This document shows, piece after piece, positions 1-64,000 of a stretch of DNA of 64,000 nucleotides. Positions within the stretch are counted from its first letter, which is position 1; every line of letters starts with the position of its first letter. This DNA is from Anaerofustis stercorihominis DSM 17244 (GTDB lineage: Bacteria > Bacillota > Clostridia > Eubacteriales > Anaerofustaceae): positions 1,158,501 to 1,222,500 of the forward strand of contig NZ_DS560019.1 in NCBI RefSeq assembly GCF_000154825.1, in the 5' to 3' direction. Under the pieces are notes generated by a model. It had not been told where the DNA came from and did no database searches. It was given only the letters and a program-made list of their open reading frames with translations. The position numbers and the translations under genes are program-made.

Positions 1-268
1 AGCTTGTGTTCATGATATCCCAGATCCTGTGGATTTCTTCTGAAACGTTGTCTACGAATTTTTGCGGAGTTATCCCCGCTTCATTTGCTTTTGTTTCTAT
101 TTTTTGTCCGTGTTCGTCCGTTCCCGTTTGGAAATATACGTCGTATCCGGTAAGTCTTTTATATCTTGCTATACTGTCGGCCAATACTATTTCATAAGTA
201 TTTCCTATATGAGGTTTCCCCGAAGTATAAGCTATTGCGGTTGAAATATAATATGGTTTTTTACTCAT
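1..268 (-). CDS. metG: Methionyl-tRNA synthetase, N-terminal part (runs off the window)
   Basis: Charges tRNA-Met with methionine in the cytoplasm. The minus strand reads from an ATG at 266-268 to the window edge without a stop, giving about 89 residues of a class I synthetase Rossmann fold. The start TAIAYTSGKPHIGN carries the HIGH-type signature (HIGN, residues 20-23), followed by RYKRLTGYDVYFQTGTDEHG, which is typical of MetG. The KMSKS loop, zinc knuckle and anticodon-binding domain lie outside the window. An ATG eight bases upstream is closed at once by TGA, so 268 is the start; an AAGGAG lies about 10 bases before it. The gene points away from the rest of the window. Confidence 0.93.
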   Translation of the reverse strand, partial: MSKKPYYISTAIAYTSGKPHIGNTYEIVLADSIARYKRLTGYDVYFQTGTDEHGQKIETKANEAGITPQKFVDNVSEEIHRIWDIMNTS

Positions 269-305
269 TTACTCATCTCTCCTTAATAAAAGCAATAATA
301 ACTTA

Positions 306-334
306 ATATTACCAAATATCACCTTTAAAATCAA
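306..334 (-). promoter_or_regulatory. Probable promoter of metG
   Basis: Read on the minus strand there is TTGATT (329-334), a 17-base spacer and TAATAT (306-311), about 40 bases before the metG start. This is a sigma-A-type match found by eye. Confidence 0.5.
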
Positions 335-413
335 TTATATTAATATTTTATCCTAAAAAATCATAACAAAACCTTTAATGATTTTACTTATATCATAAAT
401 AATCACTTTTCTC

Positions 414-449
414 TGTTCACTTGAACAAATCAAGTTTAATTGGTATTAT
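414..449 (+). promoter_or_regulatory. Probable promoter with a palindrome over the -35 box
   Basis: TTGAAC (421-426), a 17-base spacer and TATTAT (444-449) precede the small gene at 520. A 14-base palindrome, TGTTCACTTGAACA (414-427), covers the -35 box and could be a repressor site. No regulator can be named from the sequence. Confidence 0.5.
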
Positions 450-519
450 ATATTTAAGAATTATTTCTGTGATTTTTTATTGAGTTTGTATTTTGTTTTA
501 TTAAAGATAGAGGGAAAAA

Positions 520-867
520 ATGAATAAATTATATGTGGATATGACCGGTATCAACGGAGGTTTCGGGATAGCGGCGGATAGTGACGGTGGATATATAGGA
601 GGTATAGGACTCGACTTTGAACTTTGGAGCAGAAATCCTATATATTATATTTCAAAAGAACTTAAATGTTATTTGATAAACAAAAGCAGTAAAAGGTTTA
701 TGAAATCACCGAAGGATTGGAAAAGTTCTTTGACACCTTATGATAAAATTACGATTTATAAATCGAAAGCGGAAGCGGAAAAATATGTGGACTTTTTAGA
801 TATAAATGATGAGCTTGGGGATTTGCCTTCCGCAAAAGATCTTTTTCCCGAAAATGTAATATTTTAA
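520..867 (+). CDS. Hypothetical protein, 115 aa
   Basis: I do not recognise a family. The product is soluble-looking, with no signal peptide or membrane segment. Residues 8-32 are glycine-rich (GINGGFGIAADSDGGYIGG) and the C-terminal third is charged. The ATG follows AGAGGG at a normal distance and has its own promoter-like sequence, so it is probably a real single-gene unit. It lies between divergent metG and rel, and the neighbours give no functional hint. Confidence 0.6.
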   Translation: MNKLYVDMTGINGGFGIAADSDGGYIGGIGLDFELWSRNPIYYISKELKCYLINKSSKRFMKSPKDWKSSLTPYDKITIYKSKAEAEKYVDFLDINDELGDLPSAKDLFPENVIF

Positions 868-926
868 TCAGATATGGTCATTATTACATTTAATGTTATA
901 TTGTTATATCTGATAATATTTTATCA
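867..926. repeat. Inverted repeats after the 115-aa gene
   Basis: ATCAGATAT (867-875) is the exact complement of ATATCTGAT (906-914), and TGATAA (911-916) pairs with TTATCA (921-926) across TATT. These AT-rich hairpins may weakly terminate the upstream gene, but no convincing T-tract follows. Confidence 0.35.
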
Positions 927-931
927 AAAAG

Positions 932-960
932 TTGAACGTTTTAATGGTTTATGTTATTAT
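932..960 (+). promoter_or_regulatory. Probable promoter of rel
   Basis: TTGAAC (932-937), a 17-base spacer and TATTAT (955-960) sit about 60 bases before the rel start. Confidence 0.55.
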
Positions 961-1018
961 AAAAGGCAACAATTAAGGACTTATTATGTAATGTTTTTTT
1001 ACTGAAAGGAGGGTAATC

Positions 1019-3178
1019 ATGGAAATGCTAAAAAGACTTGAAGAAAGAATAAAAGAATATTCAAAGGATGCAAATCTGGAGATAATCGAGCGTGCATATC
1101 TTCTTGCCAAAGACGCTCATAAAAATCAGACTCGTTATTCCGGAGAACCTTATATATCACACCCTCTTGAAGTAGCCTTTATTTTGACGGATCTGCATAT
1201 GGATACCGATACAGTATGTGCTGCGATTTTACACGATGTTATAGAAGATACATCCGCAAGCTATGATATGATAAAAAGTAATTTTAATGAAAATATAGCA
1301 AACCTCGTAGACGGTGTCACTAAAATAGGTAAGCTTCAGTTTGTGACAAAAGAGCAGAGAGAAGCGGAAAATCTGAGAAAAATGGTTATAGCCATGGCAA
1401 ATGACGTGAGAGTTATAATCATCAAATTAGCCGACAGGCTTCATAATATGAGGACCCTCTCAGCAATGAGACCCGATAAACAAAGGCAAAAGGCAAGGGA
1501 GACTCTCGATATATATGCTCCCATTGCTCACAGGCTCGGTATTTCCAAAATAAAGTGGGAACTCGAAGATCTTGCTTTATTATATTTGGACCCGGAAGCA
1601 TATCACGATATAGCAAGGAAAGTAGCCCTTAAAAGAGAAGAAAGAGAAGCCTTTATCGACAATGTAAAATATATGCTCGGTAAAGTACTTAAAGAGTCGG
1701 GTATCGACGCAAAGATAGAAGGGCGTCCGAAACACTTTTATTCCATTTACAGAAAGATGAAAAAAGGCAAAGCCTTTGAAGAAATATATGATTTATTTGC
1801 CATAAGGGTCTTGGTCGATACCGTAAAGGACTGTTATGGTGTCCTCGGGATGGCACATACCCTTTGGAACCCTATGCCGGGAAGATTTAAAGATTATATA
1901 GCAATGCCTAAGCCTAATATGTATCAGTCGCTTCATACGACTGTATTCACAAAGGGCTCCGAACCTTTTGAAATACAGATAAGGACCTATGAAATGCACA
2001 GGACAGCCGAGTACGGTATCGCTGCACACTGGAAGTACAAAGAAGGTTCAATAAATAAAAAAGATGATAATTTCGAGAAGAGACTCATTTGGATAAGAGA
2101 ACTGATGGAAATGGAAAATGAACTTGAAAATGCAGATGAGTTCATGGAAGGAGTCAAATTTGATTTATTTACAGACGAAGTTTTCGTATTCACGCCGAAT
2201 TCAAAGGTTATTCAGCTTCCAAGCGGAGCTTGTCCGATAGATTTTGCATATAGGATACATTCCGATATCGGTAATCAGTGCGTAGGCGCAAAGGTAAACG
2301 GAAAAATGGCACCTCTTACCTATAAACTTCAAAACGGAGATATCGTAAGCATAATCACTTCTCCGAATTCAAAAGGACCTAGCAGGGACTGGCTTAATAT
2401 AGTTAAGAGTTCTCATGCAAAGACGAAGATAAAAGCTTTCTTTAAAAAAGCCGACAGAGAAGAGAATATAATAAGAGGCAAAGAAGCCTTGGAAAAAGAA
2501 GTAAAAAAAGAGGGCTATTCCTTAAGTACCATTGCCACAAACGGACATCTCGAATTTGTCAAAAAGAGATTCAACGTAAATACGTGGGACGATTTATATT
2601 CCGCAATCGGTTATGGAGGGCTTAAAAGCGGACTTGTTTTTCAAAGGATAAAGGATAATTTTAAGGACGAGTTTGAAAACGAAGAAAAGGAAAAAGAAGT
2701 CAAACTTGTTAAAAATAAGAAGAGTAAAAACGGCAATGCAATAAACGTTCAGGGATATACCGACCTTGCAGTTTTCTTTTCAAACTGTTGTAATCCGGTA
2801 CCGGGAGACAATATCGTAGGTTATATCACGAAAAACAGGGGGGTCTCCATTCACAGGGCCGATTGTATAAATGTAAGCAATACGATAAATCAGGAGAGAC
2901 TTATAAACGTATCGTGGAACAGTGATGTTTTAAACGAAAACAAGACTTTTGAAGCCGATGTAAGGGTCACTGCACAGGATAGGATAGGTCTTGCGGCAGA
3001 GATAACGACCATAGTCAGCAATGAAGGTTTCAGTATGTCTAACTTTTCTGCATGCTCGGATAATAAGCACGGTTCGACAGTAAATATAAGTTTGAACGTT
3101 CATAATACAAAAGAACTTGAAGATCTATTCAGAAAAATCAAAAATGTTCAGGGCGTTAAAGATGTTTACAGAGTGTAG
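1019..3178 (+). CDS. rel: Bifunctional (p)ppGpp synthetase/hydrolase, RelA/SpoT family
   Basis: Makes and degrades (p)ppGpp, the stringent-response alarmone. At 719 aa it has the usual long-RSH length. The N-terminal HD hydrolase domain shows H48 and LHDVIED (H72-D73), so hydrolysis should be intact. The synthetase domain follows, with GRPKHFYSIYRKM and the loop MPGRFKDYIAMPK. The RFKD form of that loop is the signature of bifunctional Rel/SpoT enzymes; monofunctional RelA has EFDD. A TGS domain and a C-terminal ACT domain (QDRIGLAAEITTIVSNEGF) complete it. An AAAGGAGG fixes the ATG. Many Firmicutes have recJ-apt-rel together; here recJ-apt lies about 24 kb away and rel is followed by deoD. 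Confidence 0.96.
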   Translation: MEMLKRLEERIKEYSKDANLEIIERAYLLAKDAHKNQTRYSGEPYISHPLEVAFILTDLHMDTDTVCAAILHDVIEDTSASYDMIKSNFNENIANLVDGVTKIGKLQFVTKEQREAENLRKMVIAMANDVRVIIIKLADRLHNMRTLSAMRPDKQRQKARETLDIYAPIAHRLGISKIKWELEDLALLYLDPEAYHDIARKVALKREEREAFIDNVKYMLGKVLKESGIDAKIEGRPKHFYSIYRKMKKGKAFEEIYDLFAIRVLVDTVKDCYGVLGMAHTLWNPMPGRFKDYIAMPKPNMYQSLHTTVFTKGSEPFEIQIRTYEMHRTAEYGIAAHWKYKEGSINKKDDNFEKRLIWIRELMEMENELENADEFMEGVKFDLFTDEVFVFTPNSKVIQLPSGACPIDFAYRIHSDIGNQCVGAKVNGKMAPLTYKLQNGDIVSIITSPNSKGPSRDWLNIVKSSHAKTKIKAFFKKADREENIIRGKEALEKEVKKEGYSLSTIATNGHLEFVKKRFNVNTWDDLYSAIGYGGLKSGLVFQRIKDNFKDEFENEEKEKEVKLVKNKKSKNGNAINVQGYTDLAVFFSNCCNPVPGDNIVGYITKNRGVSIHRADCINVSNTINQERLINVSWNSDVLNENKTFEADVRVTAQDRIGLAAEITTIVSNEGFSMSNFSACSDNKHGSTVNISLNVHNTKELEDLFRKIKNVQGVKDVYRV

Positions 3179-3205
3179 TATCTTGCTGTGATTTATAAGA
3201 TACTA
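3176..3205. repeat. Perfect 9-bp hairpin at the rel stop codon
   Basis: TAGTATCTT (3176-3184) pairs exactly with AAGATACTA (3197-3205) across 12 bases. No T-run follows, so it may be a processing or attenuation element between rel and deoD rather than an intrinsic terminator. Confidence 0.4.
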
Positions 3206-3235
3206 CGAATTTAATCAATATAAAAGGAGGATATC

Positions 3236-3952
3236 ATGACAGTACCAACACCTCATATAAATGCAAAAGAAGGGGATTTTCATAAGACGGTTTTAATGCC
3301 GGGGGATCCTTTAAGAGCAAAATATATTGCCGAAAACTTTTTAAGTGAAGCGGCGGAAGTAACCAATGTAAGAGGGATGCTGGGATACAGCGGAAAGTAT
3401 AAGGGTAAGAATATTTCCGTAATGGGTTCGGGAATGGGTATACCTTCAATAAGTATTTATTCTCATGAGTTATACAGTTTTTACGGAGTTGAAAATATAA
3501 TAAGGATCGGAAGCTGCGGAGGGTACAGCGAAGACGTGAATGTAAATGATGTGATAATAGCGCAGGGTGCATGTACTAATTCCAATTTTATGTCTCAGTT
3601 TCATTTGGAAGGGACTTTTGCTCCCATAGCGGACTTTGAACTTTTATTGAATACTTTTAATAAAGCAAAAGAGCTTGGTATAGATGCTAAAGTGGGAAAT
3701 GTACTATCCAGCGATAACTTTTATGCACAGGGAAGTGAAGGCTGGAAAAAGTGGAAAGATCTGGGTGTACTTGCGGTTGAAATGGAAACCGCGGGATTAT
3801 ATGCCGAAGCGGCAAGCCTGAATAAAAAAGCTCTCGGGATATTTACCGTAAGCGATCACTTTATTTATACCGATACGATACTTTCAAGCAAAGAAAGAGA
3901 AACTAAGCTGAATGACATGATAACACTTGCTCTTGAGACTTTTGCGGAGTAA
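3236..3952 (+). CDS. deoD: Purine-nucleoside phosphorylase, DeoD type
   Basis: Phosphorolyses purine (deoxy)nucleosides to the base plus (deoxy)ribose-1-phosphate in purine salvage. The 238 aa match the hexameric DeoD family length. The start [15 protein letters not shown], the phosphate-binding [16 protein letters not shown], the central [16 protein letters not shown], the nucleoside-contacting [12 protein letters not shown] and the late SDHFIYTD block are all present. An AAGGAGG precedes the ATG. It lies 57 bases after rel with only a non-terminator hairpin between, so co-transcription with rel is possible, which would place purine salvage next to alarmone synthesis. Confidence 0.95.
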
Positions 3953-3983
3953 AATAAATACAATTAAATATTTATGAAATAAT

Positions 3984-4017
3984 AAGACATTGCATATGTT
4001 GCAGTGTCTTTTGTTTT
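3984..4017 (+). terminator. Intrinsic terminator after deoD
   Basis: AAGACATTGC pairs with GCAGTGTCTT (one G-T wobble) across a 7-base loop and is followed by TTGTTTT. Confidence 0.8.
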
Positions 4018-4326
4018 GAATTGATATCAGTAAAAATTGGGAAAAGTAAAATTTATTTTATGTATAAATAAAATGTCAAGGATTAGAATTTTTAAGAAAT
4101 CAAATATAAATTATATAATAAAAGAATTAAAAATTTACTTGGTTTTATAAAATTATTTTTAATAATGATATTAAGAAGTTTAATTTATGGAATATAAGTA
4201 ACAATATAATATATTTTTATATACATTAAAAAGGTATGAAAATTGTTTTAATTTAAATCATATATACAAATATGGATTTTAGAAGCGGTAATATGATTAT
4301 GGTATATTAAATACAAAAATAAAACG
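4018..4326. other. AT-rich intergenic stretch before glpK
   Basis: About 310 bases of very AT-rich DNA. I see no gene, repeat copy or structured RNA in it; the glpK promoter lies at its right end. Confidence 0.6.
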
Positions 4327-4355
4327 TTGATAAACGTATACATAAATACTATAAT
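4327..4355 (+). promoter_or_regulatory. Promoter of glpK
   Basis: TTGATA (4327-4332), exactly 17 bases, then TATAAT (4350-4355); the GAGGTGG ribosome site and ATG follow within 35 bases. Confidence 0.75.
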
Positions 4356-4384
4356 ATATCTATAAACATAAAAGAGGTGGTCGT

Positions 4385-5887
4385 ATGAAAAAATATATTT
4401 TAGCTATTGACTCGGGAACGACGAGCTGCAGGACGATTTTATTTGATGATGAAGCTAATATAGTAAGCGTTGAGCAGAGAGAATTCAAGCAGATATATCC
4501 GAAAGCGGGATATGTGGAGCATGACGCAATGGAAATATGGATGACACAGCTATTTACCATAAAGCAGTGTGTTCAAAAATCCGGTGTCGATGTAAAAGAC
4601 ATAAAAGGAGTAGGTATAACAAATCAAAGGGAAACTACCGTAGTATGGGATAAAGATACCGGATATCCTATATATAATGCTATCGTATGGCAGTGCAGAA
4701 GGACTGCGGACATATGCGAAGATTTAAAGGATAAGGGGTTTAGCGAATACATAATGAATGCTACGGGGCTTGAAATAGACGCTTATTTTTCAGGGACGAA
4801 AATCAAATGGATATTGGATAATGTAGAGGGAGCCAGAGAAAAAGCCGAAGACGGCAAATTACTGTTCGGAACGATAGATACATGGCTTATATATAACCTT
4901 ACAAAGGGCAAATATCATGTGAGTGACTATACCAATGCTTCTAGGACGATGCTATATAATATAAAAGAATTAAAATGGGACGAAAAGATCCTTGAAGCTT
5001 TAGATATACCTAAATCAATGCTTCCAACGGTTGTGGACAGCAGCGGGATAATAGGAAATATGGATAAAGAAATAATCGGAGAAGAGATACCTATAGCAGG
5101 TGTTGCGGGAGATCAGCAGTCTGCACTATTCGGTCAGGGGTGTTATGAAGTGGGCGAAGCAAAGAATACTTACGGGACGGGTCTTTTCCTTCTTATGAAT
5201 ACTGGAGAAGAACCTATAAAATCGAAGAACGGGCTTCTTACTACGATAGCATACGGAATAGATGGTACGGTTAATTATGCTTTGGAAGGAAGTGTATTTA
5301 TCGGCGGTGCTGTCGTTCAGTGGTTAAGAGATGAGCTTGGACTTATTCAAACCGCAAAAGAAACTTATGATATAGCGATGAGCGTTGAAGATACGAACGG
5401 GGTATATATCGTTCCCGCATTTACGGGAATGGGGGCTCCTTACTGGGATATGTATGCAAAAGGGATAATCACCGGGCTTACCAGAGGTGCAAAGAAAGCA
5501 CACATAGTGAGGGCGGCACTTGAAAGTATCGCCTATCAAACAAGGGATTTGTTGGATGCTATAATCGAAGACAGCAATGTTCCTTTAAAAGAATTGATGG
5601 TAGACGGCGGGGCGTGTGAAAATGACTTTATAATGCAGTTTCAGGCAAATATGCTGAATTGTCCGGTAAATAAACCGAACTGTATAGAATCCACCGCTTT
5701 GGGTGCTGCATTCCTTGCAGGACTTGCGACGGGGGTATGGAAAGATAAAGATGAACTTAAAAAGGTAAGGACAACAAAGAAGATTTTTACCAATGAGATA
5801 ATAGATGAAAAAAGAGAGGAGTTATACTCAGGGTGGAAAAAATCCGTTGATATTTGTTTGACAAAAAAAGAAGAAGCTTTTGTGTAA
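4385..5887 (+). CDS. glpK: Glycerol kinase
   Basis: Phosphorylates glycerol to sn-glycerol-3-phosphate with ATP, feeding lipid synthesis and glycolysis. The 500 aa match the FGGY-family length. The ATPase-fold motif [13 protein letters not shown] is at residues 8-20, followed by [28 protein letters not shown] and the C-terminal [14 protein letters not shown] near-consensus promoter and strong terminator bracket it, so it is a single-gene unit. The facilitator and glycerol-phosphate dehydrogenase or oxidase genes often found beside glpK are not in this window. Confidence 0.96.
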
Positions 5888-5891
5888 TATT

Positions 5892-5916
5892 AAGACCGCT
5901 TTAAGCGGTCTTTTTT
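5892..5916 (+). terminator. Intrinsic terminator after glpK
   Basis: AAGACCGC pairs with GCGGTCTT around TTTAA, followed by six T. Confidence 0.9.
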
Positions 5917-5943
5917 GATATCTAAATTTTCAGTTTTTATTTC

Positions 5944-5980
5944 GGGGCACTACGCCTGCCTGCGGCAGATTCCGCGCCCC
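5944..5980 (-). repeat. Dispersed structured repeat, copy 1 of 5
   Basis: On the minus strand it reads GGGGC (outer stem), GCGGAAT (loop), CTGCC-GCA-GGCAG (apical hairpin), GCGTAGT (loop), GCCCC (outer stem), 37 bases. The same architecture recurs at 10211, 15795, 40634 and 43409. It sits just after the glpK terminator. Confidence 0.9.
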
Positions 5981-6201
5981 TTGGTATACGCTAAACAGCT
6001 TTTAATATCTTAATAAAATTTTTATAAAATATATTCATCACAAAATAAGAACAAATGTTCATATTTCTATGTACATTTAAAATATTTTGTAGTAAAATTA
6101 AATTAAATCTTATAATAATGTGTTTAATGTGAAGTATAAAGTATATAGGAATTAGGTTGGTTTAATAAAAAATAAAAATTGATTATTAAGGAGGTATTTA
6201 T
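5981..6201. other. Intergenic region upstream of uvrB
   Basis: AT-rich, no gene. A promoter for uvrB must lie here but no single -35/-10 pair stands out. An AAGGAGG is present just before the uvrB ATG. Confidence 0.5.
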
Positions 6202-8193
6202 ATGCCTGAATTTAAAGTGCATTCTCCCTTTGAACCGTCGGGAGGACAGCCAGAAGTAATAGATAAGTTATCAAAGAGTATACTCTCAGGGAACAGAGAC
6301 CAGACTCTTCTCGGTGTTACCGGCTGCGGTAAGACTTATATAATGGCAAAGATAATAGAAAAGGTGCAAAGACCCGCTCTTATTATGGCTCACAACAAAA
6401 CTTTGGCGGCTCAGCTTGCGAATGAGTTCAGAAGTTTCTTCCCCGATAATGCGGTGGAATATTTTGTAAGCTACTATGATTATTATCAGCCCGAAGCATA
6501 TGTTCCGGGAAGAGACTTATATATAGCCAAGGACTCCAGCATAAACGACGATATAGATAAACTTCGTCACTCTGCGACCTCGGCGTTATTCGAGCGTAAA
6601 GACGTCATAATAATAGCGTCTGTAAGTTGTATTTACGGACTGGGTAGTCCTTTCCACTATAAAGAACAAGTCTTATCTCTTCGTCCTGGAATGATAAAAG
6701 AAAGAGACGATGTGATAAGGAAGCTCATAGATATACAGTACACGAGAAACGATATAGATTTTCACAGAGGGACTTTCAGAGTCAGAGGAGACAGCGTAGA
6801 GGTATTTCCTGCCAACAGCAGTGAAGAAGCAATAAGGATAGAATTCTTCGATGATGAAATAGACAGGATACTCGAGATAAACTCACTGACGGGAGAGATA
6901 ATAAGGAGTATAAAGCATCCTTTTATTTATCCTGCAAGTCATTATGTTACGGATGAAGTGAGTATAAATAGAGCCCTTAAATCCATAAGCGAAGAATTAA
7001 AAGTTACGGCAGAGGAATTTGAAAAGAACGGGAAGCTTTTGGAAGCACAAAGAATAAGAGAAAGAACTAATTACGATATAGAAATGCTTAGGGAAATAGG
7101 AAGCTGTAAAGGAATAGAAAATTATTCAAGACATCTTAATGATCTTCCTCCCGGAGCTCCTCCTTATACTTTGCTTGATTATTTCCCGAAAGATTTTGTT
7201 ACGTTCATAGATGAATCTCATGTAAGCGTACCTCAGATAAGAGGTATGTACGCAGGGGACAGAGCAAGAAAGATGAACCTTGTGGATTACGGTTTCAGAC
7301 TTCCTTCAGCTCTCGATAACAGACCACTTAACTTTGAAGAGTTTGAAGAGAGGATGAACCAGCTTGTATACGTATCCGCCACTCCGAACGATTATGAAAA
7401 AGAACGTTCCAAAGAAATAGCGGAATGTATAGTAAGACCTACCGGACTTATCGACCCTAAGATAACCGTAAAAGAAACAAAAGGTCAGATAGAAGACTTG
7501 ATAGGAAGGATAAAGGAAAAGACCGATAAACATGAAAAAGTCCTCGTTACTACTCTTACGAAGCGTATGGCGGAAGATTTAACGAACTACTTAAGTGAAG
7601 TCGGTATAAGAGTGGAATACCTTCACTCCGATGTGGATACCATAGAGAGGATGAAGCTGATAAAGGATTTAAGAGATGATGTATTCGACGTGCTTGTGGG
7701 TATAAATCTCTTAAGAGAAGGTCTTGATATCCCGGAAGTATCTCTCGTAGCCATACTTGACGCGGATAAGGAAGGTTTCCTCAGAAGCGAGACTTCTCTG
7801 ATTCAGACAATAGGCAGAGCGGCGAGACATCTTGGAGGGGAAGTAGTCATGTATGCGGATAAGATGACCCCGTCAATGGAAAGAGCCATAGGAGAAACCG
7901 ACAGAAGAAGAAAGATACAATCCGAGTACAATGAAAAACATCATATCACTCCGAAAGGCATAGTCAAGTCTACGGAAAATGCAATGTCAGCCCTTTCCAT
8001 AGAAGACGTGAATGCAGAAGATGTAGTAAAGAAGATTACTTCAAACAAAGAAGAATTTGAACATGATGTGGATAAAGAAATCGAATTGTTAACTACGCAA
8101 ATGAAATTATATGCGAAGAATTTGGAATTCGAACTTGCGGCAAAACTCAGAGATGAGATAGATAAACTAAAAAAATTAAAAACAAAACAATAA
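6202..8193 (+). CDS. uvrB: UvrABC excinuclease subunit B
   Basis: The DNA-damage verification helicase of nucleotide excision repair; it receives damaged DNA from UvrA and recruits UvrC. The 663 aa match the family. Walker A GVTGCGKT is at residues 38-45, the damage-probing beta-hairpin [13 protein letters not shown] near 92-104, the DEAD-like box as DESH, then VYVSATP, the helicase C-terminal block ([30 protein letters not shown]) and a C-terminal UVR motif ([19 protein letters not shown]) that binds UvrC. An AAGGAGG supports the ATG. It ends at a terminator; uvrA is not downstream as in many Firmicutes. Confidence 0.97.
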
Positions 8194-8198
8194 AGTTT

Positions 8199-8226
8199 AC
8201 CTCCTAAAAAGGAGGTTTTTTATTTT
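8199..8226 (+). terminator. Intrinsic terminator after uvrB
   Basis: ACCTCCT pairs with AGGAGGT around AAAA, followed by TTTTTTATTTTT. Confidence 0.9.
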
Positions 8227-8289
8227 TATTGTTCTTTTTTTTGTCCATATAAAATATATATTATTAAATATATTGTTAGGAGAAAAATT

Positions 8290-8571
8290 ATGGACAACAA
8301 AAGTGTAACGGATCAAAGGCTCGAACTATATAACAGAGGAAACCTTAAAATAAATGACTGTATAGATGTGCATAACTTTAATGACGAAACGGTGGTTTTG
8401 GAAACTTCTCTTGGTATGCTTACGATAAACGGAGAAGACTTAAAAATAGAAAAACTTAATCTTGAAGACGGAGAAATTGCTCTTAACGGAAATATCTATG
8501 CTATAAATTATGATGACGATATAGACTTTATGGAAAAATCATCGGGATTCTTTTCTAAGATATTTAAATAA
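8290..8571 (+). CDS. yabP: YabP family sporulation-type protein
   Basis: A small soluble protein of 93 aa. In Bacillus, YabP is made in the mother cell and is needed for spore cortex assembly together with YabQ. The sequence RLELYNRGNLKINDCIDVHNF followed by VLETSLGMLTINGEDLKIEKL is the characteristic YabP/YqfC fold segment. The stop codon overlaps the next ATG (yabQ) in the TAATG style, so the two are translationally coupled. Whether this organism sporulates cannot be told from the window. Confidence 0.85.
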   Translation: MDNKSVTDQRLELYNRGNLKINDCIDVHNFNDETVVLETSLGMLTINGEDLKIEKLNLEDGEIALNGNIYAINYDDDIDFMEKSSGFFSKIFK

Positions 8572-9146
8572 TGAATAATAATTTATATTCGCAGTATTTA
8601 GTTCTGCTGGAGACCTTTTACGGCGGATGTATACTCGGGATATTATATCACACAATAACGATAATTATTTATGCTCTTACAAAAAGGGTGACCCTTTCGG
8701 ATCTTTGTTTTTGCTTGGTAGCGGGAGTTTTTACGGTCAACCTATTTTTTAAGACTACATATTTTGATTTGAGATATTACAGTGTACTGAGTTTTGTATT
8801 GGGTTTTACGGCGTACTATTTTCTGATATCACCTTTTTATAAAAGTCTTCTTTTGTTTATAACGAGGAAACTGGGACTCATAAAGACAAATACAAAAAAG
8901 GGTATAGTAAAGAGGAAAAGAAAATTTGTTAAGAAACACCAAAAGTCTATCGGCAAAATTAAAAGTTTATTAAAAAGATTTTTGTCTATTCCATTAAAAA
9001 TAAAAATGAGTTATAATAAATTTAAAGTATATCTTAAAAAAGAAGGAATAGATAATGAGAAGAGAGGACTTAGAACTTTTAAATCCCCAAGACAGCATAG
9101 AAGCGAGAAAAAGAAAGAAAAAAAGATTAAAAAAGAGAGCAGGTAA
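8571..9146 (+). CDS. yabQ: YabQ family spore-cortex-type membrane protein
   Basis: An integral membrane protein with about four hydrophobic segments in the first 110 residues (beginning LLETFYGGCILGILYHTITI), which is the YabQ domain. A very basic lysine-rich cytoplasmic tail of about 80 residues follows. It starts at the ATG overlapping the yabP stop. The final 92 bases overlap the start of divIC in another frame, so part of the tail encodes both proteins. The yabP-yabQ-divIC order is the conserved Firmicutes order, which supports the call. Confidence 0.82.
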   Translation: MNNNLYSQYLVLLETFYGGCILGILYHTITIIIYALTKRVTLSDLCFCLVAGVFTVNLFFKTTYFDLRYYSVLSFVLGFTAYYFLISPFYKSLLLFITRKLGLIKTNTKKGIVKRKRKFVKKHQKSIGKIKSLLKRFLSIPLKIKMSYNKFKVYLKKEGIDNEKRGLRTFKSPRQHRSEKKKEKKIKKESR

Positions 9147-9420
9147 GAAAAAAAGAGTTATTCTTTTGATACTGACTGCTGTCTTTACTTTGTTTGCGGT
9201 CAAGATGCTGACTATGGAATACAAATATTATTCCTTGAATAAGCAAAAAAATGAACTTACTCAGCAGATTAGCGAAGAAAAGCTTAAATCGAAGGAACTT
9301 AATGAAGAGCTTAATAATTCCGACAGTAAGTCTTATATAGAGTATCTGGCAAAAAAATATCTCGGACTTATCTATCCCAACGAAAAAGTATATGTAACAA
9401 ACGAAAAGGACAAAAAATAA
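9055..9420 (+). CDS. divIC: Septum formation initiator, DivIC/FtsB family
   Basis: A bitopic divisome protein of 121 aa. There is a basic cytoplasmic N-terminus (residues 18-34 nearly all K/R), one membrane segment (VILLILTAVFTLFAVKML), then an extracytoplasmic coiled coil (NKQKNELTQQISEEKLKSK) and the family's C-terminal YIEYLAKKYLGLIYPNE block. It is expected to pair with FtsL-type proteins at the division site. The ATG at 9055 has AAGGAA five bases upstream and lies inside yabQ, so the overlap of 92 bases looks genuine. tatD follows three bases after the stop. Confidence 0.88.
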   Translation: MRREDLELLNPQDSIEARKRKKKRLKKRAGKKKRVILLILTAVFTLFAVKMLTMEYKYYSLNKQKNELTQQISEEKLKSKELNEELNNSDSKSYIEYLAKKYLGLIYPNEKVYVTNEKDKK

Positions 9421-9422
9421 TT

Positions 9423-10187
9423 ATGCTATTTGATACTCATGCTCATTTAAATGACGAAGAATTCAACGAAGGTTTGGATGATATAATAAAAGAGCTTAAA
9501 GAAAAACACTTTGACGGAGTCGTAAATATAGGATATGATTATGAATCTTCGTTAAAAGCGGTCGAACTAAGCAAAAAAGAGGATTTTCTCTATGCTTCGG
9601 TAGGACTTCATCCTCACGACAGCAAAGATTATAATAAAATCCTTGAAAATGAATTTATTAAGCTGGTGAAAGAGAATGAAAAGGTAGTGGCTTACGGAGA
9701 AATAGGGCTTGATTATTACTACGATAATTCTCCCAGAGATATTCAAAAGGAAGTATTTATAAGACAGCTTAAAGTTGCAAGTGAGCTTAATAAACCTGTT
9801 ATAATCCATTCCAGAGACGCCGCCGGAGATACTTATGATATATTAAAGGCACATTTAAATGGCACGGGGATAATCCATTCATGTTCAGCATCAGCCGAAA
9901 TGGTCAGAGAATATGTTAAGCTTGGGATGTATACTTCTTTCTCGGGAAGCGTTACTTTTAAAAACGCCAATAACGTTAGGGAAGCCGCAAAAGCTACACC
10001 TCTCGATAAACTCTTGATAGAAACTGACTGTCCTTATCTTACTCCCGTACCCTTCAGAGGGAAGCGGAACAAGCCTCCTTATGTGGAATACACCGCAAGG
10101 ATGCTGGCGGAAGTAAAAGGTATTAGTTATGAAGAAATCATAGAGATAACGAATAAGAATGCAAGAGAAATATTTAAAATAAAATAA
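9423..10187 (+). CDS. tatD: TatD family metal-dependent hydrolase / DNase
   Basis: A TIM-barrel amidohydrolase-superfamily enzyme, 254 aa; family members act as 3'-5' exonucleases or D-aminoacyl-tRNA-related hydrolases. The metal ligands are visible: HAHLND (H6, H8), the GEIGLDYYYD glutamate, HSRDAAGD and IHSCSAS histidines, and the aspartate in LLIETDCPYLTP. It sits three bases after divIC and ends in a terminator, so yabP-yabQ-divIC-tatD is one operon. The first codons overlap no clear strong ribosome site, consistent with coupling to divIC. Confidence 0.93.
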   Translation: MLFDTHAHLNDEEFNEGLDDIIKELKEKHFDGVVNIGYDYESSLKAVELSKKEDFLYASVGLHPHDSKDYNKILENEFIKLVKENEKVVAYGEIGLDYYYDNSPRDIQKEVFIRQLKVASELNKPVIIHSRDAAGDTYDILKAHLNGTGIIHSCSASAEMVREYVKLGMYTSFSGSVTFKNANNVREAAKATPLDKLLIETDCPYLTPVPFRGKRNKPPYVEYTARMLAEVKGISYEEIIEITNKNAREIFKIK

Positions 10188-10205
10188 CGCCTTAGGGCGT
10201 TTTTT
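10186..10205 (+). terminator. Intrinsic terminator after tatD
   Basis: AACGCC pairs with GGCGTT around TTAG, followed by a T-run. Confidence 0.85.
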
Positions 10206-10210
10206 GTTTA

Positions 10211-10246
10211 GGGGCGCGGAATCTGCGTAAGCAGGCGTAGTGCCCC
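10211..10246 (+). repeat. Dispersed structured repeat, copy 2 of 5
   Basis: GGGGC, GCGGAAT, CTGC-GTAA-GCAG, GCGTAGT, GCCCC (36 bases). It begins a few bases after the tatD terminator. The apical stem is one pair shorter than in copy 1, with a four-base loop. Confidence 0.9.
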
Positions 10247-10329
10247 GAAGTGATTGGGAAATAATATATATTTTTATTTTAATATAATATATCCTATTAA
10301 ATATACTATGTTTCATATTGGATTATAAA

Positions 10330-10354
10330 AAAAGCACCCTTTAAGGGTGCTTTT
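10330..10354 (-). terminator. Terminator of trpB2 (bidirectional hairpin)
   Basis: AAAAGCACCC pairs with GGGTGCTTTT around TTTAA. The minus-strand side is followed by seven T, so it most likely ends the trpB2 transcript. Confidence 0.85.
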
Positions 10355-10440
10355 ATACGTTATCGCAAATAAGATATAGGTGTCTTATTTTTTATATTTA
10401 TCAACATATAAACAATTCATTTAATTTAAAGGATTATATT

Positions 10441-11811
10441 CTATAGTTTTGGTAAGCTGTCGAACCCTTTTTGTAACATTTCGTCAGTGATTTCTGTATC
10501 ACTCATTTCACCCGCGTTATACTGCATGTAAGCAGTCATATCGAAGTAACCCGTTCCCGTTAAACCGAATACAATATTTTTTGCTTCTCCGGTTTCTTTG
10601 CATTTAAGTGCTTCATCCATTGCAACTTTTATGGCATGAGATGATTCCGGAGCAGGGAGTATTCCTTCCACTCTTGCGAATTCTTCTGCAGCTTTGAATA
10701 CTTCAGTTTGAGAAACCGTTCTTGCTTCGTCTAAAATTCCGTCATGGTAAAGCTTAGACACTATAGGGCTCATACCATGATATCTTAGTCCGCCCGCATG
10801 ATTCGGTGAAGGGATAAATCCCGCACCTAATGTATACATCTTTGCAAGAGGTGTTGTTTTTCCCGTATCGCAGAAATCATAAGCATATTTTCCTCTTGTC
10901 ATCGAAGGACATGACTGAGGTTCTACTGCGATAAAGTGTATATCGTTTTTGCCTTGGATCTTTTCTCCCGCAAATATTCCTATAAGTCCTCCAAGGTTAG
11001 AGCCTCCTCCCGCACATCCTATCATGATGTCAGGTTTGATGTCGTATTTTTCAAGGGCTGCTTTTGTCTCTAAACCTATAATGCTTTGATGCATTACTAC
11101 ATGGTCAAGAACAGAACCCAAAACATACTTATAATTATTTTTGACCGCTTCTTCGACAGCTTCGGAAATAGCACATCCGAGGCTTCCGCCCGTTCCCGGA
11201 TTTTCAGCTAAAATCTTTCTTCCGATTTCCGTTGTTTCTGATGGTGAAGGGATAACTTCTCCTCCGTAAGTTTGAATTACCGCTTTTCTGTATGGTTTTT
11301 GTTCGCTTGAAACTTTTACCATATAGACTTTAAGAGGAAGATCGAAGTATGCGCATGCCATTGACATCGCTGTACCCCATTGACCTGCTCCCGTTTCTGT
11401 GGTAAGACCTTTGACACCTTGCTTTTTTGCATAATATGTTTGAGCTATAGCTGTATTTAACTTATGTGAGCCTGATGTATTTGTACCTTCGTATTTGTAA
11501 TAAATATGAGCGGGGGTATCCAAATATTTTTCCAAGAAGTAAGCTCTTACCAATGGGGAAGGTCTGTACATCTTATAAAAATCTCTGATTTCTTTCGGGA
11601 TATCGAAGTATCTCGTGGTCGTATCAAGTTCCTGATCTACAAGTTCATCACAGAATATCGGTCTTAGTTCATCTCTCGTTATAGGCTGACCCGTTCCCGG
11701 ATTTAGGAATGGTTCGTGCTGTTCTTTCATATCTGCTTTTATGTTATACCATTGTTTAGGCATCTCTTCTTCACTTAAATAAATTTTGTAAGGTATTTCT
11801 TTGTTTTTCAT
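10441..11811 (-). CDS. trpB2: TrpB2-type tryptophan synthase beta chain
   Basis: A fold-type II PLP enzyme condensing indole with serine (or O-phosphoserine in some archaeal relatives) to tryptophan. The 456 aa and the N-terminal extension (YNIKADMKEQHEPFLNPGTG) identify the TrpB2 subgroup rather than the TrpA-partnered TrpB1. The PLP lysine is K117 in GTNTSGSHKLNTA; the cofactor phosphate loop is CAGGGSNLGG. GAGQWGTA lines the substrate channel. An AAGGAG precedes the ATG. It is monocistronic, without trpA or other trp genes here, behind a T-box with a TGG specifier. That supports a true tryptophan-forming role, probably from salvaged indole. Confidence 0.93.
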   Translation of the reverse strand: MKNKEIPYKIYLSEEEMPKQWYNIKADMKEQHEPFLNPGTGQPITRDELRPIFCDELVDQELDTTTRYFDIPKEIRDFYKMYRPSPLVRAYFLEKYLDTPAHIYYKYEGTNTSGSHKLNTAIAQTYYAKKQGVKGLTTETGAGQWGTAMSMACAYFDLPLKVYMVKVSSEQKPYRKAVIQTYGGEVIPSPSETTEIGRKILAENPGTGGSLGCAISEAVEEAVKNNYKYVLGSVLDHVVMHQSIIGLETKAALEKYDIKPDIMIGCAGGGSNLGGLIGIFAGEKIQGKNDIHFIAVEPQSCPSMTRGKYAYDFCDTGKTTPLAKMYTLGAGFIPSPNHAGGLRYHGMSPIVSKLYHDGILDEARTVSQTEVFKAAEEFARVEGILPAPESSHAIKVAMDEALKCKETGEAKNIVFGLTGTGYFDMTAYMQYNAGEMSDTEITDEMLQKGFDSLPKL

Positions 11812-11836
11812 TTTACTTCTCCTTTTCTTTTATAAA

Positions 11837-12114
11837 AAAAACTCCTATCCCTGTAAGGGACAAGAGTTATATTTCCTGCGGTACCACCCAAATTGCTTAT
11901 AATAAGCCACTTTGTCATATACTATCATATATGCTTCCTTTATAACGGGCGAAGATCCCGTCAGCGAATACTCTCAAAGATTGATTTGTTCACTGCCCGA
12001 GGTAAGTCCATTCGATAAATTTATATCTGCCGATTTCCACCACACACCGGCTCTCTATGAAATATAATCATTTATTTACTACTCTTACCTATATGGTTTA
12101 GTCATAATTAATTT
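11837..12114 (-). promoter_or_regulatory. T-box riboswitch, tryptophan specifier (TGG), upstream of trpB2
   Basis: On the minus strand the leader opens with a stem GGTAAG/CTTACC and an AGTA motif. The apical GGTG-rich Stem I follows, then GAA-TGG-A, where TGG (12008-12010 in plus coordinates) is the specifier for tRNA-Trp. Further down come the T-box GGGTGGTACCGC and a terminator hairpin around ACTCCTATCCCTG with seven T. Uncharged tRNA-Trp should pair with the T-box and allow transcription into trpB2. Confidence 0.92.
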
Positions 12115-12120
12115 TTTTAC

Positions 12121-12149
12121 ATCATAATCCTTTTTTTTGTGATTGTCAA
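12121..12149 (-). promoter_or_regulatory. Promoter of the trpB2 T-box transcript
   Basis: Minus strand: perfect TTGACA (12144-12149), 17 bases, TATGAT (12121-12126). Confidence 0.85.
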
Positions 12150-13072
12150 GAAAATTTAGATATTTTTTTATTTTGAGTCATGATTTTAGATATGTATCTT
12201 TATGAGATATGATTTTATTTTTTTATATTTTAAAATATGTAAGAAATGAACTTTTTAGCTTTTGGAAAGCTTTTTTAATTATTTTACTTTTTCTTTAAGT
12301 ACCTGTTTTTTATTTATAAATTATGCCTAATTTTTATTAGAAAACTTTATATGTTTTCTTGCTTTATTTAAAAATATTTTGTTATATATTCTATGATTAT
12401 GTTGTTTCGGTTTCCTTTGAATTTTATAGTTAAAAATTTATTTAACATTTTAATAGTATTATTTTTAGAGGATTTTTTGAGAGGAAAGAATAAAAACACT
12501 TTCTTTTCCTGTAAAGTCAATAAAGAAGCTGTGCATATCTAAAAAATGATTTTATTGTATTTATTTTATATTAATGGACTTTATTCTCTATAGGTTCATT
12601 GATTATTTTAAGTATTAAAAATAGTATTGATTTGCTCTTTCTTATATCTATCTTATTTAAGTTCTGTTTATATAGGTTTATTTTATATTGTTCGTGTATA
12701 TACTAAATTATCTTTATAACTTTCCTTAAATTTATTTTGGATTTTTGTTAAGTTATATTACATATCTTGATATATGAAGTTATAGTCGTAATGTATATAT
12801 AGTAAATCATATATTATGAGTAAAAAAGTTAGCGTTATGGCTGATAATATCATTTTTTATCAGAATTCTTTTATTGGTACTAAAAAAAGTACCCTTTTAG
12901 AAAATATTTATTATTGTTTAAAAAGTATATTTACTAGGTAAAGTTTATTTTTCATTTGAATTGTAGGATTATTCAATGTTGGTATTATTAATGTTTTCTT
13001 TTAACAAAGGATATTAAATTAAATCATATAAAAATATATATTTTTAAAAAAGAAAAAAACATTAAAAAAGTG
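12150..13072. other. Gene-free AT-rich region of about 920 bases
   Basis: No open reading frame with a credible start and no RNA gene is visible on either strand. It is extremely AT-rich. Two small inverted repeats occur near its right end: CTGATAA/TTATCAG (12841-12863) and GGTACT/AGTACC (12876-12893). They lack terminator T-runs on the plus strand. It is the longest non-coding stretch in the window and may be a decayed gene. Confidence 0.6.
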
Positions 13073-13123
13073 TTGACTTTGTATAACAAATGAATATAAT
13101 AACATATGAACAGATATTCATAT
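13073..13123 (+). promoter_or_regulatory. Promoter and CadC/SmtB-type operator of the cad operon
   Basis: TTGACT (13073-13078), 16 bases, TATAAT (13095-13100). ATATGAA (13104-13110) is a perfect inverted repeat of TTCATAT (13117-13123) across six bases, at the transcription start. This is the known operator pattern of ArsR/SmtB-family metal sensors (TGAA-N6-TTCA). It implies autorepression by the first gene, relieved by metal. Confidence 0.88.
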
Positions 13124-13144
13124 ATAAAACAAGGAGAAATGGAT

Positions 13145-13501
13145 ATGGCAGCAAATATAGAAACATGTGAACTTAAACACGTTCACAAAGATATAGTAAA
13201 AGAAGTACACGATAAAATGCCGGATGAAGAAAAGTTATATGATTTAGCGGAACTTTTTAAAGTATTCGGCGATAGTACGAGGATAAAGATTTTAAATGCT
13301 TTGCTGGTCAGTGAAATGTGTGTATGCGATATTGCAAATATATTGAATATGACGCAGTCTGCTGTATCTCATCAGCTAAAAAATCTTAAGAATGCAAGGC
13401 TTATAAAGAACAGAAAAGACGGAAAAACTGTTTTTTATTCACTTGCCGATGAACATGTGATGACTATACTAAACCAAGGTATAGACCATATAGAAGAATA
13501 A
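13145..13501 (+). CDS. cadC: ArsR/SmtB-family metal-sensing repressor, CadC-like
   Basis: A winged-helix repressor that leaves DNA on binding Cd/Zn/Pb. The ATG at 13145 (or 13139, in frame) is preferred over the longer frame from 13106, because AAGGAG at 13131 is correctly spaced and the longer start would overlap the operator. About 118 aa. The helix-3 metal motif MCVCD is present. So is the C-terminal alpha-5 set D-x-H-(10)-H-x-x-E (DEHVMTILNQGIDHIEE), with an N-terminal Cys and His cluster (CELKHVH). It therefore carries both known sensor sites, as in CadC. It is first in an operon with the HMA protein and ATPase. Confidence 0.9.
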   Translation: MAANIETCELKHVHKDIVKEVHDKMPDEEKLYDLAELFKVFGDSTRIKILNALLVSEMCVCDIANILNMTQSAVSHQLKNLKNARLIKNRKDGKTVFYSLADEHVMTILNQGIDHIEE

Positions 13502-13526
13502 TTTAATTTTAAAGGAGACATAGAAA

Positions 13527-13742
13527 ATGAAAAAGAAATTAAAAATGGATAATATCGACTGTGCACATTGTGCAATGGAAATGGAAGAAGAAATAAGAAA
13601 GATCGACGGAGTAAACAGTGCAAATATCAACTTCATGCTTCAAAAACTTACTTTGGATGCGGACGATGAAAAATTTGATGAAATCTTGGAACAGGCAAGA
13701 AAAGCTGTAAAGGGAGTAGATAAAGACGCAGTGATCTTATAG
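13527..13742 (+). CDS. Small HMA-domain metal-binding protein
   Basis: A 71-aa ferredoxin-like heavy-metal-associated domain. The metal-binding loop is MDNIDCAHCAMEME (C12, C15), followed by VNSANINFMLQKLTLD. Such domains normally form the N-terminus of P1B ATPases. Here the ATPase lacks one and this gene supplies it as a separate polypeptide, 25 bases upstream. It probably acts as a metallochaperone or regulatory domain for that pump. An AAGGAG precedes the ATG. Confidence 0.9.
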   Translation: MKKKLKMDNIDCAHCAMEMEEEIRKIDGVNSANINFMLQKLTLDADDEKFDEILEQARKAVKGVDKDAVIL

Positions 13743-13767
13743 CCTTAAAAGGGAAAAGGTAAAAATT

Positions 13768-15612
13768 ATGGATAAGCAGAAAAAACAACTTTACAAAATC
13801 ATAGTGGCTTTAATACTTTTCTTTCTCGGTTTTTTTATAAAATACGAGACGATACAAAGCGTATTATATCTTGCGGCTTATGTACTTGCGGGATATGATG
13901 TATTATTAAAAGCGGTTAAAAATATATCAAAAGGGAAAGTGTTCGACGAAAACTTTCTTATGGCTATCGCATCTATCGGTTCCATAATATTAAGCGATTA
14001 TGCCGAAGGTGCTGCGGTTATGTTGTTCTACCAAGTAGGGGAATATTTCCAAAGTTATGCAGTCAATAAATCCAGAAAGTCCATAGGAGATTTGATGGAT
14101 ATTTGCCCGGATTATGCAAATATAGAAAAAGACGGACAAATAATACAAGTAGACCCTGATGATATAGAAATCGGTAATGAAATCATAGTAAAACCGGGAG
14201 AGAAAGTTCCTTTGGACGGTATAGTTTTAGGCGGCAACTCCACGCTCGATACATCGGCTTTGACCGGAGAATCCGTACCGAGAGAAGTATATAAAGGGGA
14301 TGAGATCCTTAGCGGATGTATAAATCTAAATGGTATTTTAAGGATAAAAGTAACGAAAGCGTTTGACGAATCCACTGCGGCTAAGATACTTGAACTCATC
14401 GAAAATGCGAGCAGTGAAAAATCCAAGGCAGAAAACTTTATAACGGTATTTGCTAAATACTATACACCAATAGTAGTTACATGTGCATTGCTGCTTGCAG
14501 TACTTCCTCCTTTGATTTTAGGTGAGGCTTTCGGCTCATGGATATACAGGGCTCTTATATTCCTTGTTATATCTTGTCCTTGTGCCCTCGTTATATCTAT
14601 ACCTCTCGGTTTCTTCGGCGGTATAGGTGCTGCCAGCAGCAGCGGGGTTTTAGTCAAAGGTTCCAACTACTTGGAAGCACTCTCTAAAAGTGAAATAATG
14701 GTATTCGATAAGACCGGTACACTTACAAAAGGAGTATTCAAAGTAGAAGAAGTAAATAATGAAGACGGTGTAGATGCAGATGAACTGATAGAAACCACAG
14801 CTTATGCGGAAGCTTTTTCAAATCACCCCATAGCTTTATCCGTAAAGGAAAGATATGGTAAAGATATCGATAATAACAGGGTAGGCGACGTAAAAGAGTT
14901 GGCAGGTTTCGGAGTTAAGGCAATTGTCGATGAAAAAGAAGTTTTGGTAGGTAAATATGCTTTGATGAGGGAAAATAATATTGACGCATCGGAAGCAGAC
15001 AGTATCGGGACCGTACTATACGTGAGTAAAGACGGTAAATTCCTCGGAAGTCTCGTTTTAAGAGATGAAATAAAGGAAGATTCCAAAGAGGCTTTAAAAT
15101 CTCTTAAAGAAGCGGGTATAAGAAAGACTGTCATGCTTACGGGAGATAAGAAAGAAATCGGTGAATACGTAGGAAAAGAACTTGGGCTTGATGAAGTGTA
15201 TACAGAACTGCTTCCTATAGATAAAGTAAACAAAGTAAAAGAACTCATGGATAAAAAGTCGGAAAACGGAAAACTTGTATTCGTTGGTGACGGGCTCAAT
15301 GATGCACCTGTTTTAACCATGGCTGATATAGGCATAGCGATGGGAGGTCTTGGAAGTGATGCTGCAATAGAAGCAAGTGACATCGTTATAATGACGGATG
15401 AACCGAGCAAAATAATGACGGGATATAAGATTTCCAAGAAGACACTGAGTATCGTTAAAGAAAATATATTCATCGCATTATTTGTAAAAATCGGAGTTAT
15501 GGCTCTCGGTGCTTTGGGGCTTGCAAATATGTGGGAAGCGATATTTGCGGATGTGGGCGTTGCTGTAATAGCAATACTTAATTCCATCAGAGTTTTGAGA
15601 TACAGAGGATAA
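13768..15612 (+). CDS. cadA: Zn/Cd/Pb-exporting P1B-type ATPase
   Basis: Pumps divalent soft metals out of the cell. At 614 aa it is shorter than classical CadA because the N-terminal HMA domain is missing (encoded by the previous gene). The actuator motif LTGESVP, transmembrane CPC (C270-P271-C272 in ISCPCALVIS), phosphorylated aspartate D314 in DKTGTLTKG, a NHPIA HP motif and GDGLNDAPVL are all present. The last helices carry the lysine of LFVKIGVM and the aspartate of FADVGVAVIA, the P1B-2 (Zn/Cd/Pb) ligands of ZntA. It ends at a strong terminator. Confidence 0.94.
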   Translation: MDKQKKQLYKIIVALILFFLGFFIKYETIQSVLYLAAYVLAGYDVLLKAVKNISKGKVFDENFLMAIASIGSIILSDYAEGAAVMLFYQVGEYFQSYAVNKSRKSIGDLMDICPDYANIEKDGQIIQVDPDDIEIGNEIIVKPGEKVPLDGIVLGGNSTLDTSALTGESVPREVYKGDEILSGCINLNGILRIKVTKAFDESTAAKILELIENASSEKSKAENFITVFAKYYTPIVVTCALLLAVLPPLILGEAFGSWIYRALIFLVISCPCALVISIPLGFFGGIGAASSSGVLVKGSNYLEALSKSEIMVFDKTGTLTKGVFKVEEVNNEDGVDADELIETTAYAEAFSNHPIALSVKERYGKDIDNNRVGDVKELAGFGVKAIVDEKEVLVGKYALMRENNIDASEADSIGTVLYVSKDGKFLGSLVLRDEIKEDSKEALKSLKEAGIRKTVMLTGDKKEIGEYVGKELGLDEVYTELLPIDKVNKVKELMDKKSENGKLVFVGDGLNDAPVLTMADIGIAMGGLGSDAAIEASDIVIMTDEPSKIMTGYKISKKTLSIVKENIFIALFVKIGVMALGALGLANMWEAIFADVGVAVIAILNSIRVLRYRG

Positions 15613-15631
15613 AGGAAATATATGTGAGTTA

Positions 15632-15660
15632 AAAAAAGAGCAGTTAACTGCTCTTTTTTA
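15632..15660 (+). terminator. Intrinsic terminator of the cad operon
   Basis: AAAGAGCAG pairs with CTGCTCTTT around TTAA, followed by T. Confidence 0.9.
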
Positions 15661-15794
15661 TTTTTAAAATATTCATTATCGCCATAATATCCTTAAATGT
15701 TCATTTTTAAAAGTATATAATCGTGAATATATATTTTCTTTTGAATAAATAACTGAGAAATGGTATTAATAGTAGATATGAATTAGTTATCGTG

Positions 15795-15831
15795 CGGGCG
15801 CGGAATCTCGCAAAGCGAGGCGTAGTGCCCG
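15795..15831 (+). repeat. Dispersed structured repeat, copy 3 of 5
   Basis: CGGGC, GCGGAAT, CTCGC-AAA-GCGAG, GCGTAGT, GCCCG. The outermost pair is C-G where other copies have G-C, and the apical stem differs at paired positions from copies 1 and 2, so base pairing is preserved while sequence changes. It lies between the cad terminator and the groES promoter, in an otherwise featureless region of about 240 bases. Confidence 0.9.
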
Positions 15832-15905
15832 AAAGAGGAGAGTCGATATAAAAATTAAAATAAGATTAAAATTTATAAAAGTTGCAATTTTTTTCTTAAA
15901 TGGTA

Positions 15906-15933
15906 TTGACAATAAATCTAAGTGTGCTAAAAT
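15906..15933 (+). promoter_or_regulatory. Promoter of groESL
   Basis: TTGACA (15906-15911), 16 bases, TAAAAT (15928-15933), immediately upstream of the CIRCE element. Confidence 0.75.
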
Positions 15934-15937
15934 ACTA

Positions 15938-15964
15938 TTAGCACTCAGGAAAGATGAGTGCTAA
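15938..15964 (+). promoter_or_regulatory. CIRCE element (HrcA operator)
   Basis: TTAGCACTC, nine bases, GAGTGCTAA: an exact match to the CIRCE consensus. It shows that groESL is repressed by HrcA and induced by heat. hrcA itself is not in the window. Confidence 0.97.
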
Positions 15965-16016
15965 TGAATAGAAGAGTAAGAAAATAATATAAATTATTAG
16001 GAGGAGTGAGTAAAAA

Positions 16017-16301
16017 ATGAAATTACAACCACTTGGCGACAAAGTCGTAATCAAAGTAAAGGAAGAAGAAAAGACTACAGCAACAGGTATTATATTACCT
16101 GATACAGCAAAGGAAAAACCTGTAATGGGTGAAATCGTTGCGGTTGGTTCCGGTGAAATCGTAGACGGTAAAAAAGTTGCATTAGATGTTAAAGAAGGCG
16201 ACACTGTAATTTATTCCAAATATGCAGGTTCTGAAGTTAAATTGGAAGGCGAAGAATATCTTATTTTAAGACAAAGCGATATTTTAGCTATCGTAAAATA
16301 A
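16017..16301 (+). CDS. groES: Co-chaperonin GroES
   Basis: The heptameric lid of the GroEL folding chamber, 94 aa. The start [18 protein letters not shown], the mobile loop around [15 protein letters not shown] and the ending [14 protein letters not shown] are canonical. A strong AGGAGG precedes the ATG. It is the first gene of the CIRCE-controlled operon, 27 bases before groEL. Confidence 0.98.
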
Positions 16302-16322
16302 TTAGAGAGTAAGGAAAGGTGA

Positions 16323-17942
<1,620 letters not shown>

Positions 17943-18134
17943 TTATCTATAGGGCTATGACCTGTGACCCTGTTCTCTTGAAAAATCAAAAGGACCTAAA
18001 ATTTCCATTCAAGCAGTGGAGGCTAATTCTCGATTTGATGATTAATTAAAATTCATAGAAATTTTAATTAAGAAATCTCGATTATTTAAAAGAAAGTCAG
18101 TGGAACATGGGGTAATAGAATATAATTTATAATC
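17943..18134 (+). other. Untranslated region after groEL with a long hairpin
   Basis: No gene is seen. TTAATTAAAATT pairs with AATTTTAATTAA around a short loop (about 18042-18072), flanked by two copies of TCTCGATT. The groEL terminator follows. It may be a 3' untranslated structure or a small RNA; no family was recognised. Confidence 0.4.
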
Positions 18135-18166
18135 AAAAGCTCTCTTAATATTAAGAGAGCTTTTTT
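18135..18166. terminator. Bidirectional terminator between groEL and the 253-aa gene
   Basis: AAAAGCTCTCTTAA pairs with TTAAGAGAGCTTTT and has T-runs on both strands, serving groESL and the convergent gene ending at 18259. Confidence 0.9.
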
Positions 18167-18258
18167 GAATGATAGGTTTTATTGTTATCTTTTAGATTTT
18201 AGATTATTAATATATAACTGATGTATAGTGATTTTATTAAAATTCAATTTATTATATT

Positions 18259-19020
18259 TTATATACCTGAGTTATTATAAGTTGAAACAGCATTATCGAA
18301 ATATATTTTAAATTTGCTTATAAAAAAGAAATTCTTTATTTTTTGATAAATCACGTCTTTTTTAGTATCGTTATACTTATCGTAAATAAGATATAGGATT
18401 ATGTATTTGTAAAATATAAATCCTAAGTTTGATATGCTTGATTTTGTTTTGTCTTTTTCAAGCAAACTTAGAGGCGTTTCATATTCCCCCAAAAGCATAA
18501 ACATTCTGTATTTTTCGAATGAGTTTATTTGAGAGTTAGGAGTGTAATCTGTGATTATTTTTATATAATGATCTTTTTCTTTATTATTCAGTTCTAAATT
18601 ATGCTCATAAGCATTTATGATTTTGAATTTTACTTTCGCAAAAGAAACTTCTTCACATTCGTTCAGTTTATTGAGCTCCGCTATAGCTTTATTTATGCTT
18701 ATTTGTTTAAGTTCGTATTTTATGATGATTTCATTTAGATAATAATTATCATTTTTTTCGCTGTCTTTGATTTTATTTAGTCTTTCCGATTTCTTCTTCA
18801 TTACTTTTTTGTATAAGTCATCCGATATACCTAAATTTATTAGAAATAAAATCAAGTCCAAAGCTATGGGTATGAGTATCAAAGGCAGGAAGATATAACT
18901 TTTAAAAAAGATACTGATAAGTATAAGTATGATAAATATGAATATGTTTTTTATGAGTTTTAGGTTGAGATTTTTAAAATTTAAATTTATTAAATAAAAA
19001 TCTTTATCAAAATAATACAT
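18259..19020 (-). CDS. Hypothetical membrane protein, 253 aa
   Basis: No family recognised. Residues 20-65 form two adjacent hydrophobic segments (beginning LIKNIFIFIILILISIFF). The remaining 185 residues are a lysine/asparagine-rich, largely helical cytoplasmic domain with a possible TPR-like character (NKAIAELNKLNECEEVSFAKVK). AGGAG precedes the ATG. It is divergent from the DeoR gene and shares an intergenic region of about 100 bases with it. It has low-complexity I/K/N-rich composition and no catalytic motif. Confidence 0.65.
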   Translation of the reverse strand: MYYFDKDFYLINLNFKNLNLKLIKNIFIFIILILISIFFKSYIFLPLILIPIALDLILFLINLGISDDLYKKVMKKKSERLNKIKDSEKNDNYYLNEIIIKYELKQISINKAIAELNKLNECEEVSFAKVKFKIINAYEHNLELNNKEKDHYIKIITDYTPNSQINSFEKYRMFMLLGEYETPLSLLEKDKTKSSISNLGFIFYKYIILYLIYDKYNDTKKDVIYQKIKNFFFISKFKIYFDNAVSTYNNSGI

Positions 19021-19034
19021 TTTTACCGCTCCTA

Positions 19035-19087
19035 TTGAAAAAAGTTTTTCATTTTGTTATAATCCATATATAACATAAATATTATGT
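19035..19087 (+). promoter_or_regulatory. Promoter and possible operator of the deoR-type gene
   Basis: TTGAAA (19035-19040), 17 bases, TATAAT (19058-19063). ACATAA and TTATGT form an inverted repeat (19073-19087) just downstream of the predicted start, a plausible autoregulatory site. Confidence 0.55.
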
Positions 19088-19124
19088 GATTGTCAATAAA
19101 AATTTTGATTACGGAGAAATAACG

Positions 19125-19895
19125 ATGAATAAAGTTGAAGAAAGACAAATGAAAATAATGGATATAATAAAGAAACATAAGCATATTACCATAAACGAAC
19201 TCGGAGAAATGCTTGGAGTGTCTCATCTTACCATAAGAAGGGATTTGAAAGTTTTGGAGGAGAGAGAGAATATCTCCATTGCTTACGGAGGGACTGTCTT
19301 CAGTAAAGAAGAATTTACTCATTTTTCCAAAAGGGAACTTGAAAATTTGGACTTTAAATCCGACATTGCCCTTAGGGCTATTGATCATGTGGAGGACAAT
19401 GATATTATTTATATAGGAGGAGGAAGTACATGTATAGAGTTTTCAAAAGTACTTCTTGCAAGCAAATACGATTATAATCTGAATATCGTGACGAGCTGTG
19501 TAAATGTGGCAAGGACGGTATCTAAAATGCCTTCGGTAAATGTTACATTGCTGGGAGGAAGTCTTATAAATGAGAATGAAAGTATGGTATCTCTCTTCTC
19601 TTTGGATATAATAAAGGAACTGAATTTTAATAAGGCATTTTTGGGATGTTTGGGGCTCACCGATAAAAAGGGAGCAATGTTTATAGATTTAACTTTAGCA
19701 AAACTAAAAAAGATAGTAGCCGTAAATTCTCAGGAAGTGATTTTAATGTGTGACTATAATAAAATCGGTAAACAGTCCATGGCAACTGGGCTTGAGATAG
19801 ATGATATCGATGTAATAATAACAAATAAAGAAGCTTGTGAGATAAAGGAACTTCGGGAAATAAAAAAACATGATGTAAAAATAGATTTGGTTTAA
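19125..19895 (+). CDS. DeoR-family transcriptional regulator of the PTS operon
   Basis: A sugar-phosphate-responsive repressor. The N-terminal helix-turn-helix is ITINELGEMLGVSHLTIRRD and the C-terminal DeoRC sensor domain includes YIGGGSTCIEF and TLLGGSLINE. The start is the ATG at 19125, with ACGGAG eight bases upstream, giving 256 aa; an in-frame ATG at 19086 would lie inside the operator-like repeat. It is followed by its own terminator and then, in the same direction, by the PTS operon. In E. coli the ula operon is likewise ruled by a DeoR protein (UlaR), so control of the next four genes is the natural inference. Confidence 0.88.
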   Translation: MNKVEERQMKIMDIIKKHKHITINELGEMLGVSHLTIRRDLKVLEERENISIAYGGTVFSKEEFTHFSKRELENLDFKSDIALRAIDHVEDNDIIYIGGGSTCIEFSKVLLASKYDYNLNIVTSCVNVARTVSKMPSVNVTLLGGSLINENESMVSLFSLDIIKELNFNKAFLGCLGLTDKKGAMFIDLTLAKLKKIVAVNSQEVILMCDYNKIGKQSMATGLEIDDIDVIITNKEACEIKELREIKKHDVKIDLV

Positions 19896-19904
19896 ACACA
19901 ATAC

Positions 19905-19936
19905 AATAACATATGCTGAGCATATGTTATTTTTTT
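19905..19936 (+). terminator. Intrinsic terminator after the DeoR gene
   Basis: AATAACATATGC pairs exactly with GCATATGTTATT around TGA, followed by seven T. Confidence 0.93.
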
Positions 19937-19987
19937 ATCATAATATTGTAATTATGATAAAATATTATCAAAAGTAATGAAAAACTA

Positions 19988-20016
19988 TTGACATAATAAT
20001 ACATGTATAATATAAT
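19988..20016 (+). promoter_or_regulatory. Promoter of the PTS-lactonase operon
   Basis: Perfect TTGACA (19988-19993), 17 bases, perfect TATAAT (20011-20016). Confidence 0.85.
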
Positions 20017-20041
20017 TTTTACAAAACAGGGAGGAAATACC

Positions 20042-20479
20042 ATGTTGATCGATTTTATACCTGAAAATTTTATCAAAGTTACCAAAAGTGTAAAAGATTT
20101 TAAAGAAGCCGTAAGAGAAGCCGGTGAAATATTACTGAGTAACGGGATAATAGAAGAAGTTTACATTGAAAAAATGATAGAAGTTGCCGAAACTCAAAAA
20201 TATATTGTCATTGCTCCTCATATTGCGATGCCGCATGCAAGGCCGGAGGACGGGGTAATAAAAAACGGGATGTCAATGCTCTATTTAAAAGAAGGGGTGG
20301 ATTTCGGACACAGTGAGCATGACCCTGTAAAGGTGGTTTTTGCTCTTGCCGGTAAGGATCACGACAGTCATTTGGGACTTTTGTCTAATTTATGCGAAGT
20401 ATTGGATGATGATGATTTTGTAAAAAGATTATTAAATATACAAAACAAGGAACAGATAATCAAACTTTTATCAAAATAA
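20042..20479 (+). CDS. PTS EIIA component, fructose/mannitol-ascorbate type
   Basis: Accepts phosphate from HPr and passes it to EIIB. About 145 aa, with the phosphorylated histidine in the family motif APHIAMPHARPEDG. The ATG at 20042 has AGGGAGG seven bases upstream and is preferred over the in-frame ATG at 20003, which overlaps the promoter. It lacks fused EIIB or PRD domains. First gene of a four-gene operon; its partners are of the Ula (ascorbate) class. Confidence 0.92.
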   Translation: MLIDFIPENFIKVTKSVKDFKEAVREAGEILLSNGIIEEVYIEKMIEVAETQKYIVIAPHIAMPHARPEDGVIKNGMSMLYLKEGVDFGHSEHDPVKVVFALAGKDHDSHLGLLSNLCEVLDDDDFVKRLLNIQNKEQIIKLLSK

Positions 20480-20498
20480 ATCAAAGGAGGTGTGAAAA

Positions 20499-20792
20499 AT
20501 GAAGTTGCCTATCAGGATTTTATGTGTTTGCCAAATGGGGCTTGGAAGTTCCGTCATGCTCAAACTAAATATTCAAAAAGCCGTTAAGGAACTTGGTATC
20601 GAAGCTACTGTTGACAGCTGTAATGCTTCTTTGGCAAAGGGGCTTATGGACAGTGTGGATTTGATAATAACAAATTCGGATGTGGCGCCTGTAGTAAGGG
20701 AATACGGGAAGCCTATCATCGAACTTGTTAATATGGTAAGCAAAAAAGAATTGGCTGAAAAGTTAGGAGAATATGTAAAAAATAATAATTAA
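20499..20792 (+). CDS. PTS EIIB component, ascorbate (Ula/Sga) type
   Basis: The cytoplasmic phosphocarrier of 97 aa that phosphorylates the incoming sugar. The P-loop-like active site is ILCVCQMGLGSSVMLKL, with C11 the likely phosphocysteine. It ends with a short charged tail. An AAGGAGG lies before the ATG. 20 bases separate it from the EIIA stop and from the EIIC start. Confidence 0.92.
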   Translation: MKLPIRILCVCQMGLGSSVMLKLNIQKAVKELGIEATVDSCNASLAKGLMDSVDLIITNSDVAPVVREYGKPIIELVNMVSKKELAEKLGEYVKNNN

Positions 20793-20812
20793 ATAAAATT
20801 AAGGGGTACAAT

Positions 20813-22078
20813 ATGGATTTATTAATCAAAGTTGTTACACAGTTTTTCGGAAACGGGACGATAGTTCTGGGGCTTGTCGCTCTTATAGGCTCTATCCTCC
20901 TAAAGAAAAAGGGAAGCGAAATACTGTTATCAACAATAAAATGTATGTTAGGATTTGCAATAATGGACGGAGGAAGTACTCTTCTTCTAAATGCAATGGG
21001 ACCTTTGAAGGAATGTATATTCCAAGGGCTCAACACTAAAGGTGTGCTTCAGCAGATGTGGCCTGCTTATGTTGCATGTTCCGAAAATTTTGCCGGAGAA
21101 ATAGCGATAGTTTTTCTTCTTTCAATGCTTGTAAACGGAGTTTTGGTTAGATTTACCAAAAACAAGGGATTTGCTCTAACGGTTCATCTTCAGTTGTTTG
21201 TTGCCGCAATGTTTGTAGCATTCCTACATGTAACGACTCTTCCTACATTATGGATAATCATCATATCCACGATAGGCAGCGGTGTTTATAACTGGATAGC
21301 TGTAGGCGTTTCTCATTATTATATGAAGAAGACGGATATGACAGATGAATTTGGTTTATTTGTTTTCTGTAACTGGGGTATGGCATTATCCGAACTTATA
21401 TCTAAAATAATCGGTAAAGGCAAAGATGCGGAAGATATAAACTTCCCGGAATCTTTGATGTGGCTAAAAGATACTTTTACCGCAATTACCATAACGATGT
21501 TCATAAATTATTTTATATTTGGCTTGATCGCAGGTGTTGATTTTGTGTCTAAGTTGGCAGGAGACCAATTCTGGTGGTTGTTCTTATTCTTACAGTCATT
21601 GTCATTCTCTGCGGGACTTGCCGTAATACTTTACGGAGTTAAGATGTTTATAGCTGAAATTATACCTGCATTTGTTGGTATAGCGGACGCGATATTACCT
21701 GATGCGGTAGTAGGTCTAGATTATCCTACAGCATTCCAATTCTCTCCTACAGCGGTTATGTTTGGATTTATAGCAAATTTGCTCGGTTCTCTATGTGCGA
21801 CTGTATTGATGGTAGTTGTGGGTATGCCTGTATTGGTAGTTCCGGGTATACAAGGGCAATTCTTCGAAGGAGCCATAGTGGGTGTGTTCGGAAATCGTAT
21901 AGGGGGACTTAGAGTAGCACTTGTTGCATCTTTCTTATATGGATTTATAACGCTGTTCTTGATTTCGTTCATTGCACCTTCAAGCGGTGTGCTTTTGGAA
22001 GCCGGAGCATTCTATGAAAGTGCTGAATTTGCGATACTTCCTTTAATTATTCAAAAAATCGTTATGCTGTTTGGTTAA
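20813..22078 (+). CDS. PTS EIIC permease, ascorbate (UlaA/SgaT) family
   Basis: The membrane channel of the PTS, 421 aa with about ten hydrophobic segments. It is slightly shorter than E. coli UlaA. Family features include the N-terminal VVTQFFGNGTIVLGLVALIG and MLGFAIMDGGSTLL, and the re-entrant-loop region VVGMPVLVVPGIQGQFFEGA. The phosphotriesterase-family gene follows 14 bases after the stop. The substrate is not proven: ascorbate or another aldonate or lactone-like acid sugar is suggested by family and context. Confidence 0.9.
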   Translation: MDLLIKVVTQFFGNGTIVLGLVALIGSILLKKKGSEILLSTIKCMLGFAIMDGGSTLLLNAMGPLKECIFQGLNTKGVLQQMWPAYVACSENFAGEIAIVFLLSMLVNGVLVRFTKNKGFALTVHLQLFVAAMFVAFLHVTTLPTLWIIIISTIGSGVYNWIAVGVSHYYMKKTDMTDEFGLFVFCNWGMALSELISKIIGKGKDAEDINFPESLMWLKDTFTAITITMFINYFIFGLIAGVDFVSKLAGDQFWWLFLFLQSLSFSAGLAVILYGVKMFIAEIIPAFVGIADAILPDAVVGLDYPTAFQFSPTAVMFGFIANLLGSLCATVLMVVVGMPVLVVPGIQGQFFEGAIVGVFGNRIGGLRVALVASFLYGFITLFLISFIAPSSGVLLEAGAFYESAEFAILPLIIQKIVMLFG

Positions 22079-22092
22079 GGAGAATAATTATT

Positions 22093-23004
22093 ATGAAATA
22101 TATCATGACAACCAGAGGTAAGATCGAAGACAGTGAATTGGGGTTTACCTATGAGCATGAACATCTATATACATACTTGGCTCAAAAAGACGGGGCTTTC
22201 GATTATGAGGTTACCAATCTCGATAATATGGAAAAAGATTTGAAGGATATCAAAGCGTGCGGATGTAACAGTATAGTTGACGCAAGTGCTATAGGTATGG
22301 GAAGGAACGCGGAATTTTTAAATGCTTTGTCAATCAGGACAGGAATGAATGTGATTTGCACAACAGGATTTTACAGAGATGAATATATCCCCGATGTGAT
22401 TAAAGATATGAGTGACAATAAAGTTTATGATTTGATAATGAATGAAATAAATAACGGTATAGGTTATACCGGGATAAGACCCGGAATGATAAAAATAGGC
22501 GTAAGCAAAGATATCGTCACGGATGAGGAGTTCAGGCTTGGAAAAATCATGTGTGCTGTTCAAAGAGAGACAAATTTACCTTTTTATGTCCATTTCACCG
22601 ATGGTACTTGTGCAGTTGAAACCGCAAAATATCTCATAGATAGCGGTGCGGTAAAAGAAAAACTTATTCTAGGTCATGTCGATGTTCCAAAAGACAGGTA
22701 TTATCTGGAAAAGTTATGCAGCTTTGGTGTTAATGTTTCCATGGATAAATTCGGAAGGGACTATAATAATCATGATAAAAACAAAGTGGATATAGTGAAG
22801 TATTTAATCGGCAAAGGCTATTTGAATCGGATACTAGTAGGCGGAGATATGGGAAATACAAAGTATCTTAGTAGTTACTCCGGTAAACCCGGTCTCGATT
22901 ATATAATAAAAGAACTTATCCCGTACATGATAAACATGGGTATAAACAAAGAAGATATTAAACAAATATTCGAGGGTAATCCGTCAAGGATATTTTCGGT
23001 GTAG
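22093..23004 (+). CDS. Phosphotriesterase-family lactonase
   Basis: An amidohydrolase TIM barrel of 303 aa. The binuclear metal site is complete by eye: H22 and H24 in YEHEHL, the bridging lysine K134 in GMIKIG, H167 in YVHFTD, H195 in LGHVD and D252 in GGDMGN. Family members near Ula-type PTS genes in mycoplasmas hydrolyse pentonic lactone-5-phosphates. Being last in this PTS operon, it most likely opens the phosphorylated lactone delivered by EIIABC. The downstream decarboxylase/epimerase genes of the classical ula pathway are not adjacent. Confidence 0.85.
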   Translation: MKYIMTTRGKIEDSELGFTYEHEHLYTYLAQKDGAFDYEVTNLDNMEKDLKDIKACGCNSIVDASAIGMGRNAEFLNALSIRTGMNVICTTGFYRDEYIPDVIKDMSDNKVYDLIMNEINNGIGYTGIRPGMIKIGVSKDIVTDEEFRLGKIMCAVQRETNLPFYVHFTDGTCAVETAKYLIDSGAVKEKLILGHVDVPKDRYYLEKLCSFGVNVSMDKFGRDYNNHDKNKVDIVKYLIGKGYLNRILVGGDMGNTKYLSSYSGKPGLDYIIKELIPYMINMGINKEDIKQIFEGNPSRIFSV

Positions 23005-23036
23005 GTTTTTCCCTCCTCCTTTAAATTAAAATTTTG

Positions 23037-23064
23037 AAAAGTGTACTTGAAAAAGTGCACTTTT
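23037..23064 (+). terminator. Intrinsic terminator of the PTS operon
   Basis: AAAAGTGTACTT pairs with AAGTGCACTTTT (one wobble) around GAAA. Confidence 0.85.
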
Positions 23065-23088
23065 GATATATTTAAATCCTTTTAAATA

Positions 23089-23117
23089 TTGACAATAAGA
23101 TATTTTAAACTTATAAT
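23089..23117 (+). promoter_or_regulatory. Promoter of the hisS-aspS T-box transcript
   Basis: Perfect TTGACA (23089-23094), 17 bases, perfect TATAAT (23112-23117). Confidence 0.88.
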
Positions 23118-23124
23118 AATACTA

Positions 23125-23340
23125 CTTGATTTAAAAGTAAGTAAGAGGAGTAGGTTTTACATCATACAAGGGATAAAATGCCGTGACTGGAAGCATTTTT
23201 TATGCTCTGTAACTCCGAATAACAACTTGCATGAATTACTTTTGAATTTAAATAAAGCGGGTATTATACCAATTAGGGTGGCACCGCGGGAAAATGAATT
23301 CTCGTCCCTGACATTTTTATTAATGTCGGGGACTTATTTT
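23125..23340 (+). promoter_or_regulatory. T-box riboswitch upstream of hisS-aspS, possible AAC (Asn) specifier
   Basis: The base stem is AAAAGTAA/TTACTTTT plus GTAAG/CTTGC, with AGTA on the 5' side. The T-box AGGGTGGCACCGCGGG is at 23275-23290, followed by a terminator hairpin GTCCCTGACAT/ATGTCGGGGAC (about 23304-23333) and TTATTTT. By analogy with the Trp T-box in this window, the specifier should follow GAA. The fitting triplet followed by A is AAC (23221-23223), an asparagine codon. No His or Asp codon occupies that site. The identity of the leader is sure, the specifier is not. Confidence 0.85.
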
Positions 23341-23359
23341 TATATAGAAAGGATAAAAA

Positions 23360-24634
23360 ATGGGAAATAAAATATTTGCTCCAAAAGGGACCAGAGATAT
23401 TCTTCCGAAGGAAGTAAAAGCCTGGGAAATGGTTGAAGGAAAAATCAAGGAAATATGTTCGGCTTTTAATTATAAACAAATAAGGGTGCCTGATTTTGAA
23501 CATTATGCACTGTTTGACAGAGGGGTAGGAGAGTCTACGGATATAGTAAGCAAGGAGATGTATACTCTTAATCACAGGGGAAGCGATGTGTTCGCACTAA
23601 AGCCTGAAGGTACAAGCTCCGTCATAAGAGCTTTCATCGAGCACGGTATGACAAGCGGTATCACACCGACGAAGCTTTATTACATCACTTCGTGTTTCAG
23701 AAGCGAAAGACCTCAAAAGGGCAGACAGCGTCAGTTCCACCAGTTCGGTATCGAAGCCATAGGGTCATATTCCGCAAGCATGGATGCGGAAGTTATCATG
23801 TTAGTAGATACACTGTTCAGCGAGCTTAAAATAAAAGGACTGGAGCTTAGGATAAACAGTGTCGGATGTCCTAAGTGCAGGAGTGACTATTACGAAAGAC
23901 TTAAAAATTTTGTGGAGCCGTTTAAAAATGAACTCTGTGAAGATTGTCAGGACAGGCTGAGTAAAAATCCTATGAGGATTTTAGACTGCAAAAACGAACA
24001 CTGCAAGACTTTACTTAAAGAAGCTCCTTTGATGGTGGATTATTTATGTGAAGACTGTAAGGAACATTTTGAAAGTGTTAAAGAATATTTAAATTCTGCA
24101 GGTATAGATTTCGTCGTGGATCCTAAAATAGTAAGAGGACTTGATTATTATACTCAAACAGCATTTGAATTCGTTTCTACGGATTTGGGTTCACAGGGGA
24201 CCGTATGCGGTGGCGGAAGGTATAACGGTTTAGTCAAAATGATAGGCGGGAGCGATACTCCGGGTGTTGGCTTCGGACTGGGACTTGAAAGACTTATGCT
24301 TATAATGGAAGAGCAGGGGCTTTTGAATGATATGGAAGAAGACGGTATAGATATATACTTGGCGCCTGTGGGAAAAGACGCTTTGAAGATAGCCTTCAAA
24401 TCTTTCAGAGAGCTTACCAAGAAGGGCATAAAGTCCGGCATAGACGTAATGGACAGAAGCCTCAAGGCTCAAATGAAATATGCAAATAAAGTAAATACGA
24501 AATATACTGCTATTTTGGGAGAAGATGAACTTAATAAAGGGGTTTATACTGTAAGGAATATGGGAACAAAAGAGCAGGAAGAAATAAAAATTGAAAATTT
24601 AACGGAATATATAAAAGGGAGTTTAGGAGAGTAA
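23360..24634 (+). CDS. hisS: Histidyl-tRNA synthetase
   Basis: A class II synthetase, 424 aa. Motif 1 region is FEHYALFDRGVGESTDIV; the motif 2 arginine is in TSCFRSERPQKGRQRQFHQF; the histidine-specific HisA motif is RGLDYYTQTAFE; motif 3 is GVGFGLGLERLMLI. A C-terminal anticodon-binding domain follows. AAAGGA precedes the ATG. It is the first gene after the T-box and is followed by aspS with a three-base gap, a common Firmicutes pair. A zinc-ribbon-like set of CxxC pairs occurs near residues 170-225 (CPKC, CEDC). Confidence 0.97.
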   Translation: MGNKIFAPKGTRDILPKEVKAWEMVEGKIKEICSAFNYKQIRVPDFEHYALFDRGVGESTDIVSKEMYTLNHRGSDVFALKPEGTSSVIRAFIEHGMTSGITPTKLYYITSCFRSERPQKGRQRQFHQFGIEAIGSYSASMDAEVIMLVDTLFSELKIKGLELRINSVGCPKCRSDYYERLKNFVEPFKNELCEDCQDRLSKNPMRILDCKNEHCKTLLKEAPLMVDYLCEDCKEHFESVKEYLNSAGIDFVVDPKIVRGLDYYTQTAFEFVSTDLGSQGTVCGGGRYNGLVKMIGGSDTPGVGFGLGLERLMLIMEEQGLLNDMEEDGIDIYLAPVGKDALKIAFKSFRELTKKGIKSGIDVMDRSLKAQMKYANKVNTKYTAILGEDELNKGVYTVRNMGTKEQEEIKIENLTEYIKGSLGE

Positions 24635-24636
24635 AT

Positions 24637-26427
24637 ATGAATAAAAGTAAAACAAGCTTCAGAACATGTATGTGTGCTGAAATCACAAAAGAAGATTTAG
24701 GAAAGAAAGTTACACTGTCGGGCTGGGTACAAAGAAGAAGAGACCTTGGCGGAGTTATTTTCATTCATTTGAGAGACAGAAGCGGTATCATGCAGCTTGT
24801 AGCCAACAGCGAACTTAATAAGGAAGTTTTCGAGACTGCGGAAAACATAAGAAACGAATATGTTTTGAAAGTAAGCGGTGAAGTGGTTCTTAGGGATGAA
24901 GAAAACTTCAATCCAAATATTGAAACGGGAGAACTTGAACTAAAGCTTGACACCATGGAAGTCTTGGACAGTGCAAACACTCCTCCTATATATATAGACG
25001 AAAGTGACAATGCAAACGAAGCGACAAGACTTGAATACAGATTTCTTGATTTAAGAAAAGATAAGATAAAGAACAACCTCATTACAAGAGCAAAGACTTG
25101 TTCGGTGGTAAGAAATTTCTTAGACAGCGAAGGTTTCCTTGAAATCGAAACACCGTTCTTAGGTAAACCGACCCCAGAAGGTGCAAGAGATTTCCTTGTA
25201 CCAAGCAGGATAAGAAAAGGCAAGTTCTTCGGACTTCCTCAGTCTCCTCAGCTATTTAAACAAATATTGATGGTTTCGGGAATGGACAGATATTATCAGA
25301 TAGTAAAATGTTTCAGAGATGAAGACTTGAGACAGGACAGACAGCCGGAGTTTACTCAAATAGACCTTGAAATGAGTTTTGTGGATGTAGACGATGTAAT
25401 TGACGTAAATGAAAGACTCGTTAAGAAAGTATTCAAAGAAATCATAGATTACGATATCGAAGCTCCTATTATGAGAATGGAATTTTCCGAAGCAATGGAC
25501 AGATTCGGTTCCGATAAGCCCGATACCAGATTTGGAATGGAACTTTTCGATTTGAGCGATTTGCTTAAAGACTGTAAATTCAATGTATTTGCGGGACCTA
25601 TCAAAAACGGCGGAAGCGTTAGAGCCATAAACGCGAAGGGCTTGGCTGATTTCTTCTCAAGAAGAGATATAGACGCTTTAGTGGATTATGTAAAAACTTA
25701 CGGAGCTAAGGGGCTTGCATGGATTGCGGTAAACGAAGACGGCTCTATAAAATCACAGATAACAAAATTCTTAAGCGAAGAAGAAACAAAGGGTATATTA
25801 GACAGAGCTAAAGCGGAAAACGGAGATATAGTATTCATCGTTGCGGATAAAAATAAAGTAGTTTACGATTCTCTGGGAAATCTAAGACTTCATATAGCTA
25901 AAAAAGCCGAAATCAAAATGGACGAAGGATTTAATTTCTTATGGGTAACAAACTTCCCTATGTTTGAATACGACGAAAATGAAAAGAGATATAAAGCTAT
26001 GCACCATCCTTTCACTGCTCCTATGGATGAAGACTTGGATAAATTGGAAAGCGAACCGGGCGAAGTCAGAGCTAAAGCATATGACCTAGTTGTAAACGGA
26101 GTTGAAATGGGAGGCGGAAGCATAAGGATACATTCCGGAGAAGTTCAGCAGAAAGTATTCAACGTACTTGGTTTCAGCGATGAAGAAGCGGAAAATAAAT
26201 TCGGTTTCTTGCTTAAGGCACTTAAATACGGAACTCCACCTCACGGCGGATTAGCATTTGGTTTAGACAGAATGATAATGCTTCTTGTAGATACAGAAAA
26301 TATCAGAGACGTAATAGCATTCCCTAAGACACAAAATCATACATGTCTTATGTCGGACGCTCCGAGTATCGTAAGCGAAGAACAGCTTGAAGAGCTTGGT
26401 ATCGAAGTGGTTGACGAGGAAGAGTAG
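24637..26427 (+). CDS. aspS: Aspartyl-tRNA synthetase, bacterial type
   Basis: A class II synthetase, 596 aa, with an N-terminal OB anticodon domain (GWVQRRRDLGGVIF), the catalytic core (FRDEDLRQDRQPEFTQ for motif 2; LAFGLDRMIMLL for motif 3) and the inserted GAD domain of bacterial AspRS. Whether it is discriminating (Asp only) or also charges tRNA-Asn cannot be settled by eye. The possible Asn specifier in the upstream T-box makes the question relevant. Tightly coupled to hisS and to the small ynzC gene. Confidence 0.97.
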   Translation: MNKSKTSFRTCMCAEITKEDLGKKVTLSGWVQRRRDLGGVIFIHLRDRSGIMQLVANSELNKEVFETAENIRNEYVLKVSGEVVLRDEENFNPNIETGELELKLDTMEVLDSANTPPIYIDESDNANEATRLEYRFLDLRKDKIKNNLITRAKTCSVVRNFLDSEGFLEIETPFLGKPTPEGARDFLVPSRIRKGKFFGLPQSPQLFKQILMVSGMDRYYQIVKCFRDEDLRQDRQPEFTQIDLEMSFVDVDDVIDVNERLVKKVFKEIIDYDIEAPIMRMEFSEAMDRFGSDKPDTRFGMELFDLSDLLKDCKFNVFAGPIKNGGSVRAINAKGLADFFSRRDIDALVDYVKTYGAKGLAWIAVNEDGSIKSQITKFLSEEETKGILDRAKAENGDIVFIVADKNKVVYDSLGNLRLHIAKKAEIKMDEGFNFLWVTNFPMFEYDENEKRYKAMHHPFTAPMDEDLDKLESEPGEVRAKAYDLVVNGVEMGGGSIRIHSGEVQQKVFNVLGFSDEEAENKFGFLLKALKYGTPPHGGLAFGLDRMIMLLVDTENIRDVIAFPKTQNHTCLMSDAPSIVSEEQLEELGIEVVDEEE

Positions 26428-26429
26428 GA

Positions 26430-26648
26430 ATGGACAAGAAGCAAATTGACAGGATAAACTTCCTTGCAAAAAAGAAAAAGACGGAAGGTCTTACAGAGGA
26501 AGAATCAAAGGAACAAAAAGAACTTTATAAAATTTATCTGGGTAACATCAGGAAAAATTTTAAAATTACCGTAGACAGTATCGTCGTAGAAAAAGAAGAC
26601 GGAAGCAAAGTTCCTCTAAAAGAATTTAATAAAAAGAAGAAAAATTAA
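26430..26648 (+). CDS. ynzC: DUF896 (YnzC) family protein
   Basis: A small, highly charged helical protein of 72 aa. The segment RINFLAKKKKTEGLTEEESKEQ, then YLGNIRKNFKITVDSI, is the DUF896/UPF0291 signature. In Bacillus the relative YnzC is part of the SOS-related yneA operon, but its biochemical role is not well defined. Here it closes the hisS-aspS operon, two bases after the aspS stop, and is followed by a terminator. Confidence 0.85.
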   Translation: MDKKQIDRINFLAKKKKTEGLTEEESKEQKELYKIYLGNIRKNFKITVDSIVVEKEDGSKVPLKEFNKKKKN

Positions 26649-26651
26649 ATT

Positions 26652-26676
26652 ACCGCGCTTATATGCGCGGTTTTTT
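26652..26676 (+). terminator. Intrinsic terminator of the hisS operon
   Basis: ACCGCGC pairs with GCGCGGT around TTATAT, followed by T. Confidence 0.9.
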
Positions 26677-26730
26677 AGAGTATGGAAAAATAAAAATTAA
26701 ATATATTAATTTTTAGGAGACGATAAAAAT

Positions 26731-27105
26731 TTATTTACGAAGATTGGCTCCGAAAATACCTCCTATGAGAGATACCAAAAGAAGCACCGGCATTTTTAAG
26801 AAAAATGCCATTATGCTGAATGTACCTTCGCTTATCAAAAGATTTATTAAAAGCAGGATAACTATAAATATAAGTCCGCTGAACAGACCGTAAAGATATC
26901 CCTTTGCGGTGGTCCTTCTTCCCGCATGTACGCTTGCGATGAACAGACTTAAATTGAGCAGGATATAAAGACCTCCCGACTGTATGCTTACGGGGAAGTC
27001 GAAGAAGTACATCAAAAGAGAAAAAATAAACACGCTTATGACCGCAAAGATACTTCCCAGTATGACAGCGCGAAGCAGGTTATTCATATTGTTACTATTC
27101 GTCAT
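26731..27105 (-). CDS. TIGR04086-family membrane protein
   Basis: A 124-aa protein with four hydrophobic segments in a regular pattern: AVILGSIFAVISVFIFSLLM, the YILLNLSLFIASVHAG region, YGLFSGLIFIVILLLINLLI and MPVLLLVSLIGGIFGANLRK. This matches the small TIGR04086/YrzE-type family often encoded near yajC-secDF or queuine genes in Firmicutes; its function is unknown. AAGGAA precedes the ATG. It is a lone minus-strand gene between two plus-strand operons. Confidence 0.78.
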   Translation of the reverse strand: MTNSNNMNNLLRAVILGSIFAVISVFIFSLLMYFFDFPVSIQSGGLYILLNLSLFIASVHAGRRTTAKGYLYGLFSGLIFIVILLLINLLISEGTFSIMAFFLKMPVLLLVSLIGGIFGANLRK

Positions 27106-27233
27106 GATAAAATTCCTTTCGTTATTTCTTATAATTTCTTATATTAAATATTTATTACTTTCTCACTCAATTCATTACAATTTTTATTATTATGTGTTAA
27201 AATCTATATATATTTTTTTAAGGAATGTAGATA

Positions 27234-29615
27234 GTGGAATATAAAATATTTAAACAAAAGACATCAGACAATATAAACTATGATTTTATAGATAATTTAA
27301 CCAAGCAATTCGATATATCTTATTTGAGTGCACTCCTTTTGAGCATAAAGGGATTTAGTGCTTTCGGGGAAGTGGAAACTTATTTGAACCCGAATATATC
27401 CGACCTTTATGACCCTTTCCTGTTTAAGGATATGAAAAAGGTCATGGAAAGATTAAAAGAAGTCATCAGAAACAGGGAAAAAGTGGTTATATTTTCGGAC
27501 TACGACTGTGACGGTGTGACTTCAAGCATTATCCTTTATAAAGTTTTAAGCTTCATGAAGGTGAATACAAAAATCATAATACCAAACAGGTTCACAAACG
27601 GTTACGGGCTGAGTGACGAAAGTATGGAAATGATAATAGACGAAGAGCCTTCCTTGGTTATCACTACGGATAACGGGATAACCTCTGTTGAGGAAACGGA
27701 GATATTGAAGGATAGCGGTATAGATGTAATAATCACTGACCATCATACTCCTCCCGAAGTGCTGCCTGAGGCTTATGCGATCATAAATCCTAAGGTAGAG
27801 GGAGATAATTACCCTTTCAGCGAGTTATGCGGTGCGGGGGTTGCTTTTAAGATTGCCTGTGCGGCAGTAAAATTTTTCGAGCTGGACTTTGACATATCGC
27901 AAATACTCGTTTTCGCCATGATAGGCACCATAGCTGATATAGTATCTTTAAAAAGCGAGAACAGGACAATAGCGTCTCTCGGGCTTGATTTGATAAGAAA
28001 CACGAATAACAAGGGCTTGAATGCTCTGATTAAAAAATCAGATTTGGATAAGAATAAGCTGAATTGCGGTAACATCGGTTTTCAGATAGGTCCGAGGATA
28101 AATGCCGCGGGAAGGCTTGATGATGCCAAAAAAGCGGTTAGGTTATTCCTAAGCGAAGACGAAAAGGAAGTAGATATTTTATCCCATGAGCTATGTGAGT
28201 ATAATGATCAAAGAAAAGATATAGAAGAAAGTATATTTAAAAAAAGCGAAGAGTACATAAAGGAAAATGACTTACTTGAAACCTCGTTGATACTATATGT
28301 TTACGGAGAAGATTTCAACGAGGGGGTAATGGGAGTTGCGGCAAGTAAAATATGCGATAAATACAATCGTCCCGTGGTCATAATGAGCGACAGCGAAGAT
28401 GGGTTTATTAAGGCTTCATGCAGGAGCATAACGGGATTTGATATATTTAAATGTCTCGATAACAGCAGAGAGTTGTTTTCTAAATTCGGAGGACACAGTG
28501 CCGCCGCCGGATTTAGTATCGAAAGAGAAAATTTGGACAGATTGATTGAAGAGACAAACGAGTATGCAAGGAAAAGAAAGATAGAAAACTTATTTTATAA
28601 AAGGGTTTACTATGATACACCAGCTATCCCTTCAAACTTAAATGTAAAGACTTCTTTGGAACTTGAGAAGTTTGCTCCTTTCGGGATAGGAAATTCCAGA
28701 AGTATATTATGTCTAAGAGATGTGAAGCTTACTAATGTAAGAGCCATAGGTAAGGACGGAACACATCTTAAATTCAGCGTCCTTTATAACGGGAATTATT
28801 ATGATGCAATAGGTTTTTCAATGGGGCATTACCTTAGAGAGTATGATTTTACTAAGTCCTTTGATATAGTATTCACGATGTCGGTGAACTCCTATAAGGG
28901 GAGAGAAAAACTCCAGTTTGAAATAAAGGATATGGATTATCACGATGTGGATCTAAAAGAGTATGACAAGGCTTTTTACAATAATTTTATAAAGGATTTG
29001 GATAACGAAGATTACTTTTATCCCGAAGAAGAAAAGCTTCCTTATTCTTTTGAGACGACAATTGAAGAATATAAAGACAAAGTTTTAATAATATATAATA
29101 GAGACACTTTTTTAAGACTTATAAAATACCTGAGATTTAAAAATTATGATTATAAGATATCTTACAATGAACTTGAAAAAGAAGAAAACAAAATAAATGT
29201 ACTGGTTCTTCCCGTAAGTGAGATAGGGGAAGATGAAGTCGTTATTCTCGACAGACCCGAGTTTAACGATTATGAAAGCGAAGTTTATAAGAGTGCAAAG
29301 ATAAAATATCTAAAGACATCAAAGCCCATGAGAAGCGTTAAAATAACGAGAACTTTCTTTTTATATCTTTACAGGAAATTTAAACTTTTAAAGATAACGG
29401 GTAATAATATATATGAGTTTATTAATAATATAAGAAATGAAAGCGACGTTGAGATAAATTATTTTACGGTAAGGCTTGCACTCGATATAATGAAAGAAAT
29501 GAATATATTGAATTATTCTTTAGAAAATGATAAACTAAGCTTGTCGTTTAAAAAAGTAAATTCAAAAAGCGATATAGAAAAAACCAAAATAATGAAAAAG
29601 TTGAATAACAGGTAG
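27234..29615 (+). CDS. recJ: Single-stranded-DNA-specific exonuclease RecJ
   Basis: A 5'-3' ssDNA exonuclease of recombination and mismatch/base-excision repair. 793 aa, starting at GTG (27234) with AAGGAATG eight bases upstream. The DHH motifs are [18 protein letters not shown] and ITDHHTPPE; the DHHA1 half has [10 protein letters not shown]. An OB-like domain and a long C-terminal region follow, giving the extended Firmicutes form. It is followed by apt after 10 bases. Confidence 0.95.
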
Positions 29616-29625
29616 GGGATTTAAT

Positions 29626-30141
29626 ATGGATTTAAAAGAAAAGATAAGAGTAATAGAAGATTTTCCGAAAGAGGGTATAAGTTTTAAAGATATAACGACA
29701 CTTGTAAAAGATAAAGAAGCTCTTCAGTATACTATAAATGCTTTATGCGATTTGATAGACGGGGAAGTGGATTTGATCGTGGGACCGGAGTCAAGAGGAT
29801 TTATCTTCGGTACCGCTGTAGCTTATAGGATAGGAGCGGGTTTCGTTCCCGTTAGAAAGCCCGGAAAACTTCCGGCTGAAACGATAAGCTATACTTATGA
29901 CCTTGAGTACGGAACTGATACTATCGAGATACATAAGGATGCGATAAAAAAAGGTGACAAGGTCGTAATAATAGATGACCTTATTGCAACCGGAGGAACT
30001 TTGGAAGCCAGCGCAAAAGCTATTGAAATGCTTGGTGGTGAAATAGTTTCTATAATATCTTTAATGGAACTTACGGGTCTGAACGGAAGAGATAAATTAA
30101 AAGACTACGATGTAAAAACATTGGTTCAATACGAATTTTAA
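29626..30141 (+). CDS. apt: Adenine phosphoribosyltransferase
   Basis: Converts adenine plus PRPP to AMP in salvage. 171 aa; the N-terminal [15 protein letters not shown] hood and the PRPP loop [17 protein letters not shown] are canonical, with [10 protein letters not shown] for pyrophosphate contact. The recJ-apt order is the usual Firmicutes one; the rel gene that normally comes next is at 1019 instead, and an NfeD-like gene occupies its place. Confidence 0.97.
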
Positions 30142-30158
30142 GGTAGGAAGTGACTTAT

Positions 30159-30755
30159 ATGATTACACCAAAATTACTGAAATTAATATATACATTTTCA
30201 GTGTATCTTGCTTTGGCGGGAATACTTATTTTCGCTGTTCTCAAGATAAAGAAATTAATGGATAACAAAGGCAAACCGAACTTGGATGAGAATATAGTTC
30301 AGAATAATACTCCTAAGATACTGACTTTAAGCCAAAGTCAGCTCAGTAAATCTCTTACTGTAAGATATTTTTCTATATTCACATTCTCGGGATTTCTTCT
30401 TGTATTCGGGTTTATGGGTATCCAGACCCTTGCAAATCATATCACGATGAAACCCAGCGTAGTGATAAGTTTTCTTTTGGGACTTACGGGGCTTGTTATT
30501 TTTGCCCTTGTTGAGTATGCCATAGATCTTATGGTAAAACACGATGCTATATTTTCCGCAAATACAGTAGGGCTGGAAGCCTTGGTTTATAAGGATATAA
30601 AGGCTAAAAGAGGAGCTATGGGAAAAGTTAGGGTTTCGATAAATGATGAAGTGATAGAGTTTGAAGCCGTAACCAATGCGGAAGCGACTCTACGTAAGGG
30701 TTCTAAAGTAAAGATAACCAATTCACTGAGCGATACCTGTGTAGTCGTGGAATAA
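30159..30755 (+). CDS. Membrane protein with NfeD-like C-terminal domain
   Basis: About 198 aa. There is one N-terminal membrane segment (IYTFSVYLALAGILIFAVL), then two more (YFSIFTFSGFLLVFGFMG; VISFLLGLTGLVIFALVEY), and a final 65-residue beta-rich domain. In that domain GLEALVYKDIKAKRGAMGKVR ... VKITNSLSDTCVVVE resembles the OB-fold of NfeD proteins. NfeD proteins usually accompany SPFH/stomatin proteins, but none is adjacent. The ATG at 30159, eight bases after AGGTAGGAAG, is preferred over the GTG at 30150. Ends at a terminator. Confidence 0.65.
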   Translation: MITPKLLKLIYTFSVYLALAGILIFAVLKIKKLMDNKGKPNLDENIVQNNTPKILTLSQSQLSKSLTVRYFSIFTFSGFLLVFGFMGIQTLANHITMKPSVVISFLLGLTGLVIFALVEYAIDLMVKHDAIFSANTVGLEALVYKDIKAKRGAMGKVRVSINDEVIEFEAVTNAEATLRKGSKVKITNSLSDTCVVVE

Positions 30756-30758
30756 GAT

Positions 30759-30781
30759 AAAACGCCTAAGGGCGTTTTTTT
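30759..30781. terminator. Terminator after the NfeD-like gene
   Basis: AAACGCC pairs with GGCGTTT around TAAG, with T on the plus strand. It may also serve the convergent yjbR gene. Confidence 0.85.
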
Positions 30782-30804
30782 ATTGATGTTTATATGTAAA
30801 CATC

Positions 30805-31161
30805 TTATTTGGTTAAATCATAACTTATCTCTATTAAGTCATAAATATTTTCCAAAGGGTAAGTCCCGTCCAATAATACGGTTATCCAGTGTTCCTTGTT
30901 CATATGGTAAGCGGGAAGTATACCCTTTTTGCTCCTTAGAGAACCTATGAGTTCTGGAGGACATTTTAAGTTTATAATGTCGATATTCTCTTCTACGTCA
31001 ATATTCAGTCTCTTTTTTTCGATGTTCATTACCAGAGCAAACCATTTTTTGTTATGATTATGTCTGAATACGCTGTAGTCGGGAGTCTTCTCCCACGGAT
31101 AGTCCGCTTCGATATTATAATTTTCTTTTATAAATTTATGTATATCATCTTTATATGACAT
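30805..31161 (-). CDS. MmcQ/YjbR family protein
   Basis: 118 aa with the CyaY-like YjbR fold signatures: YPWEKTPDYSVFRHNHNKKWFALVMN, then LNIDVEENIDIINLKCPPELI, and AYHMNKEHWITVLLDGT. Family members are described as DNA-binding double-wing proteins; the cellular role is not settled. AAGGAG precedes the ATG. It lies 43 bases after hemZ on the same strand and may be the last gene of the dtd-hemZ operon. Confidence 0.85.
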   Translation of the reverse strand: MSYKDDIHKFIKENYNIEADYPWEKTPDYSVFRHNHNKKWFALVMNIEKKRLNIDVEENIDIINLKCPPELIGSLRSKKGILPAYHMNKEHWITVLLDGTYPLENIYDLIEISYDLTK

Positions 31162-31204
31162 AGTTTTCTCCTTATGTAGCCTTTTAAATAAATTAAAGCA
31201 TGTT

Positions 31205-32569
31205 TTAAATATTTAAGTATTTATTGTATTCTTCAGCTTTTCTCTTTATTATTTTATCAAAATCTTTTATGTATATATTGGTATCCTTAGTCGTGTCTAC
31301 TCGGTATGTTTTATCGTTCTTTTTATCGTATACTTTTCCTGCACCGCCCGCACCGAGCGCAAGTATGGTGCTTTTGTTTTTCATTGTTTTGATGTTATAG
31401 ATACATTCTTTCCCTCTTTTTGAAAAACCGACGTTTTCTCCCATACATAAGCTTTGTTTTTGCTTATAAAGGTAATAAGGATAATACCCATTTGATTTAA
31501 GCAAACTAAAACATTTACTTTGAACATCGTAAAAGTCTTTATCTTCGTATTTTATATTATCCATATCACTCGACCTTTTAAGAGAAAGCGTATGTATGGT
31601 TATATTTTCCGCTTTTAAATTTATGAGTGTCTTTACTTCATTTATAAAATCCGAAATACTGTCTGAATTAAGCCCCATTATCAAGTCGGAGTTTAGTATG
31701 AAGTTATATTGTTTTATAAGGTCTGCTGCTTTATAGAATTCAGCGGGAGAAATATCTCTGTTAAAGTTATCAAGTACATCTTTACTCATTGACTGAGGGT
31801 TTAAGCAAATCCTGTTTACCTTATCGTTATTTAATATATCCAGCTTTTCTTTTGTAAGCATATCCGCACGCCCAAGTTCAAAAGTGAATTCGATATTTTT
31901 ATCTTTGATTATATTTTTTAAAATGGAGTTGGTAAGCTTATGTGTAAGTTCTTCATTCAATATCCCGGGAGTTCCTCCGCCTATATAGATACTGTCTATA
32001 TTGATACTGTTTTTATCTATAATTTCGGATATCATATTGACTTCTTTTAAAAGTACATTTGTATACTCATTCAAAATCAAATCGTTACCGGTACATATTT
32101 TGGACGGAAAAGAACAGTAAGTACATCTTGCGGGGCAGAAGGGAATATGGATATAAAGGCTGTACTTATTATCGTCGATAAGCTCTTTTTGTGTTTCCTT
32201 CGTATTCATAAGTAATCCTATCTTATCCGTATTCATAAGATAATCGTATTTGAGTATTTTCCTTATCTCATTTTTGCTTTTATCTTTATATAAATCCAGG
32301 ATATTTATAGGTTTTACTCCCGTCAGTATCCCGTAAGGGAATTCTTTATGGGTCTCATTTCTCAAAGCCTTGTAAACGACTTTTTTTGTGGCGTTTTTTA
32401 AGGATATGTTTATCTTCTCTTTATATGTTTTATCTTTATACTCTAAATATACAAAATTACCCTGAGAGTATAATTTCATTTTTATGTCTTTATACTTGTC
32501 AGGGTAAAATAACTGAAGTATTTCACGAACGTGAATTTCTTTTATGTTTTCGTCTGTTTTGATATTCAT
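31205..32569 (-). CDS. hemZ: HemZ-like radical SAM coproporphyrinogen dehydrogenase family protein
   Basis: A radical SAM enzyme, 454 aa. The iron-sulfur triad is CPARCTYC in YIHIPFCPARCTYCSFPSK, followed by DSIYIGGGTPGIL. The first 130 residues form the extra N-terminal domain that separates HemZ from HemN/HemW. HemZ was named for oxygen-independent coproporphyrinogen oxidation, but no other heme genes are visible here, so another radical reaction or a HemW-like role is possible. Its start overlaps the stop of the MBL gene by one base (TAATG). Confidence 0.85.
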   Translation of the reverse strand: MNIKTDENIKEIHVREILQLFYPDKYKDIKMKLYSQGNFVYLEYKDKTYKEKINISLKNATKKVVYKALRNETHKEFPYGILTGVKPINILDLYKDKSKNEIRKILKYDYLMNTDKIGLLMNTKETQKELIDDNKYSLYIHIPFCPARCTYCSFPSKICTGNDLILNEYTNVLLKEVNMISEIIDKNSINIDSIYIGGGTPGILNEELTHKLTNSILKNIIKDKNIEFTFELGRADMLTKEKLDILNNDKVNRICLNPQSMSKDVLDNFNRDISPAEFYKAADLIKQYNFILNSDLIMGLNSDSISDFINEVKTLINLKAENITIHTLSLKRSSDMDNIKYEDKDFYDVQSKCFSLLKSNGYYPYYLYKQKQSLCMGENVGFSKRGKECIYNIKTMKNKSTILALGAGGAGKVYDKKNDKTYRVDTTKDTNIYIKDFDKIIKRKAEEYNKYLNI

Positions 32570-33195
32570 TATGCTCTGAAAAATCCGTTGTATTTCTTTT
32601 CCCCTTCTATATCCGTAGGGTCTCCGTGACCTGATAGAAGAGTATAATTTTTATCAAGAGTATAAATTTTATTTCTTATGGAACTTTCGAGGACTTCTAT
32701 ACTGCCTCCGTAAAGGTCTGTCCTTCCTATGGAGCGTAAGAACAGCGTATCTCCGCAGAATATCACTCCCGCATCGTCTATTTTGTAGCAAACTCCGCCT
32801 TTAGAGTGCCCCGGGGTAAATATTACTTCTATTTCGCTTCCTTCGAAGTCTATCTTTTCTCCGTCGTATACGAATTCATCCGCTTCTCTGATTTTTATGC
32901 CCATTCCCATCATAAGTGCGGAACCGTTTTTGTTCGGGTTTGATAACATTTCATTGTCGAGCTCATGAATATATACTTTTGCTCCCGTGGCGTCTCTTAC
33001 CATGTCCGTTCCCGCAATATGGTCGAAGTGTCCGTGAGTTAGTAGGATTTTTTCTATATTCAAATTTTCTTTTCTGATATAATCCATTAACCTTTCGTCG
33101 TTGTGACCGGGGTCGATTATTATCGATTTATCGTTTTTTGTTATAATATAACAGTTTGTTCCTACGGGACCTAACTGAAATGATCTTATATCCAT
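32569..33195 (-). CDS. Metallo-beta-lactamase-fold hydrolase (glyoxalase II-like)
   Basis: A binuclear metal hydrolase of 208 aa. The motif THGHFDH (HxHxDH), later FTPGHSKGG, FCGDTLF and the terminal LSGHGDPT give all the expected ligands. The start LGPVGTNCYIIT is typical of the YqgX/GloB-like subfamily, which acts on thioesters of glutathione or bacillithiol-type thiols or on unknown substrates. Lies between the orphan at 33197 and hemZ, with overlapping or near-overlapping ends, so all are one operon. Confidence 0.88.
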   Translation of the reverse strand: MDIRSFQLGPVGTNCYIITKNDKSIIIDPGHNDERLMDYIRKENLNIEKILLTHGHFDHIAGTDMVRDATGAKVYIHELDNEMLSNPNKNGSALMMGMGIKIREADEFVYDGEKIDFEGSEIEVIFTPGHSKGGVCYKIDDAGVIFCGDTLFLRSIGRTDLYGGSIEVLESSIRNKIYTLDKNYTLLSGHGDPTDIEGEKKYNGFFRA

Positions 33196-33196
33196 A

Positions 33197-33724
33197 TTAT
33201 TTGTTCCTTTCTTCTTCTCTGCAGACCGAGCAGCTTCCCTTTGAAATAAAAGTTTCTTTCTTATAAAAGCTTACCATGTCGGGGTCCAGTTCTTTAAGTA
33301 TTGCAGTATGTTTTTTGCATAGTATCTTCCCGAAGTTTTTAAGGTATTCCTTCGGTATGTCGGTTTCGTATAACAGAGGTTCTCTTTGTATATCTTCCTT
33401 ACATATTACTACCATGTAAGCTTCGTCTTCATCGCTGTAATCCGTTACGAATTTAAAGTGTATATCATGCTTTGTAAAGAAATCCACCAAGTAAGTTTGT
33501 ATATCATCATCTGTCATTTCACTCACGATGATCTTCTTTATGGGAAGGACTTCATTGATTTTTTCAATAAAGTATGTTACGGATTTGTTATTGGCTATTT
33601 CCTCTTTGAAATAACAGTATATCTCATCTTCAAAAACACCCAGTATCCTTCTGGTTTTGCATATATCTTCAACCATTAAATCATTTTTTAGAAACTCATG
33701 AACATCCAGTCTTTTTTCACCCAT
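33197..33724 (-). CDS. Uncharacterised protein with CxxH/CxxC zinc-site pattern
   Basis: About 175 aa, function unknown. It is soluble and acidic (SDEDEAYMVVICKED; TDDDIQTYLVDF). The C-terminal 45 residues hold C-K-K-H and, near the end, C-S-V-C (KGSCSVCREEE), together a plausible zinc-binding set. The ATG at 33724 follows AAGGAG at nine bases and is preferred over the in-frame GTG at 33733, which overlaps the dtd stop. Located between dtd and the MBL hydrolase in the same operon. Confidence 0.7.
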   Translation of the reverse strand: MGEKRLDVHEFLKNDLMVEDICKTRRILGVFEDEIYCYFKEEIANNKSVTYFIEKINEVLPIKKIIVSEMTDDDIQTYLVDFFTKHDIHFKFVTDYSDEDEAYMVVICKEDIQREPLLYETDIPKEYLKNFGKILCKKHTAILKELDPDMVSFYKKETFISKGSCSVCREEERNK

Positions 33725-33729
33725 GATAA

Positions 33730-34179
33730 TCACTCCTTAGTTTTTGTGTCAAACAATATAGTAACGGGACCGTCATTTACAATATCCACTAACATATCTT
33801 CTCCGAATATGCCTCGCTTAACCGAAATTCCTTCTTCTTCTATTTTTTTCATGAAGTATTCGTAAAGCTCGTTTGCTTCTACGGGCTCCATTGCATTTAC
33901 AAAACTCGGTCTGTTACCTTTTTTTGTATCAGCCGCAAGGGTGAACTGAGATATTATAAGCATTTGACCGCCTATGTCTTTTATGGATAAATTCATTTTG
34001 CCGTTTTCATCTTCAAAAACTCTGAGGTTTGATATTTTTCTTGCGAGATAGTCGGCGTCTTTTTTTGTGTCCTTTTCTTCCGCTCCGAAGAGGACGTTGA
34101 ATCCTTTATTGATATTCCCGACTACTCTATCGTTTATGGTGACCTTTGAACTCTTTACTCTCTGAACAACAGCTTTCAT
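33730..34179 (-). CDS. dtd: D-aminoacyl-tRNA deacylase
   Basis: Removes D-amino acids (and glycine mischarged on tRNA-Ala) from tRNAs. The 149 aa contain the invariant SQFTLAAD near residue 77 and the cross-subunit NDGPVTILFDT near the C-terminus, the Gly-cisPro motif of DTD. The start MKAVVQRVKSSKVTI is canonical. First gene of the minus-strand operon. In Firmicutes dtd is usually next to rel; here rel is at 1019. Confidence 0.96.
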   Translation of the reverse strand: MKAVVQRVKSSKVTINDRVVGNINKGFNVLFGAEEKDTKKDADYLARKISNLRVFEDENGKMNLSIKDIGGQMLIISQFTLAADTKKGNRPSFVNAMEPVEANELYEYFMKKIEEEGISVKRGIFGEDMLVDIVNDGPVTILFDTKTKE

Positions 34180-34230
34180 GAAAATTTATTTCCTTATCTT
34201 ATAAATTTTTTCCTTTTCTAACAAAAATTT

Positions 34231-34270
34231 ATTATATCATACTATAAATATGAAAGTCCATATTTATAGT
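34231..34270 (-). promoter_or_regulatory. dtd extended -10 box and a perfect 12-bp inverted repeat
   Basis: Minus strand TGATATAAT (extended -10, TATAAT at 34231-34236) serves dtd. Just upstream, ACTATAAATATG (34241-34252) is the exact inverted complement of CATATTTATAGT (34259-34270) across AAAGTC. It is a candidate operator at the -35 position, or a terminator-like cruciform, between divergent dtd and maf. Confidence 0.6.
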
Positions 34271-34379
34271 ATTAAATTGTGTCTTTTATGTGACAATATA
34301 CACTTATTTTATTTGATTTTCATATGATTCGATATTCCGTTAAATCCTTGAGTATAAGGCTTTTTAAAAGTTATAAAAC

Positions 34380-34408
34380 TTGAAAGTATGACCTTTTTTT
34401 GGTATAGT
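34380..34408 (+). promoter_or_regulatory. Probable promoter of maf
   Basis: TTGAAA (34380-34385), 17 bases, TATAGT (34403-34408), 20 bases before the start codon. Confidence 0.65.
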
Positions 34409-34427
34409 AACTATAAGTGAGGTTTTT

Positions 34428-34985
34428 ATGAGGAAAATTATATTGGCGTCGGCTTCTCCAAGGAGAAAAGAGCTGTTAAAATTACTTGATATAGATTTTG
34501 ACATCATCGTCTCAACGTGTGAAGAAGTGTTTGATGAGGAGTTATCCGTTTATGAAAATTTAAAAAACATTGCTTATTCAAAGGCTTACGATGTTTTTAA
34601 GGATAATGGGGATAACCTCGTCATAGGTGCCGATACCATTGTTTACTTAGAGGGCAGAGTCCTTTTGAAGCCAAAGGATAAGGACGATGCAAGGGGGATG
34701 ATAAAATCTCTGTCTGGTAAAACTCACAGTGTTATAAGCGGTATATCTGTCATAACTAAAGAAAAAAGTTTAAAAACGGCAGTGGAGACCAAAGTAACGT
34801 TCAAAGAACTTAACGACGAAGAAATAGAAGGATACATAAATACAAATGAGCCTTATGACAAAGCCGGCGGATATGCCGTTCAGGGTATTGCGGGGAAATT
34901 CATAAGTAAAATCGAAGGCGATTATTTTAACGTAGTGGGGCTTAGTATAAGCACATTATATGATATGTTAAAAGAGTTTAGGTAG
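34428..34985 (+). CDS. maf: Maf family nucleotide pyrophosphatase
   Basis: Hydrolyses non-canonical or modified NTPs (dTTP/UTP or m7GTP class) to the monophosphate. 185 aa; the phosphate loop ILASASPRRKELL opens the protein, followed by VIGADTIVYLEGRVL and the EPYDKAGGYAVQG block. In Bacillus the relative affects septum formation, and the maf-radC order here is the conserved one. radC begins six bases later. Confidence 0.94.
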   Translation: MRKIILASASPRRKELLKLLDIDFDIIVSTCEEVFDEELSVYENLKNIAYSKAYDVFKDNGDNLVIGADTIVYLEGRVLLKPKDKDDARGMIKSLSGKTHSVISGISVITKEKSLKTAVETKVTFKELNDEEIEGYINTNEPYDKAGGYAVQGIAGKFISKIEGDYFNVVGLSISTLYDMLKEFR

Positions 34986-34991
34986 GATAAG

Positions 34992-35666
34992 ATGAAATCG
35001 GACAAAGAAATACTATCGGGTATTGAAGAAAGATTATATGACGAAGGCGTCGGGGAGCTTACCGACAGTGAGCTGGTTGCATTAATAATAAGAAAAGGGG
35101 ACAGTACGAAAAGCGTACTGGAGCTTAGTAATAATATCATAAGAAGATACGGAGCTTCCCTCAGGGATTTGATAGGTATCACGAGGGAAGAGCTTAAAAA
35201 CGATAATCCGGGGATGACGGATTTAAAATGTGATATGATTTTGGCTTCTTTGGAAATAGGCAGAAGAGCTTATTTGAAAAAAGAGAAGCAAAAGATCATA
35301 ACATGTGTCATGGATATAGTGGACCTGCTTTCCTATGATATGAGCTTTTTGGATGAAGAACATTTTAAGGTCATACTTTTAAACACCAAAAATATGGTTA
35401 TAGAAACGGAACTTATTTCAATAGGGACGATAAACACTTCACTTGTTCATGTAAGGGAAGTATTCAGAAACGCAATAAAGAAAAATGCAAACAGTATAAT
35501 CTTAGCTCATAATCATCCAAGCGGAGATTCCACTCCTTCAATAGAAGACGAACATCTTACCAAAAGGCTTAAAGACGCGGGAGAGCTTATCGGTATAAAG
35601 GTAATTGACCATGTTATCATAGGTAAGGATAATTACTTTTCATTTATGGAAGAAAATATGTTATAA
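34992..35666 (+). CDS. radC: RadC family JAB-domain protein
   Basis: 224 aa. An N-terminal helix-hairpin-helix region (LSDSELVALIIRKG-like; here GELTDSELVALIIRKGDSTK) is followed by the JAB/MPN metalloprotease-like domain with EDEHFKVILLNTKN and the zinc motif AHNHPSGDSTPS. Despite the name, a repair role is not established; the fold suggests a metal-dependent hydrolase on DNA or protein. Second gene after maf. Confidence 0.93.
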   Translation: MKSDKEILSGIEERLYDEGVGELTDSELVALIIRKGDSTKSVLELSNNIIRRYGASLRDLIGITREELKNDNPGMTDLKCDMILASLEIGRRAYLKKEKQKIITCVMDIVDLLSYDMSFLDEEHFKVILLNTKNMVIETELISIGTINTSLVHVREVFRNAIKKNANSIILAHNHPSGDSTPSIEDEHLTKRLKDAGELIGIKVIDHVIIGKDNYFSFMEENML

Positions 35667-35703
35667 TAATATATTATTTATTCTTTTTAATAGGAGTAAA
35701 AAT

Positions 35704-36402
35704 ATGAATGATGATTTTGTAAGTGTAATAATCCCTGCCGCAGGCAGAGGAACAAGGATGGGTAAGAGTATCAATAAGCAGTACATATCTTTAGACAAAA
35801 AAGCAATACTCACTCATACTATCATAGCTTTCGATAAATGTCCTTATATAGATGAGATACTTATTGTCGTTGCCGATAATGAAGAAAAATTATTCAAGGA
35901 TAAGGTGCTCAAAGAATATAGGATAAAAAAGCCTTATAAGCTGGTAGTCGGCGGAAGTACGAGACAGGAATCGGTTTATAATGCGGTAAAGAAAGTTGAT
36001 GAAAGATGTACTATAATATCCGTACATGACGGTGCAAGACCCCTGATTTCCAATAAGGAGATAATAAATACGGTTCTCGGTGCAAAGAAGTACGGAGGAT
36101 GCGTGCTTGGGGTACCTGTAAAGGAAACGGTCAAGAAAGCGGACAGTGACGGATTTGTATCCGCTACGGTAGAAAGAAGTACGCTTTATAATATAAGGAC
36201 ACCTCAGGTTTTTAAGGCTGATATTTTAAAAGAGGCCTATAAAAACGCAGAGGAGAAAGGTATCATCGGGACAGACGATTCATACCTTGTGGAAGAAAAC
36301 GATATAAAAGTAAAGATAATAAAAGGTTCTTATAACAATATAAAAATAACAACACCTGAAGATTTAATCTACGCTCAAGAGATTTTATCAAGCAGAAACT
36401 AG
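35704..36402 (+). CDS. ispD: 2-C-methyl-D-erythritol 4-phosphate cytidylyltransferase
   Basis: Third step of the non-mevalonate isoprenoid pathway: joins CTP and MEP. 232 aa; the nucleotide loop VIIPAAGRGTRMGKSINKQY is canonical, as are VHDGARPLIS and VKETVKKAD. TAGGAG precedes the ATG. Other pathway genes are not in the window. It ends nine bases before the E1-alpha-like gene, so the two could be co-transcribed, although there is no obvious metabolic link. Confidence 0.95.
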   Translation: MNDDFVSVIIPAAGRGTRMGKSINKQYISLDKKAILTHTIIAFDKCPYIDEILIVVADNEEKLFKDKVLKEYRIKKPYKLVVGGSTRQESVYNAVKKVDERCTIISVHDGARPLISNKEIINTVLGAKKYGGCVLGVPVKETVKKADSDGFVSATVERSTLYNIRTPQVFKADILKEAYKNAEEKGIIGTDDSYLVEENDIKVKIIKGSYNNIKITTPEDLIYAQEILSSRN

Positions 36403-36411
36403 GGGGTTACA

Positions 36412-38253
36412 ATGAACATAAACAACCAAAAAATCGTTGAGTTATTTTACAAGATGCTGAAAGTGAGGGTTTTTGAAGAAAAACTGGCGTCTTTATACGA
36501 AGAAGGAAAGATACATACAAACTTATATTTATCCATAGGACAGGAAGCGGTAAGTGCCGGAGCAATGGCTGCCATAAACGGCAAGGATAAAGTTTTTACA
36601 TCACATAGGAACTTTGCTGCTTCAATATGTCTTGAAATGGATATAGAAAAGATGTTTCGTGAGATAATGGGGCTTGACGGCGGTTATACCGACGGGGTAG
36701 CGGGACCGGGATATTTTGCGGATATGAAGGCTGATATTTACGGTGCTTCGGCGGTTCCCGCGGGAAATGTTTCCGTAGCAACGGGTGTTGCCATGGGGGA
36801 AAAGATACATCATACGAACAATATAGTGGTTTCCTTTATCGGTGACGGCGCTGTAAACGAAGGTGTATTTTCCGAAAGCGTCAATATGGCTTCAATGTTT
36901 AAGCTTCCTATCATTTACTTGGTTGAAAACAACGGATATGCCAAAGGACAGAGTTTTTCCAAAACCTCTACTGTCAAAGATATAGCTTCCCGTGCAAGCA
37001 GTTATTCGATACCGGGTATCATAGTTGACGGGAACAATGTTCTCGATATGTACGAAGCAATGCTTACTGCTTCAAGCTATGTAAGAGGAGGAAAAGGTCC
37101 GATAATACTTGAGGCAAAGACATATCGCTTCAGCGGACATCATCTTGCGGATAAGGCCCTTTACAGAAGTTCAAAAGAACTTAGGGCATGGTTCGATAAG
37201 TGCCCGATAAAGCTTCTCAGTAATTATATGCTTCAAAATATGGTTGGTATAGATGATGACCTTCAAATGATGAAAGATACCATTTCGGCTGAAATGGACA
37301 GGATAATAAATAAAATACTAAACGAAAAAGAAATCCCTAAAGAAGAGCTTGAAGAAAAAGAAGAAGAAAAGATTTCAAAGAAGACCCAGATAGAAGAAGA
37401 ATTAAAAGCTTTGCTCGAACAAAAGGAATTTTTAAAACAGGCAGATACTTCGGTCATGATAGAAGAACCTAAACTTAAATCTACTTTTACGGAAAAAGAT
37501 GCGGTTGGGGACAGTGAAGAAGAGATCAGAGCCAACGATAAAGTATTCGATGAAATAAAGAGACTTAAAAATATATTCCCCGAAAGAGACGATACACCTA
37601 AAGAAGAACTTAGTGTAGAGGATATTTTAAGGAACGGTCATACTCATACTTTGATATCTAACACGGACGGCTTTGCGGATGTTGATTTTAGGGATACTAT
37701 AAGAAAGAGACCCGAAAAGGAAGAAAAAAAAGAAGTAGTTACCGAAGAAGAAAAGAGATATATTTCAAATGCGGAAAATGTTCTTGAAAATATATTCAAA
37801 GAAATAGATGAAGAAGAAAAGAAATATACCACTACGGTGGTAAACAGTGATATTTATGATGATATAAGTATGAAGGCAAACATCGCAGACGGTTATGAAA
37901 AAGAAGATGAAGATAAGATCACTTTTGTAAATGCATCTGTTGGAGAAAGTTCAGACTACAATGATTTGAGAAAGCAGAATATTGAAACATTTGACGATTT
38001 TGATTTTGAAAATAGATATGATGATACATATAAAGATGATTTATTCAGTAATTATAATGAAGACGACGATATCATAAAGGAATATATGAAGAGTCTGAAT
38101 ATGAACAGCGAACAGCCTTTTACCGTTTCCACAAGGGGCAGTTCACCTGTTATAGATGTAAGTGACGGCAATGACGTATCTGATTTACATAATATGCTTG
38201 AAATGGAAGATGAAGCGGAACTTGACCTTGATATCTTCGGGGAGGGCAGATAA
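36412..38253 (+). CDS. 2-oxo acid dehydrogenase E1-alpha-like protein with long acidic extension
   Basis: Residues 1 to about 305 are an E1-alpha fold: LYEEGKIHTNLYLSIGQEAV, the thiamine-diphosphate motif GDGAVNEGVF (144-153) ending in VENNGYAKG, and TYRFSGHHLAD. Residues 306-613 are an extra, strongly acidic, low-complexity region (many EEKEEEK, YDDISMKA and FDFENRYDD-like stretches) absent from ordinary 330-370 aa subunits. The segment normally reading R-G-H-G-H is here SHRNFAAS (64-71), so the catalytic HGH histidines appear replaced. The ThDP site looks usable but activity is doubtful. It overlaps the E1-beta-like start (TAATG). Confidence 0.8.
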   Translation: MNINNQKIVELFYKMLKVRVFEEKLASLYEEGKIHTNLYLSIGQEAVSAGAMAAINGKDKVFTSHRNFAASICLEMDIEKMFREIMGLDGGYTDGVAGPGYFADMKADIYGASAVPAGNVSVATGVAMGEKIHHTNNIVVSFIGDGAVNEGVFSESVNMASMFKLPIIYLVENNGYAKGQSFSKTSTVKDIASRASSYSIPGIIVDGNNVLDMYEAMLTASSYVRGGKGPIILEAKTYRFSGHHLADKALYRSSKELRAWFDKCPIKLLSNYMLQNMVGIDDDLQMMKDTISAEMDRIINKILNEKEIPKEELEEKEEEKISKKTQIEEELKALLEQKEFLKQADTSVMIEEPKLKSTFTEKDAVGDSEEEIRANDKVFDEIKRLKNIFPERDDTPKEELSVEDILRNGHTHTLISNTDGFADVDFRDTIRKRPEKEEKKEVVTEEEKRYISNAENVLENIFKEIDEEEKKYTTTVVNSDIYDDISMKANIADGYEKEDEDKITFVNASVGESSDYNDLRKQNIETFDDFDFENRYDDTYKDDLFSNYNEDDDIIKEYMKSLNMNSEQPFTVSTRGSSPVIDVSDGNDVSDLHNMLEMEDEAELDLDIFGEGR

Positions 38254-39233
38254 TGATAGAATTAACTTTTAAACAGGCAATCAAAAATACTCTTTTATAT
38301 GAACTGAGGAAGAATAGGAACAGTGTGTTCGTTTCTCAGGATATAGGAGTATTCGGCGGAGAATACAAAGTAAGCAAAGGATTTGACGTACAGATACCGG
38401 AAGAGAGGATAATCGAAGTTCCCGTAAGCGAGAATGCTTATATAGGCTCAAGCGTAGGGCTTAGTTTGAATGGATTCAACGTAATAACGGAGATACCGGG
38501 GACGAAGTTTTTGATAAGGTCTCTGGATCCGATAATAAACTATGCTTCGAAGCTTAAAGCTTTTGGGACTAAAGTTCCGGGGAGTCTTCTTATAAGATGT
38601 CCGATAGGGTATACTCCTTACTCCAGTGTGCAGGATAACGAATCTGTGGAGGCTGTAATGGCGCATTTTCCGGGTATAAAAGTGGTTTATCCATCGACAC
38701 CGAAGGACGCTATAGGTCTTATGCGAAGCGCATTTTCAGAACATGATCCGGTGATATTCTTCGAAAATAAGAATTTATATAATGTAAAAGGCGAAATAAG
38801 TGAAAAGTCGGAGGAAAAGATACCTCTAGGGAAAGCCAATATCATAAGAGAAGGAAGCGACATCACCGTCATAACCTACGGAAGCATGGTAAAAGAAGCA
38901 ATGAAGGCCAGCGACGTAGCCTATATGAGTGATGTAAAAGTAGAGGTAATAGATTTAAGGACAATAAAACCCATCGACAGTGAGACTATAATAAAATCCG
39001 TTAAGAAGACGGGAAGAGCCATTGTAGTTTACGAAGGTTATAAGACATGCTCCGTTGGAAGCGAGATAGCAAGTATAATAGTTGAAAGCGAAGCTTTTGA
39101 TTATCTTGAAGCTCCGGTAGCGAGGATGTGCAGTGATGATAATTTCACACCTTTCAATCCTATAAAGGCTAAAGAAGTACTGCCGAGTTCCGGCAAACTT
39201 TTGGAAAAAATAATGCAGTTGGTTGAATATTAA
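38253..39233 (+). CDS. 2-oxo acid dehydrogenase E1-beta-like protein
   Basis: 326 aa, normal E1-beta length, co-linear with AcoB/PdhB: FVSQDIGVFGGEYKVSKGF, then EVPVSENAYIGSSVGLSLNG with the conserved glutamate E60, VVYPSTPKDAIGLM and VEVIDLRTIKPIDSETI. The family's conserved H-S-Q-S active-site histidine falls in SSVQDNESVEA, where D128 replaces it. Together with the partner changes this suggests altered or lost decarboxylase chemistry. It is translationally coupled to the E1-alpha-like gene and 17 bases ahead of the E2-like gene. Confidence 0.82.
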   Translation: MIELTFKQAIKNTLLYELRKNRNSVFVSQDIGVFGGEYKVSKGFDVQIPEERIIEVPVSENAYIGSSVGLSLNGFNVITEIPGTKFLIRSLDPIINYASKLKAFGTKVPGSLLIRCPIGYTPYSSVQDNESVEAVMAHFPGIKVVYPSTPKDAIGLMRSAFSEHDPVIFFENKNLYNVKGEISEKSEEKIPLGKANIIREGSDITVITYGSMVKEAMKASDVAYMSDVKVEVIDLRTIKPIDSETIIKSVKKTGRAIVVYEGYKTCSVGSEIASIIVESEAFDYLEAPVARMCSDDNFTPFNPIKAKEVLPSSGKLLEKIMQLVEY

Positions 39234-39250
39234 GACGAAAGGAGAATTTC

Positions 39251-40594
39251 ATGACAAACTTAGGGAATTCCAAACAAAAAGCAAGCCCCGCCACAAGAAA
39301 GCTGGCTAAGGCATTAGGCATAGATTTATCGCAAATAGAAGGAAGCGGCGAAAACGGACGTATCGAAGCCGCTGATTTAGAGCGTTATTTAAATGACAGA
39401 AAGAGACTTGAAGAAAATAACATAAATAATATATCTATAAAATCAAGCAAGGACGACGAAGAATTGAAGATATTGGAACAAAGGATCAATATGATAAATG
39501 ATGAAGTCGAAGATAAGATAGCCGATAATACGAAGATATATTCAAGCAGTGAGACCGATGAAGAAATGGAGGAGTTGAATAATGCCGACTCCGATATCAT
39601 TCAGTTTATGATAAAACATCAAAATGATATTTATGATGAAGATAATTCTTCAAAGGATATCATCGTGAATTATGACCAGACATCAAGTATCATTACAAGC
39701 GAAGTAAAAGAAGACGCTGAAGATAAAGAAGAAAACAAAGAAATAACCGATACAAAGGATACGATAGAAAAGATGAACAAGGCAGAGAATGCAAAAGAAG
39801 CATATACTCCGGTCATCGAAGAAGTCGTATCCAAGGAATACGATGATGAAGGAAACGAGATACCGGTCGTTCCTGTTGAAAACAGTGTTACTCATCAGGT
39901 CATAGTTCCTGTAGAACATTCCGAGATAGCGGAAGAATATCCGGACACGGAAAGGGAAGTAAATGAGAGCTACGGGAAAAGAGTGGTTATCACTTTAAAT
40001 GATGATACCAGCAGAAGCGTAGTTATCAATAAAGACGGAAAAAGCAGTGAAGAAAAAACTGTAAGCGAACAAAATCAGTTGGTCATAGAGACTCATACTC
40101 ATAACGTGGTTACTATGGGTATAAAAGCGAGCCTTAACCTCGTAAAGGAAATGCTTGTTTCCTACAGCGATCTAAGCGAGAGAAAGATTTTTAATACCGT
40201 GGTAAAATCCATAGTTTTCGCTTTGGAAAAAAATAAAATAGCTTCCTTTAAGGGAGATGTTGCGATATATAAGTATGACGGTGAAGAAGGCTTTACAGGC
40301 AGAAAGCTGAGCGGTATCAACGAACTTACCGTAAGTCAGATGGATAAGAGAATGAAATACATAATCGAAGGGGAGGATATCGATTTTAGGATAACCGATA
40401 TAAGCCCGCTTAATATCGATTATTATTATCCGAAAGCATGTGAAGACAAAGTCGATATAACGGTTCTCATTCAGGACGAATATGTAAAAGTATACTTGAG
40501 TGCATGCGAAGATTTGATGGATTTCAACGAATGTGCGAAAGTCCTTTCAAATATCAAATCAGTGATAAGCAATCCAAGCCTTATGCTTGTATAA
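39251..40594 (+). CDS. E2-like protein: peripheral-subunit-binding domain plus degenerate acyltransferase domain
   Basis: 447 aa. There is no lipoyl domain: the protein opens directly with an E1/E3-binding domain (ASPATRKLAKALGIDLSQIE, residues 11-47). An acidic, low-complexity linker of about 220 residues follows. The last 160 residues resemble the E2 catalytic domain (FNTVVKSIVFALEKNK ... VLSNIKSVISNPSLMLV). The catalytic H-R-x-x-x-D-G motif aligns with EDLMDF, giving Glu420 for His while Asp424 remains. It therefore cannot carry acyl groups in the usual way. It is the last gene of the trio; no E3 gene follows. Confidence 0.75.
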   Translation: MTNLGNSKQKASPATRKLAKALGIDLSQIEGSGENGRIEAADLERYLNDRKRLEENNINNISIKSSKDDEELKILEQRINMINDEVEDKIADNTKIYSSSETDEEMEELNNADSDIIQFMIKHQNDIYDEDNSSKDIIVNYDQTSSIITSEVKEDAEDKEENKEITDTKDTIEKMNKAENAKEAYTPVIEEVVSKEYDDEGNEIPVVPVENSVTHQVIVPVEHSEIAEEYPDTEREVNESYGKRVVITLNDDTSRSVVINKDGKSSEEKTVSEQNQLVIETHTHNVVTMGIKASLNLVKEMLVSYSDLSERKIFNTVVKSIVFALEKNKIASFKGDVAIYKYDGEEGFTGRKLSGINELTVSQMDKRMKYIIEGEDIDFRITDISPLNIDYYYPKACEDKVDITVLIQDEYVKVYLSACEDLMDFNECAKVLSNIKSVISNPSLMLV

Positions 40595-40595
40595 T

Positions 40596-40622
40596 AAAAA
40601 GACACCTTATGGTGTCTTTTTA
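40596..40622 (+). terminator. Intrinsic terminator of the E1/E2-like operon
   Basis: AAAAGACACC pairs with GGTGTCTTTT around TTAT, followed by T. Confidence 0.92.
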
Positions 40623-40633
40623 TTGCTGATTAT

Positions 40634-40668
40634 GGGCACTACGCCTCACTGCGTGAGATTCCGCGCCC
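40634..40668 (-). repeat. Dispersed structured repeat, copy 4 of 5
   Basis: Minus strand: GGGC (outer stem of four pairs), GCGGAAT, CTCAC-GCA-GTGAG, GCGTAGT, GCCC. The apical stem sequence is again different but fully paired. It follows a terminator by about a dozen bases, as do copies 1 and 2. Confidence 0.9.
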
Positions 40669-40820
40669 CTAACTTAATTCACTATCTATCAACCCTATAT
40701 TCTAAAAATCTTATTTTTATCAAAACAAAACTCTCACGGCTCACTTTTTTATCTTTTCGATAAAATACCCTATAAAAGTTTCAAAAACAGTAAAAAATCC
40801 CAAAAATTTCTATAAAAATG
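40669..40820. other. Intergenic stretch before the surface-protein promoter
   Basis: AT-rich with no gene seen; together with 40821-41008 it forms the 410-base gap between the E2-like gene and the BspA-like gene. Confidence 0.5.
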
Positions 40821-40970
40821 TGTACTTTTTGTAACATTTGTGCTATACTCAAAACGTATTGTAATAATATAAGAAATCACATATAACGACATATTATTAT
40901 TACATGTAAACAATTATTTGTAATAAAATCCATATATTACAGATTTCTTATATACGTTACAAAAAGTACG
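40821..40970 (+). promoter_or_regulatory. Inverted motif pair upstream of the BspA-like gene
   Basis: GTACTTTTTGTAAC (40822-40835) and its exact inverted complement GTTACAAAAAGTAC (40956-40969) lie 120 bases apart, the second about 40 bases before the start codon. Between them TATAAGAAATC and GATTTCTTATA are also inverted. A matching pair in the same arrangement precedes the vWA surface protein (61503-61665), which suggests a common regulator or DNA looping. Confidence 0.6.
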
Positions 40971-41008
40971 ATTATTGATATTATTGTTGAAATAAAGGGG
41001 AGTTAAAA

Positions 41009-43096
41009 ATGAAAAGTAAGAGACTTTTAGCGGTAATGCTGAGCGGGTTTATGGTGTTTACAAGCATGACACCTGTGTTTACCGAAGAAATAAAAAGTGA
41101 AAACACGAATGACAATTCTGTAGTAAGTGAAGAACAAAAGGGAAATGACGTAAATAACAGTGAGGAAGTTAAAGATAATGAAGAAGCTGTTATAACAGAT
41201 AAAGATAATGAACATAAAACAGCACAAGATGAAAAGAAAGCGGAAGAAAGTACTTCTTTAAATGAGACTTCTAAAACGGTTAAGTCGACTTCAAAGACAG
41301 CTTTATCTTCATCTAAAACAACAAGAGATGTTTTAGAAAGTAAAATAGACGAAACGACAGGGCTTGAATTCAGCTATGACAGCGATACGAATGAAGCGAC
41401 CATTACAGGGCTTGGTAGCTTTCCTGCCGACGACGTTTTGACTGTTACGACTTTTGCCATTCCGAGTAAGGTAAAGACTTCGGATACCGGAGAATTGACC
41501 GTAACTGCTGTAGGCGGGGAAGCTTTCCTTAGCGAAGATTTTGGTGTTGATTATGACTGTACATTAATAATTCCATCAAGCATTGAATCGATAGGGAAAA
41601 AGGCATTTAGCAGTTGTTACTTTGCTAAATTGGAATTTGAAGAAGGAAGTAACCTTACGACTATAGGAGAAGATGCATTTAAGGCAGGAAATTACCTTGA
41701 AAACTTAATTATACCTAAGAGTGTAGTAAGTATTGAAATGGGCGCATTTTATGACGCAGGGGTAAGTTCTTTAACTTTTGAAGAAGGCAGTAAATTAGAA
41801 AGCATAAAAGCAGAGGCTTTTAGAAGTAATAATAACCTTGCAGGTAATTTGACTATTCCTAAAAATGTGACTTATTTGGGATTTTGTATGTTTACCAATT
41901 GTAGAAAACTCGAAAGCATTACATTCGAAGAGGGGATAAACCTTGAAACACTGGAAATTTCTGTATTCGACTCATTAGATAGTTTGAAAGAAATCGTTAT
42001 CCCGAAATCCGTGAAAACCATGAAAAGCAATGTGTTTAGTAGTTGTGACAATTTATCTTCAATTATTTTTGAATAAGGGTCTGCTTTGGAAACTTTAGAA
42101 AGAGGTGCTTTAAAATATTTGCCTGCTTTGGAAGAAATTATCATACCCGAAAAAGTAACTTCTGTAGGAGATGCATGTTTTCAAAACTGTACTAATCTTA
42201 AAAAGATCGTATTTATGGGGGCAAATGCGACTATAGGGACGGATGTGTTCAAAAATACTTCGTCGGATTTGGCAATATACGCGCATACCGGCAAAGACGG
42301 TTCTTTAATTCCTATTTATACATATTTTGAAGCACAGAAAGCTGCCAACCCTTCATGGACATTTGGAAGCATATGTCATGGTCCCGATGAAGTAGCTGGA
42401 AGTAAAGTCGAACCAACATGCGGCGTTGACGGAACAATTTCATTTGAACCCGGGAACTGTACCTGCGGTAATGTATTGACCGAAAGAGTTACTTTTGCTC
42501 TTCCCGCAACCCAAAAGCATACTTTTGATAAAACCGTTATAAGTAAAGAAGCTACATGTACGGTCAAGGGAAGCAAACACAGAGAATGCAGTGTATGCGG
42601 GGATAAAGAAGACGGTTCCGATGTAGATATACCAATGCTTGCTCATACTTATGCAGAAATAATAGACACACCTGCAACATGTACTGAAGAGGGAAGTAAG
42701 CATTCAGAGTGCAGTGTTTGTAACACTAAAAAAGAAAATTCAGATGAGAAAATAGGAGTTTTACCTCATACTTTTGATAAAGAAGTGGTAGACAAGGAAG
42801 CTACATATACAGAAGAAGGAAGTAAGCATACAGAGTGCAGCGTCTGCGGTACTAAAAAAGAAGGTTCAGATGTCGTTATCCCAAAGATCGTAAAAGAAGA
42901 AGATAAGAATAATAATAACAATGGCGACTCAACATCAAACGGAAGTACCGTGACAAAGACAGGAAGTGATAAAACAGCGGTAAATAATCCTCAGACTTCT
43001 GATGAAATGAATATGGTTCTTTACGTCCTATTGGGACTTGTATCTTTGGGAGCAGTGGGTACCGTAGGATATAAACTTAAAAAGAGGAATATCTAA
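41009..43096 (+). pseudogene. BspA-like leucine-rich-repeat surface protein, interrupted by one in-frame stop
   Basis: A sortase-anchored cell-wall protein of about 695 codons. It has a signal peptide (LLAVMLSGFMVFTSMTPVFT), an S/T/E-rich stretch, and several BspA-type LRR_5 repeats (TLIIPSSIESIGKKAFSSC and similar). Three copies of a repeat of about 45 aa with CSVC/CxxC follow, then a linker, NPQTSD, one membrane helix and KKR. The frame is cut by TAA at 42074-42076 inside a repeat. Reading FE(stop)GSALETLE where sister repeats have FEEGSKLES, it is a single GAA-to-TAA change, and the frame stays open on both sides. Recent inactivation, phase-type variation or a sequence error are possible. 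AGGGGAG precedes the ATG. Confidence 0.85.
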
Positions 43097-43219
43097 TTAG
43101 TTAGGCATATGGATAAATAATTAATGAAGATATAAGTAAAAAGAAATATCCAATAAACTTATATATAAGTTAAAGATGTAAAAATAAATATGTACATATT
43201 TATTTGAAAAAGTTACCCG

Positions 43220-43245
43220 GATGATTTCACTCAGCAGAAATCATC
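43220..43245. repeat. Perfect 9-bp hairpin after the BspA-like gene
   Basis: GATGATTTC pairs exactly with GAAATCATC around eight bases. No T-run follows, so it is not an obvious terminator. Confidence 0.5.
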
Positions 43246-43280
43246 TTGATATAAAGGTAAGATTTAAAATACCGATCCTA

Positions 43281-43310
43281 AAAAAGACCCTACCCCGATG
43301 GGTCTTTTTT
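43281..43310 (+). terminator. Intrinsic terminator after the BspA-like gene
   Basis: AAAAAGACCC pairs with GGGTCTTTTT around TACCCCGAT, followed by T. It is the terminator of the interrupted gene, about 185 bases after its stop codon. Confidence 0.88.
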
Positions 43311-43408
43311 AGTTCCATGTTTGTTTTATAGTTTATATCTTGTTTAAAGATTTTGTTAATAGGGTTAGTGTGGGATTAAGGGGAAATTTTGTTAGAAGTA
43401 CTTGTTAG

Positions 43409-43445
43409 GGGCGCGGATTCTGCCGAAGGCAGGCATAGTGCCCCG
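43409..43445 (+). repeat. Dispersed structured repeat, copy 5 of 5
   Basis: GGGGC, GCGGATT, CTGCC-GAA-GGCAG, GCATAGT, GCCCC. Stems are intact. The internal loop differs from the other copies at one position on each side (A to T, G to A), the only loop variation among the five. The rest of the 43311-43572 gap shows no gene. Confidence 0.88.
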
Positions 43446-43572
43446 ATGTATAGATGTATAAATGTTAAATGAATATGATTATTGGAAAATAATCTATAGC
43501 CGTTGACAATTCAGATAATATGTACTAAATTAGCATTAGAGTTTTATATTAAAATAGATAAGGACAAATATA

Positions 43573-43803
43573 ATGAAACTTTATAAGAAAAAAAGATATA
43601 ACATGTTTATCATGGGGCTTTCAGTTATAGGTATGATGATGTATATTATATCCATGTTTTTAAGAAATAAGATTGCTGATTTCCCTTTGGGTTTTATCGA
43701 GGGAGTATCTATCGTTTTAATGATATTGGGAATAATACATATGATGATAAGTTTTATAAATAAAAGAAATCCATATAGTGGGGAAGATATGAGGCATCGC
43801 TGA
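43573..43803 (+). CDS. Small membrane protein, 76 aa
   Basis: Function unknown. There are two hydrophobic helices (MFIMGLSVIGMMMYIISMFL and the IEGVSIVLMILGIIHMMISF region) with a basic N-terminus and short polar ends, predicting a hairpin with both ends in the cytoplasm. AAGGA precedes the ATG at 8-10 bases. It is a lone gene between the dispersed repeat and pyruvate carboxylase. Confidence 0.6.
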   Translation: MKLYKKKRYNMFIMGLSVIGMMMYIISMFLRNKIADFPLGFIEGVSIVLMILGIIHMMISFINKRNPYSGEDMRHR

Positions 43804-43872
43804 ATTAGGATGTCTTTTTTATTTTCTAAAAAATCTAACAAAGTCAAAAAAAGCTTGAAATAAACAGATACG

Positions 43873-43888
43873 CGTAACAAATGTTACG
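43873..43888. promoter_or_regulatory. Inverted repeat upstream of pyc
   Basis: CGTAAC and GTTACG are separated by AAAT; a TATAAT-like box follows about 22 bases later. It contains the same GTAAC core as the surface-gene motifs. A regulatory role is only suggested. Confidence 0.4.
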
Positions 43889-44072
43889 ATATATTCAAGG
43901 TAAAAGCAGTATAATATAGATAAAGGATATATGTAAAGGTATTACCGAATAATTATTAATTTGGGTTTATAAATATAATGTGTTTTTTATAATAATACAT
44001 AAAAAGTCTTTTAAAATGTCAGAAAATTTAGTATAATATTATGAATATTAAATATGGAATAAGGAGGCAGAA

Positions 44073-47000
44073 ATGAAAAAATTTAAAAGAGTTTTAATCG
44101 CAAACCGTGGTGAAATAGCTATCAGAATCATCAGAGCCGTTCAGGAACTCGGTATGAAAGCTATTTGTATCTATTGCGAAGAAGATAAATTATCACTTTT
44201 CAGAAGCAAAGCAGATGAGGCGTATCTGATAAAAGGGATAAATTCACCTACGGATGCCTATTTAAATATAGAAGCAATAATCGAACTTGCAAAAGCCAAA
44301 AACATTGATGCCATTCATCCCGGATACGGATTTTTATCGGAAAATCCTATTTTTGCGGCTGAATGCGAAAAAGCAGGTATCAAATTTATAGGACCCTCTT
44401 CCGATGTAATAGAGCTGTTGGGAAATAAGGTAAATGCCAAGGAAGCAGCTATTGAAGCGGGCGTTAGCGTACTTGACGGGGTAAAAGTAGAGACCGTTGA
44501 AGAGGCAAAAGAAATCAGTTCCAAAATCGGATACCCGGTTATCATAAAAGCCAGCGCAGGCGGCGGCGGAAGAGGTATGAGGGTATGCGAAAGAGAAGAT
44601 GATTTAAGAAATCAATTTGAGTCTGCCGTAAGAGAAGCAAAAAAAGCCTTCAATAACGGGGAAGTATTTATAGAAAAATACGTAAGGGCTCCGAGACACG
44701 TTGAAGCTCAGATTTTAGCCGATGAATACGGTCATATAGTACATTTATTTGAAAGGGACTGTTCAATTCAAAGAAGACATCAAAAGATAATAGAATTTTC
44801 TCCATCACAGTCTATAAGCGAAGAAACGAGAAAAGCTATCTGCGAAGAAAGCGTGAACCTTGCAAAACATGTAGGGTATACGAATGCGGGTACTGTGGAA
44901 TTCCTCGTTGATGAAAATGAAAAGCATTATTTCATGGAAGTTAATCCGAGGATACAAGTTGAACATACTGTTACGGAACTTGTAACCAATGTTGACCTTG
45001 TACAGGCTCAGATACTCATTGCCGAAGGATATAAACTTACCGATGAAGAAATAAACATAAAATCTCAGGAAGATATCAAGATGAGCGGAGCCGCTATAGA
45101 GTGCAGGGTAACTACAGAAAATGTACTCAATAACTTCATGCCCGACACAGGTAAAATAGATGTCTACAAGACAGGTTCCGGTCCCGGGGTAAGACTTGAC
45201 GGCGGCAATGGATTTGTTGGTTCCGAAATAACTCCTTATTTCGACAGTCTTCTCGTTAAGACCACTACATATGCAAGAGACTTTGACAAGGCGAGAAAGA
45301 AGATGATAAGGACTTTAAAGGAACATGAAATCGAAGGTGTTTCTACAAATAAAGACTTCCTTATAAACGTTTTGGAACATGAGGACTTCAAAAAGGGTAT
45401 TTGCAATACCAACTTCATTGAAGATCATCCCGAACTGTTCAATATTTCAGCATTTGACAATCAGACAGTTAAACTTCTCGAATATTTGGCTAAGACGACT
45501 CTTGCAAAAAACAGCAGTGACAGAGAAATATTGCCTAAAATAGAAGTTCCTATCTATAAGGATATGCCGAACTTGAGCGGAACTAAGCAAATATTGGACG
45601 AAAAAGGTCCCGAAGGACTCGTTCAGTGGATAAAAGACCAAAAGCAGCTTTTATTCATGGATACGACAATGCGTGACGCTCAGCAGTCACTGTTTGCAAC
45701 GAGAATGAGGACAAATGATTTCCTTAAGATAGCCGAAAGCGTAAGCAGATATGAAAAAGATATATACGCTTTGGAATTATGGGGAGGGGCTACATTCGAT
45801 ACATCTTATCGTTTCTTGAAAGAATCTCCATGGTCGAGACTTGAACTTCTCAGAGAAATGATACCGAATATCTTATTCCAAATGCTCCTTAGGGGTTCTA
45901 ATGCTGTTGGATATAAGAATTATCCGGACAATGTAATAAAAGCCTTTATCAAGCAAAGTGCCGAAAGCGGTATAGATGTATTCAGAGTATTCGACTCTCT
46001 AAACTGGCTAGACCAAATAAAGCCTTCCGTTGAAGAAGTATTGAAGCTCGGTAAGGTTGCGGAAGTAGCGATTTGTTATTCCGGAGATATACTTGATAAA
46101 AACAAAACAAAATATACTCTTGACTATTATGTTAAAAAGGCAAAAGAAGTTGAAGCGATGGGTGCACATATCTTAGCGATAAAAGATATGTCCGGACTGC
46201 TTAAACCTGCCGCTGCGATGAGACTTGCGAAAGCACTGAAAGACGAAATAAGTATCCCTATCCATTTCCATACACACGATACTGCCGGAAACGGTGTATC
46301 AAGTATGCTTATGGCAAGTGCTGCGGGAGTGGATATCGTAGATGCAGCCGTTTCATCAATGAGCGGAACCACATCTCAGCCTTCTCTTGATTCTATAGTG
46401 GCGGCTGTTGAACATACTCCTAGAGAAAGCAATATCAATGTTGATGATATCCAAGTAATCAGTGACTACTACGAAAAAGCAAGAAAATACTATACGGGAT
46501 TTGAATCCGGACTTAAGACCGGTACTACACAGATTTACAAATATGAAGTACCGGGAGGACAGTATTCCAACCTTAAATCTCAGGTAGAAAGCTTTGGGCT
46601 TGGACACAGATTTACGGATGTGCTTGAGAAATACAAAGAAGCAAACGAACTTTTAAGAGATATCATTAAAGTAACACCGACTTCAAAAGTTGTAGGTGAC
46701 TTTGCTATATTCATGCTTCAAAATGATTTGGATAAAGAAAACATCTACGAAAAGGGAAAAGACTTGGCTTTCCCTGACAGCGTCGTGGATTTCTTCAAGG
46801 GAATGATAGGTCAGCCTGAATGGGGGTTTGATGAAAAACTCAGAGAAGTAGTCCTTAAAGGGGCAGAGTTTGTTGATAAGAGACCGGGTCTTCTTCTTCC
46901 GGATGAAGATTTTGATAAGATAAAAGCGGAATACAAAGAAGAATTCAATATGGATCTAAATAACAAACAAGTGTTATCCGCCGCTTTATATCCTAAAGTA

Positions 47001-47498
47001 TATAAAGAATATCTAAGGTTCAAAGAAACTTACGGGGATCTTACTTATATGTCTTCGGACGCATTCTTCAGCGGACTATCAAAAGGTGAAGAAACCGAAG
47101 TATTCTTCGGCGAAGGTAAATCCCATGTAATAAAACTTGTAAGGACGGGAAGGACCCATGCGGACGGCAACAGACGTATGGTATTCGAAGTGGACGGTTT
47201 CAGACGTGCATTATACGTTGAAGACCCTAATGCGATACGTTCTCAGGTAATGAGTCAGGCTGTTGAAATGGCTGACAGCAATAATGACAAGCATATCGGC
47301 TCTCCTATACCGGGTTCGGTTATCAAGGTAAACGTGGCAATAGGCGACAAAGTAGAAAAGAACCAAGCGGTATGCGTCGTGGAAGCTATGAAGATGGAAA
47401 CCGAAGTCGTATCTCCTGCGGAAGGTGTCATAAAAGATGTTCTCGTACAGGAATTGGACAGCGTAAAAGCGGGACAGTTACTCATAGAACTCGAATAA
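44073..47498 (+). CDS. pyc: Pyruvate carboxylase
   Basis: Carboxylates pyruvate to oxaloacetate with ATP, bicarbonate and biotin, an anaplerotic step. The single 1141-aa chain has all domains. Biotin carboxylase spans about 1-450 (KRVLIANRGEIAIRIIRA; ATP-grasp loop KASAGGGGRGM). The carboxyltransferase barrel begins near 530 (FMDTTMRDAQQSLFATRMR) and has IHFHTHDTAGNG metal ligands. A C-terminal biotin carrier domain follows, with biotinylated K1107 in VEAMKMETEV. AAGGAGG precedes the ATG. A terminator follows, so it is monocistronic. Confidence 0.97.
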   Translation: MKKFKRVLIANRGEIAIRIIRAVQELGMKAICIYCEEDKLSLFRSKADEAYLIKGINSPTDAYLNIEAIIELAKAKNIDAIHPGYGFLSENPIFAAECEKAGIKFIGPSSDVIELLGNKVNAKEAAIEAGVSVLDGVKVETVEEAKEISSKIGYPVIIKASAGGGGRGMRVCEREDDLRNQFESAVREAKKAFNNGEVFIEKYVRAPRHVEAQILADEYGHIVHLFERDCSIQRRHQKIIEFSPSQSISEETRKAICEESVNLAKHVGYTNAGTVEFLVDENEKHYFMEVNPRIQVEHTVTELVTNVDLVQAQILIAEGYKLTDEEINIKSQEDIKMSGAAIECRVTTENVLNNFMPDTGKIDVYKTGSGPGVRLDGGNGFVGSEITPYFDSLLVKTTTYARDFDKARKKMIRTLKEHEIEGVSTNKDFLINVLEHEDFKKGICNTNFIEDHPELFNISAFDNQTVKLLEYLAKTTLAKNSSDREILPKIEVPIYKDMPNLSGTKQILDEKGPEGLVQWIKDQKQLLFMDTTMRDAQQSLFATRMRTNDFLKIAESVSRYEKDIYALELWGGATFDTSYRFLKESPWSRLELLREMIPNILFQMLLRGSNAVGYKNYPDNVIKAFIKQSAESGIDVFRVFDSLNWLDQIKPSVEEVLKLGKVAEVAICYSGDILDKNKTKYTLDYYVKKAKEVEAMGAHILAIKDMSGLLKPAAAMRLAKALKDEISIPIHFHTHDTAGNGVSSMLMASAAGVDIVDAAVSSMSGTTSQPSLDSIVAAVEHTPRESNINVDDIQVISDYYEKARKYYTGFESGLKTGTTQIYKYEVPGGQYSNLKSQVESFGLGHRFTDVLEKYKEANELLRDIIKVTPTSKVVGDFAIFMLQNDLDKENIYEKGKDLAFPDSVVDFFKGMIGQPEWGFDEKLREVVLKGAEFVDKRPGLLLPDEDFDKIKAEYKEEFNMDLNNKQVLSAALYPKVYKEYLRFKETYGDLTYMSSDAFFSGLSKGEETEVFFGEGKSHVIKLVRTGRTHADGNRRMVFEVDGFRRALYVEDPNAIRSQVMSQAVEMADSNNDKHIGSPIPGSVIKVNVAIGDKVEKNQAVCVVEAMKMETEVVSPAEGVIKDVLVQELDSVKAGQLLIELE

Positions 47499-47514
47499 TA
47501 TTATATAAAATAAG

Positions 47515-47543
47515 ACAGCAGAGTATTTCTCTGCTGTTTTTTT
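47515..47543 (+). terminator. Intrinsic terminator after pyc
   Basis: ACAGCAGAG pairs with CTCTGCTGT around five bases, followed by seven T. Confidence 0.93.
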
Positions 47544-47644
47544 ATTGTTATATTATCGAGATTAATTCTTAAATAATAAGCTAATCCATAGCTAAAAGAG
47601 TACTTTTATTGTATAATTGCTTTATATTAAAAAGGAGTTAAAGT

Positions 47645-50551
47645 ATGGGGCGTTTGAATAAAAAAGAGGTTATTGCCTTTGCAAGGAAGATATTGAGGAC
47701 TTATTTCGTTGAGAGCAGGCTTGATTTTCTGATTTCTACCTTTGATGATGACATCATATGGCTTGGCGGGGGAAGGATGCAAAAGGCAGAGGGGAAAGAG
47801 GATGTAGCAAATTGGTTTATTAGCGGAAAAAATGATATGTTCCCATGCGTTATGGAGAACGAAGATTATCAGTATATGCGCCTTGGTGATGATTATCATA
47901 TGGTAGAAGGCGTGAGCGATCTATATACCTCGGATAATACCGAGCATATAATGTTTGCAAGCCAAAGGATAACCTTTATATTTAAAGAAGAAGATAGAAA
48001 GTTAAAGACCGTACATATACATAATTCCATACCTTTCGATGAACTTAAAGATGAGGAGCTGTTTCCCGTTGAATATTCGAAGGAACAGTACGACCTGCTT
48101 CATGAAGCATATGAGAATAAGCTGTCTGAAATAGACAGTGCAAATGAGGCGATAAAAAATCAGGCAATGTTATTGAACAGGCTGTATCAGTCCGTACCCA
48201 GCGGGATATTACAGCTTGAATGTGAGTATCCTCATAATATCATAATAGCAAATCATAAAATAGGTCAGATATACGGTATAGATGAAAAGGATATAAAAAG
48301 CGGGAATTATTATAATCTTCTGTATAAGAAGATTATAGAATCCGAAGATAATATAAGTAAAGTCCTTCATAACGGGGGAGTTATAGATTATGAAAGAGAG
48401 ATAATTAAATATAATAAGGAAAAAGCATGGATATCCGTTCACTTGGATGTTTTGAACGACGTCGGGGGAAATGATGTTATACAGTGTGTAATAAACGATA
48501 TAACAAAACAAAAGCATGCACTCATTGAAAAGGAAAATGAACAGAAGCTGGAAAACAGCTTACTTAGGTCAGCTATATTTTCATCAAACGAAGCAATACT
48601 GAACCTTAATCTGACTGCCGATACTTATTCGATTATAACTTCTTTTGAAGAGGTTGAATCAGATTACAGGAATATCCCGAGAAGCGGACGCTATGATGAC
48701 TTAATAGATAAGTCGTGCGATTTGATGGTACATCCTGATTATAAGGAAGAATACCGGATAAAGTTTGACAGACAAAATGTTATAAAGCAGTTTAAATCAG
48801 GTAAAAAAGAAATATACATGGAGCTTATGGAGCTTGGCGAAGACGGCGAGTACCACTGGAAATCTTATACATTTACAAGGGCAGAGAATATTTATAATGA
48901 AGATATCATCGGTATAAGTATCGTAAAATCTTTGGATAAACAAAGGAGCGAGAGGATAAGATCCGAACAGCTTTTGAAAGATGCCTTAAATGCCGCGAGG
49001 ACCGCAAACGAAGCGAAGTCGGATTTTTTATCGAGGATGTCTCATGATATAAGGACACCTTTGAATGCAATAATAGGAATGAGTACCATAGGAAAATTAA
49101 AGATAGAAAAGCCTAACAGCGTATTGGATTGTTTTTCTAAAATAGATTCTTCTTCAAAATATCTTTTGTCTTTAATAAACGATATCCTGGATATGTCTAA
49201 AATAGAAAGCGGAAAAGTAACGTTAAACGATGAAAGGTTTGATTTTTCCGAGATGATACATGAAATCAATGAGATAATATACGATCAGGCGGTAGAGAAA
49301 GGTATTGAGTATAAAGTCTATAGCGATATAAATATGGACAAATATTATATTGCAGACAGATTAAAGTTAAATCAGATATTTATGAACCTTTTATCAAATT
49401 CGCTGAAATATTTCTCTAAGGGGGATTTTATACATTTTTCCTTTAAGGAAGTCAAGAGAGAAAGAGGCGTTTCATTAATAGAATTCATAGTTGAAGACAG
49501 CGGCTGCGGGATGAGCAAAGGATTTTTAGATAAGTTGTTTTTACCTTTCGAGCAGGAAAATGCAGGGGTTGCAAGAAATAATGTAGGTACCGGTCTGGGA
49601 CTTACCATCGTTAAAAATATAGTTGATATAATGGAAGGGAATATAGAGGTAATAAGCGAAAAGGGAAGGGGAAGCAAATTCATCGTAACACTTCCTCTTG
49701 GGATAATAGAGTCTGAGGAAGAAGCCGAATACAGAAAAAAGAAAGAACTTTTAAAGGGTTTGAATGTTCTTATTGCGGATGATGACGAAATAGTCGCAAA
49801 ACAGATCGAAGTAATAATGAATGATATAGGTGCCGAGGCGGTAAAGGTAAACTCCGGAAGTGCGGCTGTCGATGAAGTAAAGAAGAAATATGAAAACGAT
49901 GAATTCTTCGATGTATGTTTCATAGACTGGAAAATGCCTGATATGAATGGTATAGAGACCACCGGAAACATAAGGAGGATAGTGGGAGAAGATACTACCA
50001 TTATAATCATCACCGCTTACGACTGGAGTGTCATCGAAGATGAAGGCAGAAGGGCTGGAGTAAATCACTTTATTTCAAAACCTGTATTCGAGCATACGAT
50101 ATGCGATTATCTCACTGATATAGATGTAAAACATATAAGACACAGACATAAAAAATCCGCAAAATCGTTAAAGGGCAGAAACGTACTGCTGGTAAAGGAT
50201 AATATCCTTAATCAGGAAATAGCAAAATCTATCCTTGAAATGCGCGGTATGAATGTGGATACTGCCGAAAACGGCAAGGAAGCCGTGGATAAGTTTATAA
50301 AATCCGATATAGGATATTACGATATGATACTCATGGATATAAGGATGCCTGTAATGGACGGTATAGAAGCAACTAAGGCGATACGTTCGTCAAGTCATCA
50401 CAGGGCACAAGATATCCCTATAATCGCTGTATCCGCAAATGCTTTCAAAGAAGATAAAATCAAAGCCTTTGATGCGGGCATAAACGGATATTTGATAAAA
50501 CCTTTCGATGCGGGAAATATGATGGATATGATTGAAAAGTTCCTTAACTAA
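47645..50551 (+). CDS. Soluble hybrid sensor histidine kinase with two receiver domains
   Basis: 968 aa, no membrane segment. The order is: an N-terminal SnoaL/NTF2-like domain (about 10-140), two PAS-type regions (about 175-300 and 310-450), and a HisKA dimerisation helix with H467 in MSHDIRTPLNAI. An HATPase domain (NLLSNSLKYF; DSGCGMS; GTGLGLTIV) comes next, then receiver 1 (IADDDEIV, phospho-acceptor D761 in IDWKMPDMNG, SKPVF lysine) and receiver 2 (D898 in MDIRMPVMDG). Receiver 2 has VKDN where most have VEDN, so K851 replaces an acidic metal ligand. AAAGGAG precedes the ATG. No separate output regulator is adjacent. Its signal is unknown; the NTF2-like domain suggests a small cytoplasmic ligand. 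Confidence 0.88.
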   Translation: MGRLNKKEVIAFARKILRTYFVESRLDFLISTFDDDIIWLGGGRMQKAEGKEDVANWFISGKNDMFPCVMENEDYQYMRLGDDYHMVEGVSDLYTSDNTEHIMFASQRITFIFKEEDRKLKTVHIHNSIPFDELKDEELFPVEYSKEQYDLLHEAYENKLSEIDSANEAIKNQAMLLNRLYQSVPSGILQLECEYPHNIIIANHKIGQIYGIDEKDIKSGNYYNLLYKKIIESEDNISKVLHNGGVIDYEREIIKYNKEKAWISVHLDVLNDVGGNDVIQCVINDITKQKHALIEKENEQKLENSLLRSAIFSSNEAILNLNLTADTYSIITSFEEVESDYRNIPRSGRYDDLIDKSCDLMVHPDYKEEYRIKFDRQNVIKQFKSGKKEIYMELMELGEDGEYHWKSYTFTRAENIYNEDIIGISIVKSLDKQRSERIRSEQLLKDALNAARTANEAKSDFLSRMSHDIRTPLNAIIGMSTIGKLKIEKPNSVLDCFSKIDSSSKYLLSLINDILDMSKIESGKVTLNDERFDFSEMIHEINEIIYDQAVEKGIEYKVYSDINMDKYYIADRLKLNQIFMNLLSNSLKYFSKGDFIHFSFKEVKRERGVSLIEFIVEDSGCGMSKGFLDKLFLPFEQENAGVARNNVGTGLGLTIVKNIVDIMEGNIEVISEKGRGSKFIVTLPLGIIESEEEAEYRKKKELLKGLNVLIADDDEIVAKQIEVIMNDIGAEAVKVNSGSAAVDEVKKKYENDEFFDVCFIDWKMPDMNGIETTGNIRRIVGEDTTIIIITAYDWSVIEDEGRRAGVNHFISKPVFEHTICDYLTDIDVKHIRHRHKKSAKSLKGRNVLLVKDNILNQEIAKSILEMRGMNVDTAENGKEAVDKFIKSDIGYYDMILMDIRMPVMDGIEATKAIRSSSHHRAQDIPIIAVSANAFKEDKIKAFDAGINGYLIKPFDAGNMMDMIEKFLN

Positions 50552-50569
50552 AAAAGACCTAAAGGTCTT
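50550..50569 (-). terminator. Terminator of the tRNA operon
   Basis: AAGACC (50554-50559) pairs with GGTCTT (50564-50569). On the minus strand it is followed by six T, so it ends the tRNA transcript; it overlaps the end of the kinase gene region. Confidence 0.8.
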
Positions 50570-50581
50570 AACATAAAAGGA

Positions 50582-50670
50582 TGGTGCCGAAGACCGGAAT
50601 CGAACCGGTACGATCGGTAAGGATCGCAGGATTTTAAGTCCTGTGCGTCTGCCAGTTCCGCCACTTCGGC
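50582..50670 (-). tRNA. tRNA-Leu (TAA)
   Basis: Acceptor GCCGAAG/CTTCGGC, long variable arm as expected for a class II tRNA, anticodon loop CTTAAAA (anticodon TAA), CCA encoded. Last gene of the six-tRNA array. Confidence 0.95.
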
Positions 50671-50704
50671 ATAAAATCTCTTTTTAACTATATTAAATTT
50701 AAAA

Positions 50705-50778
50705 TGGAGGCGGCACCCAGACTTGAACTGGGGATACGGGTGTTGCAGACCCTTGCCTTACCACTTGGCTATGCCGCC
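50705..50778 (-). tRNA. tRNA-Cys (GCA)
   Basis: Acceptor GGCGGCA/TGCCGCC, T-arm GTTCAAG, anticodon loop with GCA, CCA encoded. Confidence 0.95.
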
Positions 50779-50787
50779 TAAAAAAAA

Positions 50788-50862
50788 TGGAGCGAAAGAC
50801 GAGATTCGAACTCGCGACCCTCGCCTTGGCAAGGCGATGCTCTACCACTGAGCCACTTTCGC
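50788..50862 (-). tRNA. tRNA-Gly (GCC)
   Basis: Acceptor GCGAAAG/CTTTCGC, T-arm GTTCGAA, anticodon stem-loop around TTGCCAA (GCC), CCA encoded. Confidence 0.95.
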
Positions 50863-50867
50863 ATAGA

Positions 50868-50943
<76 letters not shown>

Positions 50944-50950
50944 ATTTTAA

Positions 50951-51027
50951 TGGCGACTCGGAAGGGACTCGAACCCTCGACCTCTAGCGTGACAGGCTAG
51001 CATTCTAACCAGCTGAACTACCGAGCC
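50951..51027 (-). tRNA. tRNA-Asp (GTC)
   Basis: Acceptor GGCTCGG/CCGAGTC, anticodon loop CTGTCAC (GTC), discriminator G, CCA encoded. Confidence 0.95.
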
Positions 51028-51048
51028 GCATTGTTATTAAATTTTAAA

Positions 51049-51124
51049 TGGTGGTCGCAATAGGGCTCGAACCTATGACCCCCTGCTTGTAAGGCAGGTG
51101 CTCTCCCAGCTGAGCTATGCGACC
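51049..51124 (-). tRNA. tRNA-Val (TAC)
   Basis: Acceptor GGTCGCA/TGCGACC, anticodon loop CTTACAA (TAC), T-arm GTTCGAG, CCA encoded. First gene of the array. Confidence 0.95.
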
Positions 51125-51141
51125 ACTTACAGTGCTGATTT

Positions 51142-51170
51142 ATTATATAATAACAAATTGTTTATGTCAA
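51142..51170 (-). promoter_or_regulatory. Consensus promoter of the tRNA array
   Basis: Minus strand: perfect TTGACA (51165-51170), 17 bases, perfect TATAAT (51142-51147), about 18 bases before tRNA-Val. Confidence 0.93.
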
Positions 51171-51220
51171 GTAATATTTGGTATTTTTTTAATAAATTTT
51201 TACTGTAAATAAACTATTTA

Positions 51221-52411
51221 TCATTCGATGGTTTCATATGTCTTTGTATCATAAAAAATTGTTTTAAAACTTTTTGTTTTTTCAGAGTTTACATTCTTTT
51301 TATAATTAGCAGGGATTGATAAAACTGTATTATCTCCGTCCGATATATATTTCTTTTCAGGGTGTTTTTTATAATATTTAAAATACCAATACATATCCAT
51401 GTGCTGACCGCTGTTTGCTATTGCTCTGCTTATATAGTATGGATCAAAATCCTTATTTATAGGATTAGTAAAATATGGTGGTTCCGGAGCTGCAAGGACC
51501 GCACTTTGCATTTTATACTTCACACCTTTATATTCTCCGTTTTTAACTGCTTTTAAATTTTCTTCTTTTGGCTTATCTCCATATGGGTATGCGAGATATG
51601 ATGTAGGGATTTTATTATTATTTTTATATACCAGATTATTTACCTTACCGATTTCTTCCATGATTTCATTTTTATTTAAGTTATTCATATTATAATGATG
51701 ATAAGTATGGTTCCCGATTTCATATCCCAAGTCAGTGAGGACCCTGAATTTATCCTGATAATCACCTTCGGTCTTATTATTGTAGTATGCATCATATTCA
51801 AATGGGTTCTCCGTAATGTATAATACTCCTCCGGAACCAAAGTCTGGGTGTTCGGATTTAAATTCTTCCAATATACCGATCAATGTATCATTATTTACAA
51901 CCAGTTTTCCTTCTTTATTTTTAATTAGTGAAAAACAGCTTTTTAATCCGTCATCAAATGTAAGGAGTATAGGTGTTTTACCTGCCGGGATATTTATATC
52001 ATTACTTAAATACTCTTTCATTGATATTAGAACATATCCGTTTTTATACATATATTCAAGGTCTTCTTTAAACTCTTTTTTGTTTCTGTGCCATGGGAAA
52101 TGTTTAGCTTTGTTGTCGATACTATGATACATGATTACCATGACATCTCCGGCTTCATTCGGCTTTATGGTTTTATAGTCTATACTTTTATTTTCCACCT
52201 TATTTTTTGATGAAATATTACTTTCCGTATTTGTATATTTGCTGAAATGTTTTATATTAAATGTTACAACGCTTATAATTCCTATTACAAGGATCATGAT
52301 TATTAAGTAATATCTGTTCTTTTTAATAAAAAAATTGATTTTATTACCCTTATTTGAAAAATCATCATTATGTTTCTTTTTGTTTTTTGTCAATGTATTT
52401 ATTCCTCTCAT
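51221..52411 (-). CDS. Membrane-anchored polysaccharide deacetylase (CE4/NodB)
   Basis: A carbohydrate esterase acting on cell-surface glycans such as peptidoglycan GlcNAc. 396 aa: a basic N-terminus, one membrane helix (YLIIMILVIGIISVVTF), then an extracellular NodB domain. Motif 1 is LLTFDDGLKS, the zinc histidines lie in GNHTYHHYN, and motif 3 is LAYPYGD. The first ATG (52411) has only a weak AAGAGA upstream. A TTG at 52393 with AGAGGA before it is an alternative start that would shorten it by six residues. It is the first minus-strand gene upstream of the tRNA promoter and probably monocistronic. Confidence 0.88.
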   Translation of the reverse strand: MRGINTLTKNKKKHNDDFSNKGNKINFFIKKNRYYLIIMILVIGIISVVTFNIKHFSKYTNTESNISSKNKVENKSIDYKTIKPNEAGDVMVIMYHSIDNKAKHFPWHRNKKEFKEDLEYMYKNGYVLISMKEYLSNDINIPAGKTPILLTFDDGLKSCFSLIKNKEGKLVVNNDTLIGILEEFKSEHPDFGSGGVLYITENPFEYDAYYNNKTEGDYQDKFRVLTDLGYEIGNHTYHHYNMNNLNKNEIMEEIGKVNNLVYKNNNKIPTSYLAYPYGDKPKEENLKAVKNGEYKGVKYKMQSAVLAAPEPPYFTNPINKDFDPYYISRAIANSGQHMDMYWYFKYYKKHPEKKYISDGDNTVLSIPANYKKNVNSEKTKSFKTIFYDTKTYETIE

Positions 52412-52625
52412 TAATAATCTCTTATTATTTAATATATGTAATAAAAAGGTCTAATATTTTTATATTTTTAATTTATATTAAAATTACTTCCTTTAGCTAT
52501 AATACCACTATTTTTGCCAATTAAAACCAGTTTCTTATAATATTAATGAAAATTTAATTTTTATGTTAAAATCATTAAGCAATGATAAATATTTCACATA
52601 TTTATGTAAAATATAAATTATTTAG
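52412..52625. other. Divergent intergenic region between the deacetylase and RuBisCO-like genes
   Basis: AT-rich, no gene. Promoters for both flanking divergent genes must lie in 52412-52750; only the rightward one is clear. Confidence 0.5.
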
Positions 52626-52654
52626 TTGACAAAACATAATTACCATGTTATCAT
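52626..52654 (+). promoter_or_regulatory. Promoter of the RuBisCO-like gene
   Basis: Perfect TTGACA (52626-52631), 17 bases, TATCAT (52649-52654). The 5' leader of about 90 bases can pair AAAGAC with GTCTTT (about 52662-52700). A GAGGAGG lies nine bases before the ATG. Confidence 0.8.
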
Positions 52655-52750
52655 ATAAGCGTAAAGACAGGATTATGTTTTACGAATTCATAGTCTTTAT
52701 GATAAGGGTAGATGGTTAAACATTATTAAGTTTTGAGGAGGATTTTAAAA

Positions 52751-54079
52751 ATGAAACAAAAGTATAACCCTATGATGTTCCAATGTAGTGAAAGTTTGGA
52801 TATGAGCAAACATATCGTAGCTACATATTATATGAGAGGTAAAGGCACAAATCCTATGGAACTTGACCTTGCTAAATTTGCAGAATCAATCGCTGCAGAG
52901 CAAGCTACAGGTACATGGATCGATGTTCCTTTTGAAACAGATGATATTGTTGAAAGACATGCTGCAAAAGTTATAGGTATATATGAAACACCAGCTTATG
53001 ACAGAGAACTTCCTGATGGAATTCAATACAGAGATATGATAGTTAGACTTGCTTTCCCATGGGAAAACATCGGTACTAACTTCCCAATGATTTTTACAAC
53101 AGCTATAGGTAATATTTCAGCTGCAAGACTTAAATTATTAGACCTTGAATTCCCAAAAGAATATACAGACCATTTCCAAGGTCCTAAGTTCGGTATCCAA
53201 GGTGTAAGAGATATCCTTGATATTCCTGAAAGACCTCTTACATGTGCTATGATCAAACCTGATACAGGCTGGACTCCTGAACAAGGTGGAATAATGGCAT
53301 ATGATGCATACCTAGGTGGTATTGATGTAATCAAAGACGATGAACTTCTTGTTGCAGATCCTGCATGGTGTCCTATTGAAAAAAGAGTTCAAGCTATTAC
53401 AGATGCAGGTAAGAGAGCTTTTGAACAAACAGGTGAAAAGAAACTTTATACAGTTAATTTAACAGAAGACAGCTTTAAAATCAAAGATTTAGCTTACAGA
53501 GCAATTGACGCAGGTGCAAATGCGTTAATGATTAATACATACACAGCAGGTTTCTCTGCTCTTAGACAATTAGCTGAAGATCCAAATATTCAGATTCCAG
53601 TTATGTCTCACCCTGACTATGCTGCTGCACAGTCTTACTCTCCTGACACAGGTGTTGCAGTAGCACTACTTTGGGGTAAATTAGCAAGATTAGCAGGTGC
53701 TGATATGGCTATCACAACTAACTACTACGGTAAGATTCCTGTACTTAGAGACTCTTACTTAAGAACATGCAGAGATCTTAAGATGAAATTCCACAATATT
53801 AAAGATTGTTTACCTGCACCAAGCGGCGGAATGTATCAAGGTGTAGTTCCTGATACTATTTACGAAGTAGGTACAGATGTTATGATCGCTGCCGGCGGAG
53901 CCGTTCACGGACATAGAAACGGTGCTACAGCTGGTGCAAGAGCTCTTAGACAAGCAATCGACGGAGCAATGGCAGGAATTCCACTAAAAGAATATGCTAA
54001 AGACAAACCTGATCTTCAAATCGCTTTAGATGATTGGGGATGCGGTGAAAAAGAAGACTTATTCGACATGAAGAAATAA
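52751..54079 (+). CDS. RuBisCO-like protein (large-subunit superfamily)
   Basis: 442 aa from the ATG at 52751; an in-frame TTG at 52733 would precede the ribosome site and is rejected. The N-terminal ATGTW and GN (N121) elements are kept. So are K169 in MIKPDTGW, the carbamylated-lysine/metal site GGIDVIKDDE (K195, D197, E198), H287, a loop-6-like lysine in YYGKIPV (K328), the phosphate loops PSGG and AAGGAVHGH. Differences from true RuBisCO are D171 where the second KPK lysine is expected, HPDY in place of HRAM (no R295), and no H327. Carboxylation is therefore unlikely; an enolase, isomerase or decarboxylase-type role on a sugar acid or thiosugar phosphate fits the family. Single gene with strong promoter, ribosome site and terminator. 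Codon bias resembles groEL, implying high expression. Confidence 0.88.
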   Translation: MKQKYNPMMFQCSESLDMSKHIVATYYMRGKGTNPMELDLAKFAESIAAEQATGTWIDVPFETDDIVERHAAKVIGIYETPAYDRELPDGIQYRDMIVRLAFPWENIGTNFPMIFTTAIGNISAARLKLLDLEFPKEYTDHFQGPKFGIQGVRDILDIPERPLTCAMIKPDTGWTPEQGGIMAYDAYLGGIDVIKDDELLVADPAWCPIEKRVQAITDAGKRAFEQTGEKKLYTVNLTEDSFKIKDLAYRAIDAGANALMINTYTAGFSALRQLAEDPNIQIPVMSHPDYAAAQSYSPDTGVAVALLWGKLARLAGADMAITTNYYGKIPVLRDSYLRTCRDLKMKFHNIKDCLPAPSGGMYQGVVPDTIYEVGTDVMIAAGGAVHGHRNGATAGARALRQAIDGAMAGIPLKEYAKDKPDLQIALDDWGCGEKEDLFDMKK

Positions 54080-54133
54080 GCGTTTAATTAAACATAAAAT
54101 ATGTTTACCTCTAAATATTATAATTAAAAAATT

Positions 54134-54165
54134 AACCCCCGACGGAAGTTGGGGGTTGTTTTTTT
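54134..54165 (+). terminator. Strong intrinsic terminator after the RuBisCO-like gene
   Basis: AACCCCC pairs with GGGGGTT, followed by GTTTTTTT. Confidence 0.92.
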
Positions 54166-54230
54166 GTATATATAATGAAAATCTATATTTATGTATGTTA
54201 TAATGTAATAAAAATAATTGAGGATATATT

Positions 54231-55043
54231 ATGAATGTTATTGATTTGAATGATAAAGATTATGAGGAATTGATTTTTAAATTTTATACTTATTTTAAAA
54301 ATGCTTTTGATTTTGAAAAATTTTTAAAGCCATTTTTAACTACAAATGGTTTAGATGAAGTTACAGTAACTCGTAGAACAAGAGATGGTGGAATTGATTT
54401 AATAGGGAAAAGGCGTGGGTTAGGTGGATTTAGTAATGAAGACGATGTTAAATACTATGTTCAGGCTAAGAGGAACAATCCTAAAAATAAAGTAGATGTG
54501 AAAAAAATAAGAGAATTACGTGGAGTTATGCCTTCCGGTACTAAGAGATTATTTATAACAACATCAGATTTTACTAAGAATGCAAAAGAAGAAGCCTTAA
54601 AAGATAGTTTTAGACCTATAATATTAATAAACGGAAAAAGGTTAATAGATAATTGTATTGATAATGAATTAGGAATGCTATATAAACCTGTTTTTAGTAA
54701 AATATCTATAGATAATTTAATTAGTAGAGAAAAAGAACTAACAGAAAATATATCTGACAGTATACATGTTGAGAAGCTGATATCTAAAAATGATATACGT
54801 GCTCGAATACTGCCTATTCCTTCCGTAATTCTAGAAACTATTCCTCCAAAATCTAATAAATTAAAAGTTTATATAAATAAAAAAGAAGAAATACTGAATA
54901 TAAATTGGGAACGAAAATATCTAGGTGGAATTACAAAAATATATAGAGATAATGGAATAATTACTTCTGAAAATTCTTTCAGTACTTGTATTTCTGATTG
55001 GAGAATAAAAGGTGATAAAATAATAATCGAATTTTTAAAATAG
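54231..55043 (+). CDS. Mrr-like restriction-endonuclease-fold protein
   Basis: 270 aa. Residues 25-150 are an Mrr_cat PD-(D/E)xK nuclease domain: RTRDGGIDLIGKRRG (catalytic Asp), YYVQAKRNN (the Q-x-K motif), MPSGTKRLFITTSDFT and PIILINGKRLID. The C-terminal 110 residues are lysine-rich and match no domain I know; they may bind DNA. Mrr relatives are type IV enzymes cutting methylated DNA or unspecific nucleases. No methylase is adjacent. GAGG precedes the ATG. It is an orphan gene with more AT-rich codon use than neighbouring ffh, which hints at acquisition. Confidence 0.82.
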   Translation: MNVIDLNDKDYEELIFKFYTYFKNAFDFEKFLKPFLTTNGLDEVTVTRRTRDGGIDLIGKRRGLGGFSNEDDVKYYVQAKRNNPKNKVDVKKIRELRGVMPSGTKRLFITTSDFTKNAKEEALKDSFRPIILINGKRLIDNCIDNELGMLYKPVFSKISIDNLISREKELTENISDSIHVEKLISKNDIRARILPIPSVILETIPPKSNKLKVYINKKEEILNINWERKYLGGITKIYRDNGIITSENSFSTCISDWRIKGDKIIIEFLK

Positions 55044-55052
55044 TTCATAGAT

Positions 55053-55098
55053 TTGTCAAGTAAAATCCCTTGACAATCCTTTTTCCTTCTGTTATAAT
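55053..55098 (+). promoter_or_regulatory. Promoter of ylxM-ffh with an inverted repeat over the -35 box
   Basis: Perfect TTGACA (55070-55075), 17 bases, perfect TATAAT (55093-55098). TTGTCAAG (55053-55060) is the exact inverted complement of CTTGACAA (55069-55076). The repeat could be an operator or a weak terminator of the mrr gene. Confidence 0.8.
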
Positions 55099-55124
55099 CA
55101 CTTAGTCAATATAAGGAGAGAAGT

Positions 55125-55439
55125 ATGGAAAAGTATTTTAAAATGTCATATTTAATAGATATTTACTCATCTCTTCTTACGGATAAGCAATTAAAGGTAT
55201 TGGAATATTACTACAATGATGATATTTCACTGAGTGAGATTGCGAGTATGTTAAATATTTCTCGTCAGGGTGTTTATGATACTTTGAAGAGAGCCGAAAA
55301 GATAATTTCGGAATATGATGATAAATTGAATTTACTAGAAAAATATGAACGAAACATTGAACTAATCGATAAATTAGAAGGATTATGTGAAGATAAAGAG
55401 TCCTTATCTTTAATAAAAGAGATAAGAGAAAACCTATAA
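55125..55439 (+). CDS. ylxM: YlxM/p13-family DNA-binding-like SRP-associated protein
   Basis: A 104-aa helical protein with a sigma-like helix-turn-helix (ISLSEIASMLNISRQGVYDTLKR). YlxM is encoded just before ffh in most Firmicutes and in streptococci modulates SRP GTPase activity. Here it starts after AAGGAG and ends 13 bases before the ffh start, so it is the first gene of the SRP operon. Confidence 0.93.
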   Translation: MEKYFKMSYLIDIYSSLLTDKQLKVLEYYYNDDISLSEIASMLNISRQGVYDTLKRAEKIISEYDDKLNLLEKYERNIELIDKLEGLCEDKESLSLIKEIRENL

Positions 55440-55452
55440 GGAGGTGTAAGCC

Positions 55453-56775
55453 TTGTTTGAAGCTTTAGGAGATAAACTGCAGGCGACCTTTAAAAAACTC
55501 AGGGGAAAAGGTAAACTTACCGAGAAAGATATAGATGCGGCTTTAAGAGAAATCAGGATGTCGCTTTTGGAAGCTGATGTTAACTATAAGGTTGTAAAGA
55601 CATTTGCAAATAATTTAAAAGAAAAATGTATGGGAGAAGAGGTACTAAAATCTTTGACTCCCGGTCAGCAAGTAATAAAGATAGTTAATAACGAACTTGT
55701 CGCTTTGCTTGGGGGAGAGAGCAGAGATATAAATCTTGCCGATAACGGTCCTACGATAATAATGGTTGTAGGGGTACAAGGTAGCGGTAAAACTACGAGT
55801 ATCGGTAAAATGGGTAACTTCTTTAAAAACAAAAAGAATAAAAAAGTAGTATTCGTTGCTTGCGATATCCATAGAGCTGCGGCCGTCGATCAATTAAAGG
55901 TTCTTGGTGAAGGGCTTGATATTGAAGTATTTACACTTGACAAGAAAGACGCGGGAAAAATCGCGAAAAAGGGTGTTGAGTACGGAAAGAAAATCGGTGC
56001 CGATATTATAATCGTCGATACAGCCGGAAGACAGCATGTAGACAGCGAAATGATGGAAGAAGCCGTAAAAGTTAAAAAAGCTATAAATCCAAATGAAACA
56101 TTATTCGTTATTGATTCTTTAATGGGACAGCAGGCGGTTGACGCAGCAAAAGCATTTGATGAAAGTTTGGAAATAACCGGATTTATTCTTTCTAAGCTTG
56201 ATTCCGACGCAAGAGGCGGGGCAGCCCTAAGTGTTACTTATATAACCAAGAAACCTATAAAGTTTTCTGCATTTGGTGAAAAAATGGAAGACTTTGAGCC
56301 TTTCCATCCCGATAGAGTAGCTTCCAGAATTCTCGGAATGGGAGATGTTCTGTCTTTGATAGAAAAAGCAGAAACCATTTATGATGAAAAAGAAGCTAAA
56401 AAAATGGAAGAAAAGATGAGAAAAAATTCTTTTACTTTGGAAGACTTCTTGGATCAAATGGAAAGCATGAACAAAATGGGCGGGATAGAAGGCTTGTTAT
56501 CCATGCTTCCGGAAGCGGGAAAGCTAAAAGGCATGGCAATAAGTGAAAAGGACTTAATAAAGCAAAAAGCTATTATCCAGTCTATGACCATTAAAGAAAG
56601 ACAAAACCCAAATATAATAAATGCAAGCAGAAGGAAAAGGATCGCTGCGGGAAGCGGAACAAAAGTAAGTGATGTAAATAAGCTCCTTACCGGTTTTGAA
56701 CAAAGCAAAAAGATGATGAAGCAGCTGAATTCCGGCAAGATGAAATTCCCGGGGATGAAACTTCCCTTTATGTAA
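55453..56775 (+). CDS. ffh: Signal recognition particle protein Ffh
   Basis: The SRP54-type GTPase that binds signal peptides and SRP RNA for membrane targeting. 440 aa, starting at TTG (55453) with AAGGAGGTG upstream. N domain, then G domain (VGVQGSGKTTSIGKM; VDTAGRQHVD; DARGGAALS), then a methionine-rich M domain ending KMKFPGMKLPFM. The SRP RNA gene was not found in the window. Confidence 0.97.
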   Translation: MFEALGDKLQATFKKLRGKGKLTEKDIDAALREIRMSLLEADVNYKVVKTFANNLKEKCMGEEVLKSLTPGQQVIKIVNNELVALLGGESRDINLADNGPTIIMVVGVQGSGKTTSIGKMGNFFKNKKNKKVVFVACDIHRAAAVDQLKVLGEGLDIEVFTLDKKDAGKIAKKGVEYGKKIGADIIIVDTAGRQHVDSEMMEEAVKVKKAINPNETLFVIDSLMGQQAVDAAKAFDESLEITGFILSKLDSDARGGAALSVTYITKKPIKFSAFGEKMEDFEPFHPDRVASRILGMGDVLSLIEKAETIYDEKEAKKMEEKMRKNSFTLEDFLDQMESMNKMGGIEGLLSMLPEAGKLKGMAISEKDLIKQKAIIQSMTIKERQNPNIINASRRKRIAAGSGTKVSDVNKLLTGFEQSKKMMKQLNSGKMKFPGMKLPFM

Positions 56776-56846
56776 AATAGGTCAAAAAGAAATTTAATTT
56801 CTTTATATATAAAAATCATAATAGTATAAATAAAAGGAGAAAAAAC

Positions 56847-57089
56847 ATGGCAGTAAAAATCAGATTAAAAAGAATGGGTGCAAAAAAACAACCTTACTAC
56901 AGAATAGTAGTAGCAGACGAAAGAACAGCAAGAGACGGTAAGAGCATTGCTTTACTGGGACACTATAAACCTGTAGGCGAAAAAAGCGTAGAAATCGACG
57001 CTGAAAAAGCTAAAGAATGGTTAAACAAAGGCGCTAAACCTACAGATACTGTTGCTAAACTTTTCAAACAAAACGGTATTACAAAATAG
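56847..57089 (+). CDS. rpsP: 30S ribosomal protein S16
   Basis: 80 aa, canonical start [20 protein letters not shown] and [11 protein letters not shown]. An AAGGAG precedes the ATG. It follows ffh by about 70 bases, the standard Firmicutes order. The usual rimM-trmD-rplS genes do not follow; the operon ends after khpA. Confidence 0.98.
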
Positions 57090-57102
57090 TTAGGAGACCG
57101 AT

Positions 57103-57333
57103 ATGGTTGAATTAATAGAAACAATTGCAAAGGCTTTGGTAGATAATCCCGACGAAGTTGAAGTAAGACAAGTTGAAAAGGAAAACCTTACAGTAATCAA
57201 ACTTAAAGTATCAAAAGATGATATGGGCAAAGTTATCGGTAAACAAGGCAGAATTGCAAAAGCTATAAGAAGCGTGTTAAAAGCTGCTGCAACCAAAGAA
57301 GAAAAGAGAGTTGTTTTAGACATCGAAGAATAA
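57103..57333 (+). CDS. khpA: KH-domain RNA-binding protein KhpA
   Basis: A 76-aa single KH domain with the GxxG loop IGKQGRIAKAIR. KhpA, with KhpB, binds many RNAs and affects cell elongation in streptococci and other Firmicutes. The gene sits 13 bases after rpsP, its conserved place, and is closed by a terminator. Confidence 0.95.
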   Translation: MVELIETIAKALVDNPDEVEVRQVEKENLTVIKLKVSKDDMGKVIGKQGRIAKAIRSVLKAAATKEEKRVVLDIEE

Positions 57334-57336
57334 TTA

Positions 57337-57360
57337 AAACACCGCTAAGCGGTGTTTTTT
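57337..57360. terminator. Terminator between khpA and the DUF4186 gene
   Basis: AAACACCGC pairs with GCGGTGTTT around TAA, followed by T on the plus strand; it may also act for the convergent DUF4186 gene. Confidence 0.9.
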
Positions 57361-57401
57361 ATTTGATTAAATATAATATTTATAGGTGTAGACACTGTTT
57401 A

Positions 57402-57779
57402 TCAAGGCTTCATTTCTCGTTCTATCCACGTCATTATTACTTTTATTATATAACATTGTTCTTCATTTGACAGTTCTTTATTCATACTTATATTATGCCA
57501 TTTATATAGGCATTTTCTGCAGCAAGTTGCGGTTGCATGCTGGGCAATGAATACTGGATGATTTTTTGTCGGAGTCTGCTTTCCGTCATTTGGTATTACG
57601 GCAGGGGATAATCTTTTATAAATAAAGTCTCTTGTATGATTATTTATTATATCTAATCCTTTTTTGTCAATATAATCTAAATCTTTATCTTTCAAATGAA
57701 AACTTGCCCTAAACTTTGACTTTGAAAGCCTTTCAAGAACATTTTCTATTTTTATCATTTCATATTCTTTATTGTTCAT
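57402..57779 (-). CDS. DUF4186 family protein
   Basis: 125 aa. RLSKSKFRASFHLKDKDLDY, RLSPAVIPNDGKQTPTKNHP, VFIAQHATATCCRKCLYKWH and VIMTWIEREM are the conserved blocks of this family of unknown function. The C-C-x-x-C cysteines with nearby histidines look like a metal site. GGAG precedes the ATG. It is on the minus strand, 43 bases after the DtxR-like gene, and may share its transcript. Confidence 0.88.
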   Translation of the reverse strand: MNNKEYEMIKIENVLERLSKSKFRASFHLKDKDLDYIDKKGLDIINNHTRDFIYKRLSPAVIPNDGKQTPTKNHPVFIAQHATATCCRKCLYKWHNISMNKELSNEEQCYIIKVIMTWIEREMKP

Positions 57780-57822
57780 TTTTTTCTCCGCCGATTTAAT
57801 AATTTATAATAATTATATCACT

Positions 57823-58212
57823 TTATTTATAAAAAAATAAAAGCGAAATGATTATCGCTTTTAAAAAATTTCTTTTTAGTTTATTGAAAGTCGTACAGCT
57901 GATATTATAAGCAAAGCTGGAAGCGTCGCTGTCAGCGATATTCGTATCTATTCCCATTTCTATGAGTATACTATAGAAAAATGAATATTTATCTTCTATT
58001 GATTTTGCTATTTCATATCCTTTAGATGTTAGATTTATATTCCCGTCTTCATCAACTTTAATATAATCATCTTTTTTTAGATTTTTAACCGCACGACTTA
58101 CACTTGCTTTTGAATAGTTCATATATTTTGCGATATCTATAGCATGCACTTTATCACTTTTTATTTTAAGGTTATAAATACTTTGTAAATAACTGCAGGC
58201 AGAATTTTTCAT
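57823..58212 (-). CDS. DtxR/MntR-like regulator with altered metal site
   Basis: 129 aa. A winged helix (VHAIDIAKYMNYSKASVSRAVKNLKKDDYI) and a short dimerisation helix region are present; the SH3-like third domain is absent, as in MntR. The segment that normally reads A-C-x-x-E-H is DASSFAYNIS, and the usual R-H before it is KYSFFY. The histidine and glutamate metal ligands of the family are therefore not conserved. Its C-terminus (ISLLFFYK) is hydrophobic and abrupt. AGAGGA precedes the ATG. It follows the CDF transporter by 10 bases. Confidence 0.8.
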   Translation of the reverse strand: MKNSACSYLQSIYNLKIKSDKVHAIDIAKYMNYSKASVSRAVKNLKKDDYIKVDEDGNINLTSKGYEIAKSIEDKYSFFYSILIEMGIDTNIADSDASSFAYNISCTTFNKLKRNFLKAIIISLLFFYK

Positions 58213-58222
58213 GTTTTCCTCT

Positions 58223-59209
58223 CTATATCAAATATGTCTTTTCTTTTATTTTTATAATTTCATCTACATCTACATAAATATAGGGTTCAAATTTAAATTT
58301 ACTTTTAATTTCTTCTTTGATTTTATCAATGTCATATTTTAATTCTTTGTTATCAAAGCTTTCTTTTAATGAAATTTGAATAATTGCAATCTTATGTTCA
58401 GGTCCATAATCATGGACTTCAAAATCTTTAAGTTTATCGAATATAGGATATTTCATTATTATATTCTCTATTTTCTTCTCATCTTCTTCACTTGCTCCTT
58501 TACCAAGCAGTAATACCATATTTTCGCTGAAGGAAGGAATACCGCTGTAAAATATTATTATGCTTATTATAAGTCCCAAAATCCCGTCTATGGGAAGGAT
58601 AGTAAAAGGGGATAATATAAATGATATAAGTGTTACCGATGTGGCTAATATATCTGAGGAATAATTCTTTATATTTGCGTTTAAAGCAGATGATTTAATA
58701 CCTGCATTTTTATGTTTTGTATATGATACCAATGCTATTTTAACTATTATTGATATAGTGCTTACTATAAACAGCATGGGAATTATATTAAGCTTTACGG
58801 GATTTATTATATTTGTTATGGATTTTTTTAATAATAGTATCCCTGTTGCAATAATCATTATTGAAATAAAAAGTCCGCTTAAATATTCCATTCTGCCATG
58901 ACCGTAGGGATGAGTTTTTTCGCCTTCCATATCCGATGCGTAAAAACCTATCACCGAGGTAATCGAGCTTATGCAGTCAATTAAATTGTCTATTCCTTCT
59001 GTCAGTATTGCCATACTTCCGCTTAAAAATGATGCGATCAATTTTAATATAAATAATGTTAAATTTCCTATTACGCCTATAAATCCGGCTTTTATAGCCT
59101 CGATTGTTCTGTTTTCATTATTTTTCTCTATCGTTTCTTCTCGTTCTTCTTTCAAAATGACGTTCAAAGTGTCTTCTGTTTCGGCCTGCTTTTTTGTCAT
59201 TTTCGTCAT
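58223..59209 (-). CDS. Cation diffusion facilitator family transporter
   Basis: A proton-coupled divalent-metal exporter, 328 aa, with six hydrophobic segments and a C-terminal ferredoxin-like cytoplasmic domain (about residues 225-328). The TM2 site D-x-x-x-D is in GIDNLIDCISS. HPYGHGRMEYLSGLF is the family loop. In TM5 the usual H-x-x-x-D reads NYSSD, so asparagine replaces the Zn-selective histidine; this may favour Mn or another metal. Its first 92 bases overlap the end of the MarR gene, giving a regulated MarR-CDF-DtxR operon. Confidence 0.9.
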   Translation of the reverse strand: MTKMTKKQAETEDTLNVILKEEREETIEKNNENRTIEAIKAGFIGVIGNLTLFILKLIASFLSGSMAILTEGIDNLIDCISSITSVIGFYASDMEGEKTHPYGHGRMEYLSGLFISIMIIATGILLLKKSITNIINPVKLNIIPMLFIVSTISIIVKIALVSYTKHKNAGIKSSALNANIKNYSSDILATSVTLISFILSPFTILPIDGILGLIISIIIFYSGIPSFSENMVLLLGKGASEEDEKKIENIIMKYPIFDKLKDFEVHDYGPEHKIAIIQISLKESFDNKELKYDIDKIKEEIKSKFKFEPYIYVDVDEIIKIKEKTYLI

Positions 59210-59630
59210 AATTTATATATGCCTCCATTCTTTTGATTATTCTGTTGAGGTAATCTTCCAGGTTGTTTTGTTCTTCTTCATTCAGATCTGAAAATATCTC
59301 ATTTATTTCAAATTGATTTTCTCCTGCTTCTTTTCCTTTCTCGGTCAAATGGATCAACATTACTCTTTTATCTTCTTCTGATGGGGTTCTTTCAATAAAA
59401 CCGCCTTTTTCCAGTTTTGATAATAATTCACCTATGGACTGTGACCTTATATCCAGTAAATATGACAGTTCTTTTTGAGATATGTCATGTTTTAATTGGA
59501 GCATTTTTAACACTCTTCCTTGTCCTCTGTGCGGGTCTGATACTGCCGAAAATCTATTCATATTTTTATGATAATATCTGTGCATTAACCATTGTATTTT
59601 AGAAAATTGTTCATATAAATCTCTGTTCAT
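59118..59630 (-). CDS. MarR-family transcriptional regulator
   Basis: 170 aa. The winged helix is ISQKELSYLLDIRSQSIGELL, with the wing in ERTPSEEDKRVMLIHLT. A very basic tail (NRRHFERHFERRTRRNDREK) extends beyond the usual 140-150 aa. GGAGG precedes the ATG. It is first in an operon with a cation exporter. Its promoter contains three AGGTACCT palindromes, one exactly between -35 and -10, so it very probably represses itself and the exporter. The inducing ligand is unknown; a metal or antimicrobial is plausible. Confidence 0.92.
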   Translation of the reverse strand: MNRDLYEQFSKIQWLMHRYYHKNMNRFSAVSDPHRGQGRVLKMLQLKHDISQKELSYLLDIRSQSIGELLSKLEKGGFIERTPSEEDKRVMLIHLTEKGKEAGENQFEINEIFSDLNEEEQNNLEDYLNRIIKRMEAYINYDENDKKAGRNRRHFERHFERRTRRNDREK

Positions 59631-59665
59631 TTTTATTGCCTCCTGAAATTAGGAACCATTTTGAA

Positions 59666-59734
59666 AAGGTACCTTCTTATATTTAGATTATACAGGTACC
59701 TTTTTAATTTGTCAAGAAAAATATTAAGGTACCT
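59666..59734 (-). promoter_or_regulatory. MarR promoter with three AGGTACCT operators
   Basis: Minus strand: perfect TTGACA (59710-59715), 17 bases, perfect TATAAT (59687-59692). AGGTACCT occurs at 59667-59674 (as AAGGTACCTT), 59694-59701 (inside the spacer) and 59727-59734 (upstream of -35), with centres 27 and 33 bases apart. Confidence 0.9.
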
Positions 59735-59772
59735 GATGATATTTAATTGTTTAGGTTTTGAATAATATCATA

Positions 59773-59804
59773 AAAAAATAGCACTTGTTTTAAGTGCTAT
59801 TTTT
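59773..59804 (-). terminator. Terminator of the vWA surface-protein gene
   Basis: AATAGCACTT pairs with AAGTGCTATT, with T-runs on both strands; it lies five bases beyond the stop codon on the minus strand. Confidence 0.9.
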
Positions 59805-59808
59805 CATC

Positions 59809-61401
59809 CTAGAAGCTCTTTTTTAATTTGTATAAGATACTACCTAAACCGGCTAAACTTATCAGCATTATTATCGGATACATTCCGTTTCGGCTTTGAT
59901 CTCCCGTTTGGGGAGAACTAGTAATTTTTTCTTTTGGCGGGAGTTCTTTATTCTGATTTTTATTTTCGTTTTTAGGTTTTGTTTTATTTACTGTATATTT
60001 GATAAGCGGTTTCTCAAAGTATTCTTTTTTCTCTTTCCCGCCAGTTGAGGTATAATCAATATAAGCCTCCTCATTTGTATATGCGATATACTCTCCTTCT
60101 TTTTCTGATTTGTTTACAAGTTTTATCTGATATTTAAGTTCTAATTTTTCTCCTTTTATTACAGGAGTATTAATATTTAATATAAACTTTTCCGGTTTCT
60201 TTATATATTCAATTACATAAGGGTATATACCATTTTCGTCTTTATCACCAAAACATATTTCTTTTTTGTCGTTTATAGTGCTTTTTAATTCTTTATTTCC
60301 AATATATAATTTAAAACTGTTTTGTATTAAATCAAAATCTTTACCGATTACATCGGTAATCTTTCCTTTTTCAATAGTATATAGTATATCACTTTTAACA
60401 TTATCAAACATACCTTCAACACCGCTTGAATCATCATCATATTTTGTTGAAATTCCGCCTAAACTTGATAATCCGAGCATGAAGTTAAGTCCATATGGGT
60501 GATTTGATAATTGTTCTGTGCTTCCATATACAAAACAGTTATAACCGTTATTTACTGACTTTTCGTATTCCTTCGCTGCAGTATACATAGCAATATCTGT
60601 ACTGTAACCGCTTTTTTCTCTGCTTTCTGCGGGAACATATTTTTTACTATAATCTTTTTGGGGGTCATATTTATATAAAGTTTGTCCATCATATATATCC
60701 GAATATGAGTTAATAGTTGTTTCGTAACTCTCTTTATATTTATCCATCCATGATTTACAATTTTTTAGTTCATTTAGATATGATTCTATATCCTTATGAT
60801 TTTTCTTTAATTGACCTATCTCTGGACCGCAATAAATATTTTCTTCACCATTATCATCATTTTCATTAAAAACCGTTTTAGGTTCATCTGACCATAGATA
60901 TGTAACTCCGTCACTGACAATAACAAGATGTTTATTTTTATTTTCTACTTTATTGTCACTATCAAGCATTTTTTTTCCTGCTCTTATTCCTGCTTCTAAA
61001 TTAGTACCGCTGGAAATTTTTGTGTTCATTGCACTTTTAATATCGTTTAAATTATCATCGTTCAATTCTGTTAATTCCAAAACTGTATTTGATTGTTTAT
61101 TAAAAATAACTATTCCTACTTTTATTTTGTGTTTTTCAGTCCTTTTATTTAGCTCCTGAAGCATTTTTAATGCTTCGTTTCTTACATTTGTACTAGTGGA
61201 TTTATCAAGAACAAATACAACATCGCTGTAAGTTTTTTCTTCACTTGCTTCCAAAGATAGTGTTATTGTTGTTTGATCATTTTTTAGTTCTTCAGCGGTT
61301 TTACTTTTGTTTAAATAATTATTTTCTGCAGCAAATATACTTGTTTGTGTACTTACAAGAAAAATAATAGCAAGTAAAAAAGAAAGTAAGTTTTTTTTCA
61401 T
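59809..61401 (-). CDS. Sortase-anchored von Willebrand factor A surface protein
   Basis: An adhesin or pilin-tip-like protein of about 530 aa. The start MKKNLLSFLLAIIFLV (61401), with AAAGGAG nine bases upstream, is preferred over an ATG at 61422 that overlaps the ribosome site. A signal peptide ends near SIFAA. The vWA domain has a MIDAS site DKSTS, the GTNLEAGI threonine and VIVSDGVT aspartate. It is interrupted by a long insert, then comes an isopeptide-type Ig-like region (ENGIYPYVIEY), a K/N/E/P-rich linker, SPQTGD, a membrane helix and KKSF. The upstream motif pair is shared with the BspA-like gene. Confidence 0.88.
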   Translation of the reverse strand: MKKNLLSFLLAIIFLVSTQTSIFAAENNYLNKSKTAEELKNDQTTITLSLEASEEKTYSDVVFVLDKSTSTNVRNEALKMLQELNKRTEKHKIKVGIVIFNKQSNTVLELTELNDDNLNDIKSAMNTKISSGTNLEAGIRAGKKMLDSDNKVENKNKHLVIVSDGVTYLWSDEPKTVFNENDDNGEENIYCGPEIGQLKKNHKDIESYLNELKNCKSWMDKYKESYETTINSYSDIYDGQTLYKYDPQKDYSKKYVPAESREKSGYSTDIAMYTAAKEYEKSVNNGYNCFVYGSTEQLSNHPYGLNFMLGLSSLGGISTKYDDDSSGVEGMFDNVKSDILYTIEKGKITDVIGKDFDLIQNSFKLYIGNKELKSTINDKKEICFGDKDENGIYPYVIEYIKKPEKFILNINTPVIKGEKLELKYQIKLVNKSEKEGEYIAYTNEEAYIDYTSTGGKEKKEYFEKPLIKYTVNKTKPKNENKNQNKELPPKEKITSSPQTGDQSRNGMYPIIMLISLAGLGSILYKLKKSF

Positions 61402-61739
61402 TGGAAATCTCCTTTTGTTCATTTTAGATTTAAGATTTCAATGATTTTTTAATATTGAAGATATTAAATAAAGTCTGTCAACAGTATGATGTTACAATAT
61501 GCTTACTTTTTGTAACATATATGGTATTATTATATATATTTAATTTTATATAATGTTTTATGCTATTTTTACAGCACACATTACTTATTTCGATGGTTTT
61601 TGTAATATTTTTAAGGCTCGAAGTGATGTCACAATATGTAAAATATTATGTTACGAAAAGTAAAGTTTTTTATTATAAATTAAAGTAATTTTCTGAAAAT
61701 TAGAAAATGATTAATTTGGTTCCACTTTTCATTTTCTTT
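61402..61739. other. Divergent intergenic region between the vWA gene and glmS
   Basis: About 340 bases, no gene. It holds the vWA upstream motifs (61503-61518 and 61648-61665) and a minus-strand TTGACA (61476-61481). Confidence 0.55.
61503..61665 (-). promoter_or_regulatory. Inverted motif pair upstream of the vWA surface gene
   Basis: TTACTTTTTGTAACAT (61503-61518) and the inverted ATGTTACGAAAAGTAA (61648-61663). In the direction of the vWA gene the order and orientation are the same as in the pair before the BspA-like gene, and the separation is similar (about 130 bases against 120). The nearest motif lies about 100 bases before the start codon. Confidence 0.55.
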
Positions 61740-61748
61740 TGATATAAT
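61740..61748 (+). promoter_or_regulatory. Extended -10 box of the glmS transcript
   Basis: TG-A-TATAAT (61740-61748) is about 44 bases before the ribozyme cleavage site. No good -35 box is present, as is common with extended -10 promoters. Confidence 0.6.
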
Positions 61749-61774
61749 GTATTAGAATGAGGAGGTTAATAAAT

Positions 61775-61945
61775 AGGAATTTATAGTTAAAGCGCCCGAA
61801 CCGAATTCCTAAATATATATTAAAAGGTTGACGAGGAAAAGGGTTTATCGATTTTTTCGGCGGATGCCCTTTGGGATGAAAGTGTTCCTTAAAGCTTAAA
61901 AAAACCGAGGAGTAATTCTTGGGACAAAGTTAAGCTTAAACTTTA
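61775..61945 (+). ncRNA. glmS ribozyme/riboswitch
   Basis: The conserved core AAGCGCCCGAACCG is present, with predicted self-cleavage between A61791 and G61792. AGGAATT (61775-61781) can pair with AATTCCT (61804-61810). The later conserved GTTGACGAGGA (from about 61827), GCGGATGCCC and the 3' stem GCTTAAA/TTTAAGC elements fit the family. Glucosamine-6-phosphate activates cleavage and lowers glmS expression, giving feedback control of the downstream gene. Confidence 0.95.
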
Positions 61946-61976
61946 AGAAATAAAAAACTTAAGGAGAAAATATAAT

Positions 61977-63807
61977 ATGTGCGGAATAGTAGGTTATATA
62001 GGAGATAAAAAAGCGAGCGATATTTTGGTTGACGGTCTTGCGAAATTAGAATACAGAGGATATGATTCAGCTGGGATTGCAGTATTCGAAGACGGGAAAA
62101 TAAATATAAGAAAACATAAAGGCAGACTTGATAACTTAAAAGAAAGCCTTAAAAAGAACGATGTGGAAGGACATGTAGGTATAGGGCATACAAGATGGGC
62201 GACTCACGGTGAACCATCGGATATAAATTCTCATCCGCATGCAAGTCACAACGGTAAAATCGTTATAGTTCATAATGGTATCATAGAAAACTATATTGAC
62301 TTAAAAGAAGAATTGGTAGAAAAGGGGTATAGATTTATTTCTGATACTGATACGGAAGTGGCAGCACATTTAATAGAAAGTTTATATAACGGAGATTTAC
62401 TTTCAACAGTAAAGGAAGCAACTAAAAAATTAGTCGGGTTCTTATGCTCTAGCAGTAATGTGCAAAGATAATCCCGATGAACTTATTGCAGTAAGAAAAG
62501 ACAGTCCTTTGATAATAGGTAAAGGCGAAGGGGAAAACTTTATAGCAAGTGATATTCCTGCGGTACTTAAACATACAAGAGACATTTATCTTCTTGACGA
62601 TGATGAAATCGCGGTTATCACAAAGGACAATGTAACTATTTACGATGAAGACGGTAAACAAGTCGGAAAACAAATCCTTAAAGTAAACTGGGATGCTGCC
62701 GGAGCGGAAAAAGGCGGTTATGAACATTTTATGCTTAAAGAAATCCATGAACAGCCAAGAGCTATCAGAGATACTTTAAGAGGAAGGTTAGATGTAGAAA
62801 AACATGAAGTAAAACTTGATGATATAACCATTACAAAAGAAGATTTGGATAAAATCAACAAGATTTATATCGTAGCCTGCGGTACTGCTTACTATGCAGG
62901 TAACGTTGGTAAAAACGTAATAGAAAAATATGCAAGAATTCCGGTTGAAGTAGATATAGCCAGTGAATTTAGATATCGTAATCCTATCATAGACGAACAT
63001 ACACTTCTTATTTCTATTTCACAGTCGGGAGAAACGGCAGATACTTTAGCTGCAATGAGACTTGCAAAAGGTCAGGGGGCAAGAGTCCTAGCCGTAACAA
63101 ATGTTGTTGGAAGTACGGTTTCCAGAGAAGCAAGCGATGTCCTTTATACATGGGCAGGTCCTGAAATCGCAGTTGCTTCGACAAAAGCATATTCTACTCA
63201 GGTAGTAAGTATGTATTTGATTGCATTGTTATTTGGTAAGTTAACCGGAAATCTAAGCGATGAACATTTTGAAGAAGTAGCAAAAGGATTGATGGATATC
63301 GATAAAAATGTGGAAAATGTACTTGCAAAAGAAGAAGAAATAAAGAAAATAGCTTATGATCACTTTAAAGTTCATGATGTATTTTTCTTAGGAAGAGGAC
63401 TTGACTATTTCTTATCTTTGGAAGGTTCTCTAAAGATGAAAGAAATTTCATATGTTCACTCTGAAGCATATCAGGCAGGGGAGCTTAAGCATGGTCCTAT
63501 AGCATTGGTGGAAGAAGGAACTTTGATTATTGCTATTTGTACTCAGGATGCTTTATTTGAAAAAATGTTAAGCAATATAAAAGAAGTTGTTGCTAGGGGA
63601 GCATATATAGTAGGCTTTGCTAAGGAACATAACACAAATATCGAAAAAGAAGCAAATAAGGTAATGTATATTGATAATGTCATAGATGACTTGACTGTCG
63701 TACCGACTGTAGTTTATCTTCAGACATTGGCATATTATCTTGCCGTCGCAAGAAACTGTGACGTTGATAAACCAAGAAACTTGGCAAAATCCGTTACCGT
63801 TGAATAA
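61977..63807 (+). pseudogene. glmS: Glucosamine-6-phosphate synthase, with a one-base frameshift
   Basis: Glutamine--fructose-6-phosphate aminotransferase, the first step to UDP-GlcNAc. The N-terminal glutaminase domain starts at C2 ([10 protein letters not shown]), with HTRWATHG. After the shift come two SIS isomerase domains (ISQSGETADTLAA; EVDIASEFRYR) and the C-terminal DKPRNLAKSVTVE. The frame changes at GGG 62436-62438. Removing one G restores [19 protein letters not shown], giving a full-length enzyme of about 609 aa. As written, translation stops at 62471. The enzyme is normally essential, so a sequencing or assembly error in the G-run is more likely than true loss. AAGGAG precedes the ATG; the ribozyme lies upstream. 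Confidence 0.92.
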
Positions 63808-63839
63808 ATAAGTTAATAATAACAATTTGTATGGGAGGC

Positions 63840-63869
63840 AAAACCAAGAGAATTTTTTCTCTTGGTTTT
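63840..63869 (+). terminator. Hairpin after glmS
   Basis: AAAACCAAGAG pairs with CTCTTGGTTTT, with six T inside the loop and few after the stem. Likely the glmS terminator. Confidence 0.65.
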
Positions 63870-63872
63870 ACT

Positions 63873-63994
63873 GGTATATGAAACGTCGTGTCTCATGGTA
63901 TTTCATATACCCTTTAGGGGTACCTAAGGCTGTCATACTGTTATTATCATATAAAATAACAAGCTGCAGTCTCTTTATTTTAAAGAGTTTTTTT
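63873..63994 (+). ncRNA. Candidate structured leader or small RNA of unknown class
   Basis: A chain of hairpins: GGTATATGAAA/TTTCATATACC (63873-63911, 11 perfect pairs), CCTTTAGG/CCTAAGG (about 63911-63929), TGTTATT/AATAACA (63939-63961) and CTCTTT/AAAGAG (63971-63987) followed by seven T. It ends in a terminator just before the window edge, so it may be a riboswitch-like leader of the next gene or an independent RNA. I could not match it to a known class. Confidence 0.45.
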
Positions 63995-64000
63995 GCGGTG

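Follow-up and report, generated by a model that had tools for sequence, protein, structure and literature searches.

Organization of the triplet locus

The window, that is the whole stretch of 64,000 nt of an Anaerofustis genome that was analysed, carries on its forward strand (36412-40594) three consecutive genes whose products are homologous to the E1-alpha, E1-beta and E2 subunits of 2-oxo-acid dehydrogenase complexes (Table 1). The E1-alpha-like ORF (36412-38253, 613 aa) overlaps the E1-beta-like ORF (326 aa) by 1 nt, a gap of 17 nt precedes the E2-like ORF (447 aa), and all three frames are open. The ORFs and their Pfam matches are in agreement with an earlier note on this DNA, which described three coupled genes of this kind without an adjoining E3; no E3 is indeed found at the locus. 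The triplet follows a series of co-directional genes, the last of which, ispD, ends 9 nt before the E1-alpha-like start, and the order of the maf-like and other upstream genes is the same in genomes G001 and G002. In 9 of the 13 genomes of the family the triplet is immediately preceded by ispD; in G003, G005, G006 and G011 the two are not adjacent. The probable terminator hairpin downstream of the E2-like gene was read in the sequence and is not among the results of the scan. The promoter scan gave 31 sites against 24.7 (sd 4.7) in shuffles and carries no weight in the argument.

Table 1. Features of the triplet locus and their positions in the window
Feature	Position	Strand	Evidence or occurrence
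maf-like gene	34428..34985	+	First of the co-directional upstream genes; ORF, named by reading
radC	34992..35666	+	Pfam RadC 1.4e-45
ispD	35704..36402	+	TIGR00453 235.1 bits, cut-off 181.3
E1-alpha-like domain, residues 1-313	36412..37350	+	Pfam E1_dh 4.9e-59
Tyr39 in place of His	36526..36528	+	His in 51/51 intact, 1/13 triplet family (G006)
SHRNFAAS (S64-S71), Phe68 in place of His	36601..36624	+	His in 51/51 intact, 0/13 triplet family
Tyr101 in place of His of GGSMH	36712..36714	+	His in 51/51 intact, 0/13 triplet family
Asp145 of GDG, ThDP-magnesium motif	36844..36846	+	Retained 11/12; GEG in G002
Asn173-Asn174 of ENN, second half of ThDP-magnesium motif	36928..36933	+	12/12 and 11/12
His243 (YRxxGH), retained in window	37138..37140	+	50/51 intact, 5/12 triplet family
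Acidic, probably disordered E1-alpha tail, 29% Asp+Glu	37351..38250	+	
E1-beta-like protein	38253..39233	+	Pfam Transket_pyr 3.3e-23, Transketolase_C 6.6e-36
Glu60, ThDP-activating glutamate, present in window	38430..38432	+	52/52 intact, 5/13 triplet family
Asp128 in place of His	38634..38636	+	His in 52/52 intact, 0/13 triplet family
E2-like protein without lipoyl domain	39251..40594	+	Pfam: E3_binding only
Peripheral subunit-binding domain, residues 10-44	39278..39382	+	Pfam E3_binding 1.2e-13, 51.4 bits, cut-off 23.7
Acidic linker, residues 47-275, 27% Asp+Glu	39389..40075	+	
Acyltransferase-fold domain without DHRxxDG	40076..40591	+	Predicted structure and alignment
Probable terminator hairpin 3' of the E2-like gene	40596..40621	+	Read in sequence

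Altered residues in the E1-like proteins

Profile matches to the E1 family run the length of both E1-like chains; the family profile of the E1-alpha-like protein matches human PDHA (6cer_A, 1.1e-56) and that of the E1-beta-like protein matches 3duf_B (6.3e-80). Residues were counted against 51 intact E1-alpha and 52 intact E1-beta relatives, after removal of three pseudo-protein copies and three split-transketolase subunits from the latter set, and in these alignments four otherwise invariant histidines (E1-alpha 39, 68 and 101; E1-beta 128) are gone from the window proteins and from nearly all members of the triplet family. Aligned with the intact paralogues of the same genome, the segment S64-HRNFAA-S71 stands at the place of THRGHGHC and Q127-D128-N-E-S at that of QHSQC, as expected from the earlier note, which had reported SHRNFAAS instead of the R-x-H-G-H segment and QDNES at the H-S-Q-S histidine. 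Its list of E1-alpha losses can be extended by Tyr39, Tyr101 and Phe163 (Trp in the intact relatives), and two retained residues, E1-alpha His243 and E1-beta Glu60, are not mentioned in the note. Position 128 of E1-beta is equivalent, via profile alignment, to His128-beta of G. stearothermophilus. This histidine is described as conserved in all known E1s, its replacement by Asn or Gln leaves the complex with <5% activity, and the ThDP-activating glutamate is described as invariant (PMC2663715).

In the other 8 of the 13 triplet-family members, position 60 of E1-beta is occupied by Ser, Asp, Ile, Lys or Gly. Glu60 and E1-alpha His243 are both kept in 5 of the 12 full copies (G000, G001, G002, G006 and G009) and both lost in the remaining 7, a pattern suggesting that one subset might have preserved a residual ThDP function. 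We take His243 to be the counterpart of His271-alpha of G. stearothermophilus, although the two were not matched by alignment. On the E1-alpha tree the state of position 60 requires a minimum of 2 changes; the differing replacement residues suggest several independent losses, which remain unproved. The ThDP motif does remain in the window protein, as the earlier note had stated, with both GDG and ENN present. The two motifs are intact in 9 of the 12 full E1-alpha copies, window included, the altered ones being GEG in G002, GDS in G010 and ENS in G007. Arg66, Asp145, Asn173 and Asn174 are among the residues retained in the E1-alpha of the triplet family. A new active-site cluster was considered and rejected, the residues invariant in the triplet family resembling, by eye, those of the general E1 fold and the ThDP motif.

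The E1-beta-like protein of the window scores below the threshold of the NCBIfam PDH E1-beta subfamily NF006667 (273.7 against 321 bits), the intact paralogue above it (391.8). The E1-alpha model TIGR03182 does not separate the window protein (276.4) from the intact paralogue (331.1), because neither reaches the cut-off of 393.85. The acidic E1-alpha tail of about 300 residues, which the earlier note did not mention, is long in just four of the 12 full copies, those of the three Anaerofustis genomes and of G009; neither its sequence nor that of the E2-like linker is conserved between genera.

The E2-like protein and the intact complexes of the same genome

In the E2-like chain the subunit-binding domain is preserved, as the earlier note had recognized, together with a predicted acyltransferase fold. 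The former is above the Pfam cut-off in all 13 E2-like proteins of the family, whereas no lipoyl or catalytic-domain match was obtained with Pfam at E 0.01 in any of them, and no lipoyl domain was detected among the ORFs and Pfam matches of the whole triplet operon. Lipoyl domains are present in the other complexes of the genome. The model of the acyltransferase domain, built with 10 sequences, has a pLDDT of 86.8 and a pTM of 0.86, and replaces an earlier one with a pLDDT of 58.1. It was aligned with VIA-align to the E2 core 9j1w_A (Z 17.0, rmsd 2.7, 162 aligned, 12% identity), and the E3BP structure 6h60 is also among its best structural matches (Z 16.5). With 172 modelled residues, the domain is shorter than that of the matched chains (roughly 210-245). 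Glu420 (40508-40510) aligns with the catalytic His of DHRVLDG in the intact paralogue, in line with the substitution given in the earlier note, on a weak alignment; by reading, no His occurs near the DHRxxDG position in any of the 10 aligned family rows.

Two other 2-oxo-acid dehydrogenase complexes of the genome are intact-looking and, from their sequences, look able to carry out the ordinary chemistry. One intact E1-E2-E3 set is located on piece C1 (L050, 6952-12006). It shares the three-gene plan of the triplet, but its proteins keep THRGHGH, GGSMH, QHSQ and DHRVLDG, and the three genes are followed by that of an E3. Its E2 is likewise devoid of a lipoyl domain, two of which are carried by the E3. 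The absence of a lipoyl domain from the E2-like protein, correctly observed in the earlier note, is therefore no sign of lost chemistry here, and this argument was discarded.

Distribution and selection

A search for co-conserved triplets, one of the checks proposed in the earlier note, found the triplet in all 13 genomes of the family, a group of gut-type bacteria, although a contig end cuts the E1-alpha gene in G012 and the E2-like gene is split over two contigs in G009. This retention makes the observation more than chance. No further triplet was found by profile in the 54 other genomes of the order or among 391 sampled from the class, although one divergent triplet member does not outscore ordinary E1s. 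In a tree built without the partial G012 copy, the 12 full E1-alpha copies form one clade with a support of 100/99. In an E1-beta tree that still included the three pseudo-protein copies and three split-transketolase subunits among the intact relatives, the triplet-family rows required 5 changes, in part because of these misplaced rows and of long branches. The dN/dS comparison, another of those checks, gave between G000 and G002 values of 0.017 for the E1-alpha domain and 0.012 for E1-beta, indicating very strong selection, and 0.042 for the acyltransferase domain of the E2-like protein; those of the neighbouring genes were 0.045 (ispD), 0.039 (radC) and 0.104 (maf).

Nature of the triplet

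Repurposing rather than decay, the view taken in the earlier note, is well supported by these sequence comparisons, since all three chains are changed, the altered triplet is retained in 13 of 13 genomes, its 12 full E1-alpha copies form one clade, and the E1 domains are under very strong selection. A decaying duplicate, which could be invoked on account of the lost catalytic residues and the rapid divergence between genera (in ten genomes from outside the genus, E1-beta has 24-46% identity to the window protein), would have to be reconciled with frames that are open in all copies read, contig ends aside, with E1-domain dN/dS values under those of ispD, radC and maf, and with full retention, and appears very improbable. 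That the triplet is an ordinary dehydrogenase with its histidines at shifted positions, which would have refuted the earlier note, is scarcely tenable: G006 alone retains His39 and shows a His at the position preceding E1-beta 128, whereas reading of the window proteins reveals no shifted histidine, in the alignments E1-alpha 68 and 101 and E1-beta 128 lack His in all 13 genomes, and the E2-like protein lacks DHRxxDG.

Two other readings accept the alteration and assign it a different function. Rather than forming a particle of their own, the pseudo-subunits could be incorporated into one of the cell's intact dehydrogenase complexes, which they would recruit, dilute or inhibit as non-catalytic subunits, in the manner of mitochondrial E3BP. 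The subunit-binding domain and acyltransferase fold kept without the catalytic motif, the structural match to E3BP and the presence of an intact E1-E2-E3 set in the genome are in agreement with this proposal, and E3BP is described in the literature as non-catalytic and E2-similar (PMC9681731). However, the E1-like partners, unneeded for such recruitment, are kept as well, the triplet genes lie apart from the intact operons and the evidence is only indirect, so that we regard it as unlikely. The triplet could also encode a ThDP enzyme that is active, with altered chemistry, at least where Glu60 and His243 are retained, for example a DXP-making carboligase replacing the missing DXS. The window retains Glu60, His243, GDG and ENN, the first two of which persist or disappear jointly among the full copies, and ispD adjoins the triplet in most of the family. 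None of the 13 family genomes has a DXS match above cut-off. In Anaerofustis neither DXS above cut-off nor type-I DXR was found, while IspF, IspH and a type-II DXR domain are present in all three of its genomes; type-II DXR domains, which occur in 7 of the 13 family genomes, can fill the DXR gap. E. coli aceE mutants can substitute for DXS (PMC3424233), which likewise associates an altered E1-type protein with a DXS-less context; those variants carry one substitution each in an enzyme that works, whereas the triplet has many changes, with the glutamate lost in most members. Against an active enzyme stand this loss in 8 of 13 members and the altered motifs (GEG in G002 despite Glu60, GDS in G010, ENS in G007). 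Moreover, 32 of the 54 order genomes outside the family, some of them incomplete and none with a triplet by profile, likewise score below the DXS cut-off, and the loss of DXS is thus not tied to the triplet. DXS replacement, attractive at first, is weakened by these points and survives only within the active-enzyme explanation, which we consider unlikely as a whole.

We therefore lean, with little more than even confidence, towards a mostly non-catalytic 2-oxo-acid dehydrogenase assembly repurposed as a scaffold or regulator, its assembly, binding and expression being inferred. Of the three functions offered in the earlier note, scaffold and regulator are the likelier ones; new ThDP chemistry has the weakest support across the family, because Glu60 is present in only 5 of 13 members and three members carry a changed GDG or ENN, while residual ThDP chemistry in the Glu60/His243 subset, window included, is not excluded. 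In such a non-catalytic assembly, the E1-like chains would still pair as an alpha2-beta2 unit, which would dock on the subunit-binding domain of the E2-like protein, and the long, mostly acidic arms would carry these pseudo-E1 units on an E2-like oligomeric core. The result would be a large assembly that acts as scaffold or regulator and might still bind Mg-ThDP in a structural or sensing capacity, but could not transfer acyl groups to lipoate and CoA. That the triplet so often directly follows ispD hints at a function in the vicinity of the MEP (isoprenoid precursor) pathway, for instance in holding or regulating IspD, the link being genomic only. A bolder hypothesis, which we put forward as speculation with a small chance of being correct, is that the whole E1/E1/E2 architecture was converted once, in the ancestor of the family, to a cofactor-holding, largely silent assembly serving isoprenoid precursor synthesis, for example by docking or regulating IspD in a DXS-less pathway.

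Comparison with known systems

The triplet shares with the ordinary complex the gene order, the folds (by profile or model), the subunit-binding domain and the ThDP-magnesium motif, and differs from it by the loss of the four histidines, of DHRxxDG and, in 8 of 13 members, of the activating Glu, by its very long linkers, and by the lack of a lipoyl domain or E3 in the operon. With E3BP (protein X) of the eukaryotic PDH, the E2-like protein has in common an E2-like nature, a subunit-binding domain and a non-catalytic acyltransferase fold. E3BP carries a lipoyl domain; the triplet is bacterial and without one, and its two E1 chains are also altered and kept. Single inactive subunits such as E3BP are thus already known, whereas a literature search confined to open-licence texts revealed no case in which both E1 chains and E2 were altered jointly and then maintained by strong selection. 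The triplet would allow the parts of the E1/E2 machine required for assembly to be told apart, in a natural setting, from those required for catalysis, and would show whether ThDP can persist as a ligand; the ispD linkage provides a concrete starting place for finding its function.

Gene layout and distribution of the triplet

The genes of the E1-alpha-like, E1-beta-like and E2-like proteins (the triplet; with its relatives, the pseudo-family) belong to a run of six closely spaced, co-directional genes, in the order maf-like, radC, ispD, E1-alpha-like, E1-beta-like and E2-like. The spacing between ispD and the E1-alpha-like gene is 9 nt, the two E1-like genes overlap by 1 nt and a gap of 17 nt precedes the E2-like gene. 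Further along the window, two frames of the same phase look like one leucine-rich surface protein with an in-frame stop between them, and in three genomes a protein of 163-170 aa with one likely membrane segment is encoded 3' of the E2-like gene.

Coordinates of the features discussed (L, sequence loci fetched from the family genomes; C, pieces of a genome)
Feature	Position	Remark
Window	G000:C5:1158501-1222500	
Six-gene run	window 34428-40594	
E1-alpha-like gene	window 36412-38253	
E1-beta-like gene	window 38253-39233	
E2-like gene	window 39251-40594	
Hairpin	window 40596-40621	3' of the E2-like gene; found by eye
Leucine-rich frames	window 41009-42076, 42086-43096	
163-170 aa protein	L068:5360-5854, L127:5417-5908, L130:2422-2934	
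E2-like linkers, G005 and G011	L069:13457-14950, L072:165-1745	
E2-like linkers, G007 and G012	L128:2802-4025, L130:1238-2419	
E3 of the intact C1 complex	L050:9967-12006	two lipoyl domains
Intact-looking C5 complex	L132:11161-16271	
Type-II DXR domain (PF21135)	G000:C4:110404, G000:C5:210558; also G004:C220, G010:C11	

Among the 13 genomes of the family (G000, that of the window, to G012; G000-G002 belong to the genus Anaerofustis), a profile of the E1-alpha-like domain gave 368-516 bits in 11. G007 scored only 321 and G012 is fragmented; since both also hold the triplet when read, it is present in 13/13. The best score of the same profile in 54 other genomes of the order was 330.5, and only four of 391 genomes of a class sample exceeded 340 bits, all four in the family. 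A copy as diverged as the one in G007 could nevertheless go unnoticed in other genomes, its score being no different from ordinary ones. The ispD gene lies directly upstream of the triplet, at a spacing of -20 to +16 nt, in nine of the 13 genomes (G000, G001, G002, G004, G007, G008, G009, G010 and G012) and not in G003, G005, G006 and G011, the contig of G003 starting only 893 nt before the triplet. The connection between the triplet and ispD is genomic only.

Residues lost and kept in the E1-like chains

Columns conserved to at least 95% in intact relatives (51 E1-alpha and 52 E1-beta rows) were scored as lost, kept or mixed in the pseudo-family. For E1-alpha, 55 such columns comprised 11 lost (one filled by only two pseudo-family rows), 27 kept and 17 mixed, and the 74 columns of E1-beta comprised 22, 10 and 42, respectively. 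The histidines at positions 39, 68 and 101 (numbered as in the window protein, which lacks them) are present in 51/51 intact E1-alpha rows from the fetched loci; in the pseudo-family, His39 is left in one member of 13 (G006), His68 and Ser99-Met100-His101 in none of 13 and Trp163 in none of 12. His128 of E1-beta is likewise absent from all 13. The replacements described in the earlier note were confirmed, SHRNFAAS standing for THRGHGHC in E1-alpha and QDNES for QHSQC in E1-beta, and the window E1-alpha shows losses that the note had not listed (Tyr39 and Tyr101 for His, Phe163 for Trp).

The ThDP motif GDG...ENN is retained in the window, as had been claimed, together with E1-alpha His243 and E1-beta Glu60, which had gone unmentioned. 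Across the pseudo-family, E1-alpha retains Arg66 (13/13), Asp145 (11/12), Asn173 (12/12) and Asn174 (11/12); GDG and NN are both intact in 9/12, the motif variants being GEG in G002, GDS in G010 and ENS in G007. In G002 (L047), codon 145 is GAG (Glu) instead of GAC (Asp), the rest of the domain being 99% identical to that of the window. Position 60 of E1-beta is occupied by Glu in five members, Ser, Asp and Ile in two each, and Lys and Gly in one each, and His243 is kept in 5/12. Glu60 and His243 are co-retained in G000, G001, G002, G006 and G009 and both gone in the remaining seven full copies; G006 has, besides its His39, a histidine one position before E1-beta 128. This co-retention and the histidines of G006 speak against a uniform "dead enzyme".

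PMC2663715 describes the histidine at 128-beta as conserved in all known E1s, in contact with pyruvate and probably involved in reductive acetylation. With Asn or Gln in its place, <5% of the activity of the complex is left, and decarboxylation by the Gln variant is nearly normal; the same source names Glu59-beta as the residue that activates ThDP. Judged against these data, the window proteins should not be able to carry out the full reaction. A partial ThDP reaction is not excluded in the subset with Glu60 and His243, and the usual route of ThDP activation cannot operate in members without them.

The E2-like protein and the intact-looking complexes

The retained subunit-binding domain, rightly recognized in the window, scores above the Pfam cut-off in 13/13 family E2-like proteins, none of which matched a lipoyl or catalytic domain of Pfam at E 0.01. 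Glu420 does stand at the catalytic His position, although the alignment is weak. A model of the C-terminal 172 residues, built on 10 sequences, reached a pLDDT of 86.8 and a pTM of 0.86, and the 50 Foldseek matches listed were E2 cores or models that include such a core, apart from a single entry whose title is uninformative. VIA-align of the modelled domain gave Z 17.0 (rmsd 2.7, 162 aligned) against a pig E2 core and Z 16.5 against E3BP, the likeness to E3BP being limited to the E2 part of the triplet. Among full linkers, Asp and Glu account for 21-29% of the residues in seven genomes; in G005 and G011 the share is 16-17%. The linkers of these two are non-acidic, with repeated Trp- and Lys-containing units, probably helical; those of G007 and G012 carry CGCGHHH-type stretches, metal-binding in appearance.

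The absence of a lipoyl domain is real, but as a sign of lost chemistry it proves nothing here, because an intact operon on piece C1 of the same genome (E1-alpha, E1-beta, E2, E3) has its lipoyl domains on E3 and none on E2. Piece C5 carries another complex that looks intact, with E1 as a fused protein of 820 aa, an E3 and a lipoyl-bearing E2; the genes of this complex adjoin others that read as purine biosynthesis.

Origin and selection

In the E1-alpha tree, a single branch separates 12 pseudo-family copies from the remaining sequences (100/99; 200/200 bootstrap trees), and they do not sit within the five intact copies sampled from the family. In view of long branches, this result is to be read with some caution. 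For the pair G000 and G002, dN/dS was 0.017 for the E1-alpha domain, 0.074 for its tail, 0.012 for E1-beta, and 0.042 and 0.057 for the acyltransferase-like domain and linker of the E2-like protein, compared with 0.045, 0.039 and 0.104 for the neighbouring ispD, radC and maf. Against G001 the pseudo-family E1-alpha domain gave 0.019 and intact E1 genes 0.033 and 0.045, values that are less firm because synonymous sites are near or at saturation for most genes.

Possible function of the triplet

Judged by the residue tests, the triplet does not appear to belong with the catalytic 2-oxo-acid dehydrogenases. The reading we lean towards, with a little over even confidence, is an E1/E2-like assembly, for the most part non-catalytic, that has been retained as a scaffold or regulator, perhaps still with bound Mg-ThDP; the folds, residue losses, retention and selection behind it are shown or predicted, and the assembly, ligand and partner are inferred. 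Our literature search of open-licence texts returned only unrelated matches and no paper on such a triplet.

A role as DXS substitute was considered since DXS is below cut-off in 13/13 family genomes and, according to published work, 181 of 4,400 species lack Dxs only, with the replacement unknown in most (PMC10663253), and DXP can come from E. coli aceE mutants (PMC3424233). DXS is, however, below cut-off in 45/67 genomes of the order, 32 of them among the 54 outside the family, and, taking the family as a whole, we regard such a role as unlikely. Of nine family genomes tested, eight had IspF and eight had IspH; type-I DXR was detected in G003, G005 and G006 (nine tested). The type-II DXR domain occurs in 7/13 family genomes, twice in each Anaerofustis genome, and in G004 and G010 no more than about 1 kb separates it from the other, non-triplet E1 genes.
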